A DNA stretch of 64,000 nt from Streptomyces aurantiacus (GTDB lineage Bacteria; Actinomycetota; Actinomycetes; Streptomycetales; Streptomycetaceae), in the NCBI RefSeq assembly GCF_001418335.1, contig NZ_LIPP01000149.1, forward strand, positions 1 through 64,000. The letters are read 5' to 3'. The notes below the pieces were generated by a model, which saw nothing but the letters and a program-made list of their open reading frames with translations, was not told the origin of the DNA and made no database searches. A program made the translations under genes and the position numbers. This document shows, in pieces, positions 1-64,000 of the stretch. Every line of letters starts with the position of its first letter. The first letter of the stretch is position 1.

Positions 1-28
1 GCCCCCGGACCCGCCGCGCCGCCCCTTC

Positions 29-847
29 GTGTCCCTCGCGCTCCCGGACACGTACGACGGCGACACCGTGCAGCCGCGTCAGGCCGGCCCCCGTCGGCGC
101 AGCAGCATCGTGGCCGCCGCGGCCTGCGTGGTGCTGGGGCTCGGCCTCATCGGCGGCGCGGTGACGGGGAGTTGGCTCACCGGGGACAGCTCGGGCGGGT
201 CCGCGACGCCGGACGCGTTCACCGCGGCCGGGGACCTGTGGCACAGCGTCCCCGTCGACGAGCTCTTCCCGGCCACGGTCAAGGGCGAGGGCGCCGGTCC
301 CGGCGGTGCCGACCGCACCTGGACCCGTATCGCCGTGGCCCCCGCCAGCGGCTGCGAGGACGCCTTCGACCCACTGCTGCGCAAGGCCCTCGCGCCCGCC
401 GGCTGCCTGCGTCTCCTGCGCGCCACCTACACGGACGCGACCCACAGCCATGTCATCACGGTCGGCCTGCTGTTCACGAAGGCCGACTCCGCCGCCATGG
501 CCGCACTGCACCGGCGGTTCGAGGAGCAGGGGCTCGACAGCCGGCGTGACCTCATGCCCCTCCCGTACGCCGCGAAGGGCACCCTCGCCGCGGGGTTCGG
601 CGACGGCCAGCGCGCCTCCTGGACGCTGTCGGTCCTGACCGACGCCCCGGTCGTCGTCTACGCGGTCTCCGGCTTCGCCGACGGCCGTGACATCGGCGAA
701 CCGGAGCCCGCCGCGGACGCGATGAAGGCCGACGCCACCACGCCCGTCGCGCAGGCCGGCCTCGGGCACGCCGCGCAGGGTCTCGCCGACCGCGTCGAGC
801 GGAGCCTGCGCAAGACCGTCGACCCGGCCACGGAGAAGCCGTCATGA
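29..847 (+). CDS. single-pass membrane protein upstream of mycosin
   Basis: Unrecognised protein of at least 272 residues. A basic cytoplasmic head (RRRSS) precedes one hydrophobic segment at about residues 29-50, followed by an extracytoplasmic domain containing two cysteines (SGCEDAF and AGCLRLL) that could form a disulfide. The reading frame is open to the left edge, so the GTG at 29 is only the first start visible and the gene may begin outside the window. Its stop overlaps the start of the mycosin-like protease by 4 bases (ATGA), so the two are translationally coupled and probably act together at the membrane. I know of no family function; a type VII secretion accessory role is inference from the neighbour alone. 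Confidence 0.75.
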   Translation: MSLALPDTYDGDTVQPRQAGPRRRSSIVAAAACVVLGLGLIGGAVTGSWLTGDSSGGSATPDAFTAAGDLWHSVPVDELFPATVKGEGAGPGGADRTWTRIAVAPASGCEDAFDPLLRKALAPAGCLRLLRATYTDATHSHVITVGLLFTKADSAAMAALHRRFEEQGLDSRRDLMPLPYAAKGTLAAGFGDGQRASWTLSVLTDAPVVVYAVSGFADGRDIGEPEPAADAMKADATTPVAQAGLGHAAQGLADRVERSLRKTVDPATEKPS

Positions 848-2028
848 CGCGAAGAGCCCCCCGGGGAAGGGGACTTCTGGTCGCCGTCCTGGCCGCCGGT
901 CTCGCCCTCCTGCCCGCCACCACCGCGCACGCCGACGGCATCCGCGCGAAGCAGTGGGCGCTGGACGCGATGCACACGCAGGAGGCCTGGCAGACGACGA
1001 AGGGCAAGGGCATCACCGTCGCCGTCCTCGACACGGGCGTCGACGACGAACACCCCGACCTGGCCGGCAATGTCCTCACCGGCAAGGACATGGTCGGTTT
1101 CGGCGCGGGCCGGGGCGACCGCCCGTGGGCCCGGCACGGCACGGCGATGGCCGGCATCATCGCGGGCCACGGACACGGCTCGGGCAACTCCGAGGGAGTC
1201 CTGGGCATCGCCCCCGAAGCGAAGATCCTCCCCGTCCGCGTGATCCTCGAAGACGGCGACTCGGCCCGGGGCAAGGCCCGCAACACCCGCGGCAACGCCC
1301 TCGCCGAAGGCATCCGGTGGGCTGCCGACCACGGCGCCGACGTCATCAACCTCTCCCTCGGCGACGACTCCAAGTCCGCCCACCCGGAGCCTGCCGAGGA
1401 CGCCGCCGTCCAGTACGCCCTGAAGAAGGGCGCCGCCGTGGTCGCCTCGGCAGGGAACGGCGGCGAGAAGGGCGACCACATCTCGTACCCGGCGGCCTAC
1501 CCGGGCGTGATCGCCGCGACCGCCGTCGACCGCTACGGCACCCGCGCCTCGTTCTCCACCCGCCGCTGGTACGCCACGGTCAGTGCCCCCGGCGTCGACG
1601 TCGTCATAGCCGACCCCGACCGGAAGTACTACGAGGGGTGGGGCACCAGCGCCGCGTCGGCCTTCGTCTCCGGCGCCGTCGCCCTCGTCAAGGCGGCCCA
1701 CCCCGGCCTGTCTCCGGCCCAGATCAAGGACCTCCTGGAGGAGACGGCCCGCAACGCCCCCAGCGGCGGCCGTGACGACTCCCGGGGATACGGCTTCGTG
1801 GACCCCGCGGCAGCGATCAAGGAGGCCGCAGGGCTGAAGCCGGACGACCTGGGCACGGCGGCCCACGCCGGCAAGTACTTCGGCAAGGGCCCGGACACCG
1901 AAGAGGACGACGGGCCCTCGACCGCGTGGGCCGGCCCCCTGGCAGGCAGCGTCGGCGGCGTCCTCCTCGTCATGGCGACCATCCTCTGGCGAGGCAGCAG
2001 ACGGCCCCGCAGGACCGACAGCCCGTAG
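844..2028 (+). CDS. mycP: mycosin-like S8 subtilisin family serine protease
   Basis: Membrane-anchored extracellular serine protease of the subtilisin family (394 aa). It has a signal peptide (about residues 1-30, ending AHA), the catalytic Asp in VLDTGVDDEHPDL (D63), His in RHGTAMAG (H98), the oxyanion Asn in SAGNGG (N205) and Ser in GTSAASAF (S269). A C-terminal transmembrane helix (about 362-381) is followed by RRPRR. A signal peptide plus catalytic triad plus C-terminal anchor is the mycosin (MycP) architecture associated with type VII secretion. It is coupled by ATGA overlap to the upstream membrane protein. No EccC or WXG100 gene is in view, so a link to a secretion system depends on sequence to the left. 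Confidence 0.85.
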   Translation: MTRRAPRGRGLLVAVLAAGLALLPATTAHADGIRAKQWALDAMHTQEAWQTTKGKGITVAVLDTGVDDEHPDLAGNVLTGKDMVGFGAGRGDRPWARHGTAMAGIIAGHGHGSGNSEGVLGIAPEAKILPVRVILEDGDSARGKARNTRGNALAEGIRWAADHGADVINLSLGDDSKSAHPEPAEDAAVQYALKKGAAVVASAGNGGEKGDHISYPAAYPGVIAATAVDRYGTRASFSTRRWYATVSAPGVDVVIADPDRKYYEGWGTSAASAFVSGAVALVKAAHPGLSPAQIKDLLEETARNAPSGGRDDSRGYGFVDPAAAIKEAAGLKPDDLGTAAHAGKYFGKGPDTEEDDGPSTAWAGPLAGSVGGVLLVMATILWRGSRRPRRTDSP

Positions 2029-2031
2029 GCA

Positions 2032-2045
2032 CCCTCGTACGAGGG
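2032..2045. terminator. palindrome between convergent genes
   Basis: A perfect 14-bp palindrome, CCCTCGTACGAGGG, lies between the convergent mycosin and serine hydrolase genes. It could act as a short bidirectional terminator, but there is no T-run, so this is a weak call. Confidence 0.35.
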
Positions 2046-2073
2046 AGCACACAGCGAGTCGGTTCACGGCGGG

Positions 2074-3072
2074 TCAGTTCTTCGCGAGGACGGACACGGC
2101 GGCCTTCGCGGCCGTCTCCACCAGTGAAATACCCTTGGCCTTGGTGGAGTTGCCGTCGGACAGCACCGCGACGAGGTACTCACGACCGCCCGCCTTCACC
2201 CGTCCGACGCTGTTGATGTCCCACAGCCCCGTCGCGCTCCGCGGCAGCCAGCCGTTCTTCAGCGCGAACCCGGAAGGCCCCGCGGCCGACACTCCCCAGT
2301 CCTGCCCCGCGGCGATGTCTCCCATCAGCCCCCGCAGGTATTGCCGGGAGTCCGCGTCGAGCTCCGAGTCGTCCCCGAACACCTGCCGCAGCAGGGTGAG
2401 CTGATCGGCGGCCGTGGTCTGCGTCAGCCCCCACAGCAGCCCGTCCCCGCCCTGTGTGTCGCCGAGTCCGAAGCGCTTGTTCGCCGCCGCCAGCCCTTGC
2501 GCCTGACCGATCGCCTTCCACAGTGCCGTCGCGGACGCGTTGTCACTGTCGCGGATCATCGCGGCGGCGTACGTCTTCTCCCGCGCGGTGAGCCCGCGCC
2601 CCGCGTCCTGGGCCTGCAACAGCAGCGAGGCCAGGATGTCGGCCTTCACGATGCTCGCGGTGTCGAACGCCCCGTCCCCGTACACCGCACTCCGACCGGA
2701 CTCCGTGTCCAGCACCGCCACCGACACCCGCGCCCCGGCCTCGACGGGGACCGCCCCCACCGCCTCGGCGAGCAGCGCGTCCCGGTCCACCGGGGAAGCG
2801 GAAACGGAAGCGGAAACGGGAGTGGTGGCCCGCGCGGGACCGGTCGTGGACAGGGGTGCCGTCGCGGATTCCACCGTCGCCTCCATCGCCGCCGTCGTCC
2901 CGGGTGACGCCGAGGAGGATACGAGCTCGCCGGGGTCGTGCGCCCGCGCGGTCACATACACCGACCCCGCGGCCGTGACGCCCAGAAGGACGACGGAGAC
3001 GACCGCCGCATGGCCGAGAGGCCCCCGGCGTGCTCTGTGAGGGAACATGCCCCCGAGCCTGGACCGCGCCAC
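2074..3072 (-). CDS. class A beta-lactamase-like serine hydrolase
   Basis: Exported serine hydrolase of the penicillin-binding/beta-lactamase fold (332 aa from the GTG at 3072; an ATG at 3048 is an alternative start). An N-terminal membrane segment (about residues 21-42) is followed by a Ser/Thr/Ala-rich spacer and the catalytic domain. The active-site SxxK is S140-I-V-K143 and the second motif is SDN (176-178). The third box appears as K-N-G instead of KTG, in ALKNGWLPR. The replaced KTG box and long spacer suggest a peptidoglycan-related or orphan hydrolase more than a resistance enzyme. It is convergent with the mycosin gene and faces away from the SseB-like gene. Confidence 0.8.
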   Translation of the reverse strand: MARSRLGGMFPHRARRGPLGHAAVVSVVLLGVTAAGSVYVTARAHDPGELVSSSASPGTTAAMEATVESATAPLSTTGPARATTPVSASVSASPVDRDALLAEAVGAVPVEAGARVSVAVLDTESGRSAVYGDGAFDTASIVKADILASLLLQAQDAGRGLTAREKTYAAAMIRDSDNASATALWKAIGQAQGLAAANKRFGLGDTQGGDGLLWGLTQTTAADQLTLLRQVFGDDSELDADSRQYLRGLMGDIAAGQDWGVSAAGPSGFALKNGWLPRSATGLWDINSVGRVKAGGREYLVAVLSDGNSTKAKGISLVETAAKAAVSVLAKN

Positions 3073-3199
3073 TGTGCGCCGGGTTAGACGCAGGTGAGAA
3101 GCGTGTCAGGGATCGCTGAGAAACCCCTGAGTCCGGTGAACGCCCCGTTTCCGGGGCGGGCAAAGCGCGCGATAAGGCCCACCGATAGGGTCGGTGCCC

Positions 3200-3934
3200 G
3201 TGGCGAACAAGAGCATCCCCGACCCCGGTTTCTCCGACGACGACGGCTCCGCCGACCCCCGGCTGAGCGCGGCGCTCGCCGCCTGGGCCGAGGACCGGTC
3301 CGCGCACGGTCCCGTCCTGGCGGCACTCAAGGACGCGCGGCTCCTCGTCCCCGTCGTCGCCGTGCTCGGCGAGGTCGAGGAGGACGAGCAGGGGCTGCGC
3401 CACGAGAAGACCAGCGACATGGCCGTCCCCACCCTCAAGGCCGGCGACCGCACCGCGCTGCCCGCCTTCACCTCCACCGCATCGCTGGCCCGCTGGGACC
3501 CCGCGGCCCGCCCCGTGGCCGTACCCCTGCACCAGGCGCTCCAGGCCGCGGCGCACGAGAAGGCCGACACGGTCGTGCTCGACCTGGCGGGTCCTGTCGC
3601 GTACGAGCTGACCGGCCCGGCCCTGCTGGCCCTCGCGGAGGGGCGTGCGACGACGGACCCGCTGGCCGATCCCGCCGTGGTCGCCGCGGTACGCGCCTCG
3701 GTCGCCGCCGAGCCCCTGGTGCTCCGCGCCCACCTCGGCCCCGGGCAGGCCGACGGCACCCTGGCCCTCGTACTGGACCCGGCCGCCGCCCCGGCCGAGA
3801 CCGCCCAGGCCGTCGCCCGGCGCCTCGCGGCCGACGAGACACTGAGGGCCCGCCTGGTGCGCGGCCTCGACCTGGCACTCCTGCCGGCCGGGGCGACGCC
3901 GCCGGGCGAGCCCTTGTACGTACGGACCCCGTAG
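3200..3934 (+). CDS. SseB family protein
   Basis: Cytoplasmic protein (244 aa) resembling the actinobacterial SseB N-terminal-domain family. The recognisable parts are VLAALKDARLLVPVVAV, FTSTASLARWDP and the C-terminal LARRLAADETL-like region. I chose the GTG at 3200 (giving VANKSIPDPGF) because this N-terminus is typical; a second GTG lies two codons upstream. A TAGGGT -10-like box at 3186-3191 would put transcription nearly at the start codon, so the mRNA may be almost leaderless. The function is unknown in this family apart from a proposed protein-binding role. It converges on the DUF1844 gene with 26 bp between the stops. Confidence 0.75.
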   Translation: MANKSIPDPGFSDDDGSADPRLSAALAAWAEDRSAHGPVLAALKDARLLVPVVAVLGEVEEDEQGLRHEKTSDMAVPTLKAGDRTALPAFTSTASLARWDPAARPVAVPLHQALQAAAHEKADTVVLDLAGPVAYELTGPALLALAEGRATTDPLADPAVVAAVRASVAAEPLVLRAHLGPGQADGTLALVLDPAAAPAETAQAVARRLAADETLRARLVRGLDLALLPAGATPPGEPLYVRTP

Positions 3935-3960
3935 GGCGCGCGGGGACCGCGCGACGACCG

Positions 3961-4317
3961 TCAGCCGTAAATGGGGCCGGTGTACTTCTCGCCCGGGCCC
4001 TGGCCCGGCTCGTCCGGGACGAGGGAGGCCTCGCGGAACGCCAGCTGCAGCGACTTCAGGCCGTCCCGCAGCGGCGACGCGTGGAAGGAGCTGATCTCGG
4101 TCGCGCTCGCGTCGAGCAGCCCGGCCAGCGCGTGGACCAGCTTGCGCGCCTCGTCGAGGTCCTTGTACTTGTCGCCCTCCTCGGTCAGGCCGAGCTTCAC
4201 GGCGGCGGCGCTCATCAGGTTCACGGCGACCGTGACCAGGACCTCGACCGCGGGGACCTCGGCGATGTCACGGGTCATGTCGTCGAAACCGGGGGTCTGG
4301 GGAGGGGTGTCACTCAT
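3961..4317 (-). CDS. DUF1844 domain protein
   Basis: Small acidic cytoplasmic protein (118 aa) of the DUF1844 family, recognised from VEVLVTVAVNLMSAAAVKLGL and DLDEARKLVHALAGLLD. The ATG at 4317 (MSDTPPQTPGF) is the conserved start; the open frame runs further upstream, but that extension is rich in rare choices and crosses the infC promoter region. It lies divergent from infC, a neighbourhood that is conserved in Streptomyces to my knowledge. The biochemical function is unknown. Confidence 0.85.
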   Translation of the reverse strand: MSDTPPQTPGFDDMTRDIAEVPAVEVLVTVAVNLMSAAAVKLGLTEEGDKYKDLDEARKLVHALAGLLDASATEISSFHASPLRDGLKSLQLAFREASLVPDEPGQGPGEKYTGPIYG

Positions 4318-4742
4318 GCCCACACGATAGGCCCAGGACCGTCGGCCCCCGCCCGCGGGAGACAGACGGGAGACAGTAGGGGAGACGTACGGGAGCGGGG
4401 TACGCGCACCAATTAGCACCACTCCGGGGGAGCTGCTAACCTTGTGTAACGACCGGCCGGACACTCCTGTGCCCGGCCCGCAAGTGGAGGCTCCGATCTC
4501 CCACCCGACCATCCTCCGGGACGGCGGGTCACCCGGTCAGGCGGCCACCATCGTTCCGTACGGACGATGGAGTCGCTGGATATGCGCCCCGCGGTTGACC
4601 GCGGCGGTGCTCCGGTAATCCTTGGAGCCACCGCCTGCGTCCCGTCCGGGGCATTTTTCATGTGCCGGAGTGGTTGGTCCAGTGAAAAGACGTACGCGAG
4701 CTGTCTGCCAGGCAGCCGTGTGGTGCTATCCGAGGAGGATCC
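4318..4742 (+). promoter_or_regulatory. infC promoter and structured leader
   Basis: A 425-bp gap between DUF1844 and infC holds a candidate promoter (TTAGCA at 4413-4418, 18-bp spacer, TAACCT at 4437-4442) and about 300 nt of leader. Hairpins visible in the leader are CCATCGT/ACGATGG (4548-4554 with 4564-4570), CCGCGGT/ACCGCGG (4589-4595 with 4598-4604) and CGGTG-CTCC/GGAG-C-CACCG (4605-4613 with 4624-4633). A T5 run follows at 4654-4658. Stem, stem, stem, then U-run looks like a transcription attenuator ahead of a ribosomal-protein operon. A strong ribosome binding site, CGAGGAGG, lies at 4731-4738, just before the ATC start. Confidence 0.6.
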
Positions 4743-5432
4743 ATCAGCGCCGAGCCCCGCATCAACGACCGGATTCGCGTTCCCGAGGTGCGACTTGTCG
4801 GTCCCAGCGGCGAGCAGGTCGGGATTGTTCCGCTTGCCAAGGCCCTGGAGCTTGCACAGGAGTACGACCTGGACCTGGTCGAGGTCGCCGCGACCGCGCG
4901 TCCGCCGGTCTGCAAGCTCATGGACTACGGGAAGTTCAAGTACGAGTCGGCCATGAAGGCCCGTGAGGCGCGCAAGAACCAGGCGCACACGGTCATCAAG
5001 GAGATGAAGCTCCGGCCGAAGATCGACCCGCACGACTATGACACCAAGAAGGGTCACGTCGTTCGGTTCCTCAAGCAGGGCGACAAGGTCAAGATCACGA
5101 TCATGTTCCGTGGTCGCGAGCAGTCCCGGCCGGAACTCGGCTACCGGCTGCTGCAGCGGCTCGCTTCGGATGTCGAGGACCTCGGGTTCGTCGAGTCCAA
5201 CCCGAAGCAGGACGGCCGAAACATGATCATGGTTCTCGGGCCGCACAAGAAGAAGACCGAGGCGATGGCCGAGGCCCGTGAGGCCCAGGCGGCGCGCAAG
5301 GCGGAGGCGAAGGCCAACCCGGGCAAGTCGCAGAACCACGCGGGCGACGACCTCCCCGACGGGGAGATCGACGAGGCCGCCGACGACGTCGAGATCGCCG
5401 AGGCCCCGGCCCAGGAGTCCGCCGACGTCTGA
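4743..5432 (+). CDS. infC: translation initiation factor IF-3
   Basis: IF-3 (229 aa) binds the 30S subunit, prevents 50S joining and rejects non-canonical start codons. I place the start at ATC 4743: it gives the conserved IF-3 N-terminus ([19 protein letters not shown]), sits 4 bases after GAGGAGG, and no ATG, GTG or TTG lies in frame between the ribosome binding site and the ATG at 4788, which would delete the conserved start. The linker [10 protein letters not shown] and the C-domain [16 protein letters not shown] are intact. The acidic, low-complexity tail after about residue 190 is typical of actinobacteria. The rare start should make infC translation subject to IF-3's own discrimination (autoregulation), as known in E. 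coli, where the start is AUU. It is the first gene of infC-rpmI-rplT. Confidence 0.95.
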
Positions 5433-5433
5433 T

Positions 5434-5530
5434 CCGGGACGCGAGTCCCGGAGAGTTTCCGGACGTGAGTCCGGGGACGTCAACCGATACGTATGACGTT
5501 CCGTTGTGCCCGGTTTCACGACCGGGCACA
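5434..5530 (+). ncRNA. three intercistronic hairpins, infC-rpmI
   Basis: Between infC and rpmI the transcript can fold three perfect hairpins. The first is CCGGGAC-GCGA-GTCCCGG (5434-5451), the second CCGGAC-GTGA-GTCCGG (5459-5474), and the third is TGTGCCCGGT/ACCGGGCACA with a 6-nt loop (5505-5530). The first two are closed by GNRA tetraloops. This is a candidate cis-regulatory RNA, for example a ribosomal-protein (L35/L20) binding site or an mRNA-processing/stability element. No described element of this shape comes to mind for this position in actinobacteria. Confidence 0.5.
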
Positions 5531-5561
5531 GGAGCGCCACCGACGAGGAGAGAACGGCGCT

Positions 5562-5756
5562 ATGCCGAAGAACAAGTCGCACAGCGGTGCCAGCAAGCGC
5601 TTCAAGATCACCGGCTCCGGCAAGGTGCTCCGCGAGCGTGCCGGCAAGCGCCACCTGCTTGAGCACAAGTCGTCCCGCGTGACGCGCCGCCTCACCGGCA
5701 ACGCCGAGATGGCTCCGGGTGACGCCAAGAAGATCAAGAAGCTTCTCGGCAAGTGA
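5562..5756 (+). CDS. rpmI: 50S ribosomal protein L35
   Basis: Ribosomal protein bL35 (64 aa), highly basic, starting [15 protein letters not shown] and ending KKIKKLLGK, the normal family length. The ATG at 5562 follows GAGGAG (5535-5540) at a suitable distance; the open frame upstream is not conserved. It is the second gene of the infC operon, lying between two intercistronic regions full of RNA hairpins. Confidence 0.97.
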
Positions 5757-5762
5757 CGCGTC

Positions 5763-5832
5763 GGCGCCTCGGCGCCGTCCGTCAGGACCGGGACCCCATC
5801 GATTTCGGACCGTGTGACGACCACCACGGTCC
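5763..5832 (+). ncRNA. hairpins between rpmI and rplT
   Basis: The 95-nt rpmI-rplT spacer contains CGGCGCC/GGCGCCG (about 5763-5778) and GGACCGTG/CACGGTCC (5807-5814 with 5825-5832). The second stem ends only 8 bases before the rplT ribosome binding site (AAGGAG, 5839-5844). It could modulate rplT translation or be a processing site. Confidence 0.4.
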
Positions 5833-5851
5833 CGCTACAAGGAGTTAACAA

Positions 5852-6235
5852 GTGGCACGCGTCAAGCGGGCAGTCAACGCCCACAAGAAGCGCCGGGCGA
5901 TCCTCGAAGCCGCCAGCGGCTACCGCGGTCAGCGTTCGCGCCTGTACCGCAAGGCCAAGGAGCAGGTCACCCACTCCCTGGTCTACAACTACAACGACCG
6001 CAAGAAGCGCAAGGGCGACTTCCGCCGGCTGTGGATCCAGCGCATCAACGCCGCTGCCCGCGCCAACGGCATGACGTACAACCGCCTCATTCAGGGCCTG
6101 AACGCCGCGAACATCGAGGTCGACCGCAAGATCCTCGCTGAGCTGGCCGTCAACGACGCCAACGCGTTCGCCGCCCTCGTCGAGGTCGCGCAGAAGGCCC
6201 TGCCGTCGGACGTCAACGCGCCCAAGGCTGCGTGA
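5852..6235 (+). CDS. rplT: 50S ribosomal protein L20
   Basis: Ribosomal protein bL20 (127 aa), needed early in 50S assembly and, in several bacteria, the autogenous repressor of its own operon. The N-terminus [15 protein letters not shown] and the core [29 protein letters not shown] are canonical. The GTG start at 5852 follows AAGGAG at 5839-5844. It is the last gene of infC-rpmI-rplT and is followed by a terminator at 6264-6308. If L20 regulates the operon here, the hairpins upstream of rpmI and rplT are the natural targets (inference). Confidence 0.97.
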
Positions 6236-6263
6236 CGCTGGCGCTGGCCTCGGCCGGATCGTG

Positions 6264-6308
6264 TGTGGGCTCGCTTGCCTCAGGGCTGCGGGCCCACATT
6301 TGTTTTCA
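6264..6308 (+). terminator. rho-independent terminator of infC-rpmI-rplT
   Basis: The stem TGTGGGC (6264-6270) pairs with GCCCACA (6292-6298) and is followed at once by the T-rich tail ATTTGTTTTC. It lies 28 bp after the rplT stop. Confidence 0.7.
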
Positions 6309-6383
6309 AAATGGGGTGCCCCCTTCGCTCGGTGAGTTCGTGGCGAGTTGGCGGCGAGGGGCCCGTAAACCGAAAGAGAACCC

Positions 6384-7226
6384 ATGTCCAGCGGTCCCGA
6401 GCTGATCTCTCCGCGCTCGCAGCGTGTGTCCGCCGCTCGGCGGCTCGCCAGGCGGAGCTTCCGGGGCAAGGAGCGGCTGTTCCTCGCCGAGGGGCCGCAG
6501 GCCGTGCGGGAGGCGGCCGCCCACCGGGTCGGAGCCGAGCCCGCTCTCGTCGAACTGTTCGCCACGGTCGACGCCGCCGAGCGGTACGCCGACATCGTGG
6601 GGGCGGCCCGCGATGCCGGCGCCCGGGTGCACCTCGCCGCCGACGACGTGATCGCGGACATCTCGACGACCGTCACCCCGCAGGGACTCGTCGGGACCTG
6701 CCGGTTCCTGGACACCCCCTTCGAGGACATTCTCACGGCGGAACCCAAGCTGGTCGCCGTCCTGGCGCACGTGCGCGACCCCGGGAACGCGGGCACCGTC
6801 CTGCGGTGCGCCGACGCCGCCGGCGCCGACGCCGTCGTCCTCACCGACGCGTCCGTCGACCTCTACAACCCCAAGTGCGTGCGGGCGTCGGTCGGTTCGC
6901 TGTTCCATCTGCCCGTCGCGGTCGGCGTACCCGTGGAGCGCGCGGTGCAGGGACTCAGGGACGCCGGCGTACGCGTCCTCGCCGCCGACGGCGCGGGCGA
7001 GGACGACCTGGACGACGAACTCGACAAGGGCACCATGGGCGGGCCGACCGCCTGGGTGTTCGGCAACGAGGCATGGGGGCTCCCCGCGGAGACCCGCGCG
7101 CTGGCCGACGCCGTCGTGCGCGTACCGATTCACGGCAAGGCCGAGAGCCTGAACCTCGCGACCGCCGCCGCCGTATGTCTCTACGCGTCGGCTCGCGCGC
7201 AGCGGGCCCGCCGTGCTCGTTCCTGA
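6384..7226 (+). CDS. TrmH/SpoU family RNA 2'-O-methyltransferase
   Basis: RNA methyltransferase of the SPOUT/TrmH class (280 aa), likely methylating the 2'-O of a 23S rRNA nucleotide with SAM. The N-terminal substrate-binding region (residues 1-100) includes SRRSFRGKERLFLAEGPQAV-type sequence. The knotted SAM domain shows motif 1 in HVRDPGNAGTVLRCADAAG, motif 2 in WVFGNEAWGLP and motif 3 in IPIHGKAESLNLATAAAVCL (read here as VPIHGKAESLNLATA). Its place between rplT and pheS fits a ribosome-modification role. It has its own transcription start, since a terminator separates it from rplT. The target base cannot be told from sequence. Confidence 0.9.
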   Translation: MSSGPELISPRSQRVSAARRLARRSFRGKERLFLAEGPQAVREAAAHRVGAEPALVELFATVDAAERYADIVGAARDAGARVHLAADDVIADISTTVTPQGLVGTCRFLDTPFEDILTAEPKLVAVLAHVRDPGNAGTVLRCADAAGADAVVLTDASVDLYNPKCVRASVGSLFHLPVAVGVPVERAVQGLRDAGVRVLAADGAGEDDLDDELDKGTMGGPTAWVFGNEAWGLPAETRALADAVVRVPIHGKAESLNLATAAAVCLYASARAQRARRARS

Positions 7227-7267
7227 GGGGGTCCGTTCCGTCACTCCCAGCTAGTAGGGTGACGGGT

Positions 7268-7336
7268 TCGGGGACCCGCCCCCAAACTCTCGGCTGCGCT
7301 CGACGAGCAGGGAGGTACCCCCGATGCCGGACGAGA
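7268..7336 (+). repeat. dispersed Streptomyces repeat before sensor kinase
   Basis: The segment with GGGACCCGCCCCCAAACTCT, then CGGCTGCGCTCGA and ending in GGGAGGTACCCCCGATG, matches a short G/C-palindromic element that I recognise as widespread just upstream of Streptomyces genes. Here it supplies the ribosome binding site (GGGAGG) of the histidine kinase. Only one copy of this type is seen in the window. Confidence 0.5.
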
Positions 7337-8544
7337 GGTGGGGTACGGGGATGAGTGTCGGCACGGACGGCGTGAAGAGCGCACTGCGGGCACACGACGT
7401 GCGGGGCGCTCCCGCGTCCGGGCACACCGATCGCGGCATCGATCCTGGCGTCGATCCCGGTATCGATCCCGACGGACAGCGTGCCGGACTCGGCATCGAC
7501 CCCGACCAACTGCCCGACGGACTCGTGATCGCCGACGAGCGCGGCCGGGTGATCTGCTTCAACGCCGCCGCGGCCCGGATCACCGCCACCCCCGCCACCG
7601 AAGCCCTCGGCCGCCACCTGGAGCGGGCCCTGCCGCTGGAGGACCTCGAAGGCCGCCGCTGGTGGCAGCTGACCGACCCGTACGGCGGTCTCGTGATCCG
7701 CGTCGGGCAGCCCGAGCGCAACCTGCTGCTGCCGGGCGGCCGGGAGGTCCTGGTCACCGCGCGGTACGTACGCGTGCGGCCCCTCGGCCCGGTCCGCCGG
7801 GTCGTCGTCTCGCTCCGCGACACCGAGGGCCGCCGCCGCACCGAGCGCAGCCACGCCGAGCTGATCGCCACGGTCGCCCACGAACTGCGCTCGCCGCTCA
7901 CCTCCGTCAAGGGCTTCACGGCCACCCTGCTCGCCAAGTGGGAGCGGTTCACCGACGACCAGAAGAAACTGATGCTGGAGACGGTCGACGCGGACGCCAA
8001 CCGGGTCACGCGGCTGATCGCCGAGCTCCTCGACATCTCCCGCATCGACTCCGGCCGCCTCGAAGTACGCCGTCAGCCCGTCGACATCGGCGCCGCCGTC
8101 GGCCGCCACATCCAGGCGTACGTGGCCTCGGGCCAGTCGGCCGACCGCTTCCTGCTGCGCATCGGCCAGCCGCTGCCCGACCTGTGGGCCGACCCCGACA
8201 AGGTGGACCAGGTACTCAGCAACCTGCTGGAAAATGCGGTGCGGCACGGCGAGGGAACCGTCACCATCGACGTAGAGCCCGCGCCGTCGCCCCGCGAGGG
8301 GGAGGACGTCTGCACATCGGTCACGGTGAGCGACGAGGGCCCCGGCATCCCGGAGGAGTCCATGAACCGCGTCTTCACCCGCTTCTGGCGGGGCAGCAAG
8401 CGCGGCGGCACCGGCCTCGGGCTGTACATCGTCAAGGGCATCGTCGAGGCCCACGGCGGCACCATCACGGTCGGCCGCGCCGCCGAGGGCGGCGCGCAGT
8501 TCCGATTTACGTTGCCCGTGGGCACCCCGGCGTATCTGCTGTAA
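7324..8544 (+). CDS. PAS domain sensor histidine kinase
   Basis: Soluble histidine kinase (406 aa from ATG 7324; ATG 7351 is an alternative start). The N-terminus carries a short Asp/Ile/Pro repeat (GIDPGVDPGIDPD, residues 38-50). A PAS sensor domain follows (about 60-165, LPDGLVIADERGRVICFNAAA). Then come the HisKA dimerisation domain with phospho-accepting His in ATVAHELRSPLTSV (H186), the N box in LLENAVRHGEG, and G boxes DEGPGIPEE and GTGLGLYIVKG. No transmembrane segment is visible, so the signal is probably cytoplasmic. No response regulator lies beside it, so it is an orphan kinase. Confidence 0.9.
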   Translation: MPDERWGTGMSVGTDGVKSALRAHDVRGAPASGHTDRGIDPGVDPGIDPDGQRAGLGIDPDQLPDGLVIADERGRVICFNAAAARITATPATEALGRHLERALPLEDLEGRRWWQLTDPYGGLVIRVGQPERNLLLPGGREVLVTARYVRVRPLGPVRRVVVSLRDTEGRRRTERSHAELIATVAHELRSPLTSVKGFTATLLAKWERFTDDQKKLMLETVDADANRVTRLIAELLDISRIDSGRLEVRRQPVDIGAAVGRHIQAYVASGQSADRFLLRIGQPLPDLWADPDKVDQVLSNLLENAVRHGEGTVTIDVEPAPSPREGEDVCTSVTVSDEGPGIPEESMNRVFTRFWRGSKRGGTGLGLYIVKGIVEAHGGTITVGRAAEGGAQFRFTLPVGTPAYLL

Positions 8545-8719
8545 CGCCGAAGCGGCCCCCACGGGCATGAGCACAGCCTCCTGGACCGGGCGGTCCGGGA
8601 GGGACTCCCACCCCCGTTAGACTCGGTCTTTGGCACCTTTGCGTCCCCTTCTCAGGGACAGGGCGTCCCGCGAGTCGCGACGGGGACCGTCGGCCAACCA
8701 ATCGGAAGCACGGGAAGAG
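8545..8719 (+). promoter_or_regulatory. pheST promoter and leader
   Basis: The gap before pheS holds a -10-like TAGACT at 8618-8623. The roughly 90-nt leader contains several alternative G/C pairings, including GTCCC/GGGAC around 8643-8658 and a later GGGGAC near 8684-8690. Competing stems suggest possible attenuation. I see neither a T-box specifier or T-box consensus nor a phenylalanine-rich leader peptide. Confidence 0.4.
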
Positions 8720-9856
8720 ATGTCGGCACCGAACAAGTCGTACGACCCTGTTGAGGTCGAGGCACTGAAACCGGAAGAGATCGAGCGCATGCGGGACGAG
8801 GCGCTCGCCGCCTTCGCCGCCGCCGGTGACCTCGACACGCTCCAGGAGGCCAAGGTCGCCCACACCGGGGGCGCCTCGCCGCTGGCCCTCGCCAACCGCG
8901 AGATCGGCGCACTGCCGCCGCACGCCAAGGCCGCCGCAGGCAAGCTCGTCGGCCAGGCACGCGGCGCCGTGAACAAGGCCCTCGCCACCCGCCAGACCGA
9001 GCTGGAGGCCGAGCGGGACGCCCGTGTGCTGGTCGAGGAGGCCGTGGACGTCACGCTGCCCCACGACCGCGTACCGGCCGGCGCCCGGCACCCGCTGACC
9101 ACCATGATGGAGCGGGTCGCGGACGTCTTCGTGTCCATGGGATACGAGGTCGCCGAGGGCCCCGAGGTCGAGGCGGAGTGGTTCAACTTCGACGCCCTGA
9201 ACTTCGGCCCGGACCACCCGGCCCGGCAGATGCAGGACACCTTCTTCGTCCAGGGTGCCGACGGCACCAAGGACTCGGACGGCGGCGAGTCCGGTGTCGT
9301 GCTGCGCACGCACACCTCGCCCGTGCAGGCCCGCGCGCTCCTCGACCGGAAGGCGCCCGTCTACATCGTGTGCCCCGGCCGCGTGTACCGCACGGACGAG
9401 CTGGACGCCACGCACACCCCGGTCTTCCACCAGATCGAACTGCTCGCCGTCGACGAGGGCCTGACCATGGCCGACCTCAAGGGCACCCTGGACCACATGG
9501 TCCAGTCGCTCTTCGGCGCCGACATGAAGACCCGGCTGCGCCCGAACTTCTTCCCCTTCACCGAGCCGTCCGCCGAGATGGACATGCTCTGCTACGTCTG
9601 CCGGGGCGACTCCGTCGGCAACCCCGACCGCCCCTGCCGCACCTGTTCGAGCGAGGGCTGGATCGAGCTCGGCGGCTGCGGCATGGTCAACCCGCGGGTG
9701 CTCACCGCCTGCGGTGTGGACCCCGAGAAGTACAGCGGATTCGCCTTCGGGTTCGGCATCGAGCGGATGCTGATGTTCCGCCACAACGTCGAAGACATGC
9801 GAGACATGGTCGAGGGTGACGTCCGGTTCACCCGGCCGTTCGGGATGGAGATCTGA
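8720..9856 (+). CDS. pheS: phenylalanine-tRNA ligase alpha subunit
   Basis: Catalytic subunit of the alpha2-beta2 phenylalanyl-tRNA synthetase (378 aa). An N-terminal coiled-coil arm (about residues 10-90) precedes the class II core. Motif 1 is near the segment beginning [10 protein letters not shown], motif 2 is in [20 protein letters not shown], and motif 3 is in [16 protein letters not shown]. The ATG at 8720 ([16 protein letters not shown]) is preceded by GGGAAGAG; an upstream in-frame extension to 8630 overlaps the leader and is not needed. The stop overlaps the pheT ATG by one base. Confidence 0.96.
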
Positions 9857-12357
9857 TGCGGGTCCCGCTTTCCTGGCTGCGGGAGTACGTCGACCTCCCC
9901 GCCACCGAGACCGGCCGTGACGTGCAGGCCAAGCTCGTGTCCGCGGGCCTTGAGGTCGAGCGGGTCGAGCAGCTCGGCGCCGGCCTCAAGGGGCCGCTCG
10001 TCGTCGGCCGGGTGCTGACCATCGAGGAGCTGGAGGGCTTCAAGAAGCCCATCCGCTTCTGCACCGTCGACGTCGGCACCGCCAACGGCACCGGCGAACC
10101 GCAGGAGATCGTCTGCGGCGCCCGCAACTTCGCCGTCGGCGACAAGGTCGTCGTGGTCCTGCCCGGCGCCGTGCTGCCCGGCGACTTCGCGATCGCCGCG
10201 CGCAAGACGTACGGCCATACCTCGCAGGGCATGATCTGCTCCGCCGACGAGCTGGGCATGGGGGACGACGGCAGCTCAGGCATCATCGTCCTGCCGCCCG
10301 AGTACGAGGTCGGCACGGACGCCGTCGAGCTGCTCGAACTCGTCGACGAGGTCCTCGACATCGCGGTCACACCCGACCGCGGCTACGCCCTGTCGATGCG
10401 CGGCGTCGCCCGCGAGACCGCCACCGCCTACGGCCTCGACCTGCGCGACCCGGCGCTGCTCGACGTGCCGGGCCCGAACGCGTTCGGGCACCCGGTGCGC
10501 GTCGCCGACCCGCTGGGCTGCGACCGCTTCACCGCGCGCACCGTCACCGGTCTGTCGCCCGAGGCACGCTCCCCGATCTGGCTGCGGCGCCGCCTCCAGA
10601 AGGCCGGCATGCGCCCCATCTCGCTGGCCGTCGACATCACCAACTACGTGATGCTGGAGCTCGGCCAGCCCCTGCACGCGTACGACCGCTCCCGTGTCCG
10701 GGGTGCGATCGGCGTGCGCCGGGCCGAGCAGGGCGAGAAGCTCACCACCCTCGACGGCGCCAAGCGCACGCTGGACGCCGAGGACCTGGTGATCACCGAC
10801 GACCGCGGGCCGATCGGCCTCGCGGGTGTCATGGGCGGCGCCGACACCGAGATCGACGACACCGAGGACACCACCACCGAGGTCGTCGTCGAGGCCGCGC
10901 ACTTCGACCCGGTCTCCATCGCGCGCACGGCCCGCCGGCACAAGCTGGCCTCCGAGGCGTCCAGGCGCTTCGAGCGGGGCACCGACCCCGAGGCCGCGTC
11001 CGCCGCCGCCCAGCGCACGGTCGACCTGCTGGTCCTCCTCGCGGGCGGCACCGCCGACGCGGGCGTCACCGAGGTCATCACGCCGTCCGCGCCGCACACC
11101 ATCACCATCCCGGCGGACCACCCGGACAGGGTCGCGGGCGTCGACTACGGCCGCGAGACCGTCGTACGCCGCCTCCAGCAGGTCGGCTGCGACGTCTACG
11201 GCCAGGATGAGCTGATCGTCACGGTTCCGTCCTGGCGGCCCGACCTCAGAGACCCGAACGACCTCGCCGAAGAGGTCATCCGGCTCGAAGGCTACGAGAA
11301 CCTGCCCTCGACGCTGCCCAAGCCCCCCGCGGGCCTGGGCCTCACCGACCGGCAGCGGCTGCACCGCCGGGTCGGCCGCGCGCTGGCCGGCGCCGGGTAC
11401 GTGGAGGCGCTCACCTACCCGTTCATCGGGACCGAGGTGCTCGACCAGCTCGGTCTGGAGGCGGAGGACCCCCGCCGCACCCTGGTGAAGCTGGTCAACC
11501 CGCTCTCCGACGAAGAGCCCGCGATGCGTACGACGCTGCTGCCGGGGCTCCTCGGCGCGCTGCGGCGCAACGACGGCCGGGGCTCGCACGACCTGGCGCT
11601 CTTCGAGACCGGCCTGGTCTTCCGGCCGACCGGCGAGGAGCACAGGGCCGAGCGGCTGCCCGTCGACCGGCGGCCCACCGACGAGGAGATCGCCGGGATC
11701 GACGCCGCGCTGCCGCGGCAGCCGCGCCGGGCCGCCGTCGTCCTCGCGGGCGCCCGCGAGCAGGCCGGCTGGTGGGGCAAGGGACGCCCGGCCACCTGGG
11801 CGGACGCCGTCGAGGCCGCTCGGAGCGTCGCCCGTGAGGCCGGTGTCGAACTGACCGTGCGCGCCGACCGGCACGCACCCTGGCACCCGGGCCGCTGCGC
11901 CGCGCTGTACGTCACGGTGCGCGGCGAGGAGACGCTCGCCGGCCACGCCGGTGAGCTGCACCCGCGGGTCATCAAGGCCCTGCACCTGCCGGAGCGCAGC
12001 TGCGCCATGGAGATCGAGCTCGACCTCCTGGAACAGGCGGGCGACGGCGCGCTCGTCGCTCCGCGCATCTCCACGTTCCCGGTCGCGACACAGGACGTCG
12101 CGCTGGTCGTCGCCCGGGACGTCCCGGCCGCCGACGTCGAGGCCGCGCTGCGCGAGGGCGCGGGAGAACTCCTCGAATCCGTCCGGCTGTTCGACGTGTA
12201 CGAGGGCGAGCAGCTCGGCGAGGGGCGGAAGTCCCTGGCGTACGCGCTGCGCTTCCGCGCGGCCGACCGGACCCTGACCGTGGACGAGGCGTCCGCGGCG
12301 CGGGACACGGCGGTCGCCCTCGCGGGCGAGTGGACGGGGGCGGTTCTGCGGAGTTAG
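9856..12357 (+). CDS. pheT: phenylalanine-tRNA ligase beta subunit
   Basis: Beta subunit (833 aa), full family length. In order it has the N-terminal part ([15 protein letters not shown]), the OB-fold tRNA-binding domain (about 40-155), the B3/B4 editing domain that hydrolyses mischarged Tyr-tRNA(Phe) (about 210-390), the B5 domain (about 405-480), the catalytic-like core, and the C-terminal anticodon-binding FDX-ACB domain (about 740-833, ending in [12 protein letters not shown]). Coupled to pheS by a 1-base overlap. A dispersed repeat follows 54 bp after the stop. Confidence 0.96.
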
Positions 12358-12410
12358 CTCCACGGAGGAGTTCCGCCGGTTGTGGTGGGGGACTGTGGGT
12401 CATCGGCCGG

Positions 12411-12462
12411 GCGCGGGTGCGTCGTGGCTGGTCGCGCAGTTCCCCGCGCCCCTTTGGGGCGC
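12411..12462 (+). repeat. dispersed SGR-core repeat, copy 1
   Basis: Contains the core GTGGCTGGTCGCGCAGTTCC followed by CCGCGCCCCTTTGGGGCGC, whose end folds as GCGCCCC-TTT-GGGGCGC-like. It lies 54 bp past pheT, oriented forward. The same core recurs at eight more intergenic sites in this window. A second stem, CGGGTCGAT/ATCGACCCG (about 12508-12545), lies further along the same gap. Confidence 0.75.
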
Positions 12463-12594
12463 TGTTTGTGGGCACCTCACTCTTTTGGGTGAGAAGTGTG
12501 GTGATTCGGGTCGATCGGGGCGTGTGGTCGACAGAATCGACCCGGCCGAAGTGGCCGGTGCCTGCGGTGAACAGGGCCTAGGGGGGCCATCGGC

Positions 12595-13827
12595 ATGATC
12601 CGTACCAAGGTTTGGGCGCCCCGTCGGGCCGGATGGCGGAGAACCGTCACTCGGGCACTGGGCCGTTCCCCGGCGCACGGTCTCGGCCGCGCGAGGGCGC
12701 GAGCCCGCCGCCGGCTCGGCCGCACCGAGGTCCGCCGCCTCGGCCGGGACCGACAACGACCGCGCCGCGTACGCGCGTTGGGGGTGCCCACCGCGTGGGG
12801 CGCGGTGGCGGTCACGTACAAACTGGCCTGTCCGCTCGCCCAGCAGAACGGGCTCGGCGCGCGGATCGCCACCTGCGCCGTGTTCCTCGCCGTCGGCACG
12901 GGACTGATGCTGCACGTCAGGCGAGGGTTGCTGCGGGAGCTGCGGCAGATCCGCAGGGTCGCGGGCGCCGCCCAGGGCGTCCTCCTGCGTCCGCTGCCGC
13001 CGCGCATCGACGGGCTGGACATCGCGGCGACCCAGCTCTCCGCCGACCGGGGGGCCAGTGTCGGAGGCGATCTGTACGAGGTGATCGGCACCGAGCACGG
13101 CGTCCGGGTCGTGATGGGCGACGTCCGCGGACATGGCCTGGCCGCCATCGGAACCGTCGCCGCCGTACTCGGCAGCTTCCGCGAAGTCGTCCACGACGAA
13201 CCCGAACTCCCCGGCGTGCTGCGGAAACTGGAGCGCGCGATGGGCCGGCACCTCGCTGAGCGCGCGAAGGCCGAGCACTCCTCGTCCGGGCTCGACACAG
13301 ACAACCCGGTCGCCGAGGAGTTCGTCACCGTACTGCTCCTGGAGATCGGCCGCGACGGCGAGGTGCGCGCCCTGAACTGCGGTCACCCGTGGCCGTATCT
13401 GCTGCGCGCCGACGGGGGACCGGCCGATGCGCACGGGGGACCGGCCGAGGTACGAGGACGGGTGGAGTACCTCGGCTTCGGTGAACCGCTGCCTCCCCTC
13501 GGGCTCTTCCCGCTCCCCGCCGAACTGCCCGTCGTCCACTGCGGGCGTCTGCTGCCCGGGGAGGCGCTGTTCCTGCACACGGACGGTGTCGAGGACGCCC
13601 GCGACAGCGAGGGCCGCTTCTTCCCCCTGGCCACCGCGCTCACCGACGCGATCCGCCCGGGCCCGAGCCCGACGTCACCGAAGGCCGTACTGGCCGCGCT
13701 GCTCAGGCAACTGCTGGCGCACGCGGAGGGCTTCCCGTCCGACGACGTGGCCGTCCTGATGCTGCACAACGACCGAGACGAAGCCCCCAAGCCGCACGAC
13801 GACCGCATGGCCCACCAATTCAAGTAG
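12595..13827 (+). CDS. SpoIIE-type PP2C serine/threonine phosphatase
   Basis: Membrane-associated protein phosphatase (410 aa). A very Arg-rich N-terminus (residues 1-60) precedes one or two hydrophobic segments (about 62-75 and 85-105). The PP2C/SpoIIE domain follows (about 140-405) with metal-binding motifs GGDLYEV, GDVRGHGLAA, LHTDGVEDARD and SDDVAVLML. In Streptomyces such phosphatases typically act on anti-anti-sigma factors. No kinase or anti-sigma partner is adjacent, so the target is unknown. The ATG at 12595 is the first start in frame; the Arg-rich leader could include untranslated sequence if a downstream GTG is used instead. Confidence 0.85.
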   Translation: MIRTKVWAPRRAGWRRTVTRALGRSPAHGLGRARARARRRLGRTEVRRLGRDRQRPRRVRALGVPTAWGAVAVTYKLACPLAQQNGLGARIATCAVFLAVGTGLMLHVRRGLLRELRQIRRVAGAAQGVLLRPLPPRIDGLDIAATQLSADRGASVGGDLYEVIGTEHGVRVVMGDVRGHGLAAIGTVAAVLGSFREVVHDEPELPGVLRKLERAMGRHLAERAKAEHSSSGLDTDNPVAEEFVTVLLLEIGRDGEVRALNCGHPWPYLLRADGGPADAHGGPAEVRGRVEYLGFGEPLPPLGLFPLPAELPVVHCGRLLPGEALFLHTDGVEDARDSEGRFFPLATALTDAIRPGPSPTSPKAVLAALLRQLLAHAEGFPSDDVAVLMLHNDRDEAPKPHDDRMAHQFK

Positions 13828-14185
13828 CCGCCCGTGCCCGGCGCCCCAAAGGGGCGCGGGGAACGGCGCGCCCAGCCCCCACGCACCCGCACCCGGCAAA
13901 CACTCAGCAACCCACCCGGCACAACCCCAGTGGAACGGCACCGTCCGCCCCGCCACGGAGTGTCGGGCAGGCAGCTGGGCGGACGGCGTGGTTCCGGGCC
14001 GCCGTACTGTACGAGGGGGAGCCGGCGGCCCGGCCGGCCCCTTGCGAGGCAGTTCAGTCAACCGGCTCACAACTCTCCGCGACAGCGCGCACACTGCCCG
14101 GATTCGAGCACTCCGTTCACACCCCGTGTGAGGACGGACGCGCTACGTTGAACACCGTCGGCTCCGAGCCACCGGATGGCATTCC
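13828..14185. other. intergenic region with repeat copy 2
   Basis: A 358-bp gap. Its first part (13840-13896) is a reverse copy of the dispersed repeat (GCGCCCCAAAGGGGCGCGGG, then GAACGGCGCGCC). Before the next gene lies the inverted repeat TCACAC-CCC-GTGTGA (14117-14131), a possible operator, and TACGTT (14144-14149), a -10-like box. No gene is supportable here. Confidence 0.6.
13840..13896 (-). repeat. dispersed SGR-core repeat, copy 2
   Basis: Reverse-oriented, diverged copy with GAACGGCGCGCC in place of GAACTGCGCGACC, lying 13 bp past the phosphatase stop. Confidence 0.7.
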
Positions 14186-15526
14186 ATGCAGCCCAACACT
14201 CTGCTCGACGCGATCCTCGACGAGGCCGGGATCTCGCACGCGGGACTCGCCGCCCATGTGAACCAGGCGGGCCGGGCGCGGAGTCTCGCACTGCGTTACG
14301 AACACACCGCCGTGGCGCGGTGGTTGAAGGGCCAGCGGCCGCGCGGCCAGGTGCCCGACCTGATCTGCGAGGTCCTCGCCGCCCGGCTCCAACGGTCCGT
14401 CACGCTCGACGACATCGGCCTCGGTGTGCCCGGTGAACCGTCCGCCCCGCACAGCACGACGCTCTCCGGCTTCGTCGAGCGGGCCACCGCGCTGTGGCGC
14501 TCCGACGAACAGCAGCGCCCCCACATCCTCGGCGCCCCCGCGGTCACCGGCACGCCGGCCGTGATGCCCGTGTGGGAGTGGGAGAACCCGCCGGAGGACG
14601 TGGACGTCTCACGCGGCGGTCGGCATCGCGTGAGCATGTCCGACATCGAGATGCTGCGCGCCGCCCGCGCCCACTACGAGCAGATGTACCGCAAGGCCGG
14701 GGGCGTCGCGACCCGTACCCGCATCGTCGGATTCCTCAACTCCGAGACCGCGCCGCTCCTCAGAGGCAGCTACCCCGACGCCACCGGCCGCCAGCTCCAC
14801 CGCGCCACCGGTGGCCTGGTGGCGATCGCCGGCATCTGCGCGTACGACTCCGACGCGCACGGGCTCGCCCAGCGCTACTTCCATCAGGCGCTCAGACTCG
14901 CGAAGGCCAGCGGGGACAGGGGACTTGGCGCCTATGTCATCGCGCTCCTCGTCAACCAGGCGCTGTTCATGCGCGAGAACCGGCAGGCGGTGGCCTTCGC
15001 CGAGGCAGCGCTGCGCGCCGCGGGGCGGCAGATCACTCCGGCGCTCGCGTCGGACCTCTACGCGATGCAGGCCAAGGCGTACGCACACCTCGGTGACGGC
15101 AGCAGCGCGCTGTCCTGCATCCGGCGTGCCGAGCAGGCCGCCGACCGCATCCGGCGTGGACACGAACCGGACGAGACCGGCTATGTCCAGCCGGGTCTGG
15201 TCAACGTCCAGGTGGCGGAGGCGCTGTTGAGCCTCGGCGACGTGACCGCCGCCCGGGAGCATGCCGCGGCCGCCGTGGACAATCCGGCGCACGACCGGGG
15301 CAGGGTGCACCGGCTCGCCATGCTCACCCAGATCGAGCTGCGCCAGGGGAACGCCGACAAAGCGGTGGTCACCGCGGTCGAAATGGCGGAGCGGGCGCGG
15401 GGAATGGAGTCCCAGCGGATGCGCGACAGACTGAGGGCGGTACGCGAACACCTGGTGGCCAGCGGATGTGCCGGCACCGCGGAAGCAGCCGAGCTCATCG
15501 ACGGAGCACTGCGCGTACCGCTCTAG
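14186..15526 (+). CDS. NsdA-like helix-turn-helix/TPR regulator
   Basis: Cytoplasmic regulator (446 aa) of the Streptomyces NsdA/NsdB type, a family known for negative control of sporulation and antibiotic production. The N-terminus (about residues 1-90) is helix-turn-helix-like (LLDAILDEAGISHAGLAAHVNQAG, then YEHTAVARWLKGQRPRG). The rest is a TPR-like helical repeat array with SPDATGRQLHRATGGLVAIAGIC-type and QRYFHQALRLAKASGDRGLGAYV-type sequence. The start is ATG at 14186, 55 bp after a palindrome that may be its operator. Family membership is firm. Whether it represses development in this strain is inference. Confidence 0.8.
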   Translation: MQPNTLLDAILDEAGISHAGLAAHVNQAGRARSLALRYEHTAVARWLKGQRPRGQVPDLICEVLAARLQRSVTLDDIGLGVPGEPSAPHSTTLSGFVERATALWRSDEQQRPHILGAPAVTGTPAVMPVWEWENPPEDVDVSRGGRHRVSMSDIEMLRAARAHYEQMYRKAGGVATRTRIVGFLNSETAPLLRGSYPDATGRQLHRATGGLVAIAGICAYDSDAHGLAQRYFHQALRLAKASGDRGLGAYVIALLVNQALFMRENRQAVAFAEAALRAAGRQITPALASDLYAMQAKAYAHLGDGSSALSCIRRAEQAADRIRRGHEPDETGYVQPGLVNVQVAEALLSLGDVTAAREHAAAAVDNPAHDRGRVHRLAMLTQIELRQGNADKAVVTAVEMAERARGMESQRMRDRLRAVREHLVASGCAGTAEAAELIDGALRVPL

Positions 15527-15536
15527 AGAACACCTC

Positions 15537-15590
15537 GCGCCCCGTCAGGGGCGCGGAAACTGCGCGACAAGCCCCCACCGGCCCGCGGAC
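15537..15590 (-). repeat. dispersed SGR-core repeat, copy 3
   Basis: Reverse-oriented copy (GCGCCCCGTCAGGGGCGCGG, then AAACTGCGCGACAAGCCCC) starting 11 bp after the NsdA-like stop. Confidence 0.7.
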
Positions 15591-15708
15591 ATCACACGGC
15601 CGTGGCTCCCCCGGCCTCCCGCTGCGCCGGCAGCGGCCCACTGTGCGCCTGCTGTGCGGACCCTCCTGCTGCGATATTGCCATCTACTCAGCGGAAGGTG
15701 GCAGAACC

Positions 15709-16254
15709 GTGCAGTGGACGAAACAGAGCGAACAAATTGTGTACGTAAATCGCTGGTTCAGCGTCAATCTCGCAGATGTCGAGTTGCCGGACGGCCGGCA
15801 TCTCGATCACTTCCTGATCCGGCTGCGGCCCGTCGCCGTGGCCACGGTCGTGAACGAGGCGAACGAGGTGCTCCTGCTGTGGCGACACCGCTTCATCACC
15901 GACAGCTGGGGATGGGAGCTGCCCGCGGGCGTCGTCGAGGACGGCGAGGACATCGCCGTCGCGGCGGCCCGCGAACTGGAGGAGGAGACCGGCTGGCGGC
16001 CGGGACCCCTGCGCCATCTGATGAGCGTCGAGCCCTCGAACGGACTCACCGACGCCCGGCACCACATCTACTGGGCGGACGAAGGCACGTACATCGGACA
16101 CCCTGTGGACGACTTCGAGTCGGACCGCCGGGAATGGGTTTCTCTCAAGCTCGTTCCCGACATGGTCGCCCGCGGTGAGGTTCCGGCCGCCAACATGGCG
16201 GCCGCGCTGCTCCTCCTGCACCATCTGAGGCTCGGGCAGGACGCGTTGCCCTGA
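15709..16254 (+). CDS. NUDIX hydrolase
   Basis: Nucleoside-diphosphate-X hydrolase (181 aa). The Nudix box GX5EX7REUXEEXGU is complete as GVVEDGEDIAVAAARELEEE followed by TGW, giving the Mg-binding glutamates. The following EPSNGLTDARHHIYWAD resembles ADP-ribose pyrophosphatase-type members. I place the start at GTG 15709, eight bases after GGAAGGTGG; the open frame continues upstream through repeat copy 3, which is not coding. Convergent with a small coiled-coil protein. Confidence 0.9.
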   Translation: MQWTKQSEQIVYVNRWFSVNLADVELPDGRHLDHFLIRLRPVAVATVVNEANEVLLLWRHRFITDSWGWELPAGVVEDGEDIAVAAARELEEETGWRPGPLRHLMSVEPSNGLTDARHHIYWADEGTYIGHPVDDFESDRREWVSLKLVPDMVARGEVPAANMAAALLLLHHLRLGQDALP

Positions 16255-16278
16255 TCTCCCCCCACCGCGTCCATGGGC

Positions 16279-16560
16279 TCAGCGGCCCAGAGCCTGCCAG
16301 ACCGCCACGGCCAGTGCCCCCACGGCCGTGACGACCGCGACCGCGCGCAGCGGCCAGCGGGTGTGCTCCAGCGCGATGATCCGCGTACTCAGATCGTCGA
16401 GCTCCTTGGCGGTCTGTTCGGCGCGGTGACTGAGCAGAGTCAGTCCACCCTCGACGCGGGCATGCGCCACATCGAGGCGACGGCGTAACTCTGCGACTTC
16501 TCCATGGACCACGGGATGCTGCGGGTCGGCGGTCACGTGTCCGCTCCTTTCCGTAGTCAT
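16279..16560 (-). CDS. small C-terminally anchored coiled-coil protein
   Basis: Unrecognised 93-residue protein. Residues about 18-65 form a charged heptad-like helix (VAELRRRLDVAHARVEGGLT and EQTAKELDDLSTRIIALEH) and residues 70-90 a transmembrane helix (RAVAVVTAVGALAVAVWQAL), giving a tail-anchored coiled coil facing the cytoplasm. The ATG at 16560 is preceded by GAAAGGGATG. The upstream open frame passes through a dispersed repeat and is not coding. Similar small proteins are common in actinobacteria, with no assigned role. Confidence 0.65.
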   Translation of the reverse strand: MTTERSGHVTADPQHPVVHGEVAELRRRLDVAHARVEGGLTLLSHRAEQTAKELDDLSTRIIALEHTRWPLRAVAVVTAVGALAVAVWQALGR

Positions 16561-16698
16561 CACATCCCTTTCATGTGCACGGAAAGTCAACTCGCCTGGT
16601 GGACGTGTGGGGAGCGTGTGCGACGGGCATATGCGAGCCCAGCGCGCACACGGTGTGTGAATAAAGCGGACCCGGCCCTCCGAAGAGAGCCGGGCCCG

Positions 16699-16755
16699 CG
16701 CCCCGGAAGGGGCGCGGGGAACGGCGCGCCAAGCCACAACGAACCCGCACCCGAC
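16699..16755 (-). repeat. dispersed SGR-core repeat, copy 4
   Basis: Copy with GCGCCCCGGAAGGGGCGCGG, then GGAACGGCGCGCCAAGCCAC and AACGAACCCGCACCCGACG, lying downstream of the 3-hydroxybutyryl-CoA dehydrogenase gene. It shares the GAACGGCGCG variant with copy 2. Confidence 0.7.
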
Positions 16756-16806
16756 GAACAACCGGACATCACCCCGGCCGCGATCACCGGGCACTCACCG
16801 GACCAC

Positions 16807-17667
16807 TTACACGTAGGTGTAGAACCCCGACCCCGACTTCCGCCCCAGGCGCCCCGCGTCGACCATCCGCTGCAGCAGCGGCGGAGCCGCGTACAACGGC
16901 TCCTTGTACTCCTCGTACATCGAGTACGCGACCGAGGACACCGTGTCCAGACCGATCAGGTCGGACAGCTTGAGCGGGCCCATCGGGTGGGCGCAGCCGA
17001 GTTCCATGCCGTTGTCGATGTCCTCGCGGCTCGCCATGCCGGACTCGAACATCCGGATCGCGGAGAGCAGATACGGGATCAGCAGTGCGTTGACCACGAA
17101 GCCCGAGCGGTCCTGGGCGCGGATCGCGTGCTTGCCGAGGATCTTCTCCACCAGGGACTGCGCCCGGCTGATGGTGCCCTCGGAGGTGGTGAGGGCCGGG
17201 ATCAGCTCGACGAGCTTCTGCACCGGGGCCGGGTTGAAGAAGTGGATGCCGATGACCTGGTCGGGGCGCGAGGTGGCGACGGCGAGCCGCACGAGCGGGA
17301 TGGAGGAGGTGTTGGAGGCGAGGATCGCGTCCTGCCGGGTCACCACCTGGTCGAGCACCTGGAAGATTTCGGTCTTCACCTGCTCGTTCTCGACGACCGC
17401 CTCGATCACCAGATCGCGGTCGGAGAACTCGCCGAGGTCGGTGGTGAAGGAGAGCCGCGCCAGGGTGGCGTCCCGCTCCTCCTCGGAGATCTTGCCGCGC
17501 TCGGCCGCCTTGGAGAGTGAGTTGTAGAGCCGGGTCCGGCCGATCTCCAACGCCTCACCCGTGGTCTCGGCGACCTTCACCTCCAGGCCGGCGCGGGCGC
17601 ACACCTCGGCGATGCCCGCACCCATCTGGCCGCAGCCCACCACTCCGACGCGTTCGATGTCGGTCAC
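16807..17667 (-). CDS. 3-hydroxybutyryl-CoA dehydrogenase
   Basis: NAD(P)-dependent oxidation/reduction of 3-hydroxybutyryl-CoA (286 aa), in butyrate/PHB-type or fatty acid metabolism. A Rossmann fold opens the protein (RVGVVGCGQMGAGIAEVCAR, residues 5-24). The catalytic His lies in GIHFFNPAPVQKLVEL, with the conserved Asn in SNTSSIP, and the C-terminal helical domain ends in GRKSGSGFYTY. GTG at 17667 (VTDIERVGV) follows GAAAGGGAC; a longer frame upstream lacks conservation. It is divergent from the GHL10-type gene. Confidence 0.92.
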   Translation of the reverse strand: MTDIERVGVVGCGQMGAGIAEVCARAGLEVKVAETTGEALEIGRTRLYNSLSKAAERGKISEEERDATLARLSFTTDLGEFSDRDLVIEAVVENEQVKTEIFQVLDQVVTRQDAILASNTSSIPLVRLAVATSRPDQVIGIHFFNPAPVQKLVELIPALTTSEGTISRAQSLVEKILGKHAIRAQDRSGFVVNALLIPYLLSAIRMFESGMASREDIDNGMELGCAHPMGPLKLSDLIGLDTVSSVAYSMYEEYKEPLYAAPPLLQRMVDAGRLGRKSGSGFYTYV

Positions 17668-17838
17668 ATCGTCCCTTTCGCTCTCACTGTCATGGGGTCG
17701 GCAGGTGTCCGGTGTCCGGTACCCGACGCCGCCACGCACGTTACTCGGATCTGTCCCCGTTCGACCGGCCGGGTCAGGCATGCTGTGCGAGGTGGACGGT
17801 CCGTGACCAGCGGACCCGCTGAGTTTGGGGTGCACGGC

Positions 17839-19110
17839 ATGAGGCGTATGTCACGACGGGGTTTCGCGGCGACAGCGGCGGTCGGACTGTCGGGACTCGT
17901 CACCGCGGGCCTGGCCGTGGCGGCGGAGATGTCCGAGGGTTCCGGGAGCGGGGACTCCCGTGCTCCCCGGCGCGGCGATCCCGTCGGCGCGCTGCGCGGC
18001 ATGTGGGTGGCGACCGTGGCGAACCGTGACTGGCCCTCGAAGCCGGGTCTGACCGCGGCCCGGCAGCGCGCCGAACTGGTCGCGCACCTCGACACGGCGG
18101 TGGAGCGCAGGCTGAACACCGTGATCTTCCAGGTGCGCTCCACGGCCGACGCCCTGTGGGCTTCGCCGTACGAGCCCTGGGCGCAGTGTCTGACCGGTGT
18201 CCAGGGCGAGGACCCCGGCTGGGACCCGCTCGGCACCGCCGTCGAGGAGGCCCACGCGCGCGGCCTGGAACTGCACGCCTGGTTCAACCCGTACCGCGTC
18301 GCCAACCACACCGACCCGAGCAAGCTGGTCGCCTCGCACCCGGCCCGCAAGCATCCCGACTGGGTCGTGCCCTACGGCGGGAAGCTCTACTACAACCCTG
18401 GTCTGCCGGAGGTACGCGCCTTCGTCCAGGACGCGATGCTCGACGCGGTGAAGAAGTACGCCGTGGACGCCGTCCACTGGGACGACTACTTCTACCCGTA
18501 TCCGGTCGCGGGCCAGGTCTTCGACGACGACGCCGCGTACGCCGCGCACGGCGGGAAGTTTCCGGACCGGGCGTCGTGGCGGCGCGACAACATCGACCGG
18601 CTGGTACGGGAGACGGCGGCCCGGATCAAAAAGGTCCGGCCCGGCACACCGTTCGGGATCAGCCCGTTCGGGGTGTGGCGCCACGCCGGGACCGACCCGT
18701 TGGGCTCAAACACCCGGGACGGTGTGCAGACGTACGACGACCTGCACGCGGACACCCGCAAGTGGGTCCGGGAGAACTGGATCGACTACATCTGCCCGCA
18801 GCTGTACTGGAACATCGGCTTCGCCGTCGCCGACTACGCCGAGCTCGTCCCCTGGTGGTCCGAGGTCGCGCGCGGCAGCGGCACCCGGCTGTACGTGGGC
18901 GAGGCGCTCTACAAGGCCGGGGACCCGGCGCAGCCCGCGGCGTGGCAGGACCCGGCGGAGTTGTCCCGGCACCTCACCTTCACCAACCAGTATCCGCAGG
19001 TGCGCGGGCATGTCTTCTTCGCGGCCAGGGAAGTGGCCGCCGACCCTGTCGGGGCCATGGCGAAGGTGGTCGCCGACCACTACCAGAAGTCGTCGAAGCT
19101 CACACACTGA
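17839..19110 (+). CDS. secreted GHL10-type glycosyl hydrolase-like protein
   Basis: Exported protein (423 aa) with a twin-arginine signal (MSRRGFAATAAVGLSGLVTAG) and a glycosyl-hydrolase-like 10 (formerly DUF187) TIM barrel. Recognisable parts are GMWVATVANRDWPS, the substrate-site LHAWFNPYRVAN, DAVHWDDYFYPYP and WIDYICPQLYWNIGF. The family is thought to cleave glycans, including peptidoglycan-linked or exopolysaccharide chains, but proven substrates are few. The ATG at 17839 puts the RR motif near the N-terminus; GTG 17830 is an alternative. A 16-bp direct repeat spans the stop codon (19099-19114 and 19122-19137). Confidence 0.85.
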   Translation: MRRMSRRGFAATAAVGLSGLVTAGLAVAAEMSEGSGSGDSRAPRRGDPVGALRGMWVATVANRDWPSKPGLTAARQRAELVAHLDTAVERRLNTVIFQVRSTADALWASPYEPWAQCLTGVQGEDPGWDPLGTAVEEAHARGLELHAWFNPYRVANHTDPSKLVASHPARKHPDWVVPYGGKLYYNPGLPEVRAFVQDAMLDAVKKYAVDAVHWDDYFYPYPVAGQVFDDDAAYAAHGGKFPDRASWRRDNIDRLVRETAARIKKVRPGTPFGISPFGVWRHAGTDPLGSNTRDGVQTYDDLHADTRKWVRENWIDYICPQLYWNIGFAVADYAELVPWWSEVARGSGTRLYVGEALYKAGDPAQPAAWQDPAELSRHLTFTNQYPQVRGHVFFAAREVAADPVGAMAKVVADHYQKSSKLTH

Positions 19111-19148
19111 CCTGGTTGAACCTCACACACCGACCTGTCCGGGGCCGC

Positions 19149-19346
19149 CTATCCGGGGCTGCTCTCGTGGTGCTGGACCACGCAGTCGGGGCCGGGCGAC
19201 ATCAGCGTTTCGTGGCCGTCCTCGAAGCGGACCCGGTAGGGCGGGTTCCCCCGCTGTCCGAGCACCTCGATGACTTCCGCGACCCGGTCGTGCTGCCCGA
19301 CGATCCTGCCGTGCACCAGCAAATGGTCGCCTACGGTTGCCTGCAT
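19149..19346 (-). CDS. DUF1918 domain protein
   Basis: Very small protein (65 aa) of the DUF1918 family: MQATVGDHLLVHGRIVGQHD, then PPYRVRFEDGHETLMSPGPDCVV. It is an SH3-like beta-barrel of unknown function, frequent in Streptomyces. The ATG at 19346 has GGAGG upstream (in the complement, near 19350-19355). Confidence 0.85.
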   Translation of the reverse strand: MQATVGDHLLVHGRIVGQHDRVAEVIEVLGQRGNPPYRVRFEDGHETLMSPGPDCVVQHHESSPG

Positions 19347-19440
19347 CGGGAGGGCCTCCTCGTTCCGCACGGGCAGTGGCGATTCGTGACCGCAAGTCTA
19401 CGGCGCGTAGCGCGAGTTGGGGCCGGCTCGTACGGTCCGC

Positions 19441-20370
19441 TCAGCCCCGTGCCCGTTGGGTGACGGCGATGCAGACGAGCACGGCGGCGGCCGTCAGCGG
19501 GGCCGCCGGGGTCAGTCGCTCGCCCAGGAGCAGCACCGACCACACCAGTGTGAGCAGCGGCTGTGCCAACTGCAACTGGCTGGCCTTCGGGATGCCGATG
19601 GCGGCCATCCCGCGGTACCAGACGACCAGGCCGAGGAACTGCGAGCCGGCCGCGACCCACAACAGCCCGGCCACGCTGTGCGCGGTCAGTCGTACGGGCT
19701 CCTGCGACAGCGCGATCGCGGCCACGGGCGCCGTCAGCGGCAGGCACAGGACCAGCGCCCAGCCGATGACCTGCCAGCCCGGCATCACCCGGGCCAGCCG
19801 GCCGCCCTCCGTGTAGCCCGCCGCACAGACCAGGAGCGCTCCGAAGAGATAGGCGTCCGCGCTGCTCAGGGCGCCGCCGCTCTGCTGCACGGTGAACGCG
19901 ATCACCACGACGGCGCCCGCGGACGCCGCCGCCCAGAAGGTGCGCGAGGGGCGGGTGCCGACGCGCAGGGCCGAGCACAGGGCGGTCGTCAGGGGAAGCA
20001 GGCCCACGACGACCGCGGCGTGCGCGGTGGTCGACGTCTCCAGGGCGAGGGTGGTGAGCAGCGGGAAGCCGAGGACGACTCCGGCGGCGACGACGGCCAG
20101 CCCCGCCCAGTGCCGGCGGCCGGGGAGCGGGACGCGCAGGGTGAGCAGGCAGCCGCCCGCGACGACCGCGGCCAGGACGCTGCGCACCGCCACGAGCGAC
20201 CAGGGGCCGAAGCCCTCCAGGCCCCACGCGGTGGCGGGGAAGGTGAGAGAGAAGGCGATGACCCCGAGCGCGGCGAGGAGGGTCCCGGCCCGGGGGCCGG
20301 GCTGGTCGGCGTCGGCGCCCTGGGGCACTGCTATCGAGGTCCGCGTGATAGCGCTATTCTCTGCTCTCAT
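19441..20370 (-). CDS. EamA/DMT family transporter
   Basis: Inner-membrane drug/metabolite exporter (309 aa) with ten predicted helices in two EamA repeats (first about 28-155, second about 170-300). Signature areas are FSLTFPATAWGLEGFGPWS and SQLQLAQPLLTLVWSVLLLG. The substrate is unknown, commonly amino acids or small metabolites. Its ATG at 20370 overlaps the ATG of the divergent MocR regulator at 20369, so one start region serves both genes, and the regulator very probably controls this exporter. Confidence 0.88.
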   Translation of the reverse strand: MRAENSAITRTSIAVPQGADADQPGPRAGTLLAALGVIAFSLTFPATAWGLEGFGPWSLVAVRSVLAAVVAGGCLLTLRVPLPGRRHWAGLAVVAAGVVLGFPLLTTLALETSTTAHAAVVVGLLPLTTALCSALRVGTRPSRTFWAAASAGAVVVIAFTVQQSGGALSSADAYLFGALLVCAAGYTEGGRLARVMPGWQVIGWALVLCLPLTAPVAAIALSQEPVRLTAHSVAGLLWVAAGSQFLGLVVWYRGMAAIGIPKASQLQLAQPLLTLVWSVLLLGERLTPAAPLTAAAVLVCIAVTQRARG

Positions 20371-20378
20371 GCATGAGC
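20346..20378. promoter_or_regulatory. shared EamA/MocR start region with two palindromes
   Basis: Two perfect palindromes lie here: ATAGCGCTAT (20348-20357) and CTCATGCATGAG (20366-20377). The second contains both divergent start codons. A TATTCT box (20355-20360) lies 8 bases before the MocR ATG, the spacing expected for a leaderless transcript; TACGCT on the opposite strand is a weaker counterpart for EamA. The first palindrome is the better operator candidate. Confidence 0.55.
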
Positions 20379-21817
20379 GTAGCAGCGTCGGTGATCTGGC
20401 AGATCGACTGAGAAGTGAGCTCGACCGCTACTCTCCTGGTGGAAAGCTGCCGTCCAGCCGGGCACTCGTCGAGCGGTTCAGAGTGAGCCCCGTGACCGTG
20501 TCCAGGGCGCTGGCCCAGCTCTCCGCCGAGGGGCTTGTGGTCACCCGGCCCGGGGCGGGGGCGTTCCGGGCCGGACCGCGCGAGGCCGGGCCCGCAGTCG
20601 GGGACACCTCGTGGCAGGAGGTCGCGCTCAGCGCGGACGCCACCTCCGAACTCGTACCCCGCACGGTGGACGCCTCGGGCGTGCTCGTCTCGCTGGCCGC
20701 ACCGCCGCCGGGAGTCATCGAGCTCAACGGCGGCTATCTGCACCCCTCCCTGCAGCCGGAACGGGCGATGGCCGCCGCGCTGTCCCGGGCGGGCCGGCGC
20801 CCGGGTGCCTGGGCACGTCCGCCGATGGACGGGCTGCTGGAACTGCGCGAGTGGTTCGCGCGGGGCATCGGCGGGGCCGTCACCGCCGCCGAGGTGCTGA
20901 TCACGGCCGGCGGGCAGTCCGCGCTGACCACCGCGCTGCGCGCACTCGCCCCGCCCGGTGCCCCGGTCCTCGTCGAGTCGCCCACGTACCCCGGCATGCT
21001 GGCGATCGCCCGCGCGGCCGGACTGCGGCCCGTGCCCGTGCCCGTGGACCGGGACGGCGTGAAGCCCGAGCTGCTCGCCGACGCCTTCCGGGCCACCGGC
21101 GCCCGGGTCTTCGTCTGCCAGCCGCTGTTCCAGAACCCGACCGGCGCGGTGCTCGCCCCGCAGCGGCGGGGCGAGGTGCTCGGGATCGCCCGCGCGGCGG
21201 GCGCGTTCGTCGTCGAGGACGACTTTGTACGCCGGCTCGTGCACGAGGACGCGGGACCGCTGCCGCGCCCGCTGGCCTCGGACGACCCCGACGGAGTGGT
21301 CGTGCACGTCTGCTCGCTGACCAAGGCGACCTCACCGAGTTTCCGGGTGAGCGCACTGGCCGCCCGCGGGCCCGTCCTGGAACGGCTGCGGGCGATCCAG
21401 GTCGTCGACACCTTCTTCGTACCGCGTCCCCTCCAGGAGGCGGCCCTTGAACTCGTCGGCTCACCCGCCTGGCCCCGCCATCTGCGTGCCGTAGCACGGG
21501 AGTTGAGGCACCGCCGGGACACCATGACCGCCACGCTCCGGCTGAGCCTGCCCGAACTCGCCCTGCCCCACGTCCCGTCCGGCGGCTACCACCTGTGGCT
21601 GCGCCTGCCGGACGGCACGGACGAGCGGGCCCTGCTCTCGGCGGCCCTGCGCGCGGGCGTGGCCGTCACCCCCGGCCGCCCCTACTTCAGCGCGGAGCCC
21701 CCGGCGGCCCATCTGCGACTCAGCTTCGCGGCGGTCGCGAGTACCGCGGAGATCACCGAGGGCGTCCGGCGACTGCGTACCGCCTGCGCGGAAATCGGTT
21801 CGACAGCGGGGCCCTGA
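20369..21817 (+). CDS. MocR family PLP-dependent transcriptional regulator
   Basis: GntR-type winged helix fused to an aminotransferase fold (482 aa). The helix-turn-helix occupies about residues 10-75 (LPSSRALVERFRVSPVTVSR, then LVVTRPGAGAF). The fold-type I domain includes TAGGQSALTTALRAL and QPLFQNPTGAVL, with PLP-binding Lys in CSLTKATSPSFR (K319). MocR proteins sense PLP or an amino compound and usually control a divergent neighbour. Here that is the EamA exporter, with overlapping start codons. The start is ATG 20369; a longer upstream frame runs antisense through EamA and is not coding. Confidence 0.9.
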   Translation: MHERSSVGDLADRLRSELDRYSPGGKLPSSRALVERFRVSPVTVSRALAQLSAEGLVVTRPGAGAFRAGPREAGPAVGDTSWQEVALSADATSELVPRTVDASGVLVSLAAPPPGVIELNGGYLHPSLQPERAMAAALSRAGRRPGAWARPPMDGLLELREWFARGIGGAVTAAEVLITAGGQSALTTALRALAPPGAPVLVESPTYPGMLAIARAAGLRPVPVPVDRDGVKPELLADAFRATGARVFVCQPLFQNPTGAVLAPQRRGEVLGIARAAGAFVVEDDFVRRLVHEDAGPLPRPLASDDPDGVVVHVCSLTKATSPSFRVSALAARGPVLERLRAIQVVDTFFVPRPLQEAALELVGSPAWPRHLRAVARELRHRRDTMTATLRLSLPELALPHVPSGGYHLWLRLPDGTDERALLSAALRAGVAVTPGRPYFSAEPPAAHLRLSFAAVASTAEITEGVRRLRTACAEIGSTAGP

Positions 21818-21834
21818 CCTGCGAGCCTCCCGCC

Positions 21835-22296
21835 ATGAACGACATACCGGGCCCCGTACCGGGCCTCACGCCGGGCCTGCCCGAGGGCTACGAGATCTCG
21901 ACCGACCCCGCGCGTATCGACGTCGGCCGCGTCCACCGCTGGCTCGCCACCGACGCGTACTGGGCGCTCGGGCGGCCACGTGAGAGCCACGAGCGCGCGA
22001 TGGCCGGATCGCTCAACTTCGGCGTTTACGAGGCGAGTTCGGGCGACCAGGCGGCGTACGCGCGGGTGGTGACCGACGGAGCGACCTTCGCCTGGCTCTG
22101 CGACGTGTACGTGGACCCGTCCGCGCGCGGCAAGGGAGTCGGGACCGCCCTGGTCGCCGCGGTGCGCGAACACCTCCGGCCGCTGGGGGTGCGGCGTGTG
22201 CTGCTCGCCACCGAGGACGCGCACGGGGTCTACGAGAAGCTCGGCTTCCGGGCGCTCGACCGCCCCGAGCGATGGATGGCGCTGGGCCTCGAATGA
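21835..22296 (+). CDS. GNAT family N-acetyltransferase
   Basis: Acetyl-CoA-dependent N-acetyltransferase (153 aa). The GNAT core includes the acetyl-CoA pyrophosphate loop in VDPSARGKGVGTALVAAV (R/Q-x-x-G-x-G/A type) and the C-terminal ATEDAHGVYEKLGFRALDRP. The ATG at 21835 is 17 bp after the MocR stop on the same strand, so it may be co-transcribed with the regulator. The substrate is not evident. Confidence 0.88.
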   Translation: MNDIPGPVPGLTPGLPEGYEISTDPARIDVGRVHRWLATDAYWALGRPRESHERAMAGSLNFGVYEASSGDQAAYARVVTDGATFAWLCDVYVDPSARGKGVGTALVAAVREHLRPLGVRRVLLATEDAHGVYEKLGFRALDRPERWMALGLE

Positions 22297-22523
22297 CCTT
22301 GCGTCGACCTTCCACCGGCCATCCATCCGCTTAGTAGGTACGACTGCAGCATTGGCGGGACCCCCAACACGATGCCGGTAGATCCTGCCGGTCAGCACAC
22401 AACTGCCCGTCCAACGCACCGATTTCATCTTGACCCGGCCAGTAAGGCGGTCAGCCAGGTAAGGTCGCGGACGACCAGCAGGTGGGCGGTGCTGCTCACT
22501 TGCTTACGGAGGGGGAAAATTCC

Positions 22524-22961
22524 ATGAAGAGGTTTCTGGGTGGCGCCGCCACCATCGCGGTGTGTGCTGGACTCTTCGGAGTCGTGGGCACCGGAACGGC
22601 TGCGGCGGCCCCGCTCGATATCGACAAATATGAAAGAGGGGATCCCGCGTACGGTCACATCATAGGGAGTGTCTCCTTCTACAACCGTGATGTTGTGGTG
22701 CAGGGGACGGTGAAATCCCACACGACAGGGTGTGCTCAGGCACTGTTCGAGATTTACGAGACCCCGTCGTCAACCCCGAAGGTACAAACGCGCACGGCGT
22801 GCGGCCGGGGGACCGGCACCAGCACCGACTACAACTTCACTGTCGACTTGGGCCCAGGGGGCGCCGCATTTGTGACGGTGACCCTCCAGGAGAACACGAC
22901 CGGCAAGTGGGAGCAGGTCCCCAACGGGTGGCAGCAACTTCTCAACGACGCCCGGAACTGA
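22524..22961 (+). CDS. small secreted protein, unknown
   Basis: Exported protein of 145 residues. The signal peptide MKRFLGGAATIAVCAGLFGV ends near AAAAP (about residue 30). The mature part is beta-rich (IIGSVSFYNRDVVVQGTVKS, TVTLQENTTGKW) with two cysteines (TTGCAQ, TACGRG) likely forming one disulfide. The ATG at 22524 follows GGAGGGGGAAAA. Codon use is less GC-biased than that of the neighbours, and it abuts a transposon relic, so lateral arrival is plausible. I do not recognise a family with an assigned function. Confidence 0.7.
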   Translation: MKRFLGGAATIAVCAGLFGVVGTGTAAAAPLDIDKYERGDPAYGHIIGSVSFYNRDVVVQGTVKSHTTGCAQALFEIYETPSSTPKVQTRTACGRGTGTSTDYNFTVDLGPGGAAFVTVTLQENTTGKWEQVPNGWQQLLNDARN

Positions 22962-23321
22962 CCTACCCGTAGCGATGCATGGCGCCCGGACTCCGCTACA
23001 TGTCTGGGCGCCGTCCATGCTTTGGGCGCGCAAGTCTGGGTGGGATTCCTCAGTCTGCCAAGCGGCTCGGGTGCAGTTCTTTGCTGATCCTCGGATTCGG
23101 TTTCGTCGCTGGGTCATTGCCTGGTCGACGGCTTCGCCGAGGGAGTCGGTGCTGGTCTGGCTGCGTTGCGGACAGTCCTCGTACTTCGCCTGCCGCCAGA
23201 CCAGCTCCCGCAGACGAAGTCCAGCAGTATCTCCGCGTCGATCTTCCCGCTGGTGCGCTGCCGGACCAGGTCCGGCTCGCTGCCGAGGACCTTCGCGCCG
23301 AGCACGTTGACCCGGCGATCG
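22962..23321. other. intergenic region of lowered GC bias
   Basis: A 360-bp stretch before the TnpB relic. Both strands hold open frames, but none has a ribosome binding site or a family signature that I recognise. It is probably decayed mobile-element or insertion-junction sequence. Confidence 0.4.
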
Positions 23322-23710
23322 TATGACCCCGACCGTCAGGGCCGTTGGTCGTTCTCCTCGCAGCAGGCCACCCTGCGCCGCCTGGACAGAACTGGTTCGA
23401 CACGGTGGACTTCCCCAAGGACGGCGACGGCTGCCGGTGGGACTCCACCCCGCGCGACTGCGTCACCCGCGTCCGCCTCCAAGGCATCGGACACGTCCGC
23501 GTCCACCAGCACCGGCCCGTCAAGGGCCGGGTCAAGACCGTCTCCGTCAAACGCGGCCGACAGTGGTACGTCATTCTTGCCTGCGACAACGTGCCCGCCG
23601 AACCGCTCCCTGCCACCGGCGCCGTGACCGGCATCGACATGGTCGGGACAGCCCTTAGCCACCGACAGGAGAAGCCCCCGGATTCATCCGGAGGGAGGAG
23701 TCACCCGTGA
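23322..23710 (+). pseudogene. degraded TnpB (IS200/IS605 OrfB) transposon nuclease
   Basis: Relic of an RNA-guided TnpB nuclease gene. The first fragment, YDPDRQGRWSFSSQQATLRR (from 23322), is in one frame. The second, WFDTVDFPKDGDGCRW through HVRVHQHRPVKGRVKTVSVK to ATGAVTGIDM (from 23393), is in another, so roughly 25 codons and the frame are lost between them. After the first RuvC Asp (GIDM) the reading frame jumps directly to a C-terminal tail ending in a stop at 23708-23710. The other two RuvC acidic residues and the zinc finger are deleted. The N-terminal 60 or so residues of the family are also missing. It cannot encode an active nuclease. Confidence 0.8.
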
Positions 23711-23712
23711 GC
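23655..23712 (+). ncRNA. transposon right-end / omega-RNA-like remnant
   Basis: The tnpB 3' end carries CCCCGGATTCATCCGGAGGG with the hairpin CCGGAT/ATCCGG (23677-23690). In active IS200/IS605-type elements the guide (omega) RNA scaffold and the element right end occupy this position. Here it is only a remnant. Confidence 0.4.
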
Positions 23713-23773
23713 ATTCGGTGAGCGCAGCCGATCAGCTCTTGACCCGCTCAGCCCCGGCGCTCACGATCGCCGC

Positions 23774-24358
23774 ATGCATGTTCGGGTCACGCTGATCGCC
23801 GCCGCCCGCGGTTCCTCGTTGCTCGCCGAGCGCTTCGACGACGACCGGCCGCTCGACCAGGCGGGCTGGGGTGAGGTGCAGCGTGTCGCCCACGCGCTGG
23901 TGCCGTTGGCGGCGGCCGAGCTGCGGTACTGCTCGCCGACGCCGCGCAGCCGGGCCACCGGTGACGCGCTGGGGCTCGCGCCACTGGCCCAACCGGCCCT
24001 GCGGGACTGCGACATGGGCCGCTGGCGCGGACTGACCCTCGGCGAGGCGATGGCCCGTGAACCGGAGGCCGTGGACGCCTGGCTCGCCGACCCGTACTCC
24101 GCGGCCCACGGCGGAGAGCCGCTGGTGCAGTTCGTCCAGCGGGTCGGTGGCTGGCTCGACACCCGCCCCGCCGACGACGGCGGCCGGATCGTCGCCGTGG
24201 CGGAGCCCGCGGTCGTACGCGCCGCGCTGGTCTACGCCCTGAAGGCGCACCCGTCGACGTACTGGAACCTCGACGTCCGCCCCCTGTCGACGGCCACGCT
24301 CACCGGCCGGGCCGGCCGCTGGAACCTCCGGTTCGACCCTCAGTACGACCGCGTGTAG
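23774..24358 (+). CDS. degenerate histidine phosphatase family protein
   Basis: Protein of 194 residues with the phosphoglycerate-mutase/histidine-phosphatase fold (YCSPTPRSRATGDALGL and CDMGRWRGLTLGEAM are family landmarks). The catalytic RHG near the N-terminus is AARGSS, so the phospho-accepting His and the preceding Arg are gone. The usual second-His motif is replaced by VAEPAVVRAAL. Only AHGGEPLVQFVQRV is normal. It is therefore probably catalytically inactive or re-purposed (a pseudo-phosphatase), yet it is open, full length and well codon-adapted. Its 3' end overlaps the convergent DUF6314 gene by 19 bases. Confidence 0.8.
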   Translation: MHVRVTLIAAARGSSLLAERFDDDRPLDQAGWGEVQRVAHALVPLAAAELRYCSPTPRSRATGDALGLAPLAQPALRDCDMGRWRGLTLGEAMAREPEAVDAWLADPYSAAHGGEPLVQFVQRVGGWLDTRPADDGGRIVAVAEPAVVRAALVYALKAHPSTYWNLDVRPLSTATLTGRAGRWNLRFDPQYDRV

Positions 24359-24831
24359 TCCGTCGTGAGGACCAGGTCCTTGGCGGGGCCGCCCACCCGC
24401 CACACCGTCCGCCAGCGGTCCGCGTCGTACACGGTGAACTCGCCCCGGTAGAGGTCGGCCGAGCACGGATGGTCGGCGACGTACCGCCCCGAGGTGAGGT
24501 CCAGGTCGTGGAAGGGGCGGCCGTCCGCGAACTGTACGCGGGCCCGTCCGGCTCCGTCGCCCGGCAGGAACCGCAGGGTGCGCTCGGCGGGCCGGGCCAC
24601 GCCCTGCCACACGAAGGTGCCGGACTCGTGGTGGAGCAGCCCGGAGCGGGAGCCGGGGTGAGGATGGGCGCCGGAGTCGTCGCCATCCAGCCGCTCGAAC
24701 ACCGTCGTCCCGCCGAAGGTGCCACTCGCCCCGCTCGCGAGGTCCCGCACCGAACGCTCGACGCGCCAGCCCCCGGCCAGGTACGCCAGCACATCGCTCA
24801 CGGGCCGGAACCCGGCCATCGCCTCCGTCAC
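24340..24831 (-). CDS. DUF6314 family protein
   Basis: Protein of about 163 residues matching the actinobacterial DUF6314 pattern: LAGGWRVERSVRDLASGASG, FEGTFVW-like SGTFVWQGVARPAERTL, then LDLTSGRYVADHPCSADLYR and a C-terminal LTTDYTRSY. It is a lipocalin-like beta barrel of unknown function. The start is uncertain: GTG 24831 (VTEAMAGFRPV) is my choice, with ATG 24819 and ATG 24864 as alternatives. Tail-to-tail overlap with the histidine-phosphatase gene. Confidence 0.75.
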   Translation of the reverse strand: MTEAMAGFRPVSDVLAYLAGGWRVERSVRDLASGASGTFGGTTVFERLDGDDSGAHPHPGSRSGLLHHESGTFVWQGVARPAERTLRFLPGDGAGRARVQFADGRPFHDLDLTSGRYVADHPCSADLYRGEFTVYDADRWRTVWRVGGPAKDLVLTTDYTRSY

Positions 24832-25198
24832 CGCGACCACTCCTGTCCGACCTGTCCAGCCCATTGACGGGCTCGTGCCTCCTGCCCATCCTGCCGTCCG
24901 AAGTATTGAGTCGGAGCACAACAGCCATGTACAGGCTTCCGGACGTGGTCAGGAGCAGAAAGGCGAGCACCGTGTGGACGACGAGCCCTTGTCCTGGAGC
25001 GAGGCCCAGATGGGCTCGGGCCGCACGGCTCATCCGGGCCCCGGGGACACCTCGCGCTGCGTTCGCGTCCGCCTTCTCGACCTTCTCGACTGCTCGGCGA
25101 AGCTTTCCGCGGCTTCTCCCGGTGGTGATGCCCAGGCGCACACCATGAGCGTCGCGCACCACCAAGGTTCGGTACACGCCGGCCGCCCTCTTCGACCA
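24832..25198. other. intergenic region upstream of the arg operon
   Basis: About 370 bp between DUF6314 and the argC promoter. A complement-strand frame starting at ATG 25207 shows one hydrophobic stretch (LVVHTVLAFLLLTTSGSLYM), but it runs with poor codon bias into DUF6314 and has no ribosome binding site, so I do not call it a gene. Confidence 0.4.
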
Positions 25199-27454
<2,256 letters not shown>

Positions 27455-27458
<4 letters not shown>

Positions 27459-28357
27459 GCGCCACGCGGAAGCACACCGCGCTGCCCAAGGCCCAGATCC
27501 TCATCGAGGCGCTGCCCTGGCTGACCCGGCACAACGGAAAGACGGTCGTCATCAAGTTCGGCGGCAACGCCATGATCGACGAGGACCTGAAGGCCGCCTT
27601 CGCGCAGGACGTCGTGTTCCTGCGCCAGGCCGGGCTCAAGCCCGTGGTCGTGCACGGCGGCGGCCCGCAGATCAGCGCGGCCCTGGACCGGCACGGCATC
27701 GTCAGCGAGTTCAAGGCGGGCCTCAGGGTCACCACCGAGGACGCCATGGACGTCGTACGCATGGTGCTCGCCGGGCAGGTCCAGCGCGAGCTTGTCGGGC
27801 TGCTCAACCAGCACGGTCCGCTCGCCGTGGGGCTCACCGGCGAGGACGCGCGCACCATCACCGCCATCAAGCACCGGCCCGAGATCGACGGGGAGTTGGT
27901 CGACATCGGGCGGGTGGGCGAGATCACCGCGATCGACACGGGCGCGATCGAGGCACTGCTCGCCGACGGCCGCATCCCGGTCGTCTCGTCGATCGCCCGC
28001 AGCGAGGACGACGGACATGTCTACAACGTCAATGCTGATACGGCGGCTGCGGCTCTCGCTGCGGCGCTGGGTGCCGAGACACTGATGGTCCTGACCGACG
28101 TCGAGGGCCTCTACGAGGACTGGCCGAACTCCGACGAGGTCATCAGCCGGCTCACCGCGAAGCAACTGGAGAAGCTGCTGCCCGAGCTGGCCAGCGGCAT
28201 GGTGCCGAAGATGCGGGGCTGCCTGCACGCCGTACGCAACGGGGTGAACACCGCCCGGGTCATCGACGGCCGGGTCCAGCACTCGATCCTGCTGGAGATC
28301 TTCACCGACGAAGGCATCGGCACGATGGTCGTGCCCGATGCGGAGGGGGACGCATGA
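27455..28357 (+). CDS. argB: acetylglutamate kinase
   Basis: Phosphorylates N-acetylglutamate with ATP (300 aa), usually the arginine-feedback-inhibited step. The amino-acid-kinase fold shows [11 protein letters not shown], the substrate loop [26 protein letters not shown] and the C-terminal [20 protein letters not shown]. The N-terminal helix ([19 protein letters not shown]) is that of hexameric, arginine-sensitive enzymes. ATGA overlaps on both sides (argJ and argD). Confidence 0.97.
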
Positions 28358-29598
28358 CCGCCGACGAACAGCCGACCGCAGGCGAGGATCCGACCGCCAA
28401 CCTGGCGCTCACCCGGCGCTGGCAGGGCGCGCTCATGGACAACTACGGCACCCCTCGGCTGCCCCTCGTCCGCGGCGCCGGCACCAAGCTCTGGGACGCC
28501 GACGGCACGGAGTACCTGGACTTCGTCGGTGGGATCGCGGTGAACGCGCTCGGCCACGCCCACCCGGCGATCGTCGAGGCCGTCAGCCGGCAGATCGCGT
28601 CCCTCGGCCATGTCTCCAACCTCTTCGTCGCCGAGCCGCCCGTCGCGCTCGCCGAACGGCTCCTCCAGCTCTTCGCGCGGGACGGCCGCGTCTACTTCTG
28701 CAACTCGGGCGCCGAGGCCAACGAGGGAGCCTTCAAGATCGGCCGGCTGACCGGCCGCGGGCACATGGTGGCGACCGACGGCGGCTTCCACGGCCGGACC
28801 ATGGGCGCCCTCGCCCTCACCGGCCAGCCGGGCAAACGCGATCCGTTCCTGCCGCTGCCGGGCGACGTCACCCACGTCCCGTACGGGGACCCGCAGGCGC
28901 TGGCCGCCGCCGTCACCGCGGACACCGCGCTGGTCGTCATCGAGCCGGTCCAGGGCGAGAACGGCGTGGTCGTGCCACCCCCCGGCTATCTCAAGGCGGC
29001 CCGTGCCATCACCGCCGCCACCGGCAGCCTCCTCGTCCTCGACGAGGTGCAGACCGGGATCGGCCGGAGCGGGCACTGGTTCGAGTACCAGGCACACGAG
29101 GGCGTCCTGCCCGACGTCGTCACGCTGGCGAAGGGCCTCGGCGGGGGCCTGCCGCTCGGCGCGACCGTCGCCTTCGGACGCGCCGCCCAGTTCCTCAAGC
29201 CCGGTCACCACGGCACGACGTTCGGCGGCAACCCGGTCGCCTGCGCCGCGGGCCTCGCCGTCCTCGACACCATCGAGACGGAGGGCCTGCTGGAGAACGT
29301 GAAGCGGGCCGGCGAGAAGCTGCGCGAGGGGATCGAGTCCCTCGGCCACCCGCTGATCGACCACGTCCGGGGCGTGGGCCTCCTCCTGGGTATCGTGCTC
29401 ACCGAGCCGCTCGCACCCCGCGTGCAACAGGCGGCTCAGGACGCCGGCCTCCTGGTGAACGCGCCCGCCCCCGATGTCGTACGGCTGATGCCGCCCCTGA
29501 ACATCACCGAGGACGAGGTGGACGCGTTCCTCCGGGCTCTCCCGGCTGTTCTCGACGCGGTGACCGACACCGACGGGGACGGACGAACCGGAGAATGA
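28354..29598 (+). CDS. argD: acetylornithine aminotransferase
   Basis: PLP-dependent conversion of N-acetylglutamate semialdehyde to N-acetylornithine (414 aa). Class III aminotransferase features are [19 protein letters not shown], the PLP-stacking [24 protein letters not shown] and the Schiff-base Lys in [15 protein letters not shown] (K260). It overlaps argB by ATGA and is separated from argR by 7 bases. Confidence 0.96.
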
Positions 29599-29605
29599 GA
29601 CGACG

Positions 29606-30142
29606 ATGAGTCAGGCGCAGGATCACGACAACGCGGGGCCCGCCGTTCCGCAGACCCGCACCGCACGCCACCGCCGGATCGTGGACATCCTCAACCGGCA
29701 GCCGGTGCGCTCCCAGAGCCAGTTGGCGAAACTCCTCGCCGACGACGGGCTGAACGTCACGCAGGCGACGCTCTCCCGGGACCTGGACGAGCTGAACGCG
29801 GTCAAGATCCGCAACAACGACGGCGACCTGATCTACGCGGTGCCGAGTGAGGGGGGTTTCCGTACGCCTCGCGCTCCGCTGGGGGAGTCGGCGAAGGAGG
29901 AGCGGATGCAGCGGCTGTCCGCGGAGCTGCTGATCTCCGCGGAGGCGTCCGCCAACCTCGTGGTCCTGCGGACCCCGCCGGGGGCGGCGCAGTTCCTCGC
30001 CTCGGCGATCGACCAGGCGGAGTTGCAGGACATCCTCGGCACGATCGCCGGCGACGACACGCTGCTGTTGATCAGCCGTGATCCGACGGGTGGGCAGGCC
30101 CTGGCGGACCACTTGCTCCGGCTGGCCCAGAACCATCACTAG
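29606..30142 (+). CDS. argR: arginine repressor
   Basis: Arginine-dependent repressor (178 aa). The N-terminal winged helix includes [20 protein letters not shown] and [20 protein letters not shown], then LSRDLDEL. The C-terminal hexamerisation/arginine-binding domain includes [20 protein letters not shown]. As the last gene of the operon it should repress its own expression through the ARG boxes before argC, and argH through the box at 36100-36113. Its 3' end faces apbE across a large hairpin. Confidence 0.96.
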
Positions 30143-30148
30143 CGTTTG

Positions 30149-30270
30149 TGGCTGCTCGCGCAGTTCCCCGCCGCCCCGGAAGGCGAAAGACAGGGGCGCA
30201 GCCCCGTCCTTCGGGGGCGCGGGGAACTGCGCGACCAGCCACGACGCGCCCGCAGCCGCACTCGCACCCG
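30149..30270. repeat. dispersed repeat copy 5 as a large inverted repeat / terminator
   Basis: Two copies of the repeat face each other: the left arm 30149-30171 and right arm 30221-30243 are 23 bp long with one mismatch, and the interior (AGGGGCGCAGCCCCGTCC, then TTCGGGGGCG) can fold further. This lies between the convergent argR and apbE genes and is well suited to be a bidirectional terminator or RNA-stabilising end. Confidence 0.75.
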
Positions 30271-30296
30271 CACCCGCGCCCGAAAGAACCGCCGCT

Positions 30297-31124
30297 TCAC
30301 CCCAGCCGGCCGGCCAGGCCCCCCGTGCATCTGACTTCGTCGCCCGCCGTGATCAGCAACCCCTCGATGCCCGGAAGCGATTCCAGCCACGCGAGCCCCT
30401 GCCGGGAGCCCATCGCGAAGGCCGCCGTCGCCCACGCGTCCGCCCAGGTGATCCGCGGGCCGACAACCGTCACCGCGACCAGGTCGGTGACCGCGGAGCG
30501 CCCCGTGCGCGGGTCCACGATGTGCGTGCCGCGCTCGGCGGAACCCGAGGTCGCCACGGCCAGCCGGTCGACACCGGCCGCGGAGACCACGGCGGCGAGA
30601 CCACCCGGCCGCAACGGGTCGGACACCCCGATCCGCCACGGCCGGTGCGGCCCCGGTACGCCGTACATCTGCACGTCGCCGCCGCCGTTCACGCTCACTC
30701 CGCTCGCCCCGGCCTCCACCAGCCGCAGGGCCGCGCGTTCGACGGACCAGCCCTTCACCATGCCGGTCGGGTCGATGACACCCTCGTACGTCGAACTGAA
30801 CCAGCCGTCGCTCAACCGCCCCGCCTCGGCGCACAGTTCGAGCACCTCGGCGACCTCCGGGTCGCACTCGTCCACGGTCAGCAGGCCGCGCGCCAGCCGG
30901 GAGATCTGGCTGTCCTCTCGATACGTGCTGAACGTCTCGTCCACCACGTGGAGTTGGGCGACGGCCTCCGCCAACGCGGCCTGTACGGCCTCCGGTTCGC
31001 CCCCACGTATGTCGAAAGAGAAGACCGTGCCCATCACCTCCTCCGCGTGACGCACCGCCGGAAGCGCATCGGCCGCATTGGCTGCGCCGGCGGCACCGGC
31101 CGCCGCATCGGCCGGTTCAGCCAC
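30297..31124 (-). CDS. apbE: FAD:protein FMN transferase (ApbE)
   Basis: Covalently attaches FMN to Thr/Ser of partner proteins (275 aa). ApbE landmarks are EVMGTVFSFDIRG, DETFSTYREDSQIS, the GWSVERAALRLVEAGASGVS region, NGGGDVQMYG and VDPRTGRSAV. I see no clear signal peptide; an Ala-rich stretch (residues 5-20) opens the protein. Its start overlaps the stop of the FMN-binding-domain gene by 8 bases, and that protein carries two exact flavinylation motifs, so enzyme and substrate are encoded together. Third gene of a reductase-FMN protein-ApbE operon. Confidence 0.92.
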   Translation of the reverse strand: MAEPADAAAGAAGAANAADALPAVRHAEEVMGTVFSFDIRGGEPEAVQAALAEAVAQLHVVDETFSTYREDSQISRLARGLLTVDECDPEVAEVLELCAEAGRLSDGWFSSTYEGVIDPTGMVKGWSVERAALRLVEAGASGVSVNGGGDVQMYGVPGPHRPWRIGVSDPLRPGGLAAVVSAAGVDRLAVATSGSAERGTHIVDPRTGRSAVTDLVAVTVVGPRITWADAWATAAFAMGSRQGLAWLESLPGIEGLLITAGDEVRCTGGLAGRLG

Positions 31125-31962
31125 CGGCCTGGTCCAGGGCCGACTGCAGGGACTCCTTGTAGCCGCCGCTGGTGTAGGTGGCGCCCGAGACGGCGTCGAT
31201 GTCGGCGCTGCCCGCCGCGACCGCGGCCTTGTTCAGCTTGGGCACGGAGTCACTGGTGACCTGGCTGCTGCGACCGCCGCTGGGTGACTGCACCGCCTCC
31301 GCCTTGGTGATCTTGCCGCCGCTCACAGTGATGCGTACCTGCACGGGACCGTAGTCGGTCGTGACGGCCTTGCCGGTGACGGTCTTCGCCTGGGCGGCGC
31401 CCGCCCCCGACCCGCTCGCGTCACCCGAACCGCTGCCGCCGCCAGTGCCACCGGTACCGCCCGTGCCACCAGTGCCGCCCGTGTCGGCCGAACCGCCGCC
31501 CGGCGCCCCCGCCTTGTCGAGGGCCGACTGGAGCGACTTCTTGTAGCCGCCGCTGGTGTAGGTGGCGCCGGAGACCGCGTCGATGTCGGCGGTACCGGTC
31601 GTGACCGCGGCCTTGTTCAGCTTGGGCACCGCGTCGGTGCTGACCGTGGTGGAGCGCCCGCCGGTCGGCGACTGCAGGGCGGCGGCCGACGTGATCTTCC
31701 CGCCGGCCACGGTGATCCGGACCTGGACGTTGCCGTAGTCGGTCTTGACGACGTCACCGGTGAGGGTCTGGGCCTGGGCGGCGTCGGCGGCCTGCGTACC
31801 GCCGGAGCCCTGCGGGGCCACCGACTGCTGTCCCTGTGGCACGCCGTCGGCGGACGAGGCCGCCGGGTCCGACGCCGGCTTCAGCGCCAGCAGCAGGACG
31901 ATCCCGGACACCGTGGCGGCACCGGCCAGCACGATGCGGCGCAGGGGATGATTCTTCTTCAT
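31117..31962 (-). CDS. exported protein with two FMN-binding domains
   Basis: Membrane-anchored extracytoplasmic flavoprotein (281 aa). N-terminal transmembrane/signal segment at residues 8-27. Two homologous FMN_bind domains (about 62-150 and 190-278) are joined by a Gly/Thr/Ser linker with TGG repeats (161-175). Each domain ends in the flavinylation motif DAVSGAT (D128-T134 and D256-T262), matching the Dxx(S/T)GA(T/S) rule, so both Thr residues should carry FMN. The protein would relay electrons from the membrane reductase to an outside acceptor. Domain duplication within one chain is a known theme of multi-flavinylated proteins. Confidence 0.9.
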   Translation of the reverse strand: MKKNHPLRRIVLAGAATVSGIVLLLALKPASDPAASSADGVPQGQQSVAPQGSGGTQAADAAQAQTLTGDVVKTDYGNVQVRITVAGGKITSAAALQSPTGGRSTTVSTDAVPKLNKAAVTTGTADIDAVSGATYTSGGYKKSLQSALDKAGAPGGGSADTGGTGGTGGTGGTGGGSGSGDASGSGAGAAQAKTVTGKAVTTDYGPVQVRITVSGGKITKAEAVQSPSGGRSSQVTSDSVPKLNKAAVAAGSADIDAVSGATYTSGGYKESLQSALDQAGG

Positions 31963-32035
31963 CGGTCCGGACTCCCGTTCCTCGGACGTTCTTCAGACGT
32001 TCTTCAGAGCTCGAAATACTCGGAGTTCGAAATCC
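31963..32035. repeat. short direct repeats between reductase and FMN protein
   Basis: ACGTTCTTCAG occurs twice in a row and GAGTTCGAA-type units about three times (from the last codons of the reductase into the spacer). The units are short and irregular, with TTCGAA palindromes. They may be slippage products or an RNA-processing site within the operon. Confidence 0.4.
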
Positions 32036-33406
32036 TCAGAGTTCGAAGGACTCGTGGTGGATACGGCGGGCGGGTACACCGGCGCCGCGCAGTGCGGTGT
32101 ACGCGCCCTGGGCGAAGCCGGGCGGCCCGCACAGGAACACGTCGTGGTCGTCGATGTCGGGCAGCTTCTGGCGCAGCGTCTCCGGGTTGATGTCGGGGCG
32201 TTCCCCGTCGGGGCTGTTCACCGCGTACATCAGCCGGGCACCGCGCTCGTCGGCGATGGCCGACAACTCGTCCCACAGCGCCAGGTCCTGGGTGCTGTTG
32301 GCCCGGTACAGCAGGGTGAGGTCGCCACGCGCCGCCGGCAGCGTCTCGAACAGCGCCCGCATCGGGGTGATGCCCACGCCGCCGGCCATCAGCAGCACCT
32401 TGCCGCGGCTGCGCCGGGAGGCGGTCAGCGCCCCGTACGGGCCCTCGGCCCACACCCGCGTGCCCCGCTTGAGGCCCTTCAGCGCGGTGCTGTGGTCGCC
32501 GAGTGCCTTGACGGTGATCCTCAGCAGGCCGGGGCGCGGCGCGGCCGACAGCGAGTACGGGTGCGAGCTGAGCCGCATGCCCGGCGCCAGGAACCGCCAG
32601 CGGAAGAACTGCCCCGGCTCGGCCCCGATACGGTGCAGCCGCTTCCCGCTGATCAGTACGGAGACGATGCCGGGCGCCTCCTCGACGACCTCCTCGACCC
32701 GCATCCCGTGCCGCAGGTTCAGCCGGATCGGCACGAACACCCGGTACCAGAGCACCAGCGCGGTGACCGTCCCGTAGAGCACGTACCAGGCCGTCGTCGC
32801 GGTCGGCTGGACGGCGAAGTCGTTGCCGGTGGACAGCTGGTGCCAGAACGACAGGTACACGGCCGCGTAGGTGAGCAGGTGGATGTGGTACCAGGTGTCG
32901 TACGGGATGCGCTTGCGCAGTCCGCCGACGGAGATCAGGCCGATGAACAGCAGCAGACCCGTGCCGATCGCCGCCTTGCCCATGTCGGGCAGGGTGTTGA
33001 CGGAGTCGATGGTCTGGTCGACGACCCCCGTGTTCGCCTGGAGGGCGTAGCCGTACATCGTCAGCCCGATGTGGGCGAGGACGAGGCAGAGCACGTAACG
33101 GCCGCTCATGGCGTGCCAGCGGGCGACGCGGTCGGAGCCGACCCGGCGTTCCAGGGCGGGCACCCGGGCCATCTGCAGGACCACGAGAGCCATCAGGTAT
33201 CCGGCGAGCAGACCGGTGATCCGGCCCGCGTTCAGGATGCGGTCCTTGTCGTCCGCGATGGACGGCGTGTTGCTCCACCAGAGCCAGACGACTCCCGCGG
33301 CGCCCGCCCACACGGCGATCAGCAGTGCGATGGCGGGGGAGCGGCGAGGGCGGATACGGCGCATCGTCTGGCGCCGCGCGGCGCGACCGCCGGCGATCGT
33401 GCTCAC
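32036..33406 (-). CDS. ferric-reductase-like transmembrane flavoprotein reductase
   Basis: Membrane electron-transfer protein (456 aa). About six N-terminal transmembrane helices form a ferric-reductase-like heme domain (His in the YVLCLVLAHIGLTMYG and YHIHLLTYAAVYLSFWHQL helices). A cytoplasmic FAD/NAD(P)H-binding part follows (SSHPYSLSAAP flavin motif, GGVGITPMRALFE pyridine-nucleotide motif, C-terminal FLCGPPGFAQGAY). GTG at 33406 follows GGAGG. First gene of the operon: it should take electrons from NAD(P)H and pass them across the membrane to the FMN-domain protein encoded next. Confidence 0.9.
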   Translation of the reverse strand: MSTIAGGRAARRQTMRRIRPRRSPAIALLIAVWAGAAGVVWLWWSNTPSIADDKDRILNAGRITGLLAGYLMALVVLQMARVPALERRVGSDRVARWHAMSGRYVLCLVLAHIGLTMYGYALQANTGVVDQTIDSVNTLPDMGKAAIGTGLLLFIGLISVGGLRKRIPYDTWYHIHLLTYAAVYLSFWHQLSTGNDFAVQPTATTAWYVLYGTVTALVLWYRVFVPIRLNLRHGMRVEEVVEEAPGIVSVLISGKRLHRIGAEPGQFFRWRFLAPGMRLSSHPYSLSAAPRPGLLRITVKALGDHSTALKGLKRGTRVWAEGPYGALTASRRSRGKVLLMAGGVGITPMRALFETLPAARGDLTLLYRANSTQDLALWDELSAIADERGARLMYAVNSPDGERPDINPETLRQKLPDIDDHDVFLCGPPGFAQGAYTALRGAGVPARRIHHESFEL

Positions 33407-33556
33407 GGTTCCTCCGTGGGGGACGCTGGGAAGGGGAGTGACCCCTCGGCCCAGTGGTACGTCCCGGGACGGCCGTGTGTTCAACGGCTCGCAGGGCAAG
33501 CGGTGAACTGCCGCGACGGGTGATCAGCGAGTGATGAGCGAGTGATCAGTGGGCGA

Positions 33557-34297
33557 TCAGCCGGTGATCGAGGTCGGCCCGTCGTCCGTCCCGATGGCGA
33601 TGTGCGGCTCCCGGGCGGGCTCGGCCCAGTCCAGGATGCGCCGCATCGCGTCCTCGGGCACGGATACACAACCGGCGGTCGGCCCAGTCCCGTTGACGTG
33701 CAGGAAGATGCCCGCGCCCCGCCCCCGTACCGGCCGCTCGTAGTTGAAGCCGACGACGAGCGCGTACGCGTACTGCGTGCCGTACGTGATCAGGTGCTCG
33801 GACTCGGCGGCGCGGCAGTCGGCCGGGCGGGGGTCGGTCCACCGGTTGTAGGAGCGCGAGTCGTTGTCCTGGCACCACCAGGAGGTCCGCGTCACCCGGC
33901 GGTACGACGTGGTCGTCCCCTCGGGCGCCGGCCTGATCCCGAAGGCGTACGGCAGGTCGTACAGGCCGGTGGGTGTGGTGTTCGTGCCCTGCCGGCGGGA
34001 GCCGCCGTCGACGAGCCCCTTGGCACCGAATCGCGCGGCCGCGGAGCCTGCCGCCACCCAGCGTCCGTCCCGGCCGCGACGGTCCCACCAGGTGAGCGTG
34101 CCGGTCGTCGAGGAGGTCCGGGCGGCCCGCGCGGTGATGAGCTGGCTGCCGCCACCCGTGTCGGCCATCCGCTCGGGCAGCGGGGGCGGGGCATCGGGAG
34201 CCGGTCCCGCGGCCGGTCCCGCGGCCAATCCCCCGGCCGGTCCCGCGGCCGGTACGAGAAGGGACACGGACGCGAGGACGGCGGCTCCGAGGCGCAT
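33557..34297 (-). CDS. L,D-transpeptidase-like (YkuD) secreted protein
   Basis: Exported protein (246 aa) with a signal peptide (residues 1-20), an Ala/Gly/Pro low-complexity stretch (AAGPAAGPAPDAPPPLP), and a YkuD-type catalytic domain. HVNGTGPTAGCVSVPEDAM carries the conserved His, Gly and active-site Cys of L,D-transpeptidases. Such enzymes make 3-3 peptidoglycan cross-links. No separate peptidoglycan-binding domain is visible, so substrate targeting is unclear. The ATG is at 34297, 2 bp past the stop of the PNPOx-fold gene, so the two form an operon. Confidence 0.82.
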   Translation of the reverse strand: MRLGAAVLASVSLLVPAAGPAGGLAAGPAAGPAPDAPPPLPERMADTGGGSQLITARAARTSSTTGTLTWWDRRGRDGRWVAAGSAAARFGAKGLVDGGSRRQGTNTTPTGLYDLPYAFGIRPAPEGTTTSYRRVTRTSWWCQDNDSRSYNRWTDPRPADCRAAESEHLITYGTQYAYALVVGFNYERPVRGRGAGIFLHVNGTGPTAGCVSVPEDAMRRILDWAEPAREPHIAIGTDDGPTSITG

Positions 34298-34299
34298 GC

Positions 34300-34887
34300 T
34301 CAGACGGTACTGGGAGGCAGGGGCAGCGGCAGCCCGGGAAGGCCGTCCAGGCTGCTCTCCACGTACTCCTTCTTCTCGAAGTACGCGTTCAGCGAGACGT
34401 CGTCCTCGCGCGCGAAGCGCTTGGCGTGCAGGTCGCGGTCCTCGTCGTACGACATGAAGGGGACCGCGTAACCGCAGGTGTCGCGGACGAGCTCGGCCGT
34501 CACCACGATGATCGCCCGCAGGCCGTGCCGGCCCGGGTCGATGTCCGGGAAATGGGCGAGGAGATCCCCGAAACGCGGGTCGTCGCGGAAGACCGGCTCG
34601 CCCCGGCCGTGTACGCGGACGATGTTCGGCGGGCCCTGGAAGGCGCACCACATCAGGGTGATCCGGCCGTTCTCCCGCAGGTGCGCGATCGTCTCGGCGT
34701 TGCTGCCGGCGAAGTCCAGGTAGGCGACGGTGAGGTCGTCGAGGACCACGAACGAACCGGTCAGCCCCTTGGGCGAGAGGTTGACCGTGCCGTCGCCCGA
34801 CAGGGGCGCGGTAGCGGTGAAGAAGAGGGGCTGCGCCTCGATGAACGTGCGCAGGCGGCCGTCTATGCGTTCGTATGTCTTTCCCAT
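34300..34887 (-). CDS. pyridoxamine 5'-phosphate oxidase-fold protein
   Basis: Flavin/F420-binding split-barrel protein (195 aa): RTFIEAQPLFFTATAPLSGD, GTVNLSPKGLTGSFVVLDDL and GRITLMWCAFQGPPNIVRVH. The family includes oxidoreductases and general stress proteins. The remainder, including SYDEDRDLHAKRFAREDD, resembles the uncharacterised subgroup in Streptomyces. First gene of a two-gene unit with the L,D-transpeptidase. Confidence 0.88.
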   Translation of the reverse strand: MGKTYERIDGRLRTFIEAQPLFFTATAPLSGDGTVNLSPKGLTGSFVVLDDLTVAYLDFAGSNAETIAHLRENGRITLMWCAFQGPPNIVRVHGRGEPVFRDDPRFGDLLAHFPDIDPGRHGLRAIIVVTAELVRDTCGYAVPFMSYDEDRDLHAKRFAREDDVSLNAYFEKKEYVESSLDGLPGLPLPLPPSTV

Positions 34888-34937
34888 GTCAAGTGATTAT
34901 CGACGCAACTCTTTCGCCTGTCTAACGATTAACCCCG

Positions 34938-34989
34938 CCCGGGACCCGGGGTTCGGGGGCCGAGTGGCTTCCGAACCCCGGGTCCCGGG
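34938..34989 (-). terminator. 19-bp perfect stem hairpin
   Basis: The arms CCCGGGACCCGGGGTTCGG (34938-34956) and its exact complement (34971-34989) enclose a 14-nt loop. It lies between the stop of the duplicated secreted-protein gene and the PNPOx-fold gene, so it can terminate transcription of the former. No T-run follows, as is common in Streptomyces. Confidence 0.65.
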
Positions 34990-35063
34990 TTCGCCCCGGT
35001 CGGTGGGCGGGGCACCCGTGGGGGGAATGGGTCACTGGTGGCGGTGGCCAGGTCCTGTCCGGC

Positions 35064-35924
35064 TCACTGGTTCAGCGCGCAGGGTGCGAGTGCTTCGAGG
35101 CCTTCGGGTTTGTCGGCGGCGCGGCCGATGGCGGTTTCGATGCGGTTGAGTGCGGCGACGCGTTTGTCTTCGAGGGGGCCGAGGATGGCGTTCTGGACGA
35201 AGTTGGGTCCGCCTTGGCCGACGGTGTCGACGAGTCGTTTGTTGGCTTCGGCGATCTGGGTGTCCAGTTGGGCGAGGTTGCTGGTGACCTCGGCCTGCGC
35301 GGAGGCGGGGATCTCGGGGAGGCTCGGTTCGACATCGGGGCAGCTGATCGTGCCGACGGCGCCCGCGTCCTCCCCGGCTCCCGCGTCCCCGGCATCGCCC
35401 GCGTCCCCGCCCGCCTCTTCCGTGGCGGCCTCGGTCGGCTCCGCCCCGGCCTCGTCGCCCGCCTCGGACGCACCGTCGGCGTTGAGCGCGCAGGGTGCGA
35501 GTGCTTCGAGGCCTTCGGGTTTGTCGGCGGCGCGGCCGATGGCGGTTTCGATGCGGTTGAGTGCGGCGACGCGTTTGTCTTCGAGGGGGCCGAGGATGGC
35601 GTTCTGGACGAAGTTGGGTCCGCCTTGGCCGACGGTGTCGACGAGTCGTTTGTTGGCTTCGGCGATCTGGGTGTCCAGTTGGGCGAGGTTGCTGGTGACC
35701 TCGGCCTGCGCGGAAGCGGGGATCGCCGGGAGGCTGCCCGCCACCGCCGGGCAGCTGATCGTGCCCGGGGACGCCAGAGTTCCGGCGGCCTTGCTGTTGT
35801 CGCTCTTGGACGTCTCCCCGGCGAGGGCGGAACCTGCGATCACCGCTCCGGACAGCGCCACCGCGGCAGCGCCGCCGATGATCGCCACGCGGCGCTTGTT
35901 GTATTTCGGAAGAGCCCTGGACAT
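35064..35924 (-). CDS. secreted protein with two near-identical repeats
   Basis: Exported protein (286 aa) of unknown function. The signal peptide (residues 1-35, VAIIGGAAAVALSGAVIAGS, then ALA) is followed by repeat 1 (about 55-147), an acidic Ala/Glu/Gly linker (about 148-190) and repeat 2 (about 191-285). Each repeat begins with a Cys (TISCP) and ends with a Cys (APCALN), suggesting one disulfide per module. The helical core contains SNLAQLDTQIAEANKRLVDT and GQGGPNFVQNAILGPLEDKR. The core is identical between repeats, also at DNA level. Start ATG 35924; divergent from argH. Confidence 0.8.
   Translation of the reverse strand: MSRALPKYNKRRVAIIGGAAAVALSGAVIAGSALAGETSKSDNSKAAGTLASPGTISCPAVAGSLPAIPASAQAEVTSNLAQLDTQIAEANKRLVDTVGQGGPNFVQNAILGPLEDKRVAALNRIETAIGRAADKPEGLEALAPCALNADGASEAGDEAGAEPTEAATEEAGGDAGDAGDAGAGEDAGAVGTISCPDVEPSLPEIPASAQAEVTSNLAQLDTQIAEANKRLVDTVGQGGPNFVQNAILGPLEDKRVAALNRIETAIGRAADKPEGLEALAPCALNQ
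35074..35313. repeat. direct repeat A of duplicated module
   Basis: 240 bp that match 35485-35724 (offset 411 bp) at every base but one (35304 versus 35715). It encodes the C-terminal module of the secreted protein. Third-position A/T use is higher here than in neighbouring genes. Confidence 0.9.
35485..35724. repeat. direct repeat B of duplicated module
   Basis: Partner of 35074-35313, encoding the N-terminal module of the same protein. Synonymous identity implies recent duplication or ongoing gene conversion. Confidence 0.9.
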
Positions 35925-36078
35925 GGGGATGCCTCGCTTGGGTCAGGAGTGAGTTGACAGACGCGGCGCCGGCGTTCGCGGTGAAGTACGTGAAAGCGGT
36001 TTCCCGCGTTCAATGGGAGCCGGAATCTCTGGAAGTCGACATCCCTGGAACCGGAATCGCGGCCCCGCATCGCCGGAA

Positions 36079-37578
<1,500 letters not shown>

Positions 37579-37648
37579 GGCTGCGCCCCTGTCTTTCAGG
37601 GGCGCGGGGAACTGCGCGACCAGCCACGAACGCACCCGCACCCGCCGA
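37579..37648 (-). repeat. dispersed SGR-core repeat, copy 6
   Basis: Starts at the argH stop: GGCTGCGCCCCTGTCTTTCA, GGGGCGCGGGGAACTGCGCG, ACCAGCCACGAACGCACCCG. Full, well-conserved reverse-oriented copy. Confidence 0.75.
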
Positions 37649-37752
37649 CACACCGCACCACCCGAGCTCGACGGCGCCCCACCCACGCCGGAGGCCCACC
37701 GCGGGGATACGTTGGTCGAAGTCCGTACCGGAGCCGACCAACGGAGCCCGCG

Positions 37753-38724
37753 ATGCCCTTCGCCCGACTGGCCACAGCGACGACCCCCACCTGCCACATC
37801 GGACTGGGGCTCGCCGCCGTCGGTCGCCCCGGCTACATCAACCTGGGCCGGGAGAACGACCTCGGAGAGGACCGCAGCGTCGAGGCGCTGCGCACCCGCA
37901 CCCACGAACTCCTCGACGCCGCCTACGCCCAGGGCGTGCGCTACTTCGACGCCGCCCGCTCGTACGGCCGCTCGGAGGAGTTCCTGGCCGCCTGGCTGAC
38001 GGCGCGGCCCGGCATCGACGACATCGTCGTCGGCAGCAAGTGGGGCTACACCTACACGGCCGACTGGCGCACCGACGCCGAGGCGCACGAGGTCAAGGAC
38101 CACAGCCTCGCCACGTACGAGAGGCAGCGCGCCGAGACGGCCGAGCTGCTCGGCGACCGGCTCGACCTCTACCAGATCCACTCGGTGACCCCCGACAGCC
38201 CGGCCCTCACGGACAAGGAACTGCACGCCGAACTGGCCGAGGCGGCGGCGCAGGGGATGACCGTCGGCTTCTCCACCAGCGGTCCCGCCCAGGCCGACGC
38301 GATCCGCGCCGCGCTCGCCGTGACCGTCGGCTCGGAGCCCCTCTTCCGGACCGTCCAGGCCACGTACAACGTCCTGGACACCTCGGCGGGGCCCGCCCTC
38401 GCCGAGGCGCACGACGCCGGACTCACCGTGATCGTCAAGGAGGGCATGGCCAACGGCCGGCTCGCCGATCCGCACGCGCCGGCCGCCGTGCGCTCCATCG
38501 CGGAGGGGGCGGGTGTCGGCGCCGACGCGATCGCCCTCGCCTTCGTCCTGCGGCGGCCCTGGGCGGGCGTCGTCCTGTCCGGCGCGGCCACGACCAACCA
38601 GCTCGCGTCCAACCTGCACGCCGCGGTGGCCGACCTCGACGACGAACAGGCGGCCAGGCTCGACACGCTGGCCGAGGAGCCGACGACGTACTGGGGACGA
38701 CGCGGAGAGCTGCCCTGGCACTGA
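37753..38724 (+). CDS. aldo/keto reductase
   Basis: NADPH-dependent oxidoreductase of the AKR superfamily (323 aa). The TIM barrel includes GVRYFDAARSYGRSEEFLA (catalytic Asp and Tyr), VGSKWGYTYTADW (catalytic Lys) and DLYQIHSVTPDS (His). The C-terminal segment VVLSGAATTNQLASNLHA is the cofactor-binding part. The substrate is unknown. A TetR operator lies in the gap after it. Confidence 0.9.
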   Translation: MPFARLATATTPTCHIGLGLAAVGRPGYINLGRENDLGEDRSVEALRTRTHELLDAAYAQGVRYFDAARSYGRSEEFLAAWLTARPGIDDIVVGSKWGYTYTADWRTDAEAHEVKDHSLATYERQRAETAELLGDRLDLYQIHSVTPDSPALTDKELHAELAEAAAQGMTVGFSTSGPAQADAIRAALAVTVGSEPLFRTVQATYNVLDTSAGPALAEAHDAGLTVIVKEGMANGRLADPHAPAAVRSIAEGAGVGADAIALAFVLRRPWAGVVLSGAATTNQLASNLHAAVADLDDEQAARLDTLAEEPTTYWGRRGELPWH

Positions 38725-38740
38725 TCTCCGTCGACCGCGT

Positions 38741-38800
38741 ATGAGACATAGGGCGTAAGAATGAGACGCGAATGTCTCATGCGCGCTACACTTGTCTCAT
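38741..38800 (+). promoter_or_regulatory. nested TetR operator over a leaderless promoter
   Basis: Four half-sites: ATGAGACA (38741), ATGAGACG (38761), TGTCTCAT (38773) and TGTCTCAT (38793). The inner pair forms a 20-bp inverted repeat (38761-38780) and the outer pair encloses it; equivalent halves are exactly 20 bp apart, two helical turns. TACACT (38787-38792) is a -10 box 6 bases before the TetR ATG (38799), which itself lies in the last half-site, so the mRNA is probably leaderless. Confidence 0.75.
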
Positions 38801-39350
38801 GTCTGTCGATCGTGAACACGTGCTGCGCAGCGCAGCCGCCCTGCTGACCCGGAAATCCACCGCCACCATGGACGAGGTCGCCAAGGCGGCCGGAATCAGC
38901 CGGGCGACACTGCACCGCCAGTTCGCGGGACGTGACGCCGTCGTCCGGGCGCTCGAAGAGCTCGGCATCCAGGAGTGCGAGGCCGCGCTGGACGAGGCGC
39001 GGCTCGACGACGGCGCCGCCTCGGAGGCCGTACGCCGCCTGGTGCGCGAGTTCGAGCCCGCCGCCGGGCTGCTGGCCTTCCTCTACAGCGAGAACCAGCT
39101 GTTCGAAGGTGAGGAGCAGAACGCGGGCTGGGCGCGTATCGACGCCCGCATCGCCGCGCTGTTCCGCCGTGGCCAGGAGAGCGGCGAGTTCCGTATCGAC
39201 CTGACCCCGGCCTGGCTCACCGAGGCTCTCTACGGGCTCTTCGCCTCGGGGGCGTGGGCCGTGAGCGAGGGCCGGGTGGCGGCCAGGGACTTCCAGTACA
39301 TGATCGTCGAGCTGCTGCTCGGCGGCGCACTACGGAGAGAGGAATCATGA
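38799..39350 (+). CDS. TetR family repressor
   Basis: Repressor of 183 residues with an N-terminal helix-turn-helix (about 8-50, STATMDEVAKAAGISRATLH, RQFAGRD) and a C-terminal ligand domain (LFRRGQESGEFRIDLTP, LTEALYGLFASGAWAVSEG). The ATG at 38799 sits within its own operator. It overlaps the MFS gene by ATGA, so it represses itself and the exporter together; the inducer is presumably an exported compound. Confidence 0.92.
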   Translation: MSVDREHVLRSAAALLTRKSTATMDEVAKAAGISRATLHRQFAGRDAVVRALEELGIQECEAALDEARLDDGAASEAVRRLVREFEPAAGLLAFLYSENQLFEGEEQNAGWARIDARIAALFRRGQESGEFRIDLTPAWLTEALYGLFASGAWAVSEGRVAARDFQYMIVELLLGGALRREES

Positions 39351-40984
39351 CCGGCACGGCGCGGCCGGCGCTCGCGGCGGAGACGGACACGCAGGCAGCG
39401 GCAGACGTGAAGGCAGAGGCAGACGTAAAGGCAGAGGCAGACGCGAAGGCGGGAAGGGGCGCCAAGGCAGCAGCGCCAGACTCGGAAGCGGCGGAGAAGC
39501 GACCGGGCCGTTGGCTCGCGCTCTCCGTCCTCGTCCTCGCCGTGCTGCTGGTGGCCGTCGACGCGACCGTCCTCGGTCTCGCGACCCCCTACATCAGTGA
39601 GGACCTGAAGCCCTCCGGCACACAGCTCCTGTGGATCGGTGACGTCTACTCGTTCGTCATCGCCGGCCTGCTCGTCTCCATGGGCAGCCTCGGCGACCGC
39701 GTCGGCCGCAAGAAGCTGCTGCTCATGGGCTCGGTCGCGTTCGGTCTTATATCCGTGCTCAACGCCTATGCGAGTACGCCCGAGTCGATGATCGTGGCGC
39801 GGGCGCTGCTCGGTGTCGCGGGTGCCACGCTGATGCCCGCCACCCTCGCCCTGATCCGCAACCTCTTCCACGACCCGCGCGAACGCAGCCTCGCCGTCGG
39901 TATCTGGGGTGCCACCGCCTCGGCCGGTACCGCCGTGGGCCCCGTCGTCGGCGGTTTCCTGCTCGAACACTTCTGGTGGGGCTCCGTCTTCCTGATCAAC
40001 CTCCCCGTGATGGCGGTCCTCGTCCTGGTCGGCGTGAAGCTGCTGCCCGAGTCCCGCAACCCCGAGCCCGGCCCCTGGGACCTCGTCAGCGTCGTCCTGT
40101 CCCTCGTCGGAATGATCGGCGTCGTGTACGGGATCAAGGAGACCGCTTCGCACGGCCCGACCGTGCCGGCGGGCGCCGCGGGACTGCTCGGCGCGGCCGC
40201 GCTCTACGCGTTCGTACACCGCCAACTCACGCTGCCGGTACCGCTGTTGGACATGAGGCTGTTCCGCAACCGCGGCTTCTCCGGAGCCGTGCTCGCCGAC
40301 CTGCTGACCATCCTCGGCCTGTCCGGAGTGGTCTTCTTCCTCTCGCAGTATCTGCAACTCGTGCAGGGCCGCGGGCCGTTGGAGGCCGGGCTCGCCGAAC
40401 TGCCCGCCGCGGTGGGCGCGGTGGCGGCCGGCCTGGCCGCCGGTACGGTCGCGCGCCGCTACTCGGTGCGGGCCGTCGTGGCGGGTGGTCTCGCCGCGAT
40501 CGGGCTCGCCCTGGGCGCGCTGACCGTGCTGAGCCAGTCCACCGGCTATCCGCTTCTCGGTTCGGCCCTGCTCGTGGTCGGCGTCGGTGCGGGCTTCTCC
40601 TTCACCGTGACGGCGGACGTGATCCTCTCCAGCGTGCCCAAGGAACAGGCGGGCGCCGCGTCGGCCGTCTCCGAGACCGCGTACGAGCTGGGGGCGGCCC
40701 TCGGTATCGCCCTGCTCGGCTCGATCGTCACCGGCGTCTACGCCGGCTTCACGGCGCCCGCGGGTACGCCGCAGGAGGTGGCCGACGCGGCGCACGAGTC
40801 CCTCGGCGGAGCCGTGGAGGCGTCGTCGGTCCTGCCTGCCCCGCAACCGCTTCTCGACGCCGCACGCACGGCCTTCGTCGACGGCGTCGCCTTGGCGGCG
40901 GGCCTCGGCGCGGCGGTCCTGCTGGCAGCGTCGGTGGCGGCGTGGATACTGCTGCGCGGCCAGAAACTGGGAACAGGGAAGTAA
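39347..40984 (+). CDS. MFS efflux pump, 14-TM DHA2 family
   Basis: Proton-driven drug exporter (545 aa) of the EmrB/QacA type with fourteen predicted helices starting near residue 58. Motif A is [14 protein letters not shown] and the motif C region is [20 protein letters not shown]. The first 50 residues are a hydrophilic, repeated Ala/Glu/Lys tail ([15 protein letters not shown]). ATGA overlap with the TetR gene implies co-transcription. The substrate is unknown. Confidence 0.93.
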
Positions 40985-41013
40985 GGGCGAGCCCGGTCAG
41001 GGGCACGGGGGGT

Positions 41014-41190
41014 TGTCAGGGGCGCAGCCCCGTCTTTCAGGGGCGCGGGGAGTGTCAAAGGCGCAGCCCCCGTCTTTCAGGGACGCGGGGGTGTCAGGGG
41101 TGCAGCCCTGCCTTTCAGCGGCGCGGGGGGTGTCAGGGGCGCGGGGAACTGCGCGACAAGCCCCCACCGGCCCGCAGCCGACAACCAATC
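41014..41190 (-). repeat. dispersed repeat copy 7 with 39-bp tandem array
   Basis: Three tandem units of 39 bp (41014-41052, 41053-41091, 41092-41130), each reading GTCAGGGGCGCAGCCC, then (C)GTCTTTCAGGGGCGCGGGG with a few changes. A partial fourth leads into a standard repeat end (GGGAACTGCGCGACAAGCCC). It lies between the convergent MFS and acyltransferase genes, and the units differ mildly. Confidence 0.8.
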
Positions 41191-41223
41191 CGCAGCCGAC
41201 GTAACCCCGCAGAACCAGCGGAG

Positions 41224-41898
41224 CTAAGCCGCTTCCTTGGCCTTCGTGGCGTACATGTCCACATACTCCTGCCCCGACAACCGCATGACCTCGGCCATCA
41301 CGGAATCCGTCACGGCCCGCAGCACGTACCGGTCACGGTCCATGCCCTCGTACCGCGAGAACTCCATCGCCTCACCGAAGCGGACGGTGACCCGGCCGGG
41401 GCGGGGGAACCCGGCACCACCGGGCTGGATCTTGTCCGTGCCGATGATCGCGAACGGGACCACGGGCGCGCCGGTCATCATCGCCAGCCGTGCGATACCG
41501 GTACGGCCGCGGTAGAGCCGGCCGTCGGGGGAGCGGGTGCCCTCCGGGTAGATGCTGAAGACCTTGCCCTCCTCCAGTACCCGGCGACCGGTCATCAGCG
41601 CCGCGACACCGCCGCGGCCGCCGTCCCGGTCGACCGGGATCATCCCGCAGCCGGTGAAGAACCAGGCCATCAGCCGGCCCTTGAAGCCCTTGCCGGTGAC
41701 GTACTCGTCCTTGCCGATGAAGAAGACCTGCCGGTCGCAGAAGAGCGGCATGATCATCGAGTCGATGAACGTGAGATGGTTGCCGGCGAGGATGACCGGG
41801 CCCGTGCCCGGGATGCGCTCCGCACCCTCCACCCGTGGGCGGAACATCAGGCGCATGATCGGTCCGAGCACTGCCTTGATGAGCGCGAAGCGGGACAA
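41224..41898 (-). CDS. lysophospholipid (1-acylglycerol-3-phosphate) acyltransferase
   Basis: Membrane-associated PlsC-family acyltransferase (about 224 aa) making phosphatidic acid for phospholipids. The HX4D motif is in NHLTFIDS and the substrate-binding block is [19 protein letters not shown] use TTG 41898 ([15 protein letters not shown]) because GGAGGGCC precedes it; an ATG at 41976 would add 26 unconserved residues. Confidence 0.85.
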
Positions 41899-42065
41899 CG
41901 GGCCCTCCGGTGTCAAGGGGTGGGTTATAGGTCTGTGCAGGTGAGGACGATACTCGCGGGTGCCGGAGTCGTGCACATCGGGTTCACCGACTGGATACGC
42001 AGTGTTGACCTTTGTTTACCTGGGGTGGCGCCTCGTCACCCGACCGTCACCCGAACGAGACGTGT

Positions 42066-42113
42066 CGGGTGCGGGTGCGTCGTGGCTGGTCGCGCAGTTC
42101 CCCGCGCCCCTGC
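42066..42113 (+). repeat. dispersed SGR-core repeat, copy 8
   Basis: Forward copy: GGGTGCGGGTGCGTCGTGGC, then TGGTCGCGCAGTTCCCCGCG and CCCCTGCC. Upstream of prfB and downstream of the promoter side of the acyltransferase gene. Confidence 0.75.
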
Positions 42114-42118
42114 CCCCC

Positions 42119-42198
42119 TAGCCCGTCCGGCGTTTGAGGACGAGGCCGTTCAGGCCGACAGCGGGGGTCTGGGGGCGGCAGCCCCCAGGAAACGGGCA
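42119..42198 (+). repeat. second dispersed element (CCCGTCCGGCGTTTGAGGAC type)
   Basis: AGCCCGTCCGGCGTTTGAGG, then ACGAGGCC and GGGGGTCTGGGGGCGGCAGC, then CCCC. I recognise this as another common Streptomyces intergenic repeat. It is fused end to end with copy 8 of the first type. Confidence 0.65.
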
Positions 42199-42246
42199 GC
42201 CTGCGCACCGGGCTGTCCGGCTTGGCGGAGCCGTTACGCTGGGGGG

Positions 42247-43353
42247 GTGGCAGTCGACGATGTATTCGAACAGCTCAAATCCCTCTCCTCGACCATGGAG
42301 TCGATCGAGGCCGTCCTGGACCTCGACAAGCTGAGGGCGGACATCGCCGTGCTTGAGGAGCAGGCGGCGGCGCCGTCGCTGTGGGACGACCCCGAGGAAG
42401 CGCAGAAGATCACCAGCAAGCTGAGCCACCTCCAGGCGGAGGTGCGCAAGGCCGAGACGCTCCGCGGGCGCATCGACGATCTCAGCGTGCTCTTCGAGAT
42501 GGCCGAGGAGGAGGACGACCCGGACACCCGTGCCGAGGCCGACACCGAGCTCGTCGCCGTCAAGAAGGCGCTGGACGAGATGGAGGTCCGGACGCTGCTC
42601 TCGGGCGAGTACGACTCCCGGGAGGCGCTCGTCAACATCCGCGCCGAGGCCGGTGGCGTCGACGCCGCGGACTTCGCCGAGAAGCTGCAGCGCATGTACC
42701 TCCGCTGGGCCGAGCAGCACGGATACAAGACGGAGATCTACGAGACCTCGTACGCGGAAGAGGCCGGCATCAAGTCGACCACCTTCGCCGTCCAGGTCCC
42801 GTACGCGTACGGGACGCTCTCGGTCGAGCAGGGCACGCACCGGCTCGTCCGGATCTCGCCCTTCGACAACCAGGGACGCCGGCAGACGTCGTTCGCCGGT
42901 GTGGAGGTGCTGCCCGTCGTCGAGCGGACCGACCACGTCGAGATCGACGAGTCCGAGCTGCGGGTGGACGTGTACCGCTCGTCCGGGCCCGGCGGGCAGG
43001 GCGTCAACACGACGGACTCCGCGGTGCGGCTGACCCACATCCCGACCGGCATCGTCGTGTCCTGCCAGAACGAGCGGTCGCAGATCCAGAACAAGGCGAC
43101 CGCGATGAACGTCCTCCAGGCCAAGCTTCTTGAGCGCCGCCGCCAGGAGGACCAGGCCAAGATGAACGCCCTCAAGGGCGACGGCGGCAACTCCTGGGGC
43201 AACCAGATGCGTTCGTACGTCCTGCACCCGTACCAGATGGTCAAGGATCTGCGCACGGACTGCGAAGTCGGAAACCCCGAGGCCGTGTTCAACGGCGAGA
43301 TCGATGGATTCATCGAGGCCGGAATTCGCTGGCGCAAGCAGCAGGAGAAGTAA
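42247..43353 (+). CDS. prfB: peptide chain release factor 2
   Basis: RF2 (368 aa) terminates translation at UGA and UAA. The stop-codon recognition tripeptide SPF is in [15 protein letters not shown], and GGQ is in [20 protein letters not shown] (GGQ about 249-251). GTG 42247. The frame is continuous, with no in-frame UGA and no CUU-UGA-type shift site in the first 40 codons, so there is no programmed +1 frameshift autoregulation. The long open frame further upstream is a high-GC artefact. Confidence 0.96.
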
Positions 43354-43659
43354 GCGACATTCGCATACGTCGTTTTGTCGACAGGGCAACTGCGGTTCAT
43401 CGAACGGCAGTTGCCCTTTCCGTCGGGCGATGTCTGGGTTCTACATCACACTCGGATGTCGCTCTGCCGGTCAAAAGAGCTTGATCTGGACATCGCGGTC
43501 GCAACGACCTTGACGTTGCTTTGAAAAGTGGGAAGGCTGACGCGCGGCATGCGTATTTCTGGGGGCGCGTGTGAACCGGGGGCTTCACCTGAGCCATCCC
43601 CGACGTCGCGGCCCCGGGCGCTGCACCATTGACGATGAGCTACTGGGGGTAGCAGCCAG
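43354..43659. other. intergenic region between prfB and the LAETG gene
   Basis: 306 bp. After the prfB terminator (43383-43417) there is a TTGACG (near 43510) but no well-spaced -10 box, and a GGGGGTAGCAG ribosome binding site before the LAETG gene. No gene is seen. Confidence 0.5.
43383..43417 (+). terminator. prfB terminator
   Basis: The stem AGGGCAACTGC (43383-43393) pairs with GCAGTTGCCCT (43407-43417), with a further short pairing in the loop and TTTCC behind, 29 bp after the prfB stop. Confidence 0.75.
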
Positions 43660-44256
43660 ATGACCAAGAAGACGCGCATCCGGGTCGCGCGGATAGCCGC
43701 CGGCGCGGTGATCGCCGCCGGAGCTTCACTGACCGCCGCCGGTGCCGCCTCGGCACTCGACATCAACGCCGACGTCGCAGGCGTCAGCGTCGGGGTCGGT
43801 ATCAACGCCGACGACCCGACCGACCCGCCCACCGACCCGCCGACCGACGACCCGACGGTGATCCCGACGGACCCCACCGACGAGCCGACCGAGCCCACGG
43901 AGGAGCCCACCGAGCCGACCGACGAGCCCACCGAGCCCACGGAGGAGCCGACCGACGAGCCCACCGACGGCCCGAGCAGCCCGGGCAACGGGAACGGCAA
44001 CGAGAACGGCGGCGGGGGCGGCAACAACAACAACCCCGACGGCGGCTCCAAGCCCGTCGAGCAGGGTGCGGGCAAGGAGAGCCTGACCGACACCGGCTCG
44101 GACACCTCCGCCCAGGGCACCGGTGGCGAGCTGGCCGAGACCGGCGCCGCCGAGAACATCACGTACCTGCTGATCGGTGCGGCCACGATGATCGCCGGCG
44201 GCATCGGCTTCCGTATGCTGCCGCGCCTCATGCACGGCCGCGGCGCCGCTGCCTGA
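43660..44256 (+). CDS. LAETG sortase-anchored cell-wall protein
   Basis: Cell-wall protein (198 aa) of unknown function. The signal peptide (about 1-33) is followed by a short N-terminal part and an Asp/Pro/Thr/Glu stalk (about 52-104, DEPTEPTEEPTEPTDEP), then a Gly/Asn-rich segment. The sorting signal LAETG (158-162) precedes a transmembrane helix (about 168-187) and a basic tail. LAXTG is the class E sortase motif of actinobacteria. No sortase is next to it, so an unlinked enzyme must attach it. There is no folded adhesin-like domain, so it resembles a spacer or cell-surface stalk. Confidence 0.88.
   Translation: MTKKTRIRVARIAAGAVIAAGASLTAAGAASALDINADVAGVSVGVGINADDPTDPPTDPPTDDPTVIPTDPTDEPTEPTEEPTEPTDEPTEPTEEPTDEPTDGPSSPGNGNGNENGGGGGNNNNPDGGSKPVEQGAGKESLTDTGSDTSAQGTGGELAETGAAENITYLLIGAATMIAGGIGFRMLPRLMHGRGAAA
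43805..43970 (+). repeat. short coding tandem repeats in stalk
   Basis: Irregular 12- to 24-bp units encoding (D/E)EPTEPT and DPPTDPP. This is low-complexity coding DNA prone to length change. Confidence 0.7.
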
Positions 44257-44268
44257 CGCATGGCGCAT

Positions 44269-44312
44269 GGCGCAGACGTCCTCACGTGGCGCCACGTGAG
44301 GACGTCTGCGCC
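44269..44312. terminator. perfect 44-bp palindrome
   Basis: GGCGCAGACGTCCTCACGTG, then GC, followed by its exact complement, with no loop. It begins 13 bp after the LAETG gene stop. As RNA it forms a 20-bp or longer stem; as DNA it can form a cruciform. Probably a terminator or decoy binding site; a second, more conventional terminator follows. Confidence 0.7.
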
Positions 44313-44331
44313 ACCGTGAGGACGCGGCGAG

Positions 44332-44359
44332 AAGGGCCCGGAGCGAGCTCCGGGCCCTT
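44332..44359. terminator. bidirectional terminator
   Basis: AAGGGCCCGGAGC (44332-44344) pairs with GCTCCGGGCCCTT, then TTTCTC. It lies between the convergent LAETG and zinc-ribbon genes. Confidence 0.75.
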
Positions 44360-44407
44360 TCTCAATGCCTTTGTGTCTCGGTCCCAGGCGGGTCTGTCAG
44401 GCGGGTC

Positions 44408-44599
44408 CTAGGCGGTCTGGTGGGCCAGGAGCGCCATCGCCGCTATCAGGACGGCGAGCAGGGCGATCAGCGCCATGGGGTTGAGCCCGCCGAAGGGGCC
44501 CTCGTTCTGCAGCCGCTCGCGGTTCGCGCGGCAGACGCGGCAGCGGCCTTCGTTCACAGGCGCGGCACAGTTCGCGCACACCAGCCGGTCGTACGTCAT
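44408..44599 (-). CDS. zinc-ribbon small membrane protein
   Basis: 63-residue protein with two CxxC pairs (VCANCAAPVNEG and RCRVCRANRE), a rubredoxin-like zinc knuckle, and a C-terminal transmembrane helix (about 42-58, MALIALLAVLIAAMALL). The ATG at 44599 follows AAGGAGGG. A similar short protein is found near ftsEX in other Streptomyces, to my knowledge. No function is known. Confidence 0.75.
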   Translation of the reverse strand: MTYDRLVCANCAAPVNEGRCRVCRANRERLQNEGPFGGLNPMALIALLAVLIAAMALLAHQTA

Positions 44600-45040
44600 G
44601 CGCTCGCCCTCCTTGCACCGGTTCCATGTACAGAACGCTCCCGGGAACGGATACGTTCCCCCTCCACTGTGCCAGGTTCCTCCGGAGGCTGCGCGGGTTC
44701 CCTTGCAGGGGGCTGTGCGGGCGCCTCGCGAGGGGCTCGTCGTCGGTTTCCGGCTGCGGGTGGGTGGGGGCTGGTCGCGCAGTTCCCCGCGCCCCTGACG
44801 GGGCGGGCCCTTCGGAACGAGGGCCCTAGTTACATAGTGCCCGGTACAAATGCGCACAACCCTCAAGCAACCCGTCCCGGCGCCTGCGCCGGTGTCCCCG
44901 GGTCGCGTATGGTCACGCTCATCCAGGTGCTGTCGTCCCATTCCCGTCTGCCGGGTGTCGCCCGGCCCGCCCCGCGGGCGGACGACGGGACGTGACGACA
45001 GGACCTGCCCCCGACATCCCCGACGGCCTGTGGTGCATCC
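44600..45040. other. intergenic region before ftsE
   Basis: 441 bp between divergent genes. It contains the hairpin GGGAACG-GATA-CGTTCCC (44643-44660), dispersed repeat copy 9 (44753-44808) and TACATA/TACAAA boxes around 44833-44852 that might serve as -10 elements for ftsE. No gene is seen. Confidence 0.5.
44753..44808 (+). repeat. dispersed SGR-core repeat, copy 9
   Basis: Forward copy GGGTGGGTGGGGGCTGGTCG, then CGCAGTTCCCCGCGCCCCTG and ACGGGGCG. It sits in a divergent gap, unlike most copies, which follow gene ends. Confidence 0.7.
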
Positions 45041-45730
45041 GTGATCCGATTCGACAATGTCTCCAAGGTCTATGCCAAGCAGACCCACGCCGCTCTCCGG
45101 GACGTGTCCCTGGAGGTCGAGCGCGGAGAGTTCGTGTTCCTGGTGGGGTCCTCCGGCTCCGGAAAGTCCACCTTCCTGCGGCTGATACTGCGCGAGGAGC
45201 GGGCCAGCCAGGGACAGGTGCACGTGCTGGGCAAGGACCTCGCGCGCATCTCCAACTGGAAGGTGCCGCAGATGCGCCGCCAACTGGGGACCGTGTTCCA
45301 GGACTTCCGCCTCCTGCCCAACAAGACGGTCGCCGAGAACGTCGCCTTCGCGCAGGAAGTGATCGGCAAGTCGAAGGGCGAGATCCGCAAGTCCGTACCG
45401 CAGGTGCTCGACCTCGTCGGCCTCGGCGGCAAGGAGGACCGGATGCCCGGCGAGCTGTCCGGCGGTGAACAGCAGCGGGTGGCGATCGCGAGAGCCTTCG
45501 TGAACCGGCCCAAGCTGCTGATCGCGGACGAGCCCACCGGAAACCTGGACCCACAGACCTCCGTCGGCATCATGAAGCTGCTCGACCGGATCAACCGGAC
45601 CGGCACCACCGTCGTGATGGCGACGCACGACCAGAACATCGTGGACCAGATGCGCAAGCGCGTCATCGAGCTGGAGAAGGGTCGCCTCGTCCGCGACCAG
45701 GCGCGCGGCGTCTACGGCTATCAGCACTGA
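45041..45730 (+). CDS. ftsE: cell division ATP-binding protein FtsE
   Basis: ABC ATPase (229 aa) that works with FtsX to activate peptidoglycan hydrolases at the septum and cell wall. Walker [10 protein letters not shown], signature [14 protein letters not shown], Walker [13 protein letters not shown] and switch His in MATHDQ are all intact. GTG 45041 gives [11 protein letters not shown]. 46 bp separate it from ftsX. Confidence 0.96.
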
Positions 45731-45776
45731 CCGCGAGCCCCACGCGTCCGTCCACGGAAAGGCCTGAGAAGACGCC

Positions 45777-46694
45777 ATGCGCGCCCAGTTCGTACTGTCG
45801 GAGATCGGTGTCGGTCTCCGCCGCAATCTGACGATGACCTTCGCGGTCATCGTCTCCGTCGCCCTGTCCCTCGCCCTGTTCGGCGGCTCGCTCCTGATGA
45901 GCGACCAGGTGAGCACGATGAAGGGTTACTGGTACGACAAGGTCAACGTCTCGATCTACCTCTGCAACAAGAGCGACGCGGAGTCCGACCCCAACTGCGC
46001 CAAGGGGGCGGTCACCAGCGAGCAGCGGAAGCAGATCGAGACCGACCTGGGCAAGATGCCGGTCGTCGACGACGTCATCCACGAGTCCAGCGACGAGGCG
46101 TACAAGCACTACAAGGACCAGTTCGGCGACTCCCCGCTGGCGGCCTCGCTCACCCCGGACCAGATGCAGGAGTCCTTCCGCGTCAAGCTCACGGACCCGG
46201 AGAAGTACAAGGTCATCGCGACCGCCTTCGACGGCCGGGACGGCGTGCAGTCCGTGCAGGACCAGAAGAGCATCCTCGACAACCTCTTCGAACTGCTCAA
46301 CGGCATGAACTGGGCGGCCCGGGCGCTGATGGCGCTGATGCTCGTCGTCGCGCTGATGCTCATCGTCAACACGGTGCGCGTCTCGGCGTTCAGCCGACGG
46401 CGGGAGACCGGGATCATGCGCCTGGTGGGCGCCTCCGGCTTCTACATCCAGGCGCCGTTCATCATGGAGGCCGCGGTCGCCGGGTTGATCGGCGGTGGTG
46501 TCGCCTGCGCCTTCCTGGTGCTCGCCCGGTACTTCATCATCGACCACGGCCTGGCCCTGTCCGAGAAGCTGAACCTGATCGACTTCATCGGCTGGGACGC
46601 CGTTCTCACGAAGCTGCCGCTCATCCTCGCGACCAGCCTGCTGATGCCGGCGCTGGCGGCGTTCTTCGCGTTGCGCAAGTACCTGAAGGTGTGA
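45777..46694 (+). CDS. ftsX: cell division protein FtsX
   Basis: Permease-like partner of FtsE (305 aa). An N-terminal helix (about 20-40), a large extracellular loop (about 45-175, with CNKSDAESDPNC, a possible disulfide) that would contact peptidoglycan hydrolases or a coiled-coil mediator, and three C-terminal helices. ETGIMRLVGASGFYIQAPF is the coupling region to FtsE. A strong terminator follows. Confidence 0.95.
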   Translation: MRAQFVLSEIGVGLRRNLTMTFAVIVSVALSLALFGGSLLMSDQVSTMKGYWYDKVNVSIYLCNKSDAESDPNCAKGAVTSEQRKQIETDLGKMPVVDDVIHESSDEAYKHYKDQFGDSPLAASLTPDQMQESFRVKLTDPEKYKVIATAFDGRDGVQSVQDQKSILDNLFELLNGMNWAARALMALMLVVALMLIVNTVRVSAFSRRRETGIMRLVGASGFYIQAPFIMEAAVAGLIGGGVACAFLVLARYFIIDHGLALSEKLNLIDFIGWDAVLTKLPLILATSLLMPALAAFFALRKYLKV

Positions 46695-46706
46695 CACATG
46701 CCAAGA

Positions 46707-46736
46707 GGGCCGTACCGGCAACCGCCGGTACGGCCC
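46707..46736 (+). terminator. ftsEX terminator
   Basis: Perfect stem GGGCCGTACCGGC (46707-46719) and GCCGGTACGGCCC (46724-46736) with an AACC loop, then TTCTCGTTG. 13-bp arms, 12 bp past the ftsX stop. Confidence 0.9.
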
Positions 46737-46761
46737 TTCTCGTTGTCCTAGACTCACCGGC

Positions 46762-47928
46762 ATGTCAGGCCGCGACCTGTTCTGTCAGCCCCGCCGCATC
46801 CGCCGCGGGGCGGCCCTGACGTTGGTCTTCGCGAGCGTGCTCGTGGCGGGCGCGGCGACCGGCTCGTTCGACACCCCGGGCCGGAAGACCGACCCCCCAC
46901 CGGCCCGTACGGCCCAGGCCGGCCACCAGGAGGACGTCGCCGACGCCGCCGCCGAGGCGGTGGCCGACGGCAAGTCGCCGGTGGAGGCCGCCGAGCGTGC
47001 CGTCAGCCGCAGCGGCGACCGCTGGGGCGCCGTCTACTCCCAGGGCGAGTACGAGGAGTTCGAGGAAGCCCTCGACGGCCAGTACACCGGCGTCGGCCTC
47101 TGGGCCCGGCGCGAGCGCGACGGACGCATCGAGGTGACCCGGGTCCAGTCAGGATCGCCCGCCCAGGCCGCCGGTATCCGCGAGGGCGACCGGCTGCGCA
47201 GCGTCGACGGCCACCACGTCGACGGCAGGCCCGTCACGGAGGTCGTCTCCCTGCTGCGGGGCGACGCCACCGGCGCCGACGCCGGCACCACCGTCGACCT
47301 CGGACTGCAGCGCGGCACGCGCGCGTGGAGCGAGACCCTGCGCCGGGCACGGCTGTCCACCGACTCCGTGAGCGTGCGCCAACTGCCGGGCGGCGCCACC
47401 GTCATCAAGGTCGCCGCCTTCACCAAGGGCTCCGGGGACCGCGTACGGACCGCCGTGGCCGCCCCCTCTTCGGACGCCGGGATCGTCCTCGATCTGCGGG
47501 GCAACTCCGGTGGCCTGGTCACCGAGGCCGTCACCGCCGCCTCCGCCTTCCTCGACGGCGGGCTCGTGGCCACGTACGACGTGAACGGCGACCAGCGGGC
47601 CCTGCACGCCGATCCCGGCGGCGACACCACCAGACCCCTGGTCGCGCTCGTCGACGGCGGCACGATGAGCGCGGCCGAGCTTCTCACCGGTGGCCTTCAG
47701 GACCGCGGTCGCGCGGTCGTCGTGGGCTCCAGGACCTTCGGCAAGGGCTCGGTCCAGATGCCGAGCCGGCTGCCCGGCGGTTCCGTCGCCGAACTGACGG
47801 TCGGGCACTACCGGACCCCCTCGGGGCGCACCGTGGACGACCGTGGCATCACCCCCGACCTGGAGGTCGAGGAGGGCGCGCTGGAACGCGCCGAGACGGT
47901 ACTGAGCGGACTCGGCGACCCTCCGTAA
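46762..47928 (+). CDS. S41 family carboxy-terminal processing protease
   Basis: Membrane-tethered PDZ protease (388 aa) of the CtpA type. N-terminal hydrophobic anchor (about 17-35), a PDZ domain (about 104-190, [20 protein letters not shown]) and an S41 catalytic domain with the Ser-Lys dyad S303 ([11 protein letters not shown]) and K328 (RTFGKGSVQ). Between ftsX and smpB, its position suggests envelope or division-linked processing. ATG 46762; there is no good ribosome binding site, but it lies 26 bp past the ftsX terminator. Confidence 0.9.
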
Positions 47929-47989
47929 CCAGCCCCGCGACCACGGCCCCGGTAATCGGCTTTCCCTCCCGACCCCCTCTAGTGCGAAA

Positions 47990-48547
47990 ATGGCCAGCAC
48001 TATGAGCAAGGGCATGTACGTACCGAAAGAGTCCCAGCCGAAGCAGGGCGGCGGAGCCCAGGCCAAGGCCAAGGACGGCAAGCGCAAGATCGTCGCGCAG
48101 AACAAGAAGGCCAGGCACGACTACGCGATCATCGACGTCTACGAGGCCGGGCTCGTACTCACCGGCACCGAGGTGAAGTCGCTGCGCCAGGGGCGTGCCT
48201 CACTGGCCGACGGCTTCGTCCAGATCGACGGGAACGAGGCGTGGCTGCACAACGCCCACATCCCCGAGTACAGCCAGGGCAGCTGGACCAACCACTCCGC
48301 GCGCCGCAAGCGCAAGCTGCTCCTGCACCGCGAGGAGATCGACAAGCTGGCGTCGAAGTCCGAGGAGACGGGTCACACGATCGTGCCCCTCGTCCTGTAC
48401 TTCAAGGACGGCCGGGCGAAGGCCGAGATCGCCCTCGCCCGCGGCAAGAAGGAATACGACAAGCGCCAGACACTGCGCGAGAAGCAGGACCGGCGTGAGT
48501 CGGACCGGGCGATCGCGGCGGTCAAGCGCAAGGAGCGCGGCCAGTAG
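47990..48547 (+). CDS. smpB: SsrA-binding protein SmpB
   Basis: tmRNA partner for trans-translation (185 aa). The OB-fold core shows [52 protein letters not shown] and [12 protein letters not shown]. The lysine-rich C-terminal tail ([20 protein letters not shown]) enters the mRNA channel. ATG 47990 is the first possible start; ATG 48002 or 48014 would remove 4 or 8 residues, and the N-terminal 30 residues are not conserved. It lies 160 bp before ssrA. Confidence 0.95.
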
Positions 48548-48643
48548 CAGGCAAGAGAGCAGGAAGAGAGCAGGGCGGGCCCGGGGATGCCGGGGTCGTC
48601 GAGGCCCTCGGGAATACAGTGGCATCGACGTGCGTTGGTCACG

Positions 48644-48708
48644 TACGATGGCACTGCACCTCACAGCAGGTGCATGCACCCTCCTCGGAGGGCTTGAAAA
48701 AACAACAT
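48644..48708 (+). promoter_or_regulatory. ssrA upstream region
   Basis: TACGAT (48644-48649) is a -10-like box. Between it and tmRNA lie the palindromes GGTGCATGCACC (48669-48680) and CCCTCC-TC-GGAGGG (48679-48692) and then an A-run. Likely a precursor leader or processing stems. Confidence 0.45.
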
Positions 48709-49094
48709 GGGGATGATCGGTTTCGACAGCGGCTGTCGAAGCAGGGGAAGCGAGCCGAGGAAGCGGCAATGATCTCGTTAACCATATGTCGCAACCAATA
48801 ATCGCCAATTCCAAGAGCGATTCCCAGTCCTTCGCCCTCGCTGCCTAATAAGCAGTGAGTGAGGGACCCATAATGGGTGTCAGCCCGGGAGTGTTCCCGA
48901 CCCGGACCCTGGCATAATCTAGGGAACTAAACCGTCGAGCCCGGTCACGGGGTTCGATGGGAAATCAAACAGTGACTGAGCCCGTCGGAGACTTGTTCGC
49001 GTGATCTCCGGGGCTGAGAAAATCTCAGCGAACTGCGCTCGGAGAAGCCCTGATTCTGCACCGTTGGACGCGGGTTCGATTCCCGCCATCTCCA
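48709..49094 (+). ncRNA. ssrA: transfer-messenger RNA
   Basis: tmRNA, 386 nt. The 5' acceptor GGGGATG (48709-48715) pairs with CATCTCC (49087-49093), discriminator A 49094. The T-arm GGACGCGGGTTCGATTCCCG is intact. CCA is not encoded and must be added. The tag open reading frame starts at GCC 48804 and runs 14 codons to tandem stops TAATAA (48846): ANSKSDSQSFALAA, ending in the ALAA protease signal. It works with SmpB encoded just upstream. A terminator follows at 49109-49149. Confidence 0.95.
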
Positions 49095-49108
49095 CTTTCC
49101 CATGTTAA

Positions 49109-49149
49109 GACGAAGGCCCCACTGCCCATCGGGCAGCGGGGCCTTCGTC
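49109..49149 (+). terminator. ssrA terminator
   Basis: GACGAAGGCCCC-A-CTGCCC, loop ATC, GGGCAG-C-GGGGCCTTCGTC: 18 paired bases with one internal mismatch, right after tmRNA. Confidence 0.88.
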
Positions 49150-49226
49150 ATGTTCGCCGCCTATCCGCAGCATCCGCCGTGGCCGCGCACTGTTGTCCGG
49201 GCCGGTCGTCCTGGATGCTGCCTCGC

Positions 49227-50849
49227 ATGACACGACTCGCAGAAGCCAACAGATCGCGCAGAGTCCGCAGTTCCAACAACCGGCACAGACGCCGGTGGGC
49301 CTGGGCCGTGGTGCTCGGGATGCTGGTGGCCGGGCTCGGCTGGAGCGCGCCGGCCGGGGCGGACGCGGGAACCTCGGGGCTGCCGGAGGCCATCGACACC
49401 ATCCTCGGGGACAGCCGCCTGGAGGGCGGGGCGGCGAGCGTCGTGATCGCCGAAGCCGCCGGCGGGGACGTGCTCTACCAGCGGGCGCCCACCTCGCGGC
49501 TGATGCCCGCCTCCAACACCAAGCTGCTCACCTCGGCAGCCGCGATGGAGATCCTCGGACCCGACCACACGTTCACGACGGACGTCCTGACGACCGGGCG
49601 CCGGCACGGCTCCGTGCTCAGCGGCGACCTGTATCTGCGCGGCACGGGTGACCCGACCGCCCTGGCCGAGGACTACGACGCCCTGGCCGCACGCGTCGCC
49701 GAGTCGGGCGTCACCCGCGTCGACGGGCGGCTCCTCGCCGACGACACCCGCTTCGACAGCAACCGCCTCGGCCGCTCCTGGGCCGCCGACGACGAGTCCG
49801 CGTACTACTCCGCGCAGATCAGCGCGCTGAGTGTGGCCCCCGACACCGACTACGACACCGGTTCGGTGATCGTGCGGGTCGCACCGGGCACGGCGGCCGG
49901 CGCCGAGCCCGAGGTCACGGTCACCCCGAAGACGAAGTACGTGGACATCGACGTACGGGCCACGACCGTCGCCGCGGGCGGGGCGAACGACCTCACCGTG
50001 GAGCGGGCACACGGCACCAACACGATCGTCGTCAGCGGTACGACACCGGTGGGCGGCTCCGGTGCCGAGGAATGGGTGAGCGTGTGGGAGCCCACCGGAT
50101 ACGCGGCCGCCGTGTTCCGTGACGCGCTCGCCGCGCACGGGGTGAAGGTGACCGGGCCGACGCGGCTCGGGCGCGCCACACCCGCGGCGGCGCGGCAGCT
50201 CACCTCGCACGCCTCCATGCCGCTGAAGGACCTGCTGATCCCGTTCATGAAGCTGTCGAACAACATGCACGCGGAGATCCTCACCAAGGCCATGGGACAG
50301 AAGGTCTCGGGAGAGGGCAGCTGGAGCGCCGGGCTCGACGCCGTGAGCGGATACCTGAAGGGCGTCGGCGTCGACACCGGCAAACTGCGGCAGGTCGACG
50401 GGTCGGGGCTCTCCCGGATGAACAACCTCACCGCCGGCCAGTTCGCCGACCTGCTGCTCGCGGTGCGGGCCGAGCCCTGGTACGCCGACTGGTACACGTC
50501 CCTGCCGGTCGCCTGCGCCCCCGACCGCTTCGTGGGCGGCACGCTGCGGTCCAGGATGTGCGGGACGCCCGCCGCGCTCAACGCCCGGGGCAAGACCGGG
50601 TCGTTGACGGGGGCGTCCGCGCTCTCCGGCTATGTGAAGGACGCGGACGGACGTGAACTCGTCTACAGCATCGTGCTCAACAATTACCTCGTCTCGTCCG
50701 TGAAACCGCTGGAGGACGCCATCGTGGTGACACTGGCGGGGTCCACGGCGGACGCGACCGAGACGGTGACGGTGAAGTCGGGCACCGCGCGGGCGGCCGA
50801 GCGCGACGGGAACCTGGAATGCGCGTGGCTCAAGCCGGCGAAGTGCTGA
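49227..50849 (+). CDS. dacB: D-alanyl-D-alanine carboxypeptidase/endopeptidase (PBP4)
   Basis: Exported peptidoglycan-trimming enzyme of the S13/PBP4 family (about 540 aa). Basic signal region then VVLGMLVAGLGWSAPAGAD. SxxK is in MPASNTKLLTSAAAME, SxN in KLSNNMHAEIL, KTG in ARGKTGSLTGASALSGY. I favour ATG 49227 (MTRLAEANRS), which follows ATGCTGCC; ATG 49215 is close by. Four-plus copies of a 9-bp repeat follow its stop. Confidence 0.9.
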   Translation: MTRLAEANRSRRVRSSNNRHRRRWAWAVVLGMLVAGLGWSAPAGADAGTSGLPEAIDTILGDSRLEGGAASVVIAEAAGGDVLYQRAPTSRLMPASNTKLLTSAAAMEILGPDHTFTTDVLTTGRRHGSVLSGDLYLRGTGDPTALAEDYDALAARVAESGVTRVDGRLLADDTRFDSNRLGRSWAADDESAYYSAQISALSVAPDTDYDTGSVIVRVAPGTAAGAEPEVTVTPKTKYVDIDVRATTVAAGGANDLTVERAHGTNTIVVSGTTPVGGSGAEEWVSVWEPTGYAAAVFRDALAAHGVKVTGPTRLGRATPAAARQLTSHASMPLKDLLIPFMKLSNNMHAEILTKAMGQKVSGEGSWSAGLDAVSGYLKGVGVDTGKLRQVDGSGLSRMNNLTAGQFADLLLAVRAEPWYADWYTSLPVACAPDRFVGGTLRSRMCGTPAALNARGKTGSLTGASALSGYVKDADGRELVYSIVLNNYLVSSVKPLEDAIVVTLAGSTADATETVTVKSGTARAAERDGNLECAWLKPAKC

Positions 50850-50853
50850 GAGT

Positions 50854-50898
50854 GTTGGTGGAGTTGGTGGAGTTGGTGGAGTTGGTGGAGTTCGTGGA
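50854..50898 (+). repeat. 9-bp tandem repeat after dacB
   Basis: GTTGGTGGA occurs four times head to tail (50854-50889) plus GTTCGTGGA (50890-50898), then two AGCTGAGGG-type units. A microsatellite-like array between convergent genes, liable to length variation. Confidence 0.9.
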
Positions 50899-50935
50899 GT
50901 GAGCTGAGGGAGCTGAGGGAGCGGGTGCGGCACGG

Positions 50936-51946
50936 TCACGCGGTGGTGCGGCGTGCCGTGCTCGCCCGCACCGTCAGCCGTGGCGGAAGCAGCGTGGCCT
51001 CCGGTACGGGTGTGCCGCCCAGCTTCTTCATCAGCAGCTCCACCGATCCGGCGCCCACCTCGTCGGCCGGTATGGCGATCGAGGTGACGGGCACCCGGAC
51101 GCGTCCCGCCAGCTCGTCCGGGCAGATCGCCGTGACCGACAGATCCCCCGGGACCCGTAACCCGAGCGACTGAAAGGCGTCGATCAGGGGATCGAGGACC
51201 GGCTCGTTGTGCACCACGACCCCGGTCAGGGCAGGCCGCTCCCGCAGGAGCCGTTCGGCGAGCTGCCGGGCCGCCGCGGGTTCCGCCTCGCACGGGTGCA
51301 CCGAGGAGGCGACGCCGTTGCGGTCGGCCGCGGCGGTGTAGCCCCGGACCACCCGCTGGGCGAACCCCGTCTCCCGTACGTACACCTCGGGCGGCGAGCC
51401 CACCAGCGCGATCACCCGGTGGCCGAGCCCCGCCAGATGCTCGACGCACAGCTCGCCCGCCGCCTCGAAGTCCAGGTCGATGCAGGTCAGCCCGGCGGGC
51501 TCGGCCGGGAACCCGATGAGCACCGAAGGCCGGTCAAGGGTGCGCAGCAACGGCAGCCGCCCGTCGCGGAGTTGGACGTCCATCACGATCAGCGCGTCCA
51601 CGAGCGCGGTGTCCGCGACCCGCCGCAGCCCGTCCTCGCCCTCCTCCTGCGTGAGCAGCAGCACGTCGTGGTCGTGGCGGCGCGCGGCCGTCACCACGGA
51701 CACCGCGAACCGCATCACCACTGGTACGTGGATGCCGGCCCGCAGTGGCACGACCAGCGCCAGCACGTTCGACCGGCTGCTGGCCAGGGCGCGTGCGCCC
51801 GCGTGCGGCCGGTAACCCAGCTCGCGGATGCTGTCCTCGATGCGCTGCCGGGTCTCCTCGGAGATCGGCCGCTTGCCGCTCAGCGCGTACGAGACGGTAC
51901 TGGGGGACACTCCCGCGTGCCGGGCCACCTCGGTGATCTTCACCAT
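50936..51946 (-). CDS. LacI family repressor
   Basis: Sugar-responsive repressor (336 aa). The helix-turn-helix with the LacI hinge (VKITEVARHAGVSPSTVSYA, then LSGKRPISEETRQRI) is followed by a periplasmic-binding-protein-like effector domain. It is the last gene of the ABC-GH31 operon, starting 2 bp after the GH31 stop, so it is co-transcribed and probably represses the operon from the palindrome at 57575-57592. The inducer is likely the imported sugar or a metabolite. Confidence 0.92.
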   Translation of the reverse strand: MVKITEVARHAGVSPSTVSYALSGKRPISEETRQRIEDSIRELGYRPHAGARALASSRSNVLALVVPLRAGIHVPVVMRFAVSVVTAARRHDHDVLLLTQEEGEDGLRRVADTALVDALIVMDVQLRDGRLPLLRTLDRPSVLIGFPAEPAGLTCIDLDFEAAGELCVEHLAGLGHRVIALVGSPPEVYVRETGFAQRVVRGYTAAADRNGVASSVHPCEAEPAAARQLAERLLRERPALTGVVVHNEPVLDPLIDAFQSLGLRVPGDLSVTAICPDELAGRVRVPVTSIAIPADEVGAGSVELLMKKLGGTPVPEATLLPPRLTVRASTARRTTA

Positions 51947-51948
51947 GC

Positions 51949-54306
51949 TCAGCCCTGCTCCCCGTCAGCTGCCCGTTCCTGGTCGGCCGCCAGCTCCAGC
52001 TCCAGCTCCGGTTCCGGGTCCAGCTCCAGCGACAGGAACCCGGTTCCGGCCTTCGCCCGTGCGGTCCGGCCGCCCGCCGCCAGGGCCCAGGGCGCCGCCG
52101 GATCGCTCGACGAGGCCCGCAGCGTGTCCCCTTCCCGTACGACGGTGAAGGTCACCCCGTCCACGGTCACCGTGACCTGCGCGCCGCGCACCGGCCCGTA
52201 CGCGTGCAGGGTGACCCCGTCCGCGTACGGATAGTCGGGCCGGTCGTCGACGGCGCCCACCGGGATCACCGCGCCCGGCCTGACGAGGAGCGGGACGCTG
52301 GAGAACCCGTGCCGCTCGCGCACCCAGCGGGGCCCGGTCACCGGCCGCCCGGTCAGGAAGTGGGTCCAGGTGCCCTCGGGCACGTAGTACGACACCTCCC
52401 CGTCGTCGGAGAACACCGGCGCGACCAGCAGGTCGGAGCCGAGCATGTACTGCCGTTCCAGGTGCGCGCACGCCGGGTCGTCCGGGAACTCCAGGACCAT
52501 CGCGCGCATCATCGGCACCCCGGTCGCGTGCGCGGTGCGGGCGGCCTCGTACAGGTACGGCATGAGGCGCAGCTTCAGCCGGGTGAACAGGCGCAGGACG
52601 TCCACGGCCTCCTCGTCGAACAGCCACGGCACACGGTAGGAGGAGCTGCCGTGCAGCCGGCTGTGGGAGGAGAGGAGTCCGAAGGCGAGCCACCGTTTGA
52701 AGAGGGCGGGGGTCGGCGTGCCCTCGAAGCCGCCGATGTCGTGGGACCAGTAGCCGAACCCGGAAAGACCGAGGGAAAGACCGCCGCGCAGCGACTCGGC
52801 CATCGACTCGTACGTCGCCTCGCAGTCGCCGCCCCAGTGCACGGGGAACTTCTGGCTGCCGGCCGTCGCCGAGCGCGCGAAGACGACCGCCTCCCCCTCC
52901 CCGCGGTGCTTGCGCAGCACGTCGAAGACGGTCTGGTTGTAGAGGTACGCGTAATAGTTGTGCATCCGCTCGGGGTCGCCGCCGTCGGCGTACGCCACGT
53001 CGAGCGGGACCCGTTCCCCGAAGTCGGTCTTGAAGCAGTCGACGCCCTGCGCGAGCAGCGCCTCCAGCTTCGACGCGTACCAGTCGCGGGCGGCCTCACT
53101 GGTGAAGTCGACCAGCGCCATGCCCGGCTGCCACAGGTCCCACTGCCAGACACTGCCGTCAGGGCGTTTCAGCAGGTGCCCGAGCGCCTTGCCCTCCGCG
53201 AACAGCGGCGAGCGCTGCGCGATGTACGGGTTGATCCAGACGCTGATGTGCAGTCCGCGTTCCTTGAGGCGGGCCAGCATCCCCTCCGGGTCCGGGAAGA
53301 CCCGTGGGTCCCACTCGAAGTCGCACCAGTTGAACTCGCGCATCCAGAAGCAGTCGAAGTGGAAGACGGAGAGCGGGAGTTCGCGTTCCCGCATGCCGTC
53401 GATGAAGGAGCTGACGGTCGCCTCGTCGTACGACGTGGTGAAGGACGTCGACAGCCACAGCCCGAACGACCAGGCGGGCGGCAGCGCGGGACGGCCGGTG
53501 AGCGCCGTGTACTTGCGGATGATGTCCTTCGGCGTCGGGCCGTAGATGACGTAGTACGTCAACTGCTGGGTCTCCGCGCTGAACTGGACCCGGGACACCG
53601 CCTCCGAGCCGACCTCGAACGACACCCGGCCCGGATGGTCGACGAAGACGCCGTAGCCCGCGTCCGTCAGGTAGAACGGCACGTTCTTGTACGCCTGTTC
53701 CGTGGCCGTGCCCCCGTCGGCGTTCCACATGTCGACGACCTGGCCGTTCTTCACCAGCGGCCCGAAGCGCTCACCGAGCCCGTAGACATGCGTGCCGACA
53801 CCGAGGTTCAGCTGTTCCCGCAGGTAGTGGCCGCCGCTGGAGGCGTCCCGCATGATGCCCATGCCCTTGGGGCCGCTGGTCGTCAGGGTGCGGCCGTCCG
53901 CGAGGAAGTCCACGTGCCAGGGGCCGGTGCGGCTCACCCGCACGGACAGGGCGCCCGAGGTGAGGGTCGCGGACTCGTCGTCGTACTCGGCGTGCGCCTG
54001 GTGCTCCTCCTTCCCCAGCTCGAAGTGCGGCCCCCGGGGCTCCTCGCCCTCGAAGTGGGTGAACGTGACGCCGATGACGTCGGGCATCGGGGCGTGCGCG
54101 CCGATCGTCACGACCGGTCCCTTCAGCAGATCGCCGCGGTGGCGGATGGGCTGGGTCGGCGCGTGGATCTCCAGGGACCCGGACGCACCGGACAGGGACG
54201 CACCGGGCCCGGACGCACCGGACCCGGTACTTACGTCGAGGACCTCGACCGGGTGGGCGGCGCTCACGCCCTCGCGCAGCAGCCAGTAGCCGTCGGTGAA
54301 CTTCAC
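51949..54306 (-). CDS. GH31 alpha-xylosidase-like glycoside hydrolase
   Basis: Cytoplasmic glycoside hydrolase family 31 enzyme (785 aa, YicI-like). Beta-sandwich N-domain (about 1-260), TIM barrel with the nucleophile in CFKTDFGERVPLD (D428) and acid/base Asp in PVHWGGDCEATYESM (D494), and the C-terminal beta domains. The FKTDFGE form favours alpha-xylosidase over alpha-glucosidase. GTG 54306 (VKFTDGYWLLREG) is the family N-terminus. There is no signal peptide, so the substrate must be imported by the adjacent ABC transporter: probably alpha-xylosyl oligosaccharides (xyloglucan-derived), inference. Confidence 0.9.
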   Translation of the reverse strand: MKFTDGYWLLREGVSAAHPVEVLDVSTGSGASGPGASLSGASGSLEIHAPTQPIRHRGDLLKGPVVTIGAHAPMPDVIGVTFTHFEGEEPRGPHFELGKEEHQAHAEYDDESATLTSGALSVRVSRTGPWHVDFLADGRTLTTSGPKGMGIMRDASSGGHYLREQLNLGVGTHVYGLGERFGPLVKNGQVVDMWNADGGTATEQAYKNVPFYLTDAGYGVFVDHPGRVSFEVGSEAVSRVQFSAETQQLTYYVIYGPTPKDIIRKYTALTGRPALPPAWSFGLWLSTSFTTSYDEATVSSFIDGMRERELPLSVFHFDCFWMREFNWCDFEWDPRVFPDPEGMLARLKERGLHISVWINPYIAQRSPLFAEGKALGHLLKRPDGSVWQWDLWQPGMALVDFTSEAARDWYASKLEALLAQGVDCFKTDFGERVPLDVAYADGGDPERMHNYYAYLYNQTVFDVLRKHRGEGEAVVFARSATAGSQKFPVHWGGDCEATYESMAESLRGGLSLGLSGFGYWSHDIGGFEGTPTPALFKRWLAFGLLSSHSRLHGSSSYRVPWLFDEEAVDVLRLFTRLKLRLMPYLYEAARTAHATGVPMMRAMVLEFPDDPACAHLERQYMLGSDLLVAPVFSDDGEVSYYVPEGTWTHFLTGRPVTGPRWVRERHGFSSVPLLVRPGAVIPVGAVDDRPDYPYADGVTLHAYGPVRGAQVTVTVDGVTFTVVREGDTLRASSSDPAAPWALAAGGRTARAKAGTGFLSLELDPEPELELELAADQERAADGEQG

Positions 54307-54317
54307 GCGCGCACCCC

Positions 54318-55139
54318 TTACTTGACGGCACCCACGGCGATGCCGCGGGTGAGCGTCCGCTGGAAGACGAGGAAGAAGACAAGGGCGGGCAGGACACCCA
54401 GGAGCGCGGCCGCGTTCGTCATCGTGGCGTCCATCAGGCGCTGGCCCTGGAGGACGCCGAGCGCCACCGACACGGTCTGGTTGTCGTTGGAGATCAGCAT
54501 CACCAGCGGGAGCAGGAACTCGTTCCAGGTCCAGATGAAGAAGAAGACCAGGAGTACGCCGATGGTGGGCCGGCTGACCGGGACCACGATCCGCCACAGC
54601 ACCTGCCACTTGTTCGCCCCGTCGATCCGGGCGGCCTCGATGATCTCGCGGGGGAACTGGGTGAGGACGGCGGAGAGAAGATACGTACCGAAGGCGGCCT
54701 GGATCACGGTGAAGACGATGATCACGCTCAGCCGGGTGTCGTACAGACCGGCTTCCTTGCTCAGGTAGTAGACGGGATAGACCAGCGCTTCCTGCGGCAG
54801 CATGTTCGCCAGCACGAAGAAGGCGAGCACCCAGGTGCGGCCCCTGACCCGGCCGATGCCGATCGCGTACGCGTTGAGGACGGACAGCACGACCGCGCCC
54901 AGGGCGACCGACCCGCTGATCAGCACCGAGTTGACGAGCTTCTGTCCGAAGTCGACGCGCTCCCAGAAGTCCTTCAGACCGTCGAGGTAGAGCCCTTCGG
55001 GCAGGCTGAGCGGGCCGTTCGCCGAGTACTCGGTGGGCGACTTGACCGCGTTGACCGCGACGATCAGGAAGGGCAGGACCATGAACAGGGCCCCGATGAC
55101 CAGGGCGATCAGTACGGGATAGCGGCGTACGGCGGTCAT
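54318..55139 (-). CDS. carbohydrate ABC transporter permease (MalG-type)
   Basis: Inner-membrane permease (273 aa) with six predicted helices. The EAA loop reads EIIEAARIDGANKWQVLWRI. Part of the sugar-import operon. It lacks a partner ATPase gene here, so it would use a shared MsiK-type ATPase, as is common in Streptomyces. Confidence 0.92.
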   Translation of the reverse strand: MTAVRRYPVLIALVIGALFMVLPFLIVAVNAVKSPTEYSANGPLSLPEGLYLDGLKDFWERVDFGQKLVNSVLISGSVALGAVVLSVLNAYAIGIGRVRGRTWVLAFFVLANMLPQEALVYPVYYLSKEAGLYDTRLSVIIVFTVIQAAFGTYLLSAVLTQFPREIIEAARIDGANKWQVLWRIVVPVSRPTIGVLLVFFFIWTWNEFLLPLVMLISNDNQTVSVALGVLQGQRLMDATMTNAAALLGVLPALVFFLVFQRTLTRGIAVGAVK

Positions 55140-55185
55140 GGGACGGCTACTCCTCGCTCGGTACTGCTCATCGCACGACCCCTGC

Positions 55186-56199
55186 TCATCGCACGCCTCC
55201 CTGCTCGGCGTCCTCGGCGCGGGTCTGGAGTTTCAGGCCGGCCAGGGCGAGCACCAGGACGATCACGGTCAGGACGGTCGAGATCGCGGCGCCGTAACCG
55301 ACCTGCGTCGTCTCGAAGAACGTGGTGAACGAGAAGTACGACGGCACGTCGGTCGCCCCGCCGGGCCCGCCCTTCGTGAGCACGTACACCGCGCCGAACA
55401 CCTTGAGCGCGGCGATCGTGCACCAGAGCAGCACGACGGAGATCTCGGGCCTGATCTGCGGCAGCGTGATGTGCCAGAACCGCCGCCACCAGCCGGCGCC
55501 GTCCAGCTCGGCGGCCTCGTACAGCTGCGGGTCGACGCGTTGCAGCCCCGCCATGAAGATGACGAGCGGGAAGCCGAGCTGCACCCAGACCATCACGCCC
55601 ATGACGCTGTAGAGCGCCAGGTCGGGATCGCCGAGCCAGTCCTGCTGGAGGCTCCCGAGCCCGATCGCCTTGAGGACCTCGTTCAGCGAGCCGTTGTCCG
55701 GCGCGAGGATCCAGCTCCACACGATGCCCGCGACCGCGATGGGCAGCACCTGCGGCAGATAGAAGCAGGCGCGCAGCACGGCGGCCACCCTGCTGCCGAA
55801 GTGCTTGGCGACGAAGTCGAAGAGGGCCGCGGCCAGGACGAGCCCGAGGAGCGTCGGTACGACGGCCATCGCGACGACCATGAAGAGGCTGTGCCGGAAG
55901 GACGCCCAGAACTCCGAGTCGTCCATCAGCTCCCGGTAGTTGGCGAGCCCTGCCCACTTCGGGCTGCCGACGCCCTGCCAGTCGGTGAAGCTCACGCCCG
56001 TGTTCATCAGGAACGGCCCGATGACGATCACGAGGAAGGCGAGGGCTCCGGGGAGGAGGAACAGGGCGTACGAGTCGCGGGGGCGCCGCGGGCTCTTCGC
56101 CTGGTGACGCGCTTCGACTGAGTCACCGCCCCGGCCGCCCCAGCTACCCCGACCACCCCAGCCGCCACGCGGTTCGCCCTTTTCGACGGTGACCGTCAT
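55186..56199 (-). CDS. carbohydrate ABC transporter permease (MalF-type)
   Basis: Permease of 337 residues. A Gly/Arg-rich N-terminus (GGWGGRGSWGGRGG) precedes about six helices and the EAA loop LYEAAELDGAGWWRRFWHI. ATG 56199 overlaps the binding-protein stop (ATGA). A 46-bp gap precedes the next permease gene. Confidence 0.92.
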   Translation of the reverse strand: MTVTVEKGEPRGGWGGRGSWGGRGGDSVEARHQAKSPRRPRDSYALFLLPGALAFLVIVIGPFLMNTGVSFTDWQGVGSPKWAGLANYRELMDDSEFWASFRHSLFMVVAMAVVPTLLGLVLAAALFDFVAKHFGSRVAAVLRACFYLPQVLPIAVAGIVWSWILAPDNGSLNEVLKAIGLGSLQQDWLGDPDLALYSVMGVMVWVQLGFPLVIFMAGLQRVDPQLYEAAELDGAGWWRRFWHITLPQIRPEISVVLLWCTIAALKVFGAVYVLTKGGPGGATDVPSYFSFTTFFETTQVGYGAAISTVLTVIVLVLALAGLKLQTRAEDAEQGGVR

Positions 56200-57491
56200 C
56201 GGTCCTGTACGCCCTTGTCGTACGCCGCCTTCACCGCGTCCAGGTACGCGTCCGGTTTCGCGCTCCCCGTCATCAGTTTCTGTGTCTCGGAGACGAGGAC
56301 GTCGTAGAAGCCGGGGACCGGCCAGTCGGGGTAGAACGCCAGGCCGTCCCGCTCCGAGAGGGTGTTGAAGTCGGCGATGAGTGCCTTGGACTGCGGGTCC
56401 GTGATGGCGGCGGGATCGGCGGCCACCGGCACACCGCCCTTGTTGCCGAGCAGGTTCTGGATCTTCTTCGACATGGTGATGTCGATGAAGTCGTACGCCA
56501 GTTCCTTGTTCTTGGCGCCCTTGGGGACCACCCACAGGTTGCCGCCCGAGCCGAGCGTCATGTTCGAGTCCGGCCACAGGAACGTGCCCCAGTCGAACTT
56601 GCTCTCCGCGGCGAAGCGGCCGTACCACCAGCTGCCGGAGAACAGGATCGGGCTCTTGCCCTGGATGAAGGAGACCCCGGCGTCCTCGGCCTTCGTACCG
56701 GTGGACTTCTTGCTGATGTAGCCCTTCTTCACCCAGTCCGCGAACGTCTCGGCGCCGTACGTCCAGGCGGAGTCGTGGAAGTTCGGCTCGCCCTTGTAGA
56801 GCTCGTACGAGTCCACCCAGGCTCGGTCGGCCTTCGACAGCGCCAGTTGGTACAGGTACTGGTGGGCCAGGTACTCGGCGCCTCCGTTGGCGAGCGGGGT
56901 GATGCCCTCGTCGACGAACCTGTCCATGACCGCGGTCAGTTCGTCGAACGTCTTCGGCTCGGCCAGGCCGTACTTCTTGAAGAGCTCCTTGTTGTAGAAC
57001 ACCATCGTGTACTCGGCGTAGTTGGGGACCCCGTACCACTTCCCGGAGCCCATCACGCCCTTGGCGTCGTACTGGCTGGTGGTCCGCACGCCGGCGCTGA
57101 GTTTCTTGTCCCAGCCGCGCTTGGTCACCTCCGCGGACAGGTCGGTGAGCAGCCCCTGCTGGGAGAGGTGCCCGGCCGTCGCGTTGCCCTTGTTGTACTC
57201 CATGAGGTCGGGCGCGTCATGGGAGTTGAGGACCATCGGGGCCGTCTTCTGGATCTGCTCGAAGCCCTTCTCCTCGAACTTCACCTCGACGCCCGGGTGG
57301 GTCTTCTTGAACTCCTTGATGGCCTCGTTCCAGGCCAGGCCCATCGCGCTGTTGGGCGCTTCGTAGTGCCACAGCTTCAGTGTCTTCCCGTCGGAGGACC
57401 CACTGTCCGAGTCACCGCAGGAGGCCAGCAGCAGGGTGGTGCTCACCACCGCCGCCGCCGCGGCCATCACACGCCTTCGTGTCGTCGACAT
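56196..57491 (-). CDS. sugar-binding lipoprotein
   Basis: Extracellular solute-binding protein of family 1 (431 aa). Signal/lipobox MSTTRRRVMAAAAAVVSTTL, then LLASC with Cys at residue 25. LKLWHYEAPNSAMGLAWNEA and the family landmarks in the C-terminal half (DFNTLSERDGLAFYPDWP) mark a carbohydrate-binding type. ATG 57491 after CTGGAGGCACTGG; an upstream frame to 57542 crosses the ribosome binding site. First gene of the operon, 83 bp after the palindromic operator. Confidence 0.92.
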   Translation of the reverse strand: MSTTRRRVMAAAAAVVSTTLLLASCGDSDSGSSDGKTLKLWHYEAPNSAMGLAWNEAIKEFKKTHPGVEVKFEEKGFEQIQKTAPMVLNSHDAPDLMEYNKGNATAGHLSQQGLLTDLSAEVTKRGWDKKLSAGVRTTSQYDAKGVMGSGKWYGVPNYAEYTMVFYNKELFKKYGLAEPKTFDELTAVMDRFVDEGITPLANGGAEYLAHQYLYQLALSKADRAWVDSYELYKGEPNFHDSAWTYGAETFADWVKKGYISKKSTGTKAEDAGVSFIQGKSPILFSGSWWYGRFAAESKFDWGTFLWPDSNMTLGSGGNLWVVPKGAKNKELAYDFIDITMSKKIQNLLGNKGGVPVAADPAAITDPQSKALIADFNTLSERDGLAFYPDWPVPGFYDVLVSETQKLMTGSAKPDAYLDAVKAAYDKGVQDR

Positions 57492-57543
57492 CCAGTGCCT
57501 CCAGGGGAGTGGGGAGTCGGAGGGGTAGCGGAACATAGGCAAA

Positions 57544-57592
57544 TCGAAGCGAGTCGAAGCGAATCGATGAATGACGTCGAAGCGCTTCGACG
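57544..57592 (-). promoter_or_regulatory. LacI-type operator before the sugar operon
   Basis: The 18-bp perfect palindrome CGTCGAAGCGCTTCGACG (57575-57592) has a central CG, as in LacI-family sites. Nearby are two direct TCGAAGCGA units (57544-57562). It lies upstream of the binding-protein gene, where repression by the operon's own LacI protein would work. Confidence 0.75.
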
Positions 57593-57645
57593 AGGGAACG
57601 TATGTGGGGGCCCCGGGCGAGTCAATGGGGTGCGCGGGAATTGGG

Positions 57646-59061
57646 TCAGGCGTTCGACGGGCCGGACGGGCCGCGCCCCTCCAGGGACGCGGGGGACGGG
57701 TGCGACGCCGTCGCGAGGGCGATCAGCAAGGCTGTCGTGGCCGCGACGCCCGGGACGCCGTAGCCGGCGGCGGCCGAGGCGTGCTCCACCACCCACCCGC
57801 CGAGCGCGGCACCGCAGGCGATCCCGCCCAGCAGCCCGGTCACCGCCAGCGTCATGCCCTCGTTCAGGCGGCCCTCGGGTGTGCGGTGCTGGAGCAGCGT
57901 CATGGCCGTGACCATCGTCGGGGCCGTGGCCATCCCGGCGACCAGCAGCGCGAGGCCGACCGCCACGAGGCCGCCGCCGAGCGTGGCGGCCAGGAGGGGG
58001 AGGCAGACGAGGGGCACCATGGCGGCGATGCCCAGAACGTATCTCCGTTCGACTCTCCGTTCGACGGCCCTCGTGGTCCGGAGCGCCCCGTGGAGCCCGC
58101 GAAGTCCGTAGAGCCCGTAGAGCCCGTAGACGAGTCCCGCCGCACACGAGCCGGCCGCCTGGAGAGCGAGGACCACCCCGGCCGCCGAACGGTGTCCCTG
58201 TGCGTCCGCGAACGCGATCGTCACCACCTCCATCGAGCCGAACACCGCGCCGGTGGCGAGGAAGGCGATCAGCAGCGGGGGTATGCCGGGGGCCCGCAGC
58301 GGCGACGGCACCCCGGCGTCCGTACGGCCCCGGGCGGGCGGTTCCGTCGAGCGCTGGGCCGTGAAGAGCAGCACACCGGTCAGCAGCAGGACGACCGCGA
58401 CGAGGGTGCCCGCCTCCGGGAAGAGGGCCCCGCACAGGAGGGCGGCCAGCACCGGGCCGCACATGAAACACAGCTCGTCCGCCGCCTGCTCGAAGGAGTT
58501 CGCGGTGTGCAGCCGCGCCGTGTCCCTCTTGAGGAGATGGGCCCAGCGCGCCCGGGACATGCCTCCGGTGTTGGGCGTGGTGGCCGTGCCGGCGTACGCG
58601 GCGAACAGCGTCCAGTCGGGCGCCCCGTAATGGACGCAGAGCAGCAGCGCGACCGAGCCGAGCGCCGCGACCGCGGACGCGGGGACGGCGATCCGGGCCT
58701 GCCCGTGACGATCGACGAGACGCGCCGTCCAGGGTGCGACGACCGCCGTCGCCGCCAGCCCGGTGGCCGTCACCGCACCCGCGAGCGCGTACGAGCCCCG
58801 TGTCCCCGCGATCATGATCACCGCGCTCACGCTGAACATGCCCATGGGAAGGCGGGCGATGAGATTCCCGATCGTGAACGCCCGGGTGCCCGGAATGTCG
58901 AAGAGTTGGCGGTAGGGGGCGGAGGCTGCGCGGAGGGGGTTGCGTGAGGGTTGTTTCCGGCCACACTGCGGGCGTGGAGGACGCGACTGCGAGCGTGGAG
59001 AGCGTGACCGCGGGCGTGGAGAGCGTGACTGCGGGCGTGGTCGAGGGGGTCGTGGCGGCAT
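57646..59061 (-). CDS. MFS transporter
   Basis: Membrane transporter (471 aa) with about twelve helices. IGNLIARLPMGMFSVSAVIM and ARLVDRHGQARIAVPASAVA (motif A-like) identify the family. The first 35 residues are a repeated Arg/Pro/Ser tail (RPRSRSPRSQSRPPRP) derived from a tandem DNA repeat, and the real start may be further in, but no better start codon exists in frame. Divergent from a LysR gene, which may regulate it. Confidence 0.82.
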   Translation of the reverse strand: MPPRPPRPRPQSRSPRPRSRSPRSQSRPPRPQCGRKQPSRNPLRAASAPYRQLFDIPGTRAFTIGNLIARLPMGMFSVSAVIMIAGTRGSYALAGAVTATGLAATAVVAPWTARLVDRHGQARIAVPASAVAALGSVALLLCVHYGAPDWTLFAAYAGTATTPNTGGMSRARWAHLLKRDTARLHTANSFEQAADELCFMCGPVLAALLCGALFPEAGTLVAVVLLLTGVLLFTAQRSTEPPARGRTDAGVPSPLRAPGIPPLLIAFLATGAVFGSMEVVTIAFADAQGHRSAAGVVLALQAAGSCAAGLVYGLYGLYGLRGLHGALRTTRAVERRVERRYVLGIAAMVPLVCLPLLAATLGGGLVAVGLALLVAGMATAPTMVTAMTLLQHRTPEGRLNEGMTLAVTGLLGGIACGAALGGWVVEHASAAAGYGVPGVAATTALLIALATASHPSPASLEGRGPSGPSNA

Positions 59062-59144
59062 GGATCAACGCTCGCCCGGGCCGCCGTCAGGGGTCCAACA
59101 CCTTTTCGGTGCCGATTGACGCACGCACGTTGTAAGTTCGCCCG

Positions 59145-60116
59145 ATGCCCGACCACCTCGATCCCCGGCTGCTGCGTGCCTTCCTCGCCGTCGCCGAGGA
59201 CCTGCACTTCACCCGCGCGGCGGCCCGGCTGTACGTCGCCCAGCAGGCCCTCAGCCGGGACATCCGGCGCCTGGAACGGGAACTGGGCGTCGGCCTCTTC
59301 GTACGCACCACCCGCCAGGTGACGCTCACCGCTGACGGCGAGCGTCTGCTGCCGTACGCGCGGCGGGCCCTGGAGGCGCAGGACGAACTGCTCGCCGCCT
59401 TCGGGCGGGCCGACGCCGGGCGCCCCCTGCTCGTGGACGTGAACAGCCCCGGTCTCGTCTCCGGACGGGTCCTGGACCTGGCCCGCGAACTCGTTCCCGA
59501 CTGTGAACTGATGGCCCGGTTCGAGAGCGGCCTCACCGGAGCGGCGGCCGAGCTGCTGGCCGGCCGGCTCGACGTGTCCTTCGGGCGGTTCGCGGGCCTC
59601 GCCCCGGCGATCAGGGCCCGCCTGGAGCAGCAGCCCGTACGGTACGAGCCGATGGCCGTCGTACTGCCCGAGGATCATCACCTGGCCGCGCTGGACGCCG
59701 TACCGCTGGACGCCCTGGCGGGGGAGCGGGTGTACGCGGGCGCCGGAAATCCCCGGACGAGGGAATGGACCGACCTGGCCCGTCAGCTCTTCGAGGGACG
59801 CGGGATCGAGGTCGCGGCGCCCGCGCCCCTCGCCGTCGGCACCGAGGAGTTCCGGAGGGTCATGGCCAGGACGAGGACCCCCGTTCTGGCCGTGGTCGAT
59901 TTTCCGGCCATGTCCGGATCTACACTTCGTCCCCTCGTGGACCCCGTCCCCCTGTCACCCGTGTCACTGGTGTGGCGGAAGGGACTGGTGCATCGCGGGG
60001 TTGAAGCACTGCGAGCGGCGGCGGCACGGCTCGCGGCGGACGAGGGGTGGCTGGATCGCCCGGTCGAAGGGTGGATTCCGGCCACCGACGCGCTCGTCAT
60101 GGCGGGCCGGATCTGA
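59145..60116 (+). CDS. LysR family regulator
   Basis: Transcription regulator (323 aa). The N-terminal helix-turn-helix (LDPRLLRAFLAVAEDLHFTR, AAARLYVAQQALSRDIRRLE) is followed by the LysR effector domain. ATG 59145, divergent from the MFS gene 83 bp away. From memory a LysR gene sits at this point before matA in S. coelicolor. The effector is unknown. Confidence 0.92.
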   Translation: MPDHLDPRLLRAFLAVAEDLHFTRAAARLYVAQQALSRDIRRLERELGVGLFVRTTRQVTLTADGERLLPYARRALEAQDELLAAFGRADAGRPLLVDVNSPGLVSGRVLDLARELVPDCELMARFESGLTGAAAELLAGRLDVSFGRFAGLAPAIRARLEQQPVRYEPMAVVLPEDHHLAALDAVPLDALAGERVYAGAGNPRTREWTDLARQLFEGRGIEVAAPAPLAVGTEEFRRVMARTRTPVLAVVDFPAMSGSTLRPLVDPVPLSPVSLVWRKGLVHRGVEALRAAAARLAADEGWLDRPVEGWIPATDALVMAGRI

Positions 60117-60270
60117 CACACAACCCTCACCCATGGCTCCGTACGATACATTCGAGGCCCGGGTGCAATGTGGTAAAGGGGGCGCTCGGACCGGATGGGG
60201 GTCCGGTTCGAACGACGACGTGCGAGTATCCGGGTCGCACGCGCCACCCCAGAACGAATCCCATGGGGGG

Positions 60271-61497
60271 ATGTACGTGCGCGCGGAAAGTTGGCCAGAA
60301 GACGCTCAACCGGATCGGAACGATTCCGATCCGCAGGGCGAGGCCGGAGCCGACGGATCGACCCGTGAAGAGGTCGGTCGGCCGGTCCGAAATGAGCCTG
60401 ATCAGCCGTTCGGTAGAGGTTCCGGCGGTGCTGACAGTGCTGGCGGTGCCAGTGATGCCGGTGTGTCCGACGGATGGTTCCGCCGTGAGGCTGCCGCGGC
60501 GGTGCCGGGGCGGAGAGACGACGGACAGGCCGACCACGGACCGGGCTTCGACCGACCGGGCAACGACGGACCGGGCCTCGACGGACCGGGCGCCGGAGAT
60601 CTCGCCGACGCCGCACGGGACGACGGCCACACCCGCGCACAGGACGCCGGTTTCTCCTCCGACCCCGGAAGCACCGTCGGCTTCGCGTTCGGCGCCGACG
60701 CCGGACACGGCTCCGGACACGGCACCGGGTCCGGCACCGGACCGGACTCCTGGCAGGAGTCCGAGCACCCCGAGCACAGCCACGACCCGCACGAGGTCAC
60801 GGTGCAGCTCGACGGTGTGGGACGCCACATGGAGGACTGGCTCGTCCAGCAGGCAAAGGGTGCCCCCGGGGCCCAGGAGCCCTCGGACGGCCCGGTCTTC
60901 GTCGACGAGACGGGCCGTCGCAGTCGCAGATACCGCAGGATAGGCATGGCGGTCGGCATGGCCTGCGCGGTCTACGCGGTGGTCATCCTCGTCACGCTCA
61001 TATCGGGCAACTCGAACGCACCCTGGCTGCCCATAAAAGACCAGCAGAACGACGCTCCGGCCGGCAAGGTCGAGCCCTCGCCGCTGCCGACCGACGCCGC
61101 CGGTCCCTCCGGCTCGGTGAGCACCCCGCCCGAGGCGAGCATCTCCGGCACCGCCGACGCCACGACGCCGACCCCCGGAGCCAGCGTCTCGGCCGACCCG
61201 TCGGTCAGCGAGACGGCACCCGGCAACTCGGCCGACCCCAAGCCCTCGACCACCACCACGAAGCCGGGGTCGGGCAACAACTCGTCCGACCCGGGTTCCG
61301 ATCCCCCCGACGTCCCCACGTCACCGGACCCCGATCCGGAAACCTCCGACCCCGACGTCACGAACAGCCCCACGGCACCCGCCGGAGCCGGAGCCGGAGC
61401 GGGCACGGACACCGTCGCCGCCGACCGGATCGCCGCCGAGCCGACGCTCATCGAGCCGGGCCCGCCCACCTCGTCCTCCCCGGAGAACATCCTCTGA
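60271..61497 (+). CDS. matA: MatA-like single-pass membrane protein
   Basis: Membrane protein (408 aa). A long hydrophilic, Gly/Asp-rich cytoplasmic part (1-210) precedes one transmembrane helix (about 215-245, RRIGMAVGMACAVYAVVILV) and a Ser/Thr/Pro-rich extracytoplasmic part (DAAGPSGSVSTPPEASISGT). ATG 60271 after GGGGGG. It overlaps the deacetylase-glycosyltransferase gene by one base. The symbol rests on my recollection that Streptomyces matA precedes matB next to smpB/LysR; the protein itself has no conserved catalytic motif that I can name. Confidence 0.6.
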   Translation: MYVRAESWPEDAQPDRNDSDPQGEAGADGSTREEVGRPVRNEPDQPFGRGSGGADSAGGASDAGVSDGWFRREAAAAVPGRRDDGQADHGPGFDRPGNDGPGLDGPGAGDLADAARDDGHTRAQDAGFSSDPGSTVGFAFGADAGHGSGHGTGSGTGPDSWQESEHPEHSHDPHEVTVQLDGVGRHMEDWLVQQAKGAPGAQEPSDGPVFVDETGRRSRRYRRIGMAVGMACAVYAVVILVTLISGNSNAPWLPIKDQQNDAPAGKVEPSPLPTDAAGPSGSVSTPPEASISGTADATTPTPGASVSADPSVSETAPGNSADPKPSTTTTKPGSGNNSSDPGSDPPDVPTSPDPDPETSDPDVTNSPTAPAGAGAGAGTDTVAADRIAAEPTLIEPGPPTSSSPENIL

Positions 61498-63698
61498 TGG
61501 CACCCCGCACGCACAAACGCGGCGCAGTCCGGGGCGCCGCCCGGCGCCGCCGCCTGCCCATGCGCTACCTGCTGCCCTCGCTGATCCTCGTCGCCCTGGT
61601 GGCGATGCTGATGCTGCGCGGGTACGTACACAGCGAGATACTCGCCGACCACCGCATCCAGCCCGAGGCCGCCACCGACCGCGTACCCGAGAAGATCCTC
61701 GACGGCGGTCCGGTCATCGACACCCGCGGCGGACGCACCAGCAGCCTCAGCGTGCCGAAGCACCGCCTCGTCCTCACCTTCGACGACGGCCCGGACCCCG
61801 AGTGGACGCCCAAGGTCCTCGACATCCTCAAGAAGCACGACGCGCACGCGGTGTTCTTCGTCACCGGCACCATGGCCTCGCGCTACCCGGACCTCGTCCA
61901 GCGCATGGTCGACGAGGGCCACGAGATAGGACTGCACACCTTCAACCACCCCGACCTCTCCTTCCAGTCCAAGAGCCGCATCGACTGGGAGCTGTCCCAG
62001 AACCAGCTGGCGCTCGCGGGCGCGGCCGGCATCCGTACGTCGCTGTTCCGGCCGCCGTACTCCTCGTTCGCCGACGCCATGGACAACAAGTCGTGGCCGG
62101 TGACCGAGTACATAGGCAGCCGCGGCTACCTCACCGTCGTCAACAACATCGACAGCGAGGACTGGAAGAAGCCCGGCGTCGACGAGATCGTCCGCCGCGC
62201 CACCCCCAAGGGCGGCAAGGGCGCCATCGTCCTCATGCACGACTCCGGCGGCGACCGCCACCAGACCGTCGAGGCGCTCGACCGGCTCCTGCCCACCCTG
62301 CAGAAGAGCGGCTACGAGTTCGACAACCTCACCGGGGCGCTCGGCGCCCCCAGCGCGCACACCCAGGTCACCGGACCCGACCTGTGGAAGGGCAAGGCCT
62401 GGACCTGGGCGGTACAGGCCTCCGACAAGATCACCGGCATCCTCGTCGTCAGCCTCGCCGTCATCGGTGTCCTGGTCATCACCCGCTTCGGCCTGATGCT
62501 CCTCCTCTCCGTGGCCCACGCCCGGCGCGTGCGCCGCAAGGGCTTCCGCTGGGGACGGCCGATCACCGAACCGGTCTCGGTGCTGGTCCCCGCGTACAAC
62601 GAGGCCAAGTGCATCGAGAACACCGTGCGTTCGCTGATGGCCGGCGACCATCCCATCGAGGTCGTCGTCATCGACGACGGTTCGAGTGACGGCACCGCCC
62701 GCATCGTCGAGAACCTGCGGCTGCCGAACGTACGCGTCGTACGCCAGCTCAACGCGGGCAAGCCCGCCGCCCTCAACCGGGGCATAGCCAACGCCCGGCA
62801 CGACCTCATCGTGATGATGGACGGCGACACCGTCTTCGAGCAGGCCACCGTACGCGAACTGGTGCAGCCCTTCGGCGACCCGAGCGTGGGCGCCGTCGCG
62901 GGCAACGCGAAGGTCGGCAACCGCGACTCGCTCATCGGCGCCTGGCAGCACATCGAGTACGTGATGGGCTTCAACCTCGACCGTCGCATGTACGACATGC
63001 TGCGCTGCATGCCGACGATCCCGGGGGCCGTCGGCGCCTTCCGCCGCTCCGCCCTCGAACGCGTCGGCGGCATGAGCGAGGACACCCTCGCCGAGGACAC
63101 CGACATCACGATGGCGATGCACCGCGACGGCTGGAAGGTCGTCTACGCGGAGAACGCCCGCGCCTGGACCGAGGCCCCGGAGTCCGTCCAGCAGCTGTGG
63201 TCCCAGCGCTACCGCTGGTCGTACGGCACCATGCAGGCGATCTGGAAGCACCGCCGGGCGGTCGTCGAACGGGGCCCGTCGGGCCGCTTCGGCCGCGTGG
63301 GTCTGCCCCTGGTCTCCCTCTTCATGGTCCTGGCCCCGCTGCTCGCCCCGCTGATCGACGTGTTCCTGCTGTACGGGCTCGTGTTCGGCCCCACGGAGAA
63401 GACGATCGGCGCCTGGCTGGGCGTACTCGCCGTCCAGGCGGTGTGCGCCGCGTACGCCTTCCGGCTGGACAAGGAACGCATGACCCCGCTCATCTCGCTG
63501 CCCCTGCAACAGATCCTCTACCGCCAGCTCATGTACGTCGTCCTGCTCCAGTCCTGGATCACCGCCCTGACCGGCGGCCGCCTGCGCTGGCAGAAACTGC
63601 GGCGCACCGGCGTCGTGGGTTCGGCACCGGGCGCGACGGCCGGCGCGGTACCGCGCCCACGCGCGGAGAGCGGCAGCGATCGGAGGCCGGTCGGATGA
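61497..63698 (+). CDS. matB: bifunctional polysaccharide deacetylase / GT2 glycosyltransferase (MatB-like)
   Basis: Membrane polysaccharide synthase (733 aa) with an extracellular NodB deacetylase at about 80-270 (LTFDDGPDPEWTPKVLDIL, GLHTFNHPDL) between an N-terminal anchor and a second helix (about 310-340). A cytoplasmic GT2 domain follows at about 358-590 (VSVLVPAYNEAKCIENTVRS, VVIDDGSSDGTA, MDGDTVF, LAEDTDITMAMHRDGW, QRYRW) with further helices. The GT2 half is like PgaC (poly-N-acetylglucosamine). In S. coelicolor and S. lividans MatB of this architecture makes a surface PNAG-type polymer causing hyphal aggregation. ATGA overlap with the next gene. Confidence 0.88.
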   Translation: MAPRTHKRGAVRGAARRRRLPMRYLLPSLILVALVAMLMLRGYVHSEILADHRIQPEAATDRVPEKILDGGPVIDTRGGRTSSLSVPKHRLVLTFDDGPDPEWTPKVLDILKKHDAHAVFFVTGTMASRYPDLVQRMVDEGHEIGLHTFNHPDLSFQSKSRIDWELSQNQLALAGAAGIRTSLFRPPYSSFADAMDNKSWPVTEYIGSRGYLTVVNNIDSEDWKKPGVDEIVRRATPKGGKGAIVLMHDSGGDRHQTVEALDRLLPTLQKSGYEFDNLTGALGAPSAHTQVTGPDLWKGKAWTWAVQASDKITGILVVSLAVIGVLVITRFGLMLLLSVAHARRVRRKGFRWGRPITEPVSVLVPAYNEAKCIENTVRSLMAGDHPIEVVVIDDGSSDGTARIVENLRLPNVRVVRQLNAGKPAALNRGIANARHDLIVMMDGDTVFEQATVRELVQPFGDPSVGAVAGNAKVGNRDSLIGAWQHIEYVMGFNLDRRMYDMLRCMPTIPGAVGAFRRSALERVGGMSEDTLAEDTDITMAMHRDGWKVVYAENARAWTEAPESVQQLWSQRYRWSYGTMQAIWKHRRAVVERGPSGRFGRVGLPLVSLFMVLAPLLAPLIDVFLLYGLVFGPTEKTIGAWLGVLAVQAVCAAYAFRLDKERMTPLISLPLQQILYRQLMYVVLLQSWITALTGGRLRWQKLRRTGVVGSAPGATAGAVPRPRAESGSDRRPVG

Positions 63699-64000
63699 CA
63701 CACGGACGCCACAGCATGGACCCGGGCACACCGCCACCGGAGCCGACGCCATCGGATCCCACGCCGTCGTTCGGGAGGCCACGGCAACGGCCCGACGAGC
63801 CGCAGGGCTACACGGAGGCACGGGGTTACCCGGAGGGCTCCCAGTACGACGCGACGTGGGTGATGTCCCCGTTCGGGACGGAAGCCCGGCCGGAAGCGGC
63901 CCGGATGGAGGCCACGGCGGCGTGGCCGGAGGCGGACGGAACATCCGCCGGGCCGCCGGCATCCGGCGCGCCCTTGGTGTCGACGGTTCCTGCTCCAGCC
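63695..64000 (+). CDS. partial gene after matB
   Basis: Starts at ATG 63695, overlapping the matB stop by ATGA, and is open to the window edge (102 codons seen). The visible part is Pro/Glu/Gly-rich (PPPEPTPSDPTPSFGRPRQR), without a fold. In other Streptomyces an acyltransferase-like gene follows matB, with such an extension at its N-terminus, but that is recollection; the fold lies outside the window. Confidence 0.7.
   Translation, partial: MTHGRHSMDPGTPPPEPTPSDPTPSFGRPRQRPDEPQGYTEARGYPEGSQYDATWVMSPFGTEARPEAARMEATAAWPEADGTSAGPPASGAPLVSTVPAPA

Follow-up and report, generated by a model that had tools for sequence, protein, structure and literature searches.

The gene studied here raises the question whether two almost identical halves of one protein stem from a recent duplication or are an old pair of repeats kept alike. 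It lies in a 64,000-nucleotide stretch of Streptomyces aurantiacus DNA (the window). The preliminary description of the locus offered very recent duplication or gene conversion as explanations. Comparison with homologues leads us to conclude that the near-identical halves very probably form an old pair kept alike by recurrent intragenic gene conversion, as judged from the pattern of differences within and between genes. The gene and its parts are as follows.

35064–35924, minus strand: gene of the 286-aa secreted two-module protein (ORF and homologues)
35820–35924, minus strand: signal peptide, residues 1–35, ending in ALA-GE (cleavage site by inspection; similar N-terminus in homologues)
35484–35753, minus strand: module 1 (M1), residues 58–147, a Cys-bounded predicted helical hairpin (sequence; AlphaFold2 pLDDT 95.3)
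35485–35724, minus strand: near-identical tract, module 1 copy (1 of 240 bases unlike the other copy)
35343–35483, minus strand: linker, residues 148–194, acidic, rich in Ala/Gly/Glu/Asp (sequence, charge count)
35073–35342, minus strand: module 2 (M2), residues 195–284 (sequence)
35074–35313, minus strand: near-identical tract, module 2 copy (the differing N-edge, CPDV..., lies just outside)
34938–34989, no strand assigned: terminator-like inverted repeat, 24 nt, 92% complementary, 4-nt loop, 3' of the stop codon

The inverted repeat may mark the transcript end. The signal-like N-terminus, recognised by inspection, suggests that the protein is secreted, in agreement with the preliminary description. 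The acidic linker that it placed between the modules carries about −13 charges by our count; without its first 35 residues the protein has a pI of 4.15 and four cysteines. Its C-terminus reads ...ALAPCALNQ, and an LPXTG-type sorting signal is absent.

A 285-nt direct repeat (35070–35354 and 35481–35765, 95% identical, spacing 411) holds both 240-bp blocks. On recount these blocks (35074–35313 and 35485–35724) differ at exactly one base, as had been reported, and the mismatch is synonymous (GCT/GCC in the codon listing). The further claim that the blocks encode identical modules with a Cys at each end needs refining, since neither block includes the initial Cys of its module, which is located immediately before it. 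Taken over their whole length of 270 nt, which begins with one Cys and extends slightly beyond the other, the modules differ at 13 nucleotides and 4 of 90 residues. Of the 13 differences, 11 lie within the first 30 nt; the other two are the mismatch in the block and the final base. Identity is unbroken over at most 230 nt, and the runs test gives p 0.001 (175 family-variable sites, 1000 permutations). The third-position GC content of the window modules, 0.82, is the lowest among 94 homologous genes (mean 0.96), and many A-ending codons are common to both modules. An FMN_bind protein with two domain copies and a signal-like N-terminus is encoded 3 kb away (31117–31962, minus strand). The two halves of that protein show 48 differences in 240 nt; near-identity of repeats is therefore no general feature of the assembly.

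The module family was characterised on 102 modules. Across them 25 of 94 positions are invariant, both cysteines included. The family signature consists of Cys4 and Cys91 at the ends and a GG-x2-F-x2-NAI-x2-PL-x2-KR core (positions 47–64); both window modules carry it and score 166 bits against the module profile. The AlphaFold2 model of the module (pLDDT 95.3, pTM 0.84) has helices at positions 16–42 and 51–76, that is, a predicted helical hairpin, and the invariant Cys pair suggests that a disulfide probably joins its ends. The family had been called unrecognised in the preliminary description, and this is borne out: at E 0.01 none of the 102 modules matches NCBIfam, and one matches Pfam, weakly. 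Foldseek gave no match to the module model at E ≤ 0.001, only generic helical ones, and the best Z of VIA-align 2, 6.7, is usual for helical hairpins. The PHROGs search yielded nothing convincing (best E 0.026), and sequence searches of PDB gave best E values of 0.15 and 0.45. The whole window protein scores 22.3 bits against CbiD (PF01888; curated cut-off 25), over two stretches. We rejected this relationship, since two weak stretches are summed in the score and none of the 102 single modules matches CbiD at E 0.01. Thus a conserved extracellular domain is defined that has no entry in the curated libraries searched and that is also attached to DUF1996 proteins.

The protein search in the genus gave a match in 232 of 295 genomes, the window's own included. 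Many of these matches are long frames of low identity resembling DUF1996 paralogues, which was checked for the two in the window genome. From the 232 matching genomes, the best listed places of the search gave the 97 same-genus loci studied here. Intact two-module genes occupy 78 of them, three-module genes 3, and single-module genes 9. The others are one gene with at least three modules and an unread run (L012), three with an altered second module (L052, L059, L060), one with a broken frame (L099) and two cut by contig ends (L100, L102). Loci L002–L005 and L103 were left out, and L101, at a contig end, gave no gene. L103 is a strongly rearranged second relative in its genome, with several partial modules in Asn/Gly-rich sequence. 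The linker length across homologues varies from 27 to 81 residues.

Among the best 80 loci of named genomes, two or three modules were found in Amycolatopsis, Phytohabitans and Actinoplanes-type genera, and in Nonomuraea within DUF1996 proteins. Three modules were counted in at least 9 of 77 named loci, S. scabiei 87.22 among them, by a module parser that undercounts: it overlooked a second module in several Amycolatopsis genes as well as a module of L159, and it recognised none in the three Lentzea loci, where the query matched over residues 1–284 or more. The module profile matched 10 of 396 genomes in a phylum-wide sample (nine from the genus, counting the window's own) and 31 of 101 genomes (5 of 17 genera) in a family sample.

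The prediction that module number would vary is thus correct between species, which have one, two or three. Single-module relatives, proposed as proof of a fresh duplication, do exist, but they are misleading in this role: for five of the nine (L091, L093, L094, L097, L098) the gene closest by flanking DNA has two modules (flank identity 94.5% for L093 and L018, 93.3% for L097 and L048). A two-module gene is second closest for L088, L092 and L096 and fourth closest for L095. At least several single-module genes therefore appear to have collapsed from two, and the best reading of the flanks is that at least five of the nine lost a module when the repeats crossed over. Where a gene has three, modules 2 and 3 are 0–3 nt apart in seven of ten comparable cases (L007, L010, L108, L113, L114, L118, L139) and further apart in L175 (5 nt), L154 (18) and L181 (36); L166, with modules of unequal length, and L055 are not among the ten. 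In the complete S. scabiei 87.22 record they differ at 3 of 270 positions.

The evidence on the origin of the near-identity comes from M1–M2 comparisons within and between genes. The range of differences and the closest copies were counted in 68 two-module genes; shuffles and site classes used 72 genes, of which the 68 with three or more differences entered the runs test. M1 and M2 of one gene differ at 1–56 of 270 nt (median 31) in the 68 genes, and at 0 to 69 of 270 in 51 named two-module loci, with no difference in L106 (S. resistomycificus) and L130 (S. monashensis) and the largest one, 69, in other genera. In 72 genes the two modules of a gene differ on average by 27.1 nt; random reassignment of the M2s between species raises this mean to 51.2, and the lowest value in 1000 such shuffles was 48.4. 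In 22 of 68 genes, M1 is nearer to the M2 of its own gene than to the M1 of any other species; with the comparison limited to the first 174 nt this holds for 32 genes, and with the last 96 nt for 16.

The closest relative of the window gene by flanks among the loci read is L006 (90.0% over 2679 aligned bases). Between the two, 21 sites have changed in both copies together and one is copy-specific. These counts, with the shuffled means, support the gene conversion that the preliminary description had mentioned. Comparison of 54 nearest-neighbour pairs yielded 534 concerted and 643 positional sites, against means of 158.6 concerted (highest 178) and 881 positional in 20 shuffles. Concerted sites dominate in the first 174 nt (391 vs 232 positional) and positional ones in the last 96 nt (411 vs 143 concerted), which indicates that the C-terminal third is often spared and homogenisation is partial. 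Either the tracts seldom reach this third or selection keeps both ends distinct. Of the 68 genes with at least three differences, 37 reach p ≤ 0.01 in the runs test, the window gene among them. Position-specific M1/M2 residues lie in the last third (for example N/D at position 65, T/I at 69, A/S at 83, P/A at 86; 72 genes), where many genes keep the M2 type. In the window gene the last third of both modules is of M1 type, and the N-edge of M2 is still CPDV; this suggests that copying probably went from M1 to M2 and overwrote most of module 2. As L006 is also M1-type in both copies, part of this copying may be older than the window species.

We therefore weighed the ways in which such a pattern could arise. 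Under the explanation that we prefer, the two-module layout is old, its copies are homogenised again and again by homologous gene conversion between the two repeats, which lie 411 bp apart within the gene, and crossing-over between the same repeats now and then removes or adds a module. Taken as a whole, together with the hairpin beads, this explanation is likely. A tandem duplication fresh in the window strain, from a single-module ancestor, would account directly for a single difference in 240 bases, and single-module genes exist at 9 of the 97 loci. It was rejected as very improbable, since L006, at the same locus beside argH, already has two modules with concerted differences between the species, and the window M2 retains its M2-type edge. 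More generally, the very recent duplication of the preliminary description is contradicted by two modules in 78 of 97 homologues and two to three in other genera, and by position-specific M1 and M2 residues throughout the genus. That description had named drifted orthologues as evidence against its reading. Two-module orthologues that have drifted at synonymous sites are present in many species and absent in others, which fits repeated, partial homogenisation. Mis-assembly of short reads, by collapse of the modules or by one being copied onto the other, has to be considered because the window genome is a draft of 561 contigs and related drafts break inside the gene (contig ends in L100–L102, the unread run in L012). 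Still, one-contig genomes (six differences in L011 and L054, nine in L006) and the complete S. scabiei genome show the same pattern, and the linker and edges differ in the window gene. As a general cause it was rejected, and for the window gene we regard it as highly unlikely.

Strong purifying selection on the protein or DNA without recombination is hardly credible: the 25 invariant positions among 94 agree with it, but synonymous changes are shared by the two copies of a gene and different between species (17 synonymous codon differences between the M1s of the window gene and L006, five between M1 and M2 of the window gene). Birth and death of modules, lost by deletion and regained by duplication of the whole unit with no conversion, is a more serious, though still unlikely, alternative. 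Module number ranges from one to three and differs between close relatives, and modules 2 and 3 of three-module genes are mostly within 0–3 nt of each other. However, in two-module genes the identity is often confined to a tract (the 37 of 68 genes above), and the M2-type residues kept at the edges or in the C-terminal third speak against whole-unit reduplication, which would erase them. Conversion is not seen directly here, and loss with regain could yield some of the identity, especially in three-module genes. Under recurrent conversion, the pair is a case of this process repeatedly at work on one short two-copy array throughout a genus and measurable site by site. It also corrects a tempting error: near-identical modules alone are no evidence of a young duplication.

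The upstream neighbourhood of the gene contains the following features.

36145–37578, plus strand: argH (argininosuccinate lyase), divergent neighbour (Pfam Lyase_1 and ASL_C2)
35987–36012, minus strand: promoter-like element TGAAC-N17-CGTA with a conserved spacer (AACCGCTT) (leader alignments)
35958–35978, minus strand: conserved leader dyad CGAACGC-N7-GCGT (leader alignment; weak for RNA structure)

In the 97 loci the divergent neighbour is argH-like in 50, argG-like in 41 and neither in six (motif search); these six may be paralogues. The TGCAT-rich repeats of the interval between the gene and argH (35925–36144) resemble an ArgR operator. The genus consensus of the leader (35958–36013, minus strand) is TTGAAC-N4-GAAACCGCTT-N-CCCGTA followed by CGAACGC-N7-GCGTT. 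At least 90% of 90 aligned leaders retain TTGAAC, and likewise CGTA. CGTA 17 bases past TGAAC is invariant in 69 aligned leaders, taken from 89 that were selected for containing TGAAC, so that the invariance of TGAAC itself is there by choice. We take TGAAC-N17-CGTA to be a putative ECF-type promoter. The exact motif occurs once in the window genome, at the gene itself. The 17-base leader pattern with up to three mismatches has 159 matches in the genome versus 76 for the reversed control, one of them exact; the 26-base pattern has 2 versus 3 in the control. No Rfam family scored above its gathering score in the leader. Pairing in the dyad holds in 89.6% of cells versus 88.7% in shuffles (6 of 500 as high), and six cells have a double change (3 of 500 as high); the number of dyad pairs with a double change is not unusual (172 of 500 as high). 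The case for an RNA structure is thus weak. A YkuD L,D-transpeptidase gene lies nearby (33557–34651, minus strand), with a PNPOx-like gene between it and the window gene.

As to function, the protein would be a secreted string of two helical-hairpin beads of about 90 aa on a flexible acidic linker. The module would bind a repeated ligand of the actinomycete cell surface, and module number would tune avidity. This proposal, suggested by the signal peptide, the invariant polar residues, the partnership with DUF1996 and the variable copy number, is tentative; the window protein itself has neither a wall anchor nor a DUF1996 domain, which speaks against surface binding by it. About as likely is a structural or spacer protein whose modules lack a ligand and act as a stalk or as sheath filler: the variable module number, the linkers of 27–81 residues and the simple predicted hairpin suit such a role. 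The many invariant polar residues (E21, N25, Q32, E35, R39, N54, K63, R64, R70, R77) seem more than a spacer requires, although a buried polar network could account for them. More speculative is the broader reading of the module as a new surface-binding hairpin domain of filamentous actinomycetes, occurring as one to three secreted beads, with attachment to DUF1996, a number set by recombination, and an ECF-like promoter of its own beside the argG/argH control region.

Known systems were compared with the window protein. It was not described in the open-licence papers found on secreted repeats, concerted evolution, DUF1996 and the S. scabies secretome. The open-licence papers searched mention neither SCO1571 nor SCO1569, putative argH neighbours taken as candidate tags for its counterpart. 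In the passages of PMC4098958 with SCAB_73/74 tags, no tag could be assigned to the S. scabiei gene.

The nearest likeness is to DUF1996 proteins with the same module. The window genome has three DUF1996 genes, all on other contigs, and two of them carry the module before DUF1996. One of these two has a C-terminal LADTG-hydrophobic-basic tail, which we take to resemble those of sortase substrates. In Nonomuraea two modules precede the DUF1996 region, and in the Amycolatopsis DUF1996-like proteins L158, L168 and L169 two modules lie inside it (inspection and alignment). The AlphaFold2 model of the DUF1996 region had a pLDDT of 35 and was set aside. Unlike these proteins, the window protein has doubled modules, no anchor and no DUF1996 domain (PF09362 is absent among the 11 families listed for it). 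In PMC4738358 the DUF1996 proteins of fungi are described as vacuolar, with effects on wall, osmotic, oxidative and metal stress; their deletion makes the fungus sensitive to wall perturbation and to metals. By analogy, this phenotype is a distant hint for module function.

The architecture also invites comparison with surface proteins of the genus. The long chaplins ChpA–C of Streptomyces are likewise small and secreted, and they have two tandem modules that contain Cys. The window modules are, in contrast, predicted to be helical and are about twice as long, and the protein has no terminal sorting signal; the ChAPLIN domain is absent among the 11 families listed for it up to E 10, most matches above E 0.1 having been filtered.

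As regards the mode of evolution, the available passages of PMC5120217 define concerted evolution by repeats that resemble the other repeats of the same protein more closely than the corresponding repeats of orthologues, and call homogenisation of tandem-repeat proteins relatively rare. In our set, repeats are more alike within the gene than between orthologues on average in the 72 genes, and strictly so in 22 of 68. Compared with the proteins described in those passages, the present family differs in that an array of just two copies has been homogenised repeatedly throughout a genus, while the C-terminal thirds often remain distinct.
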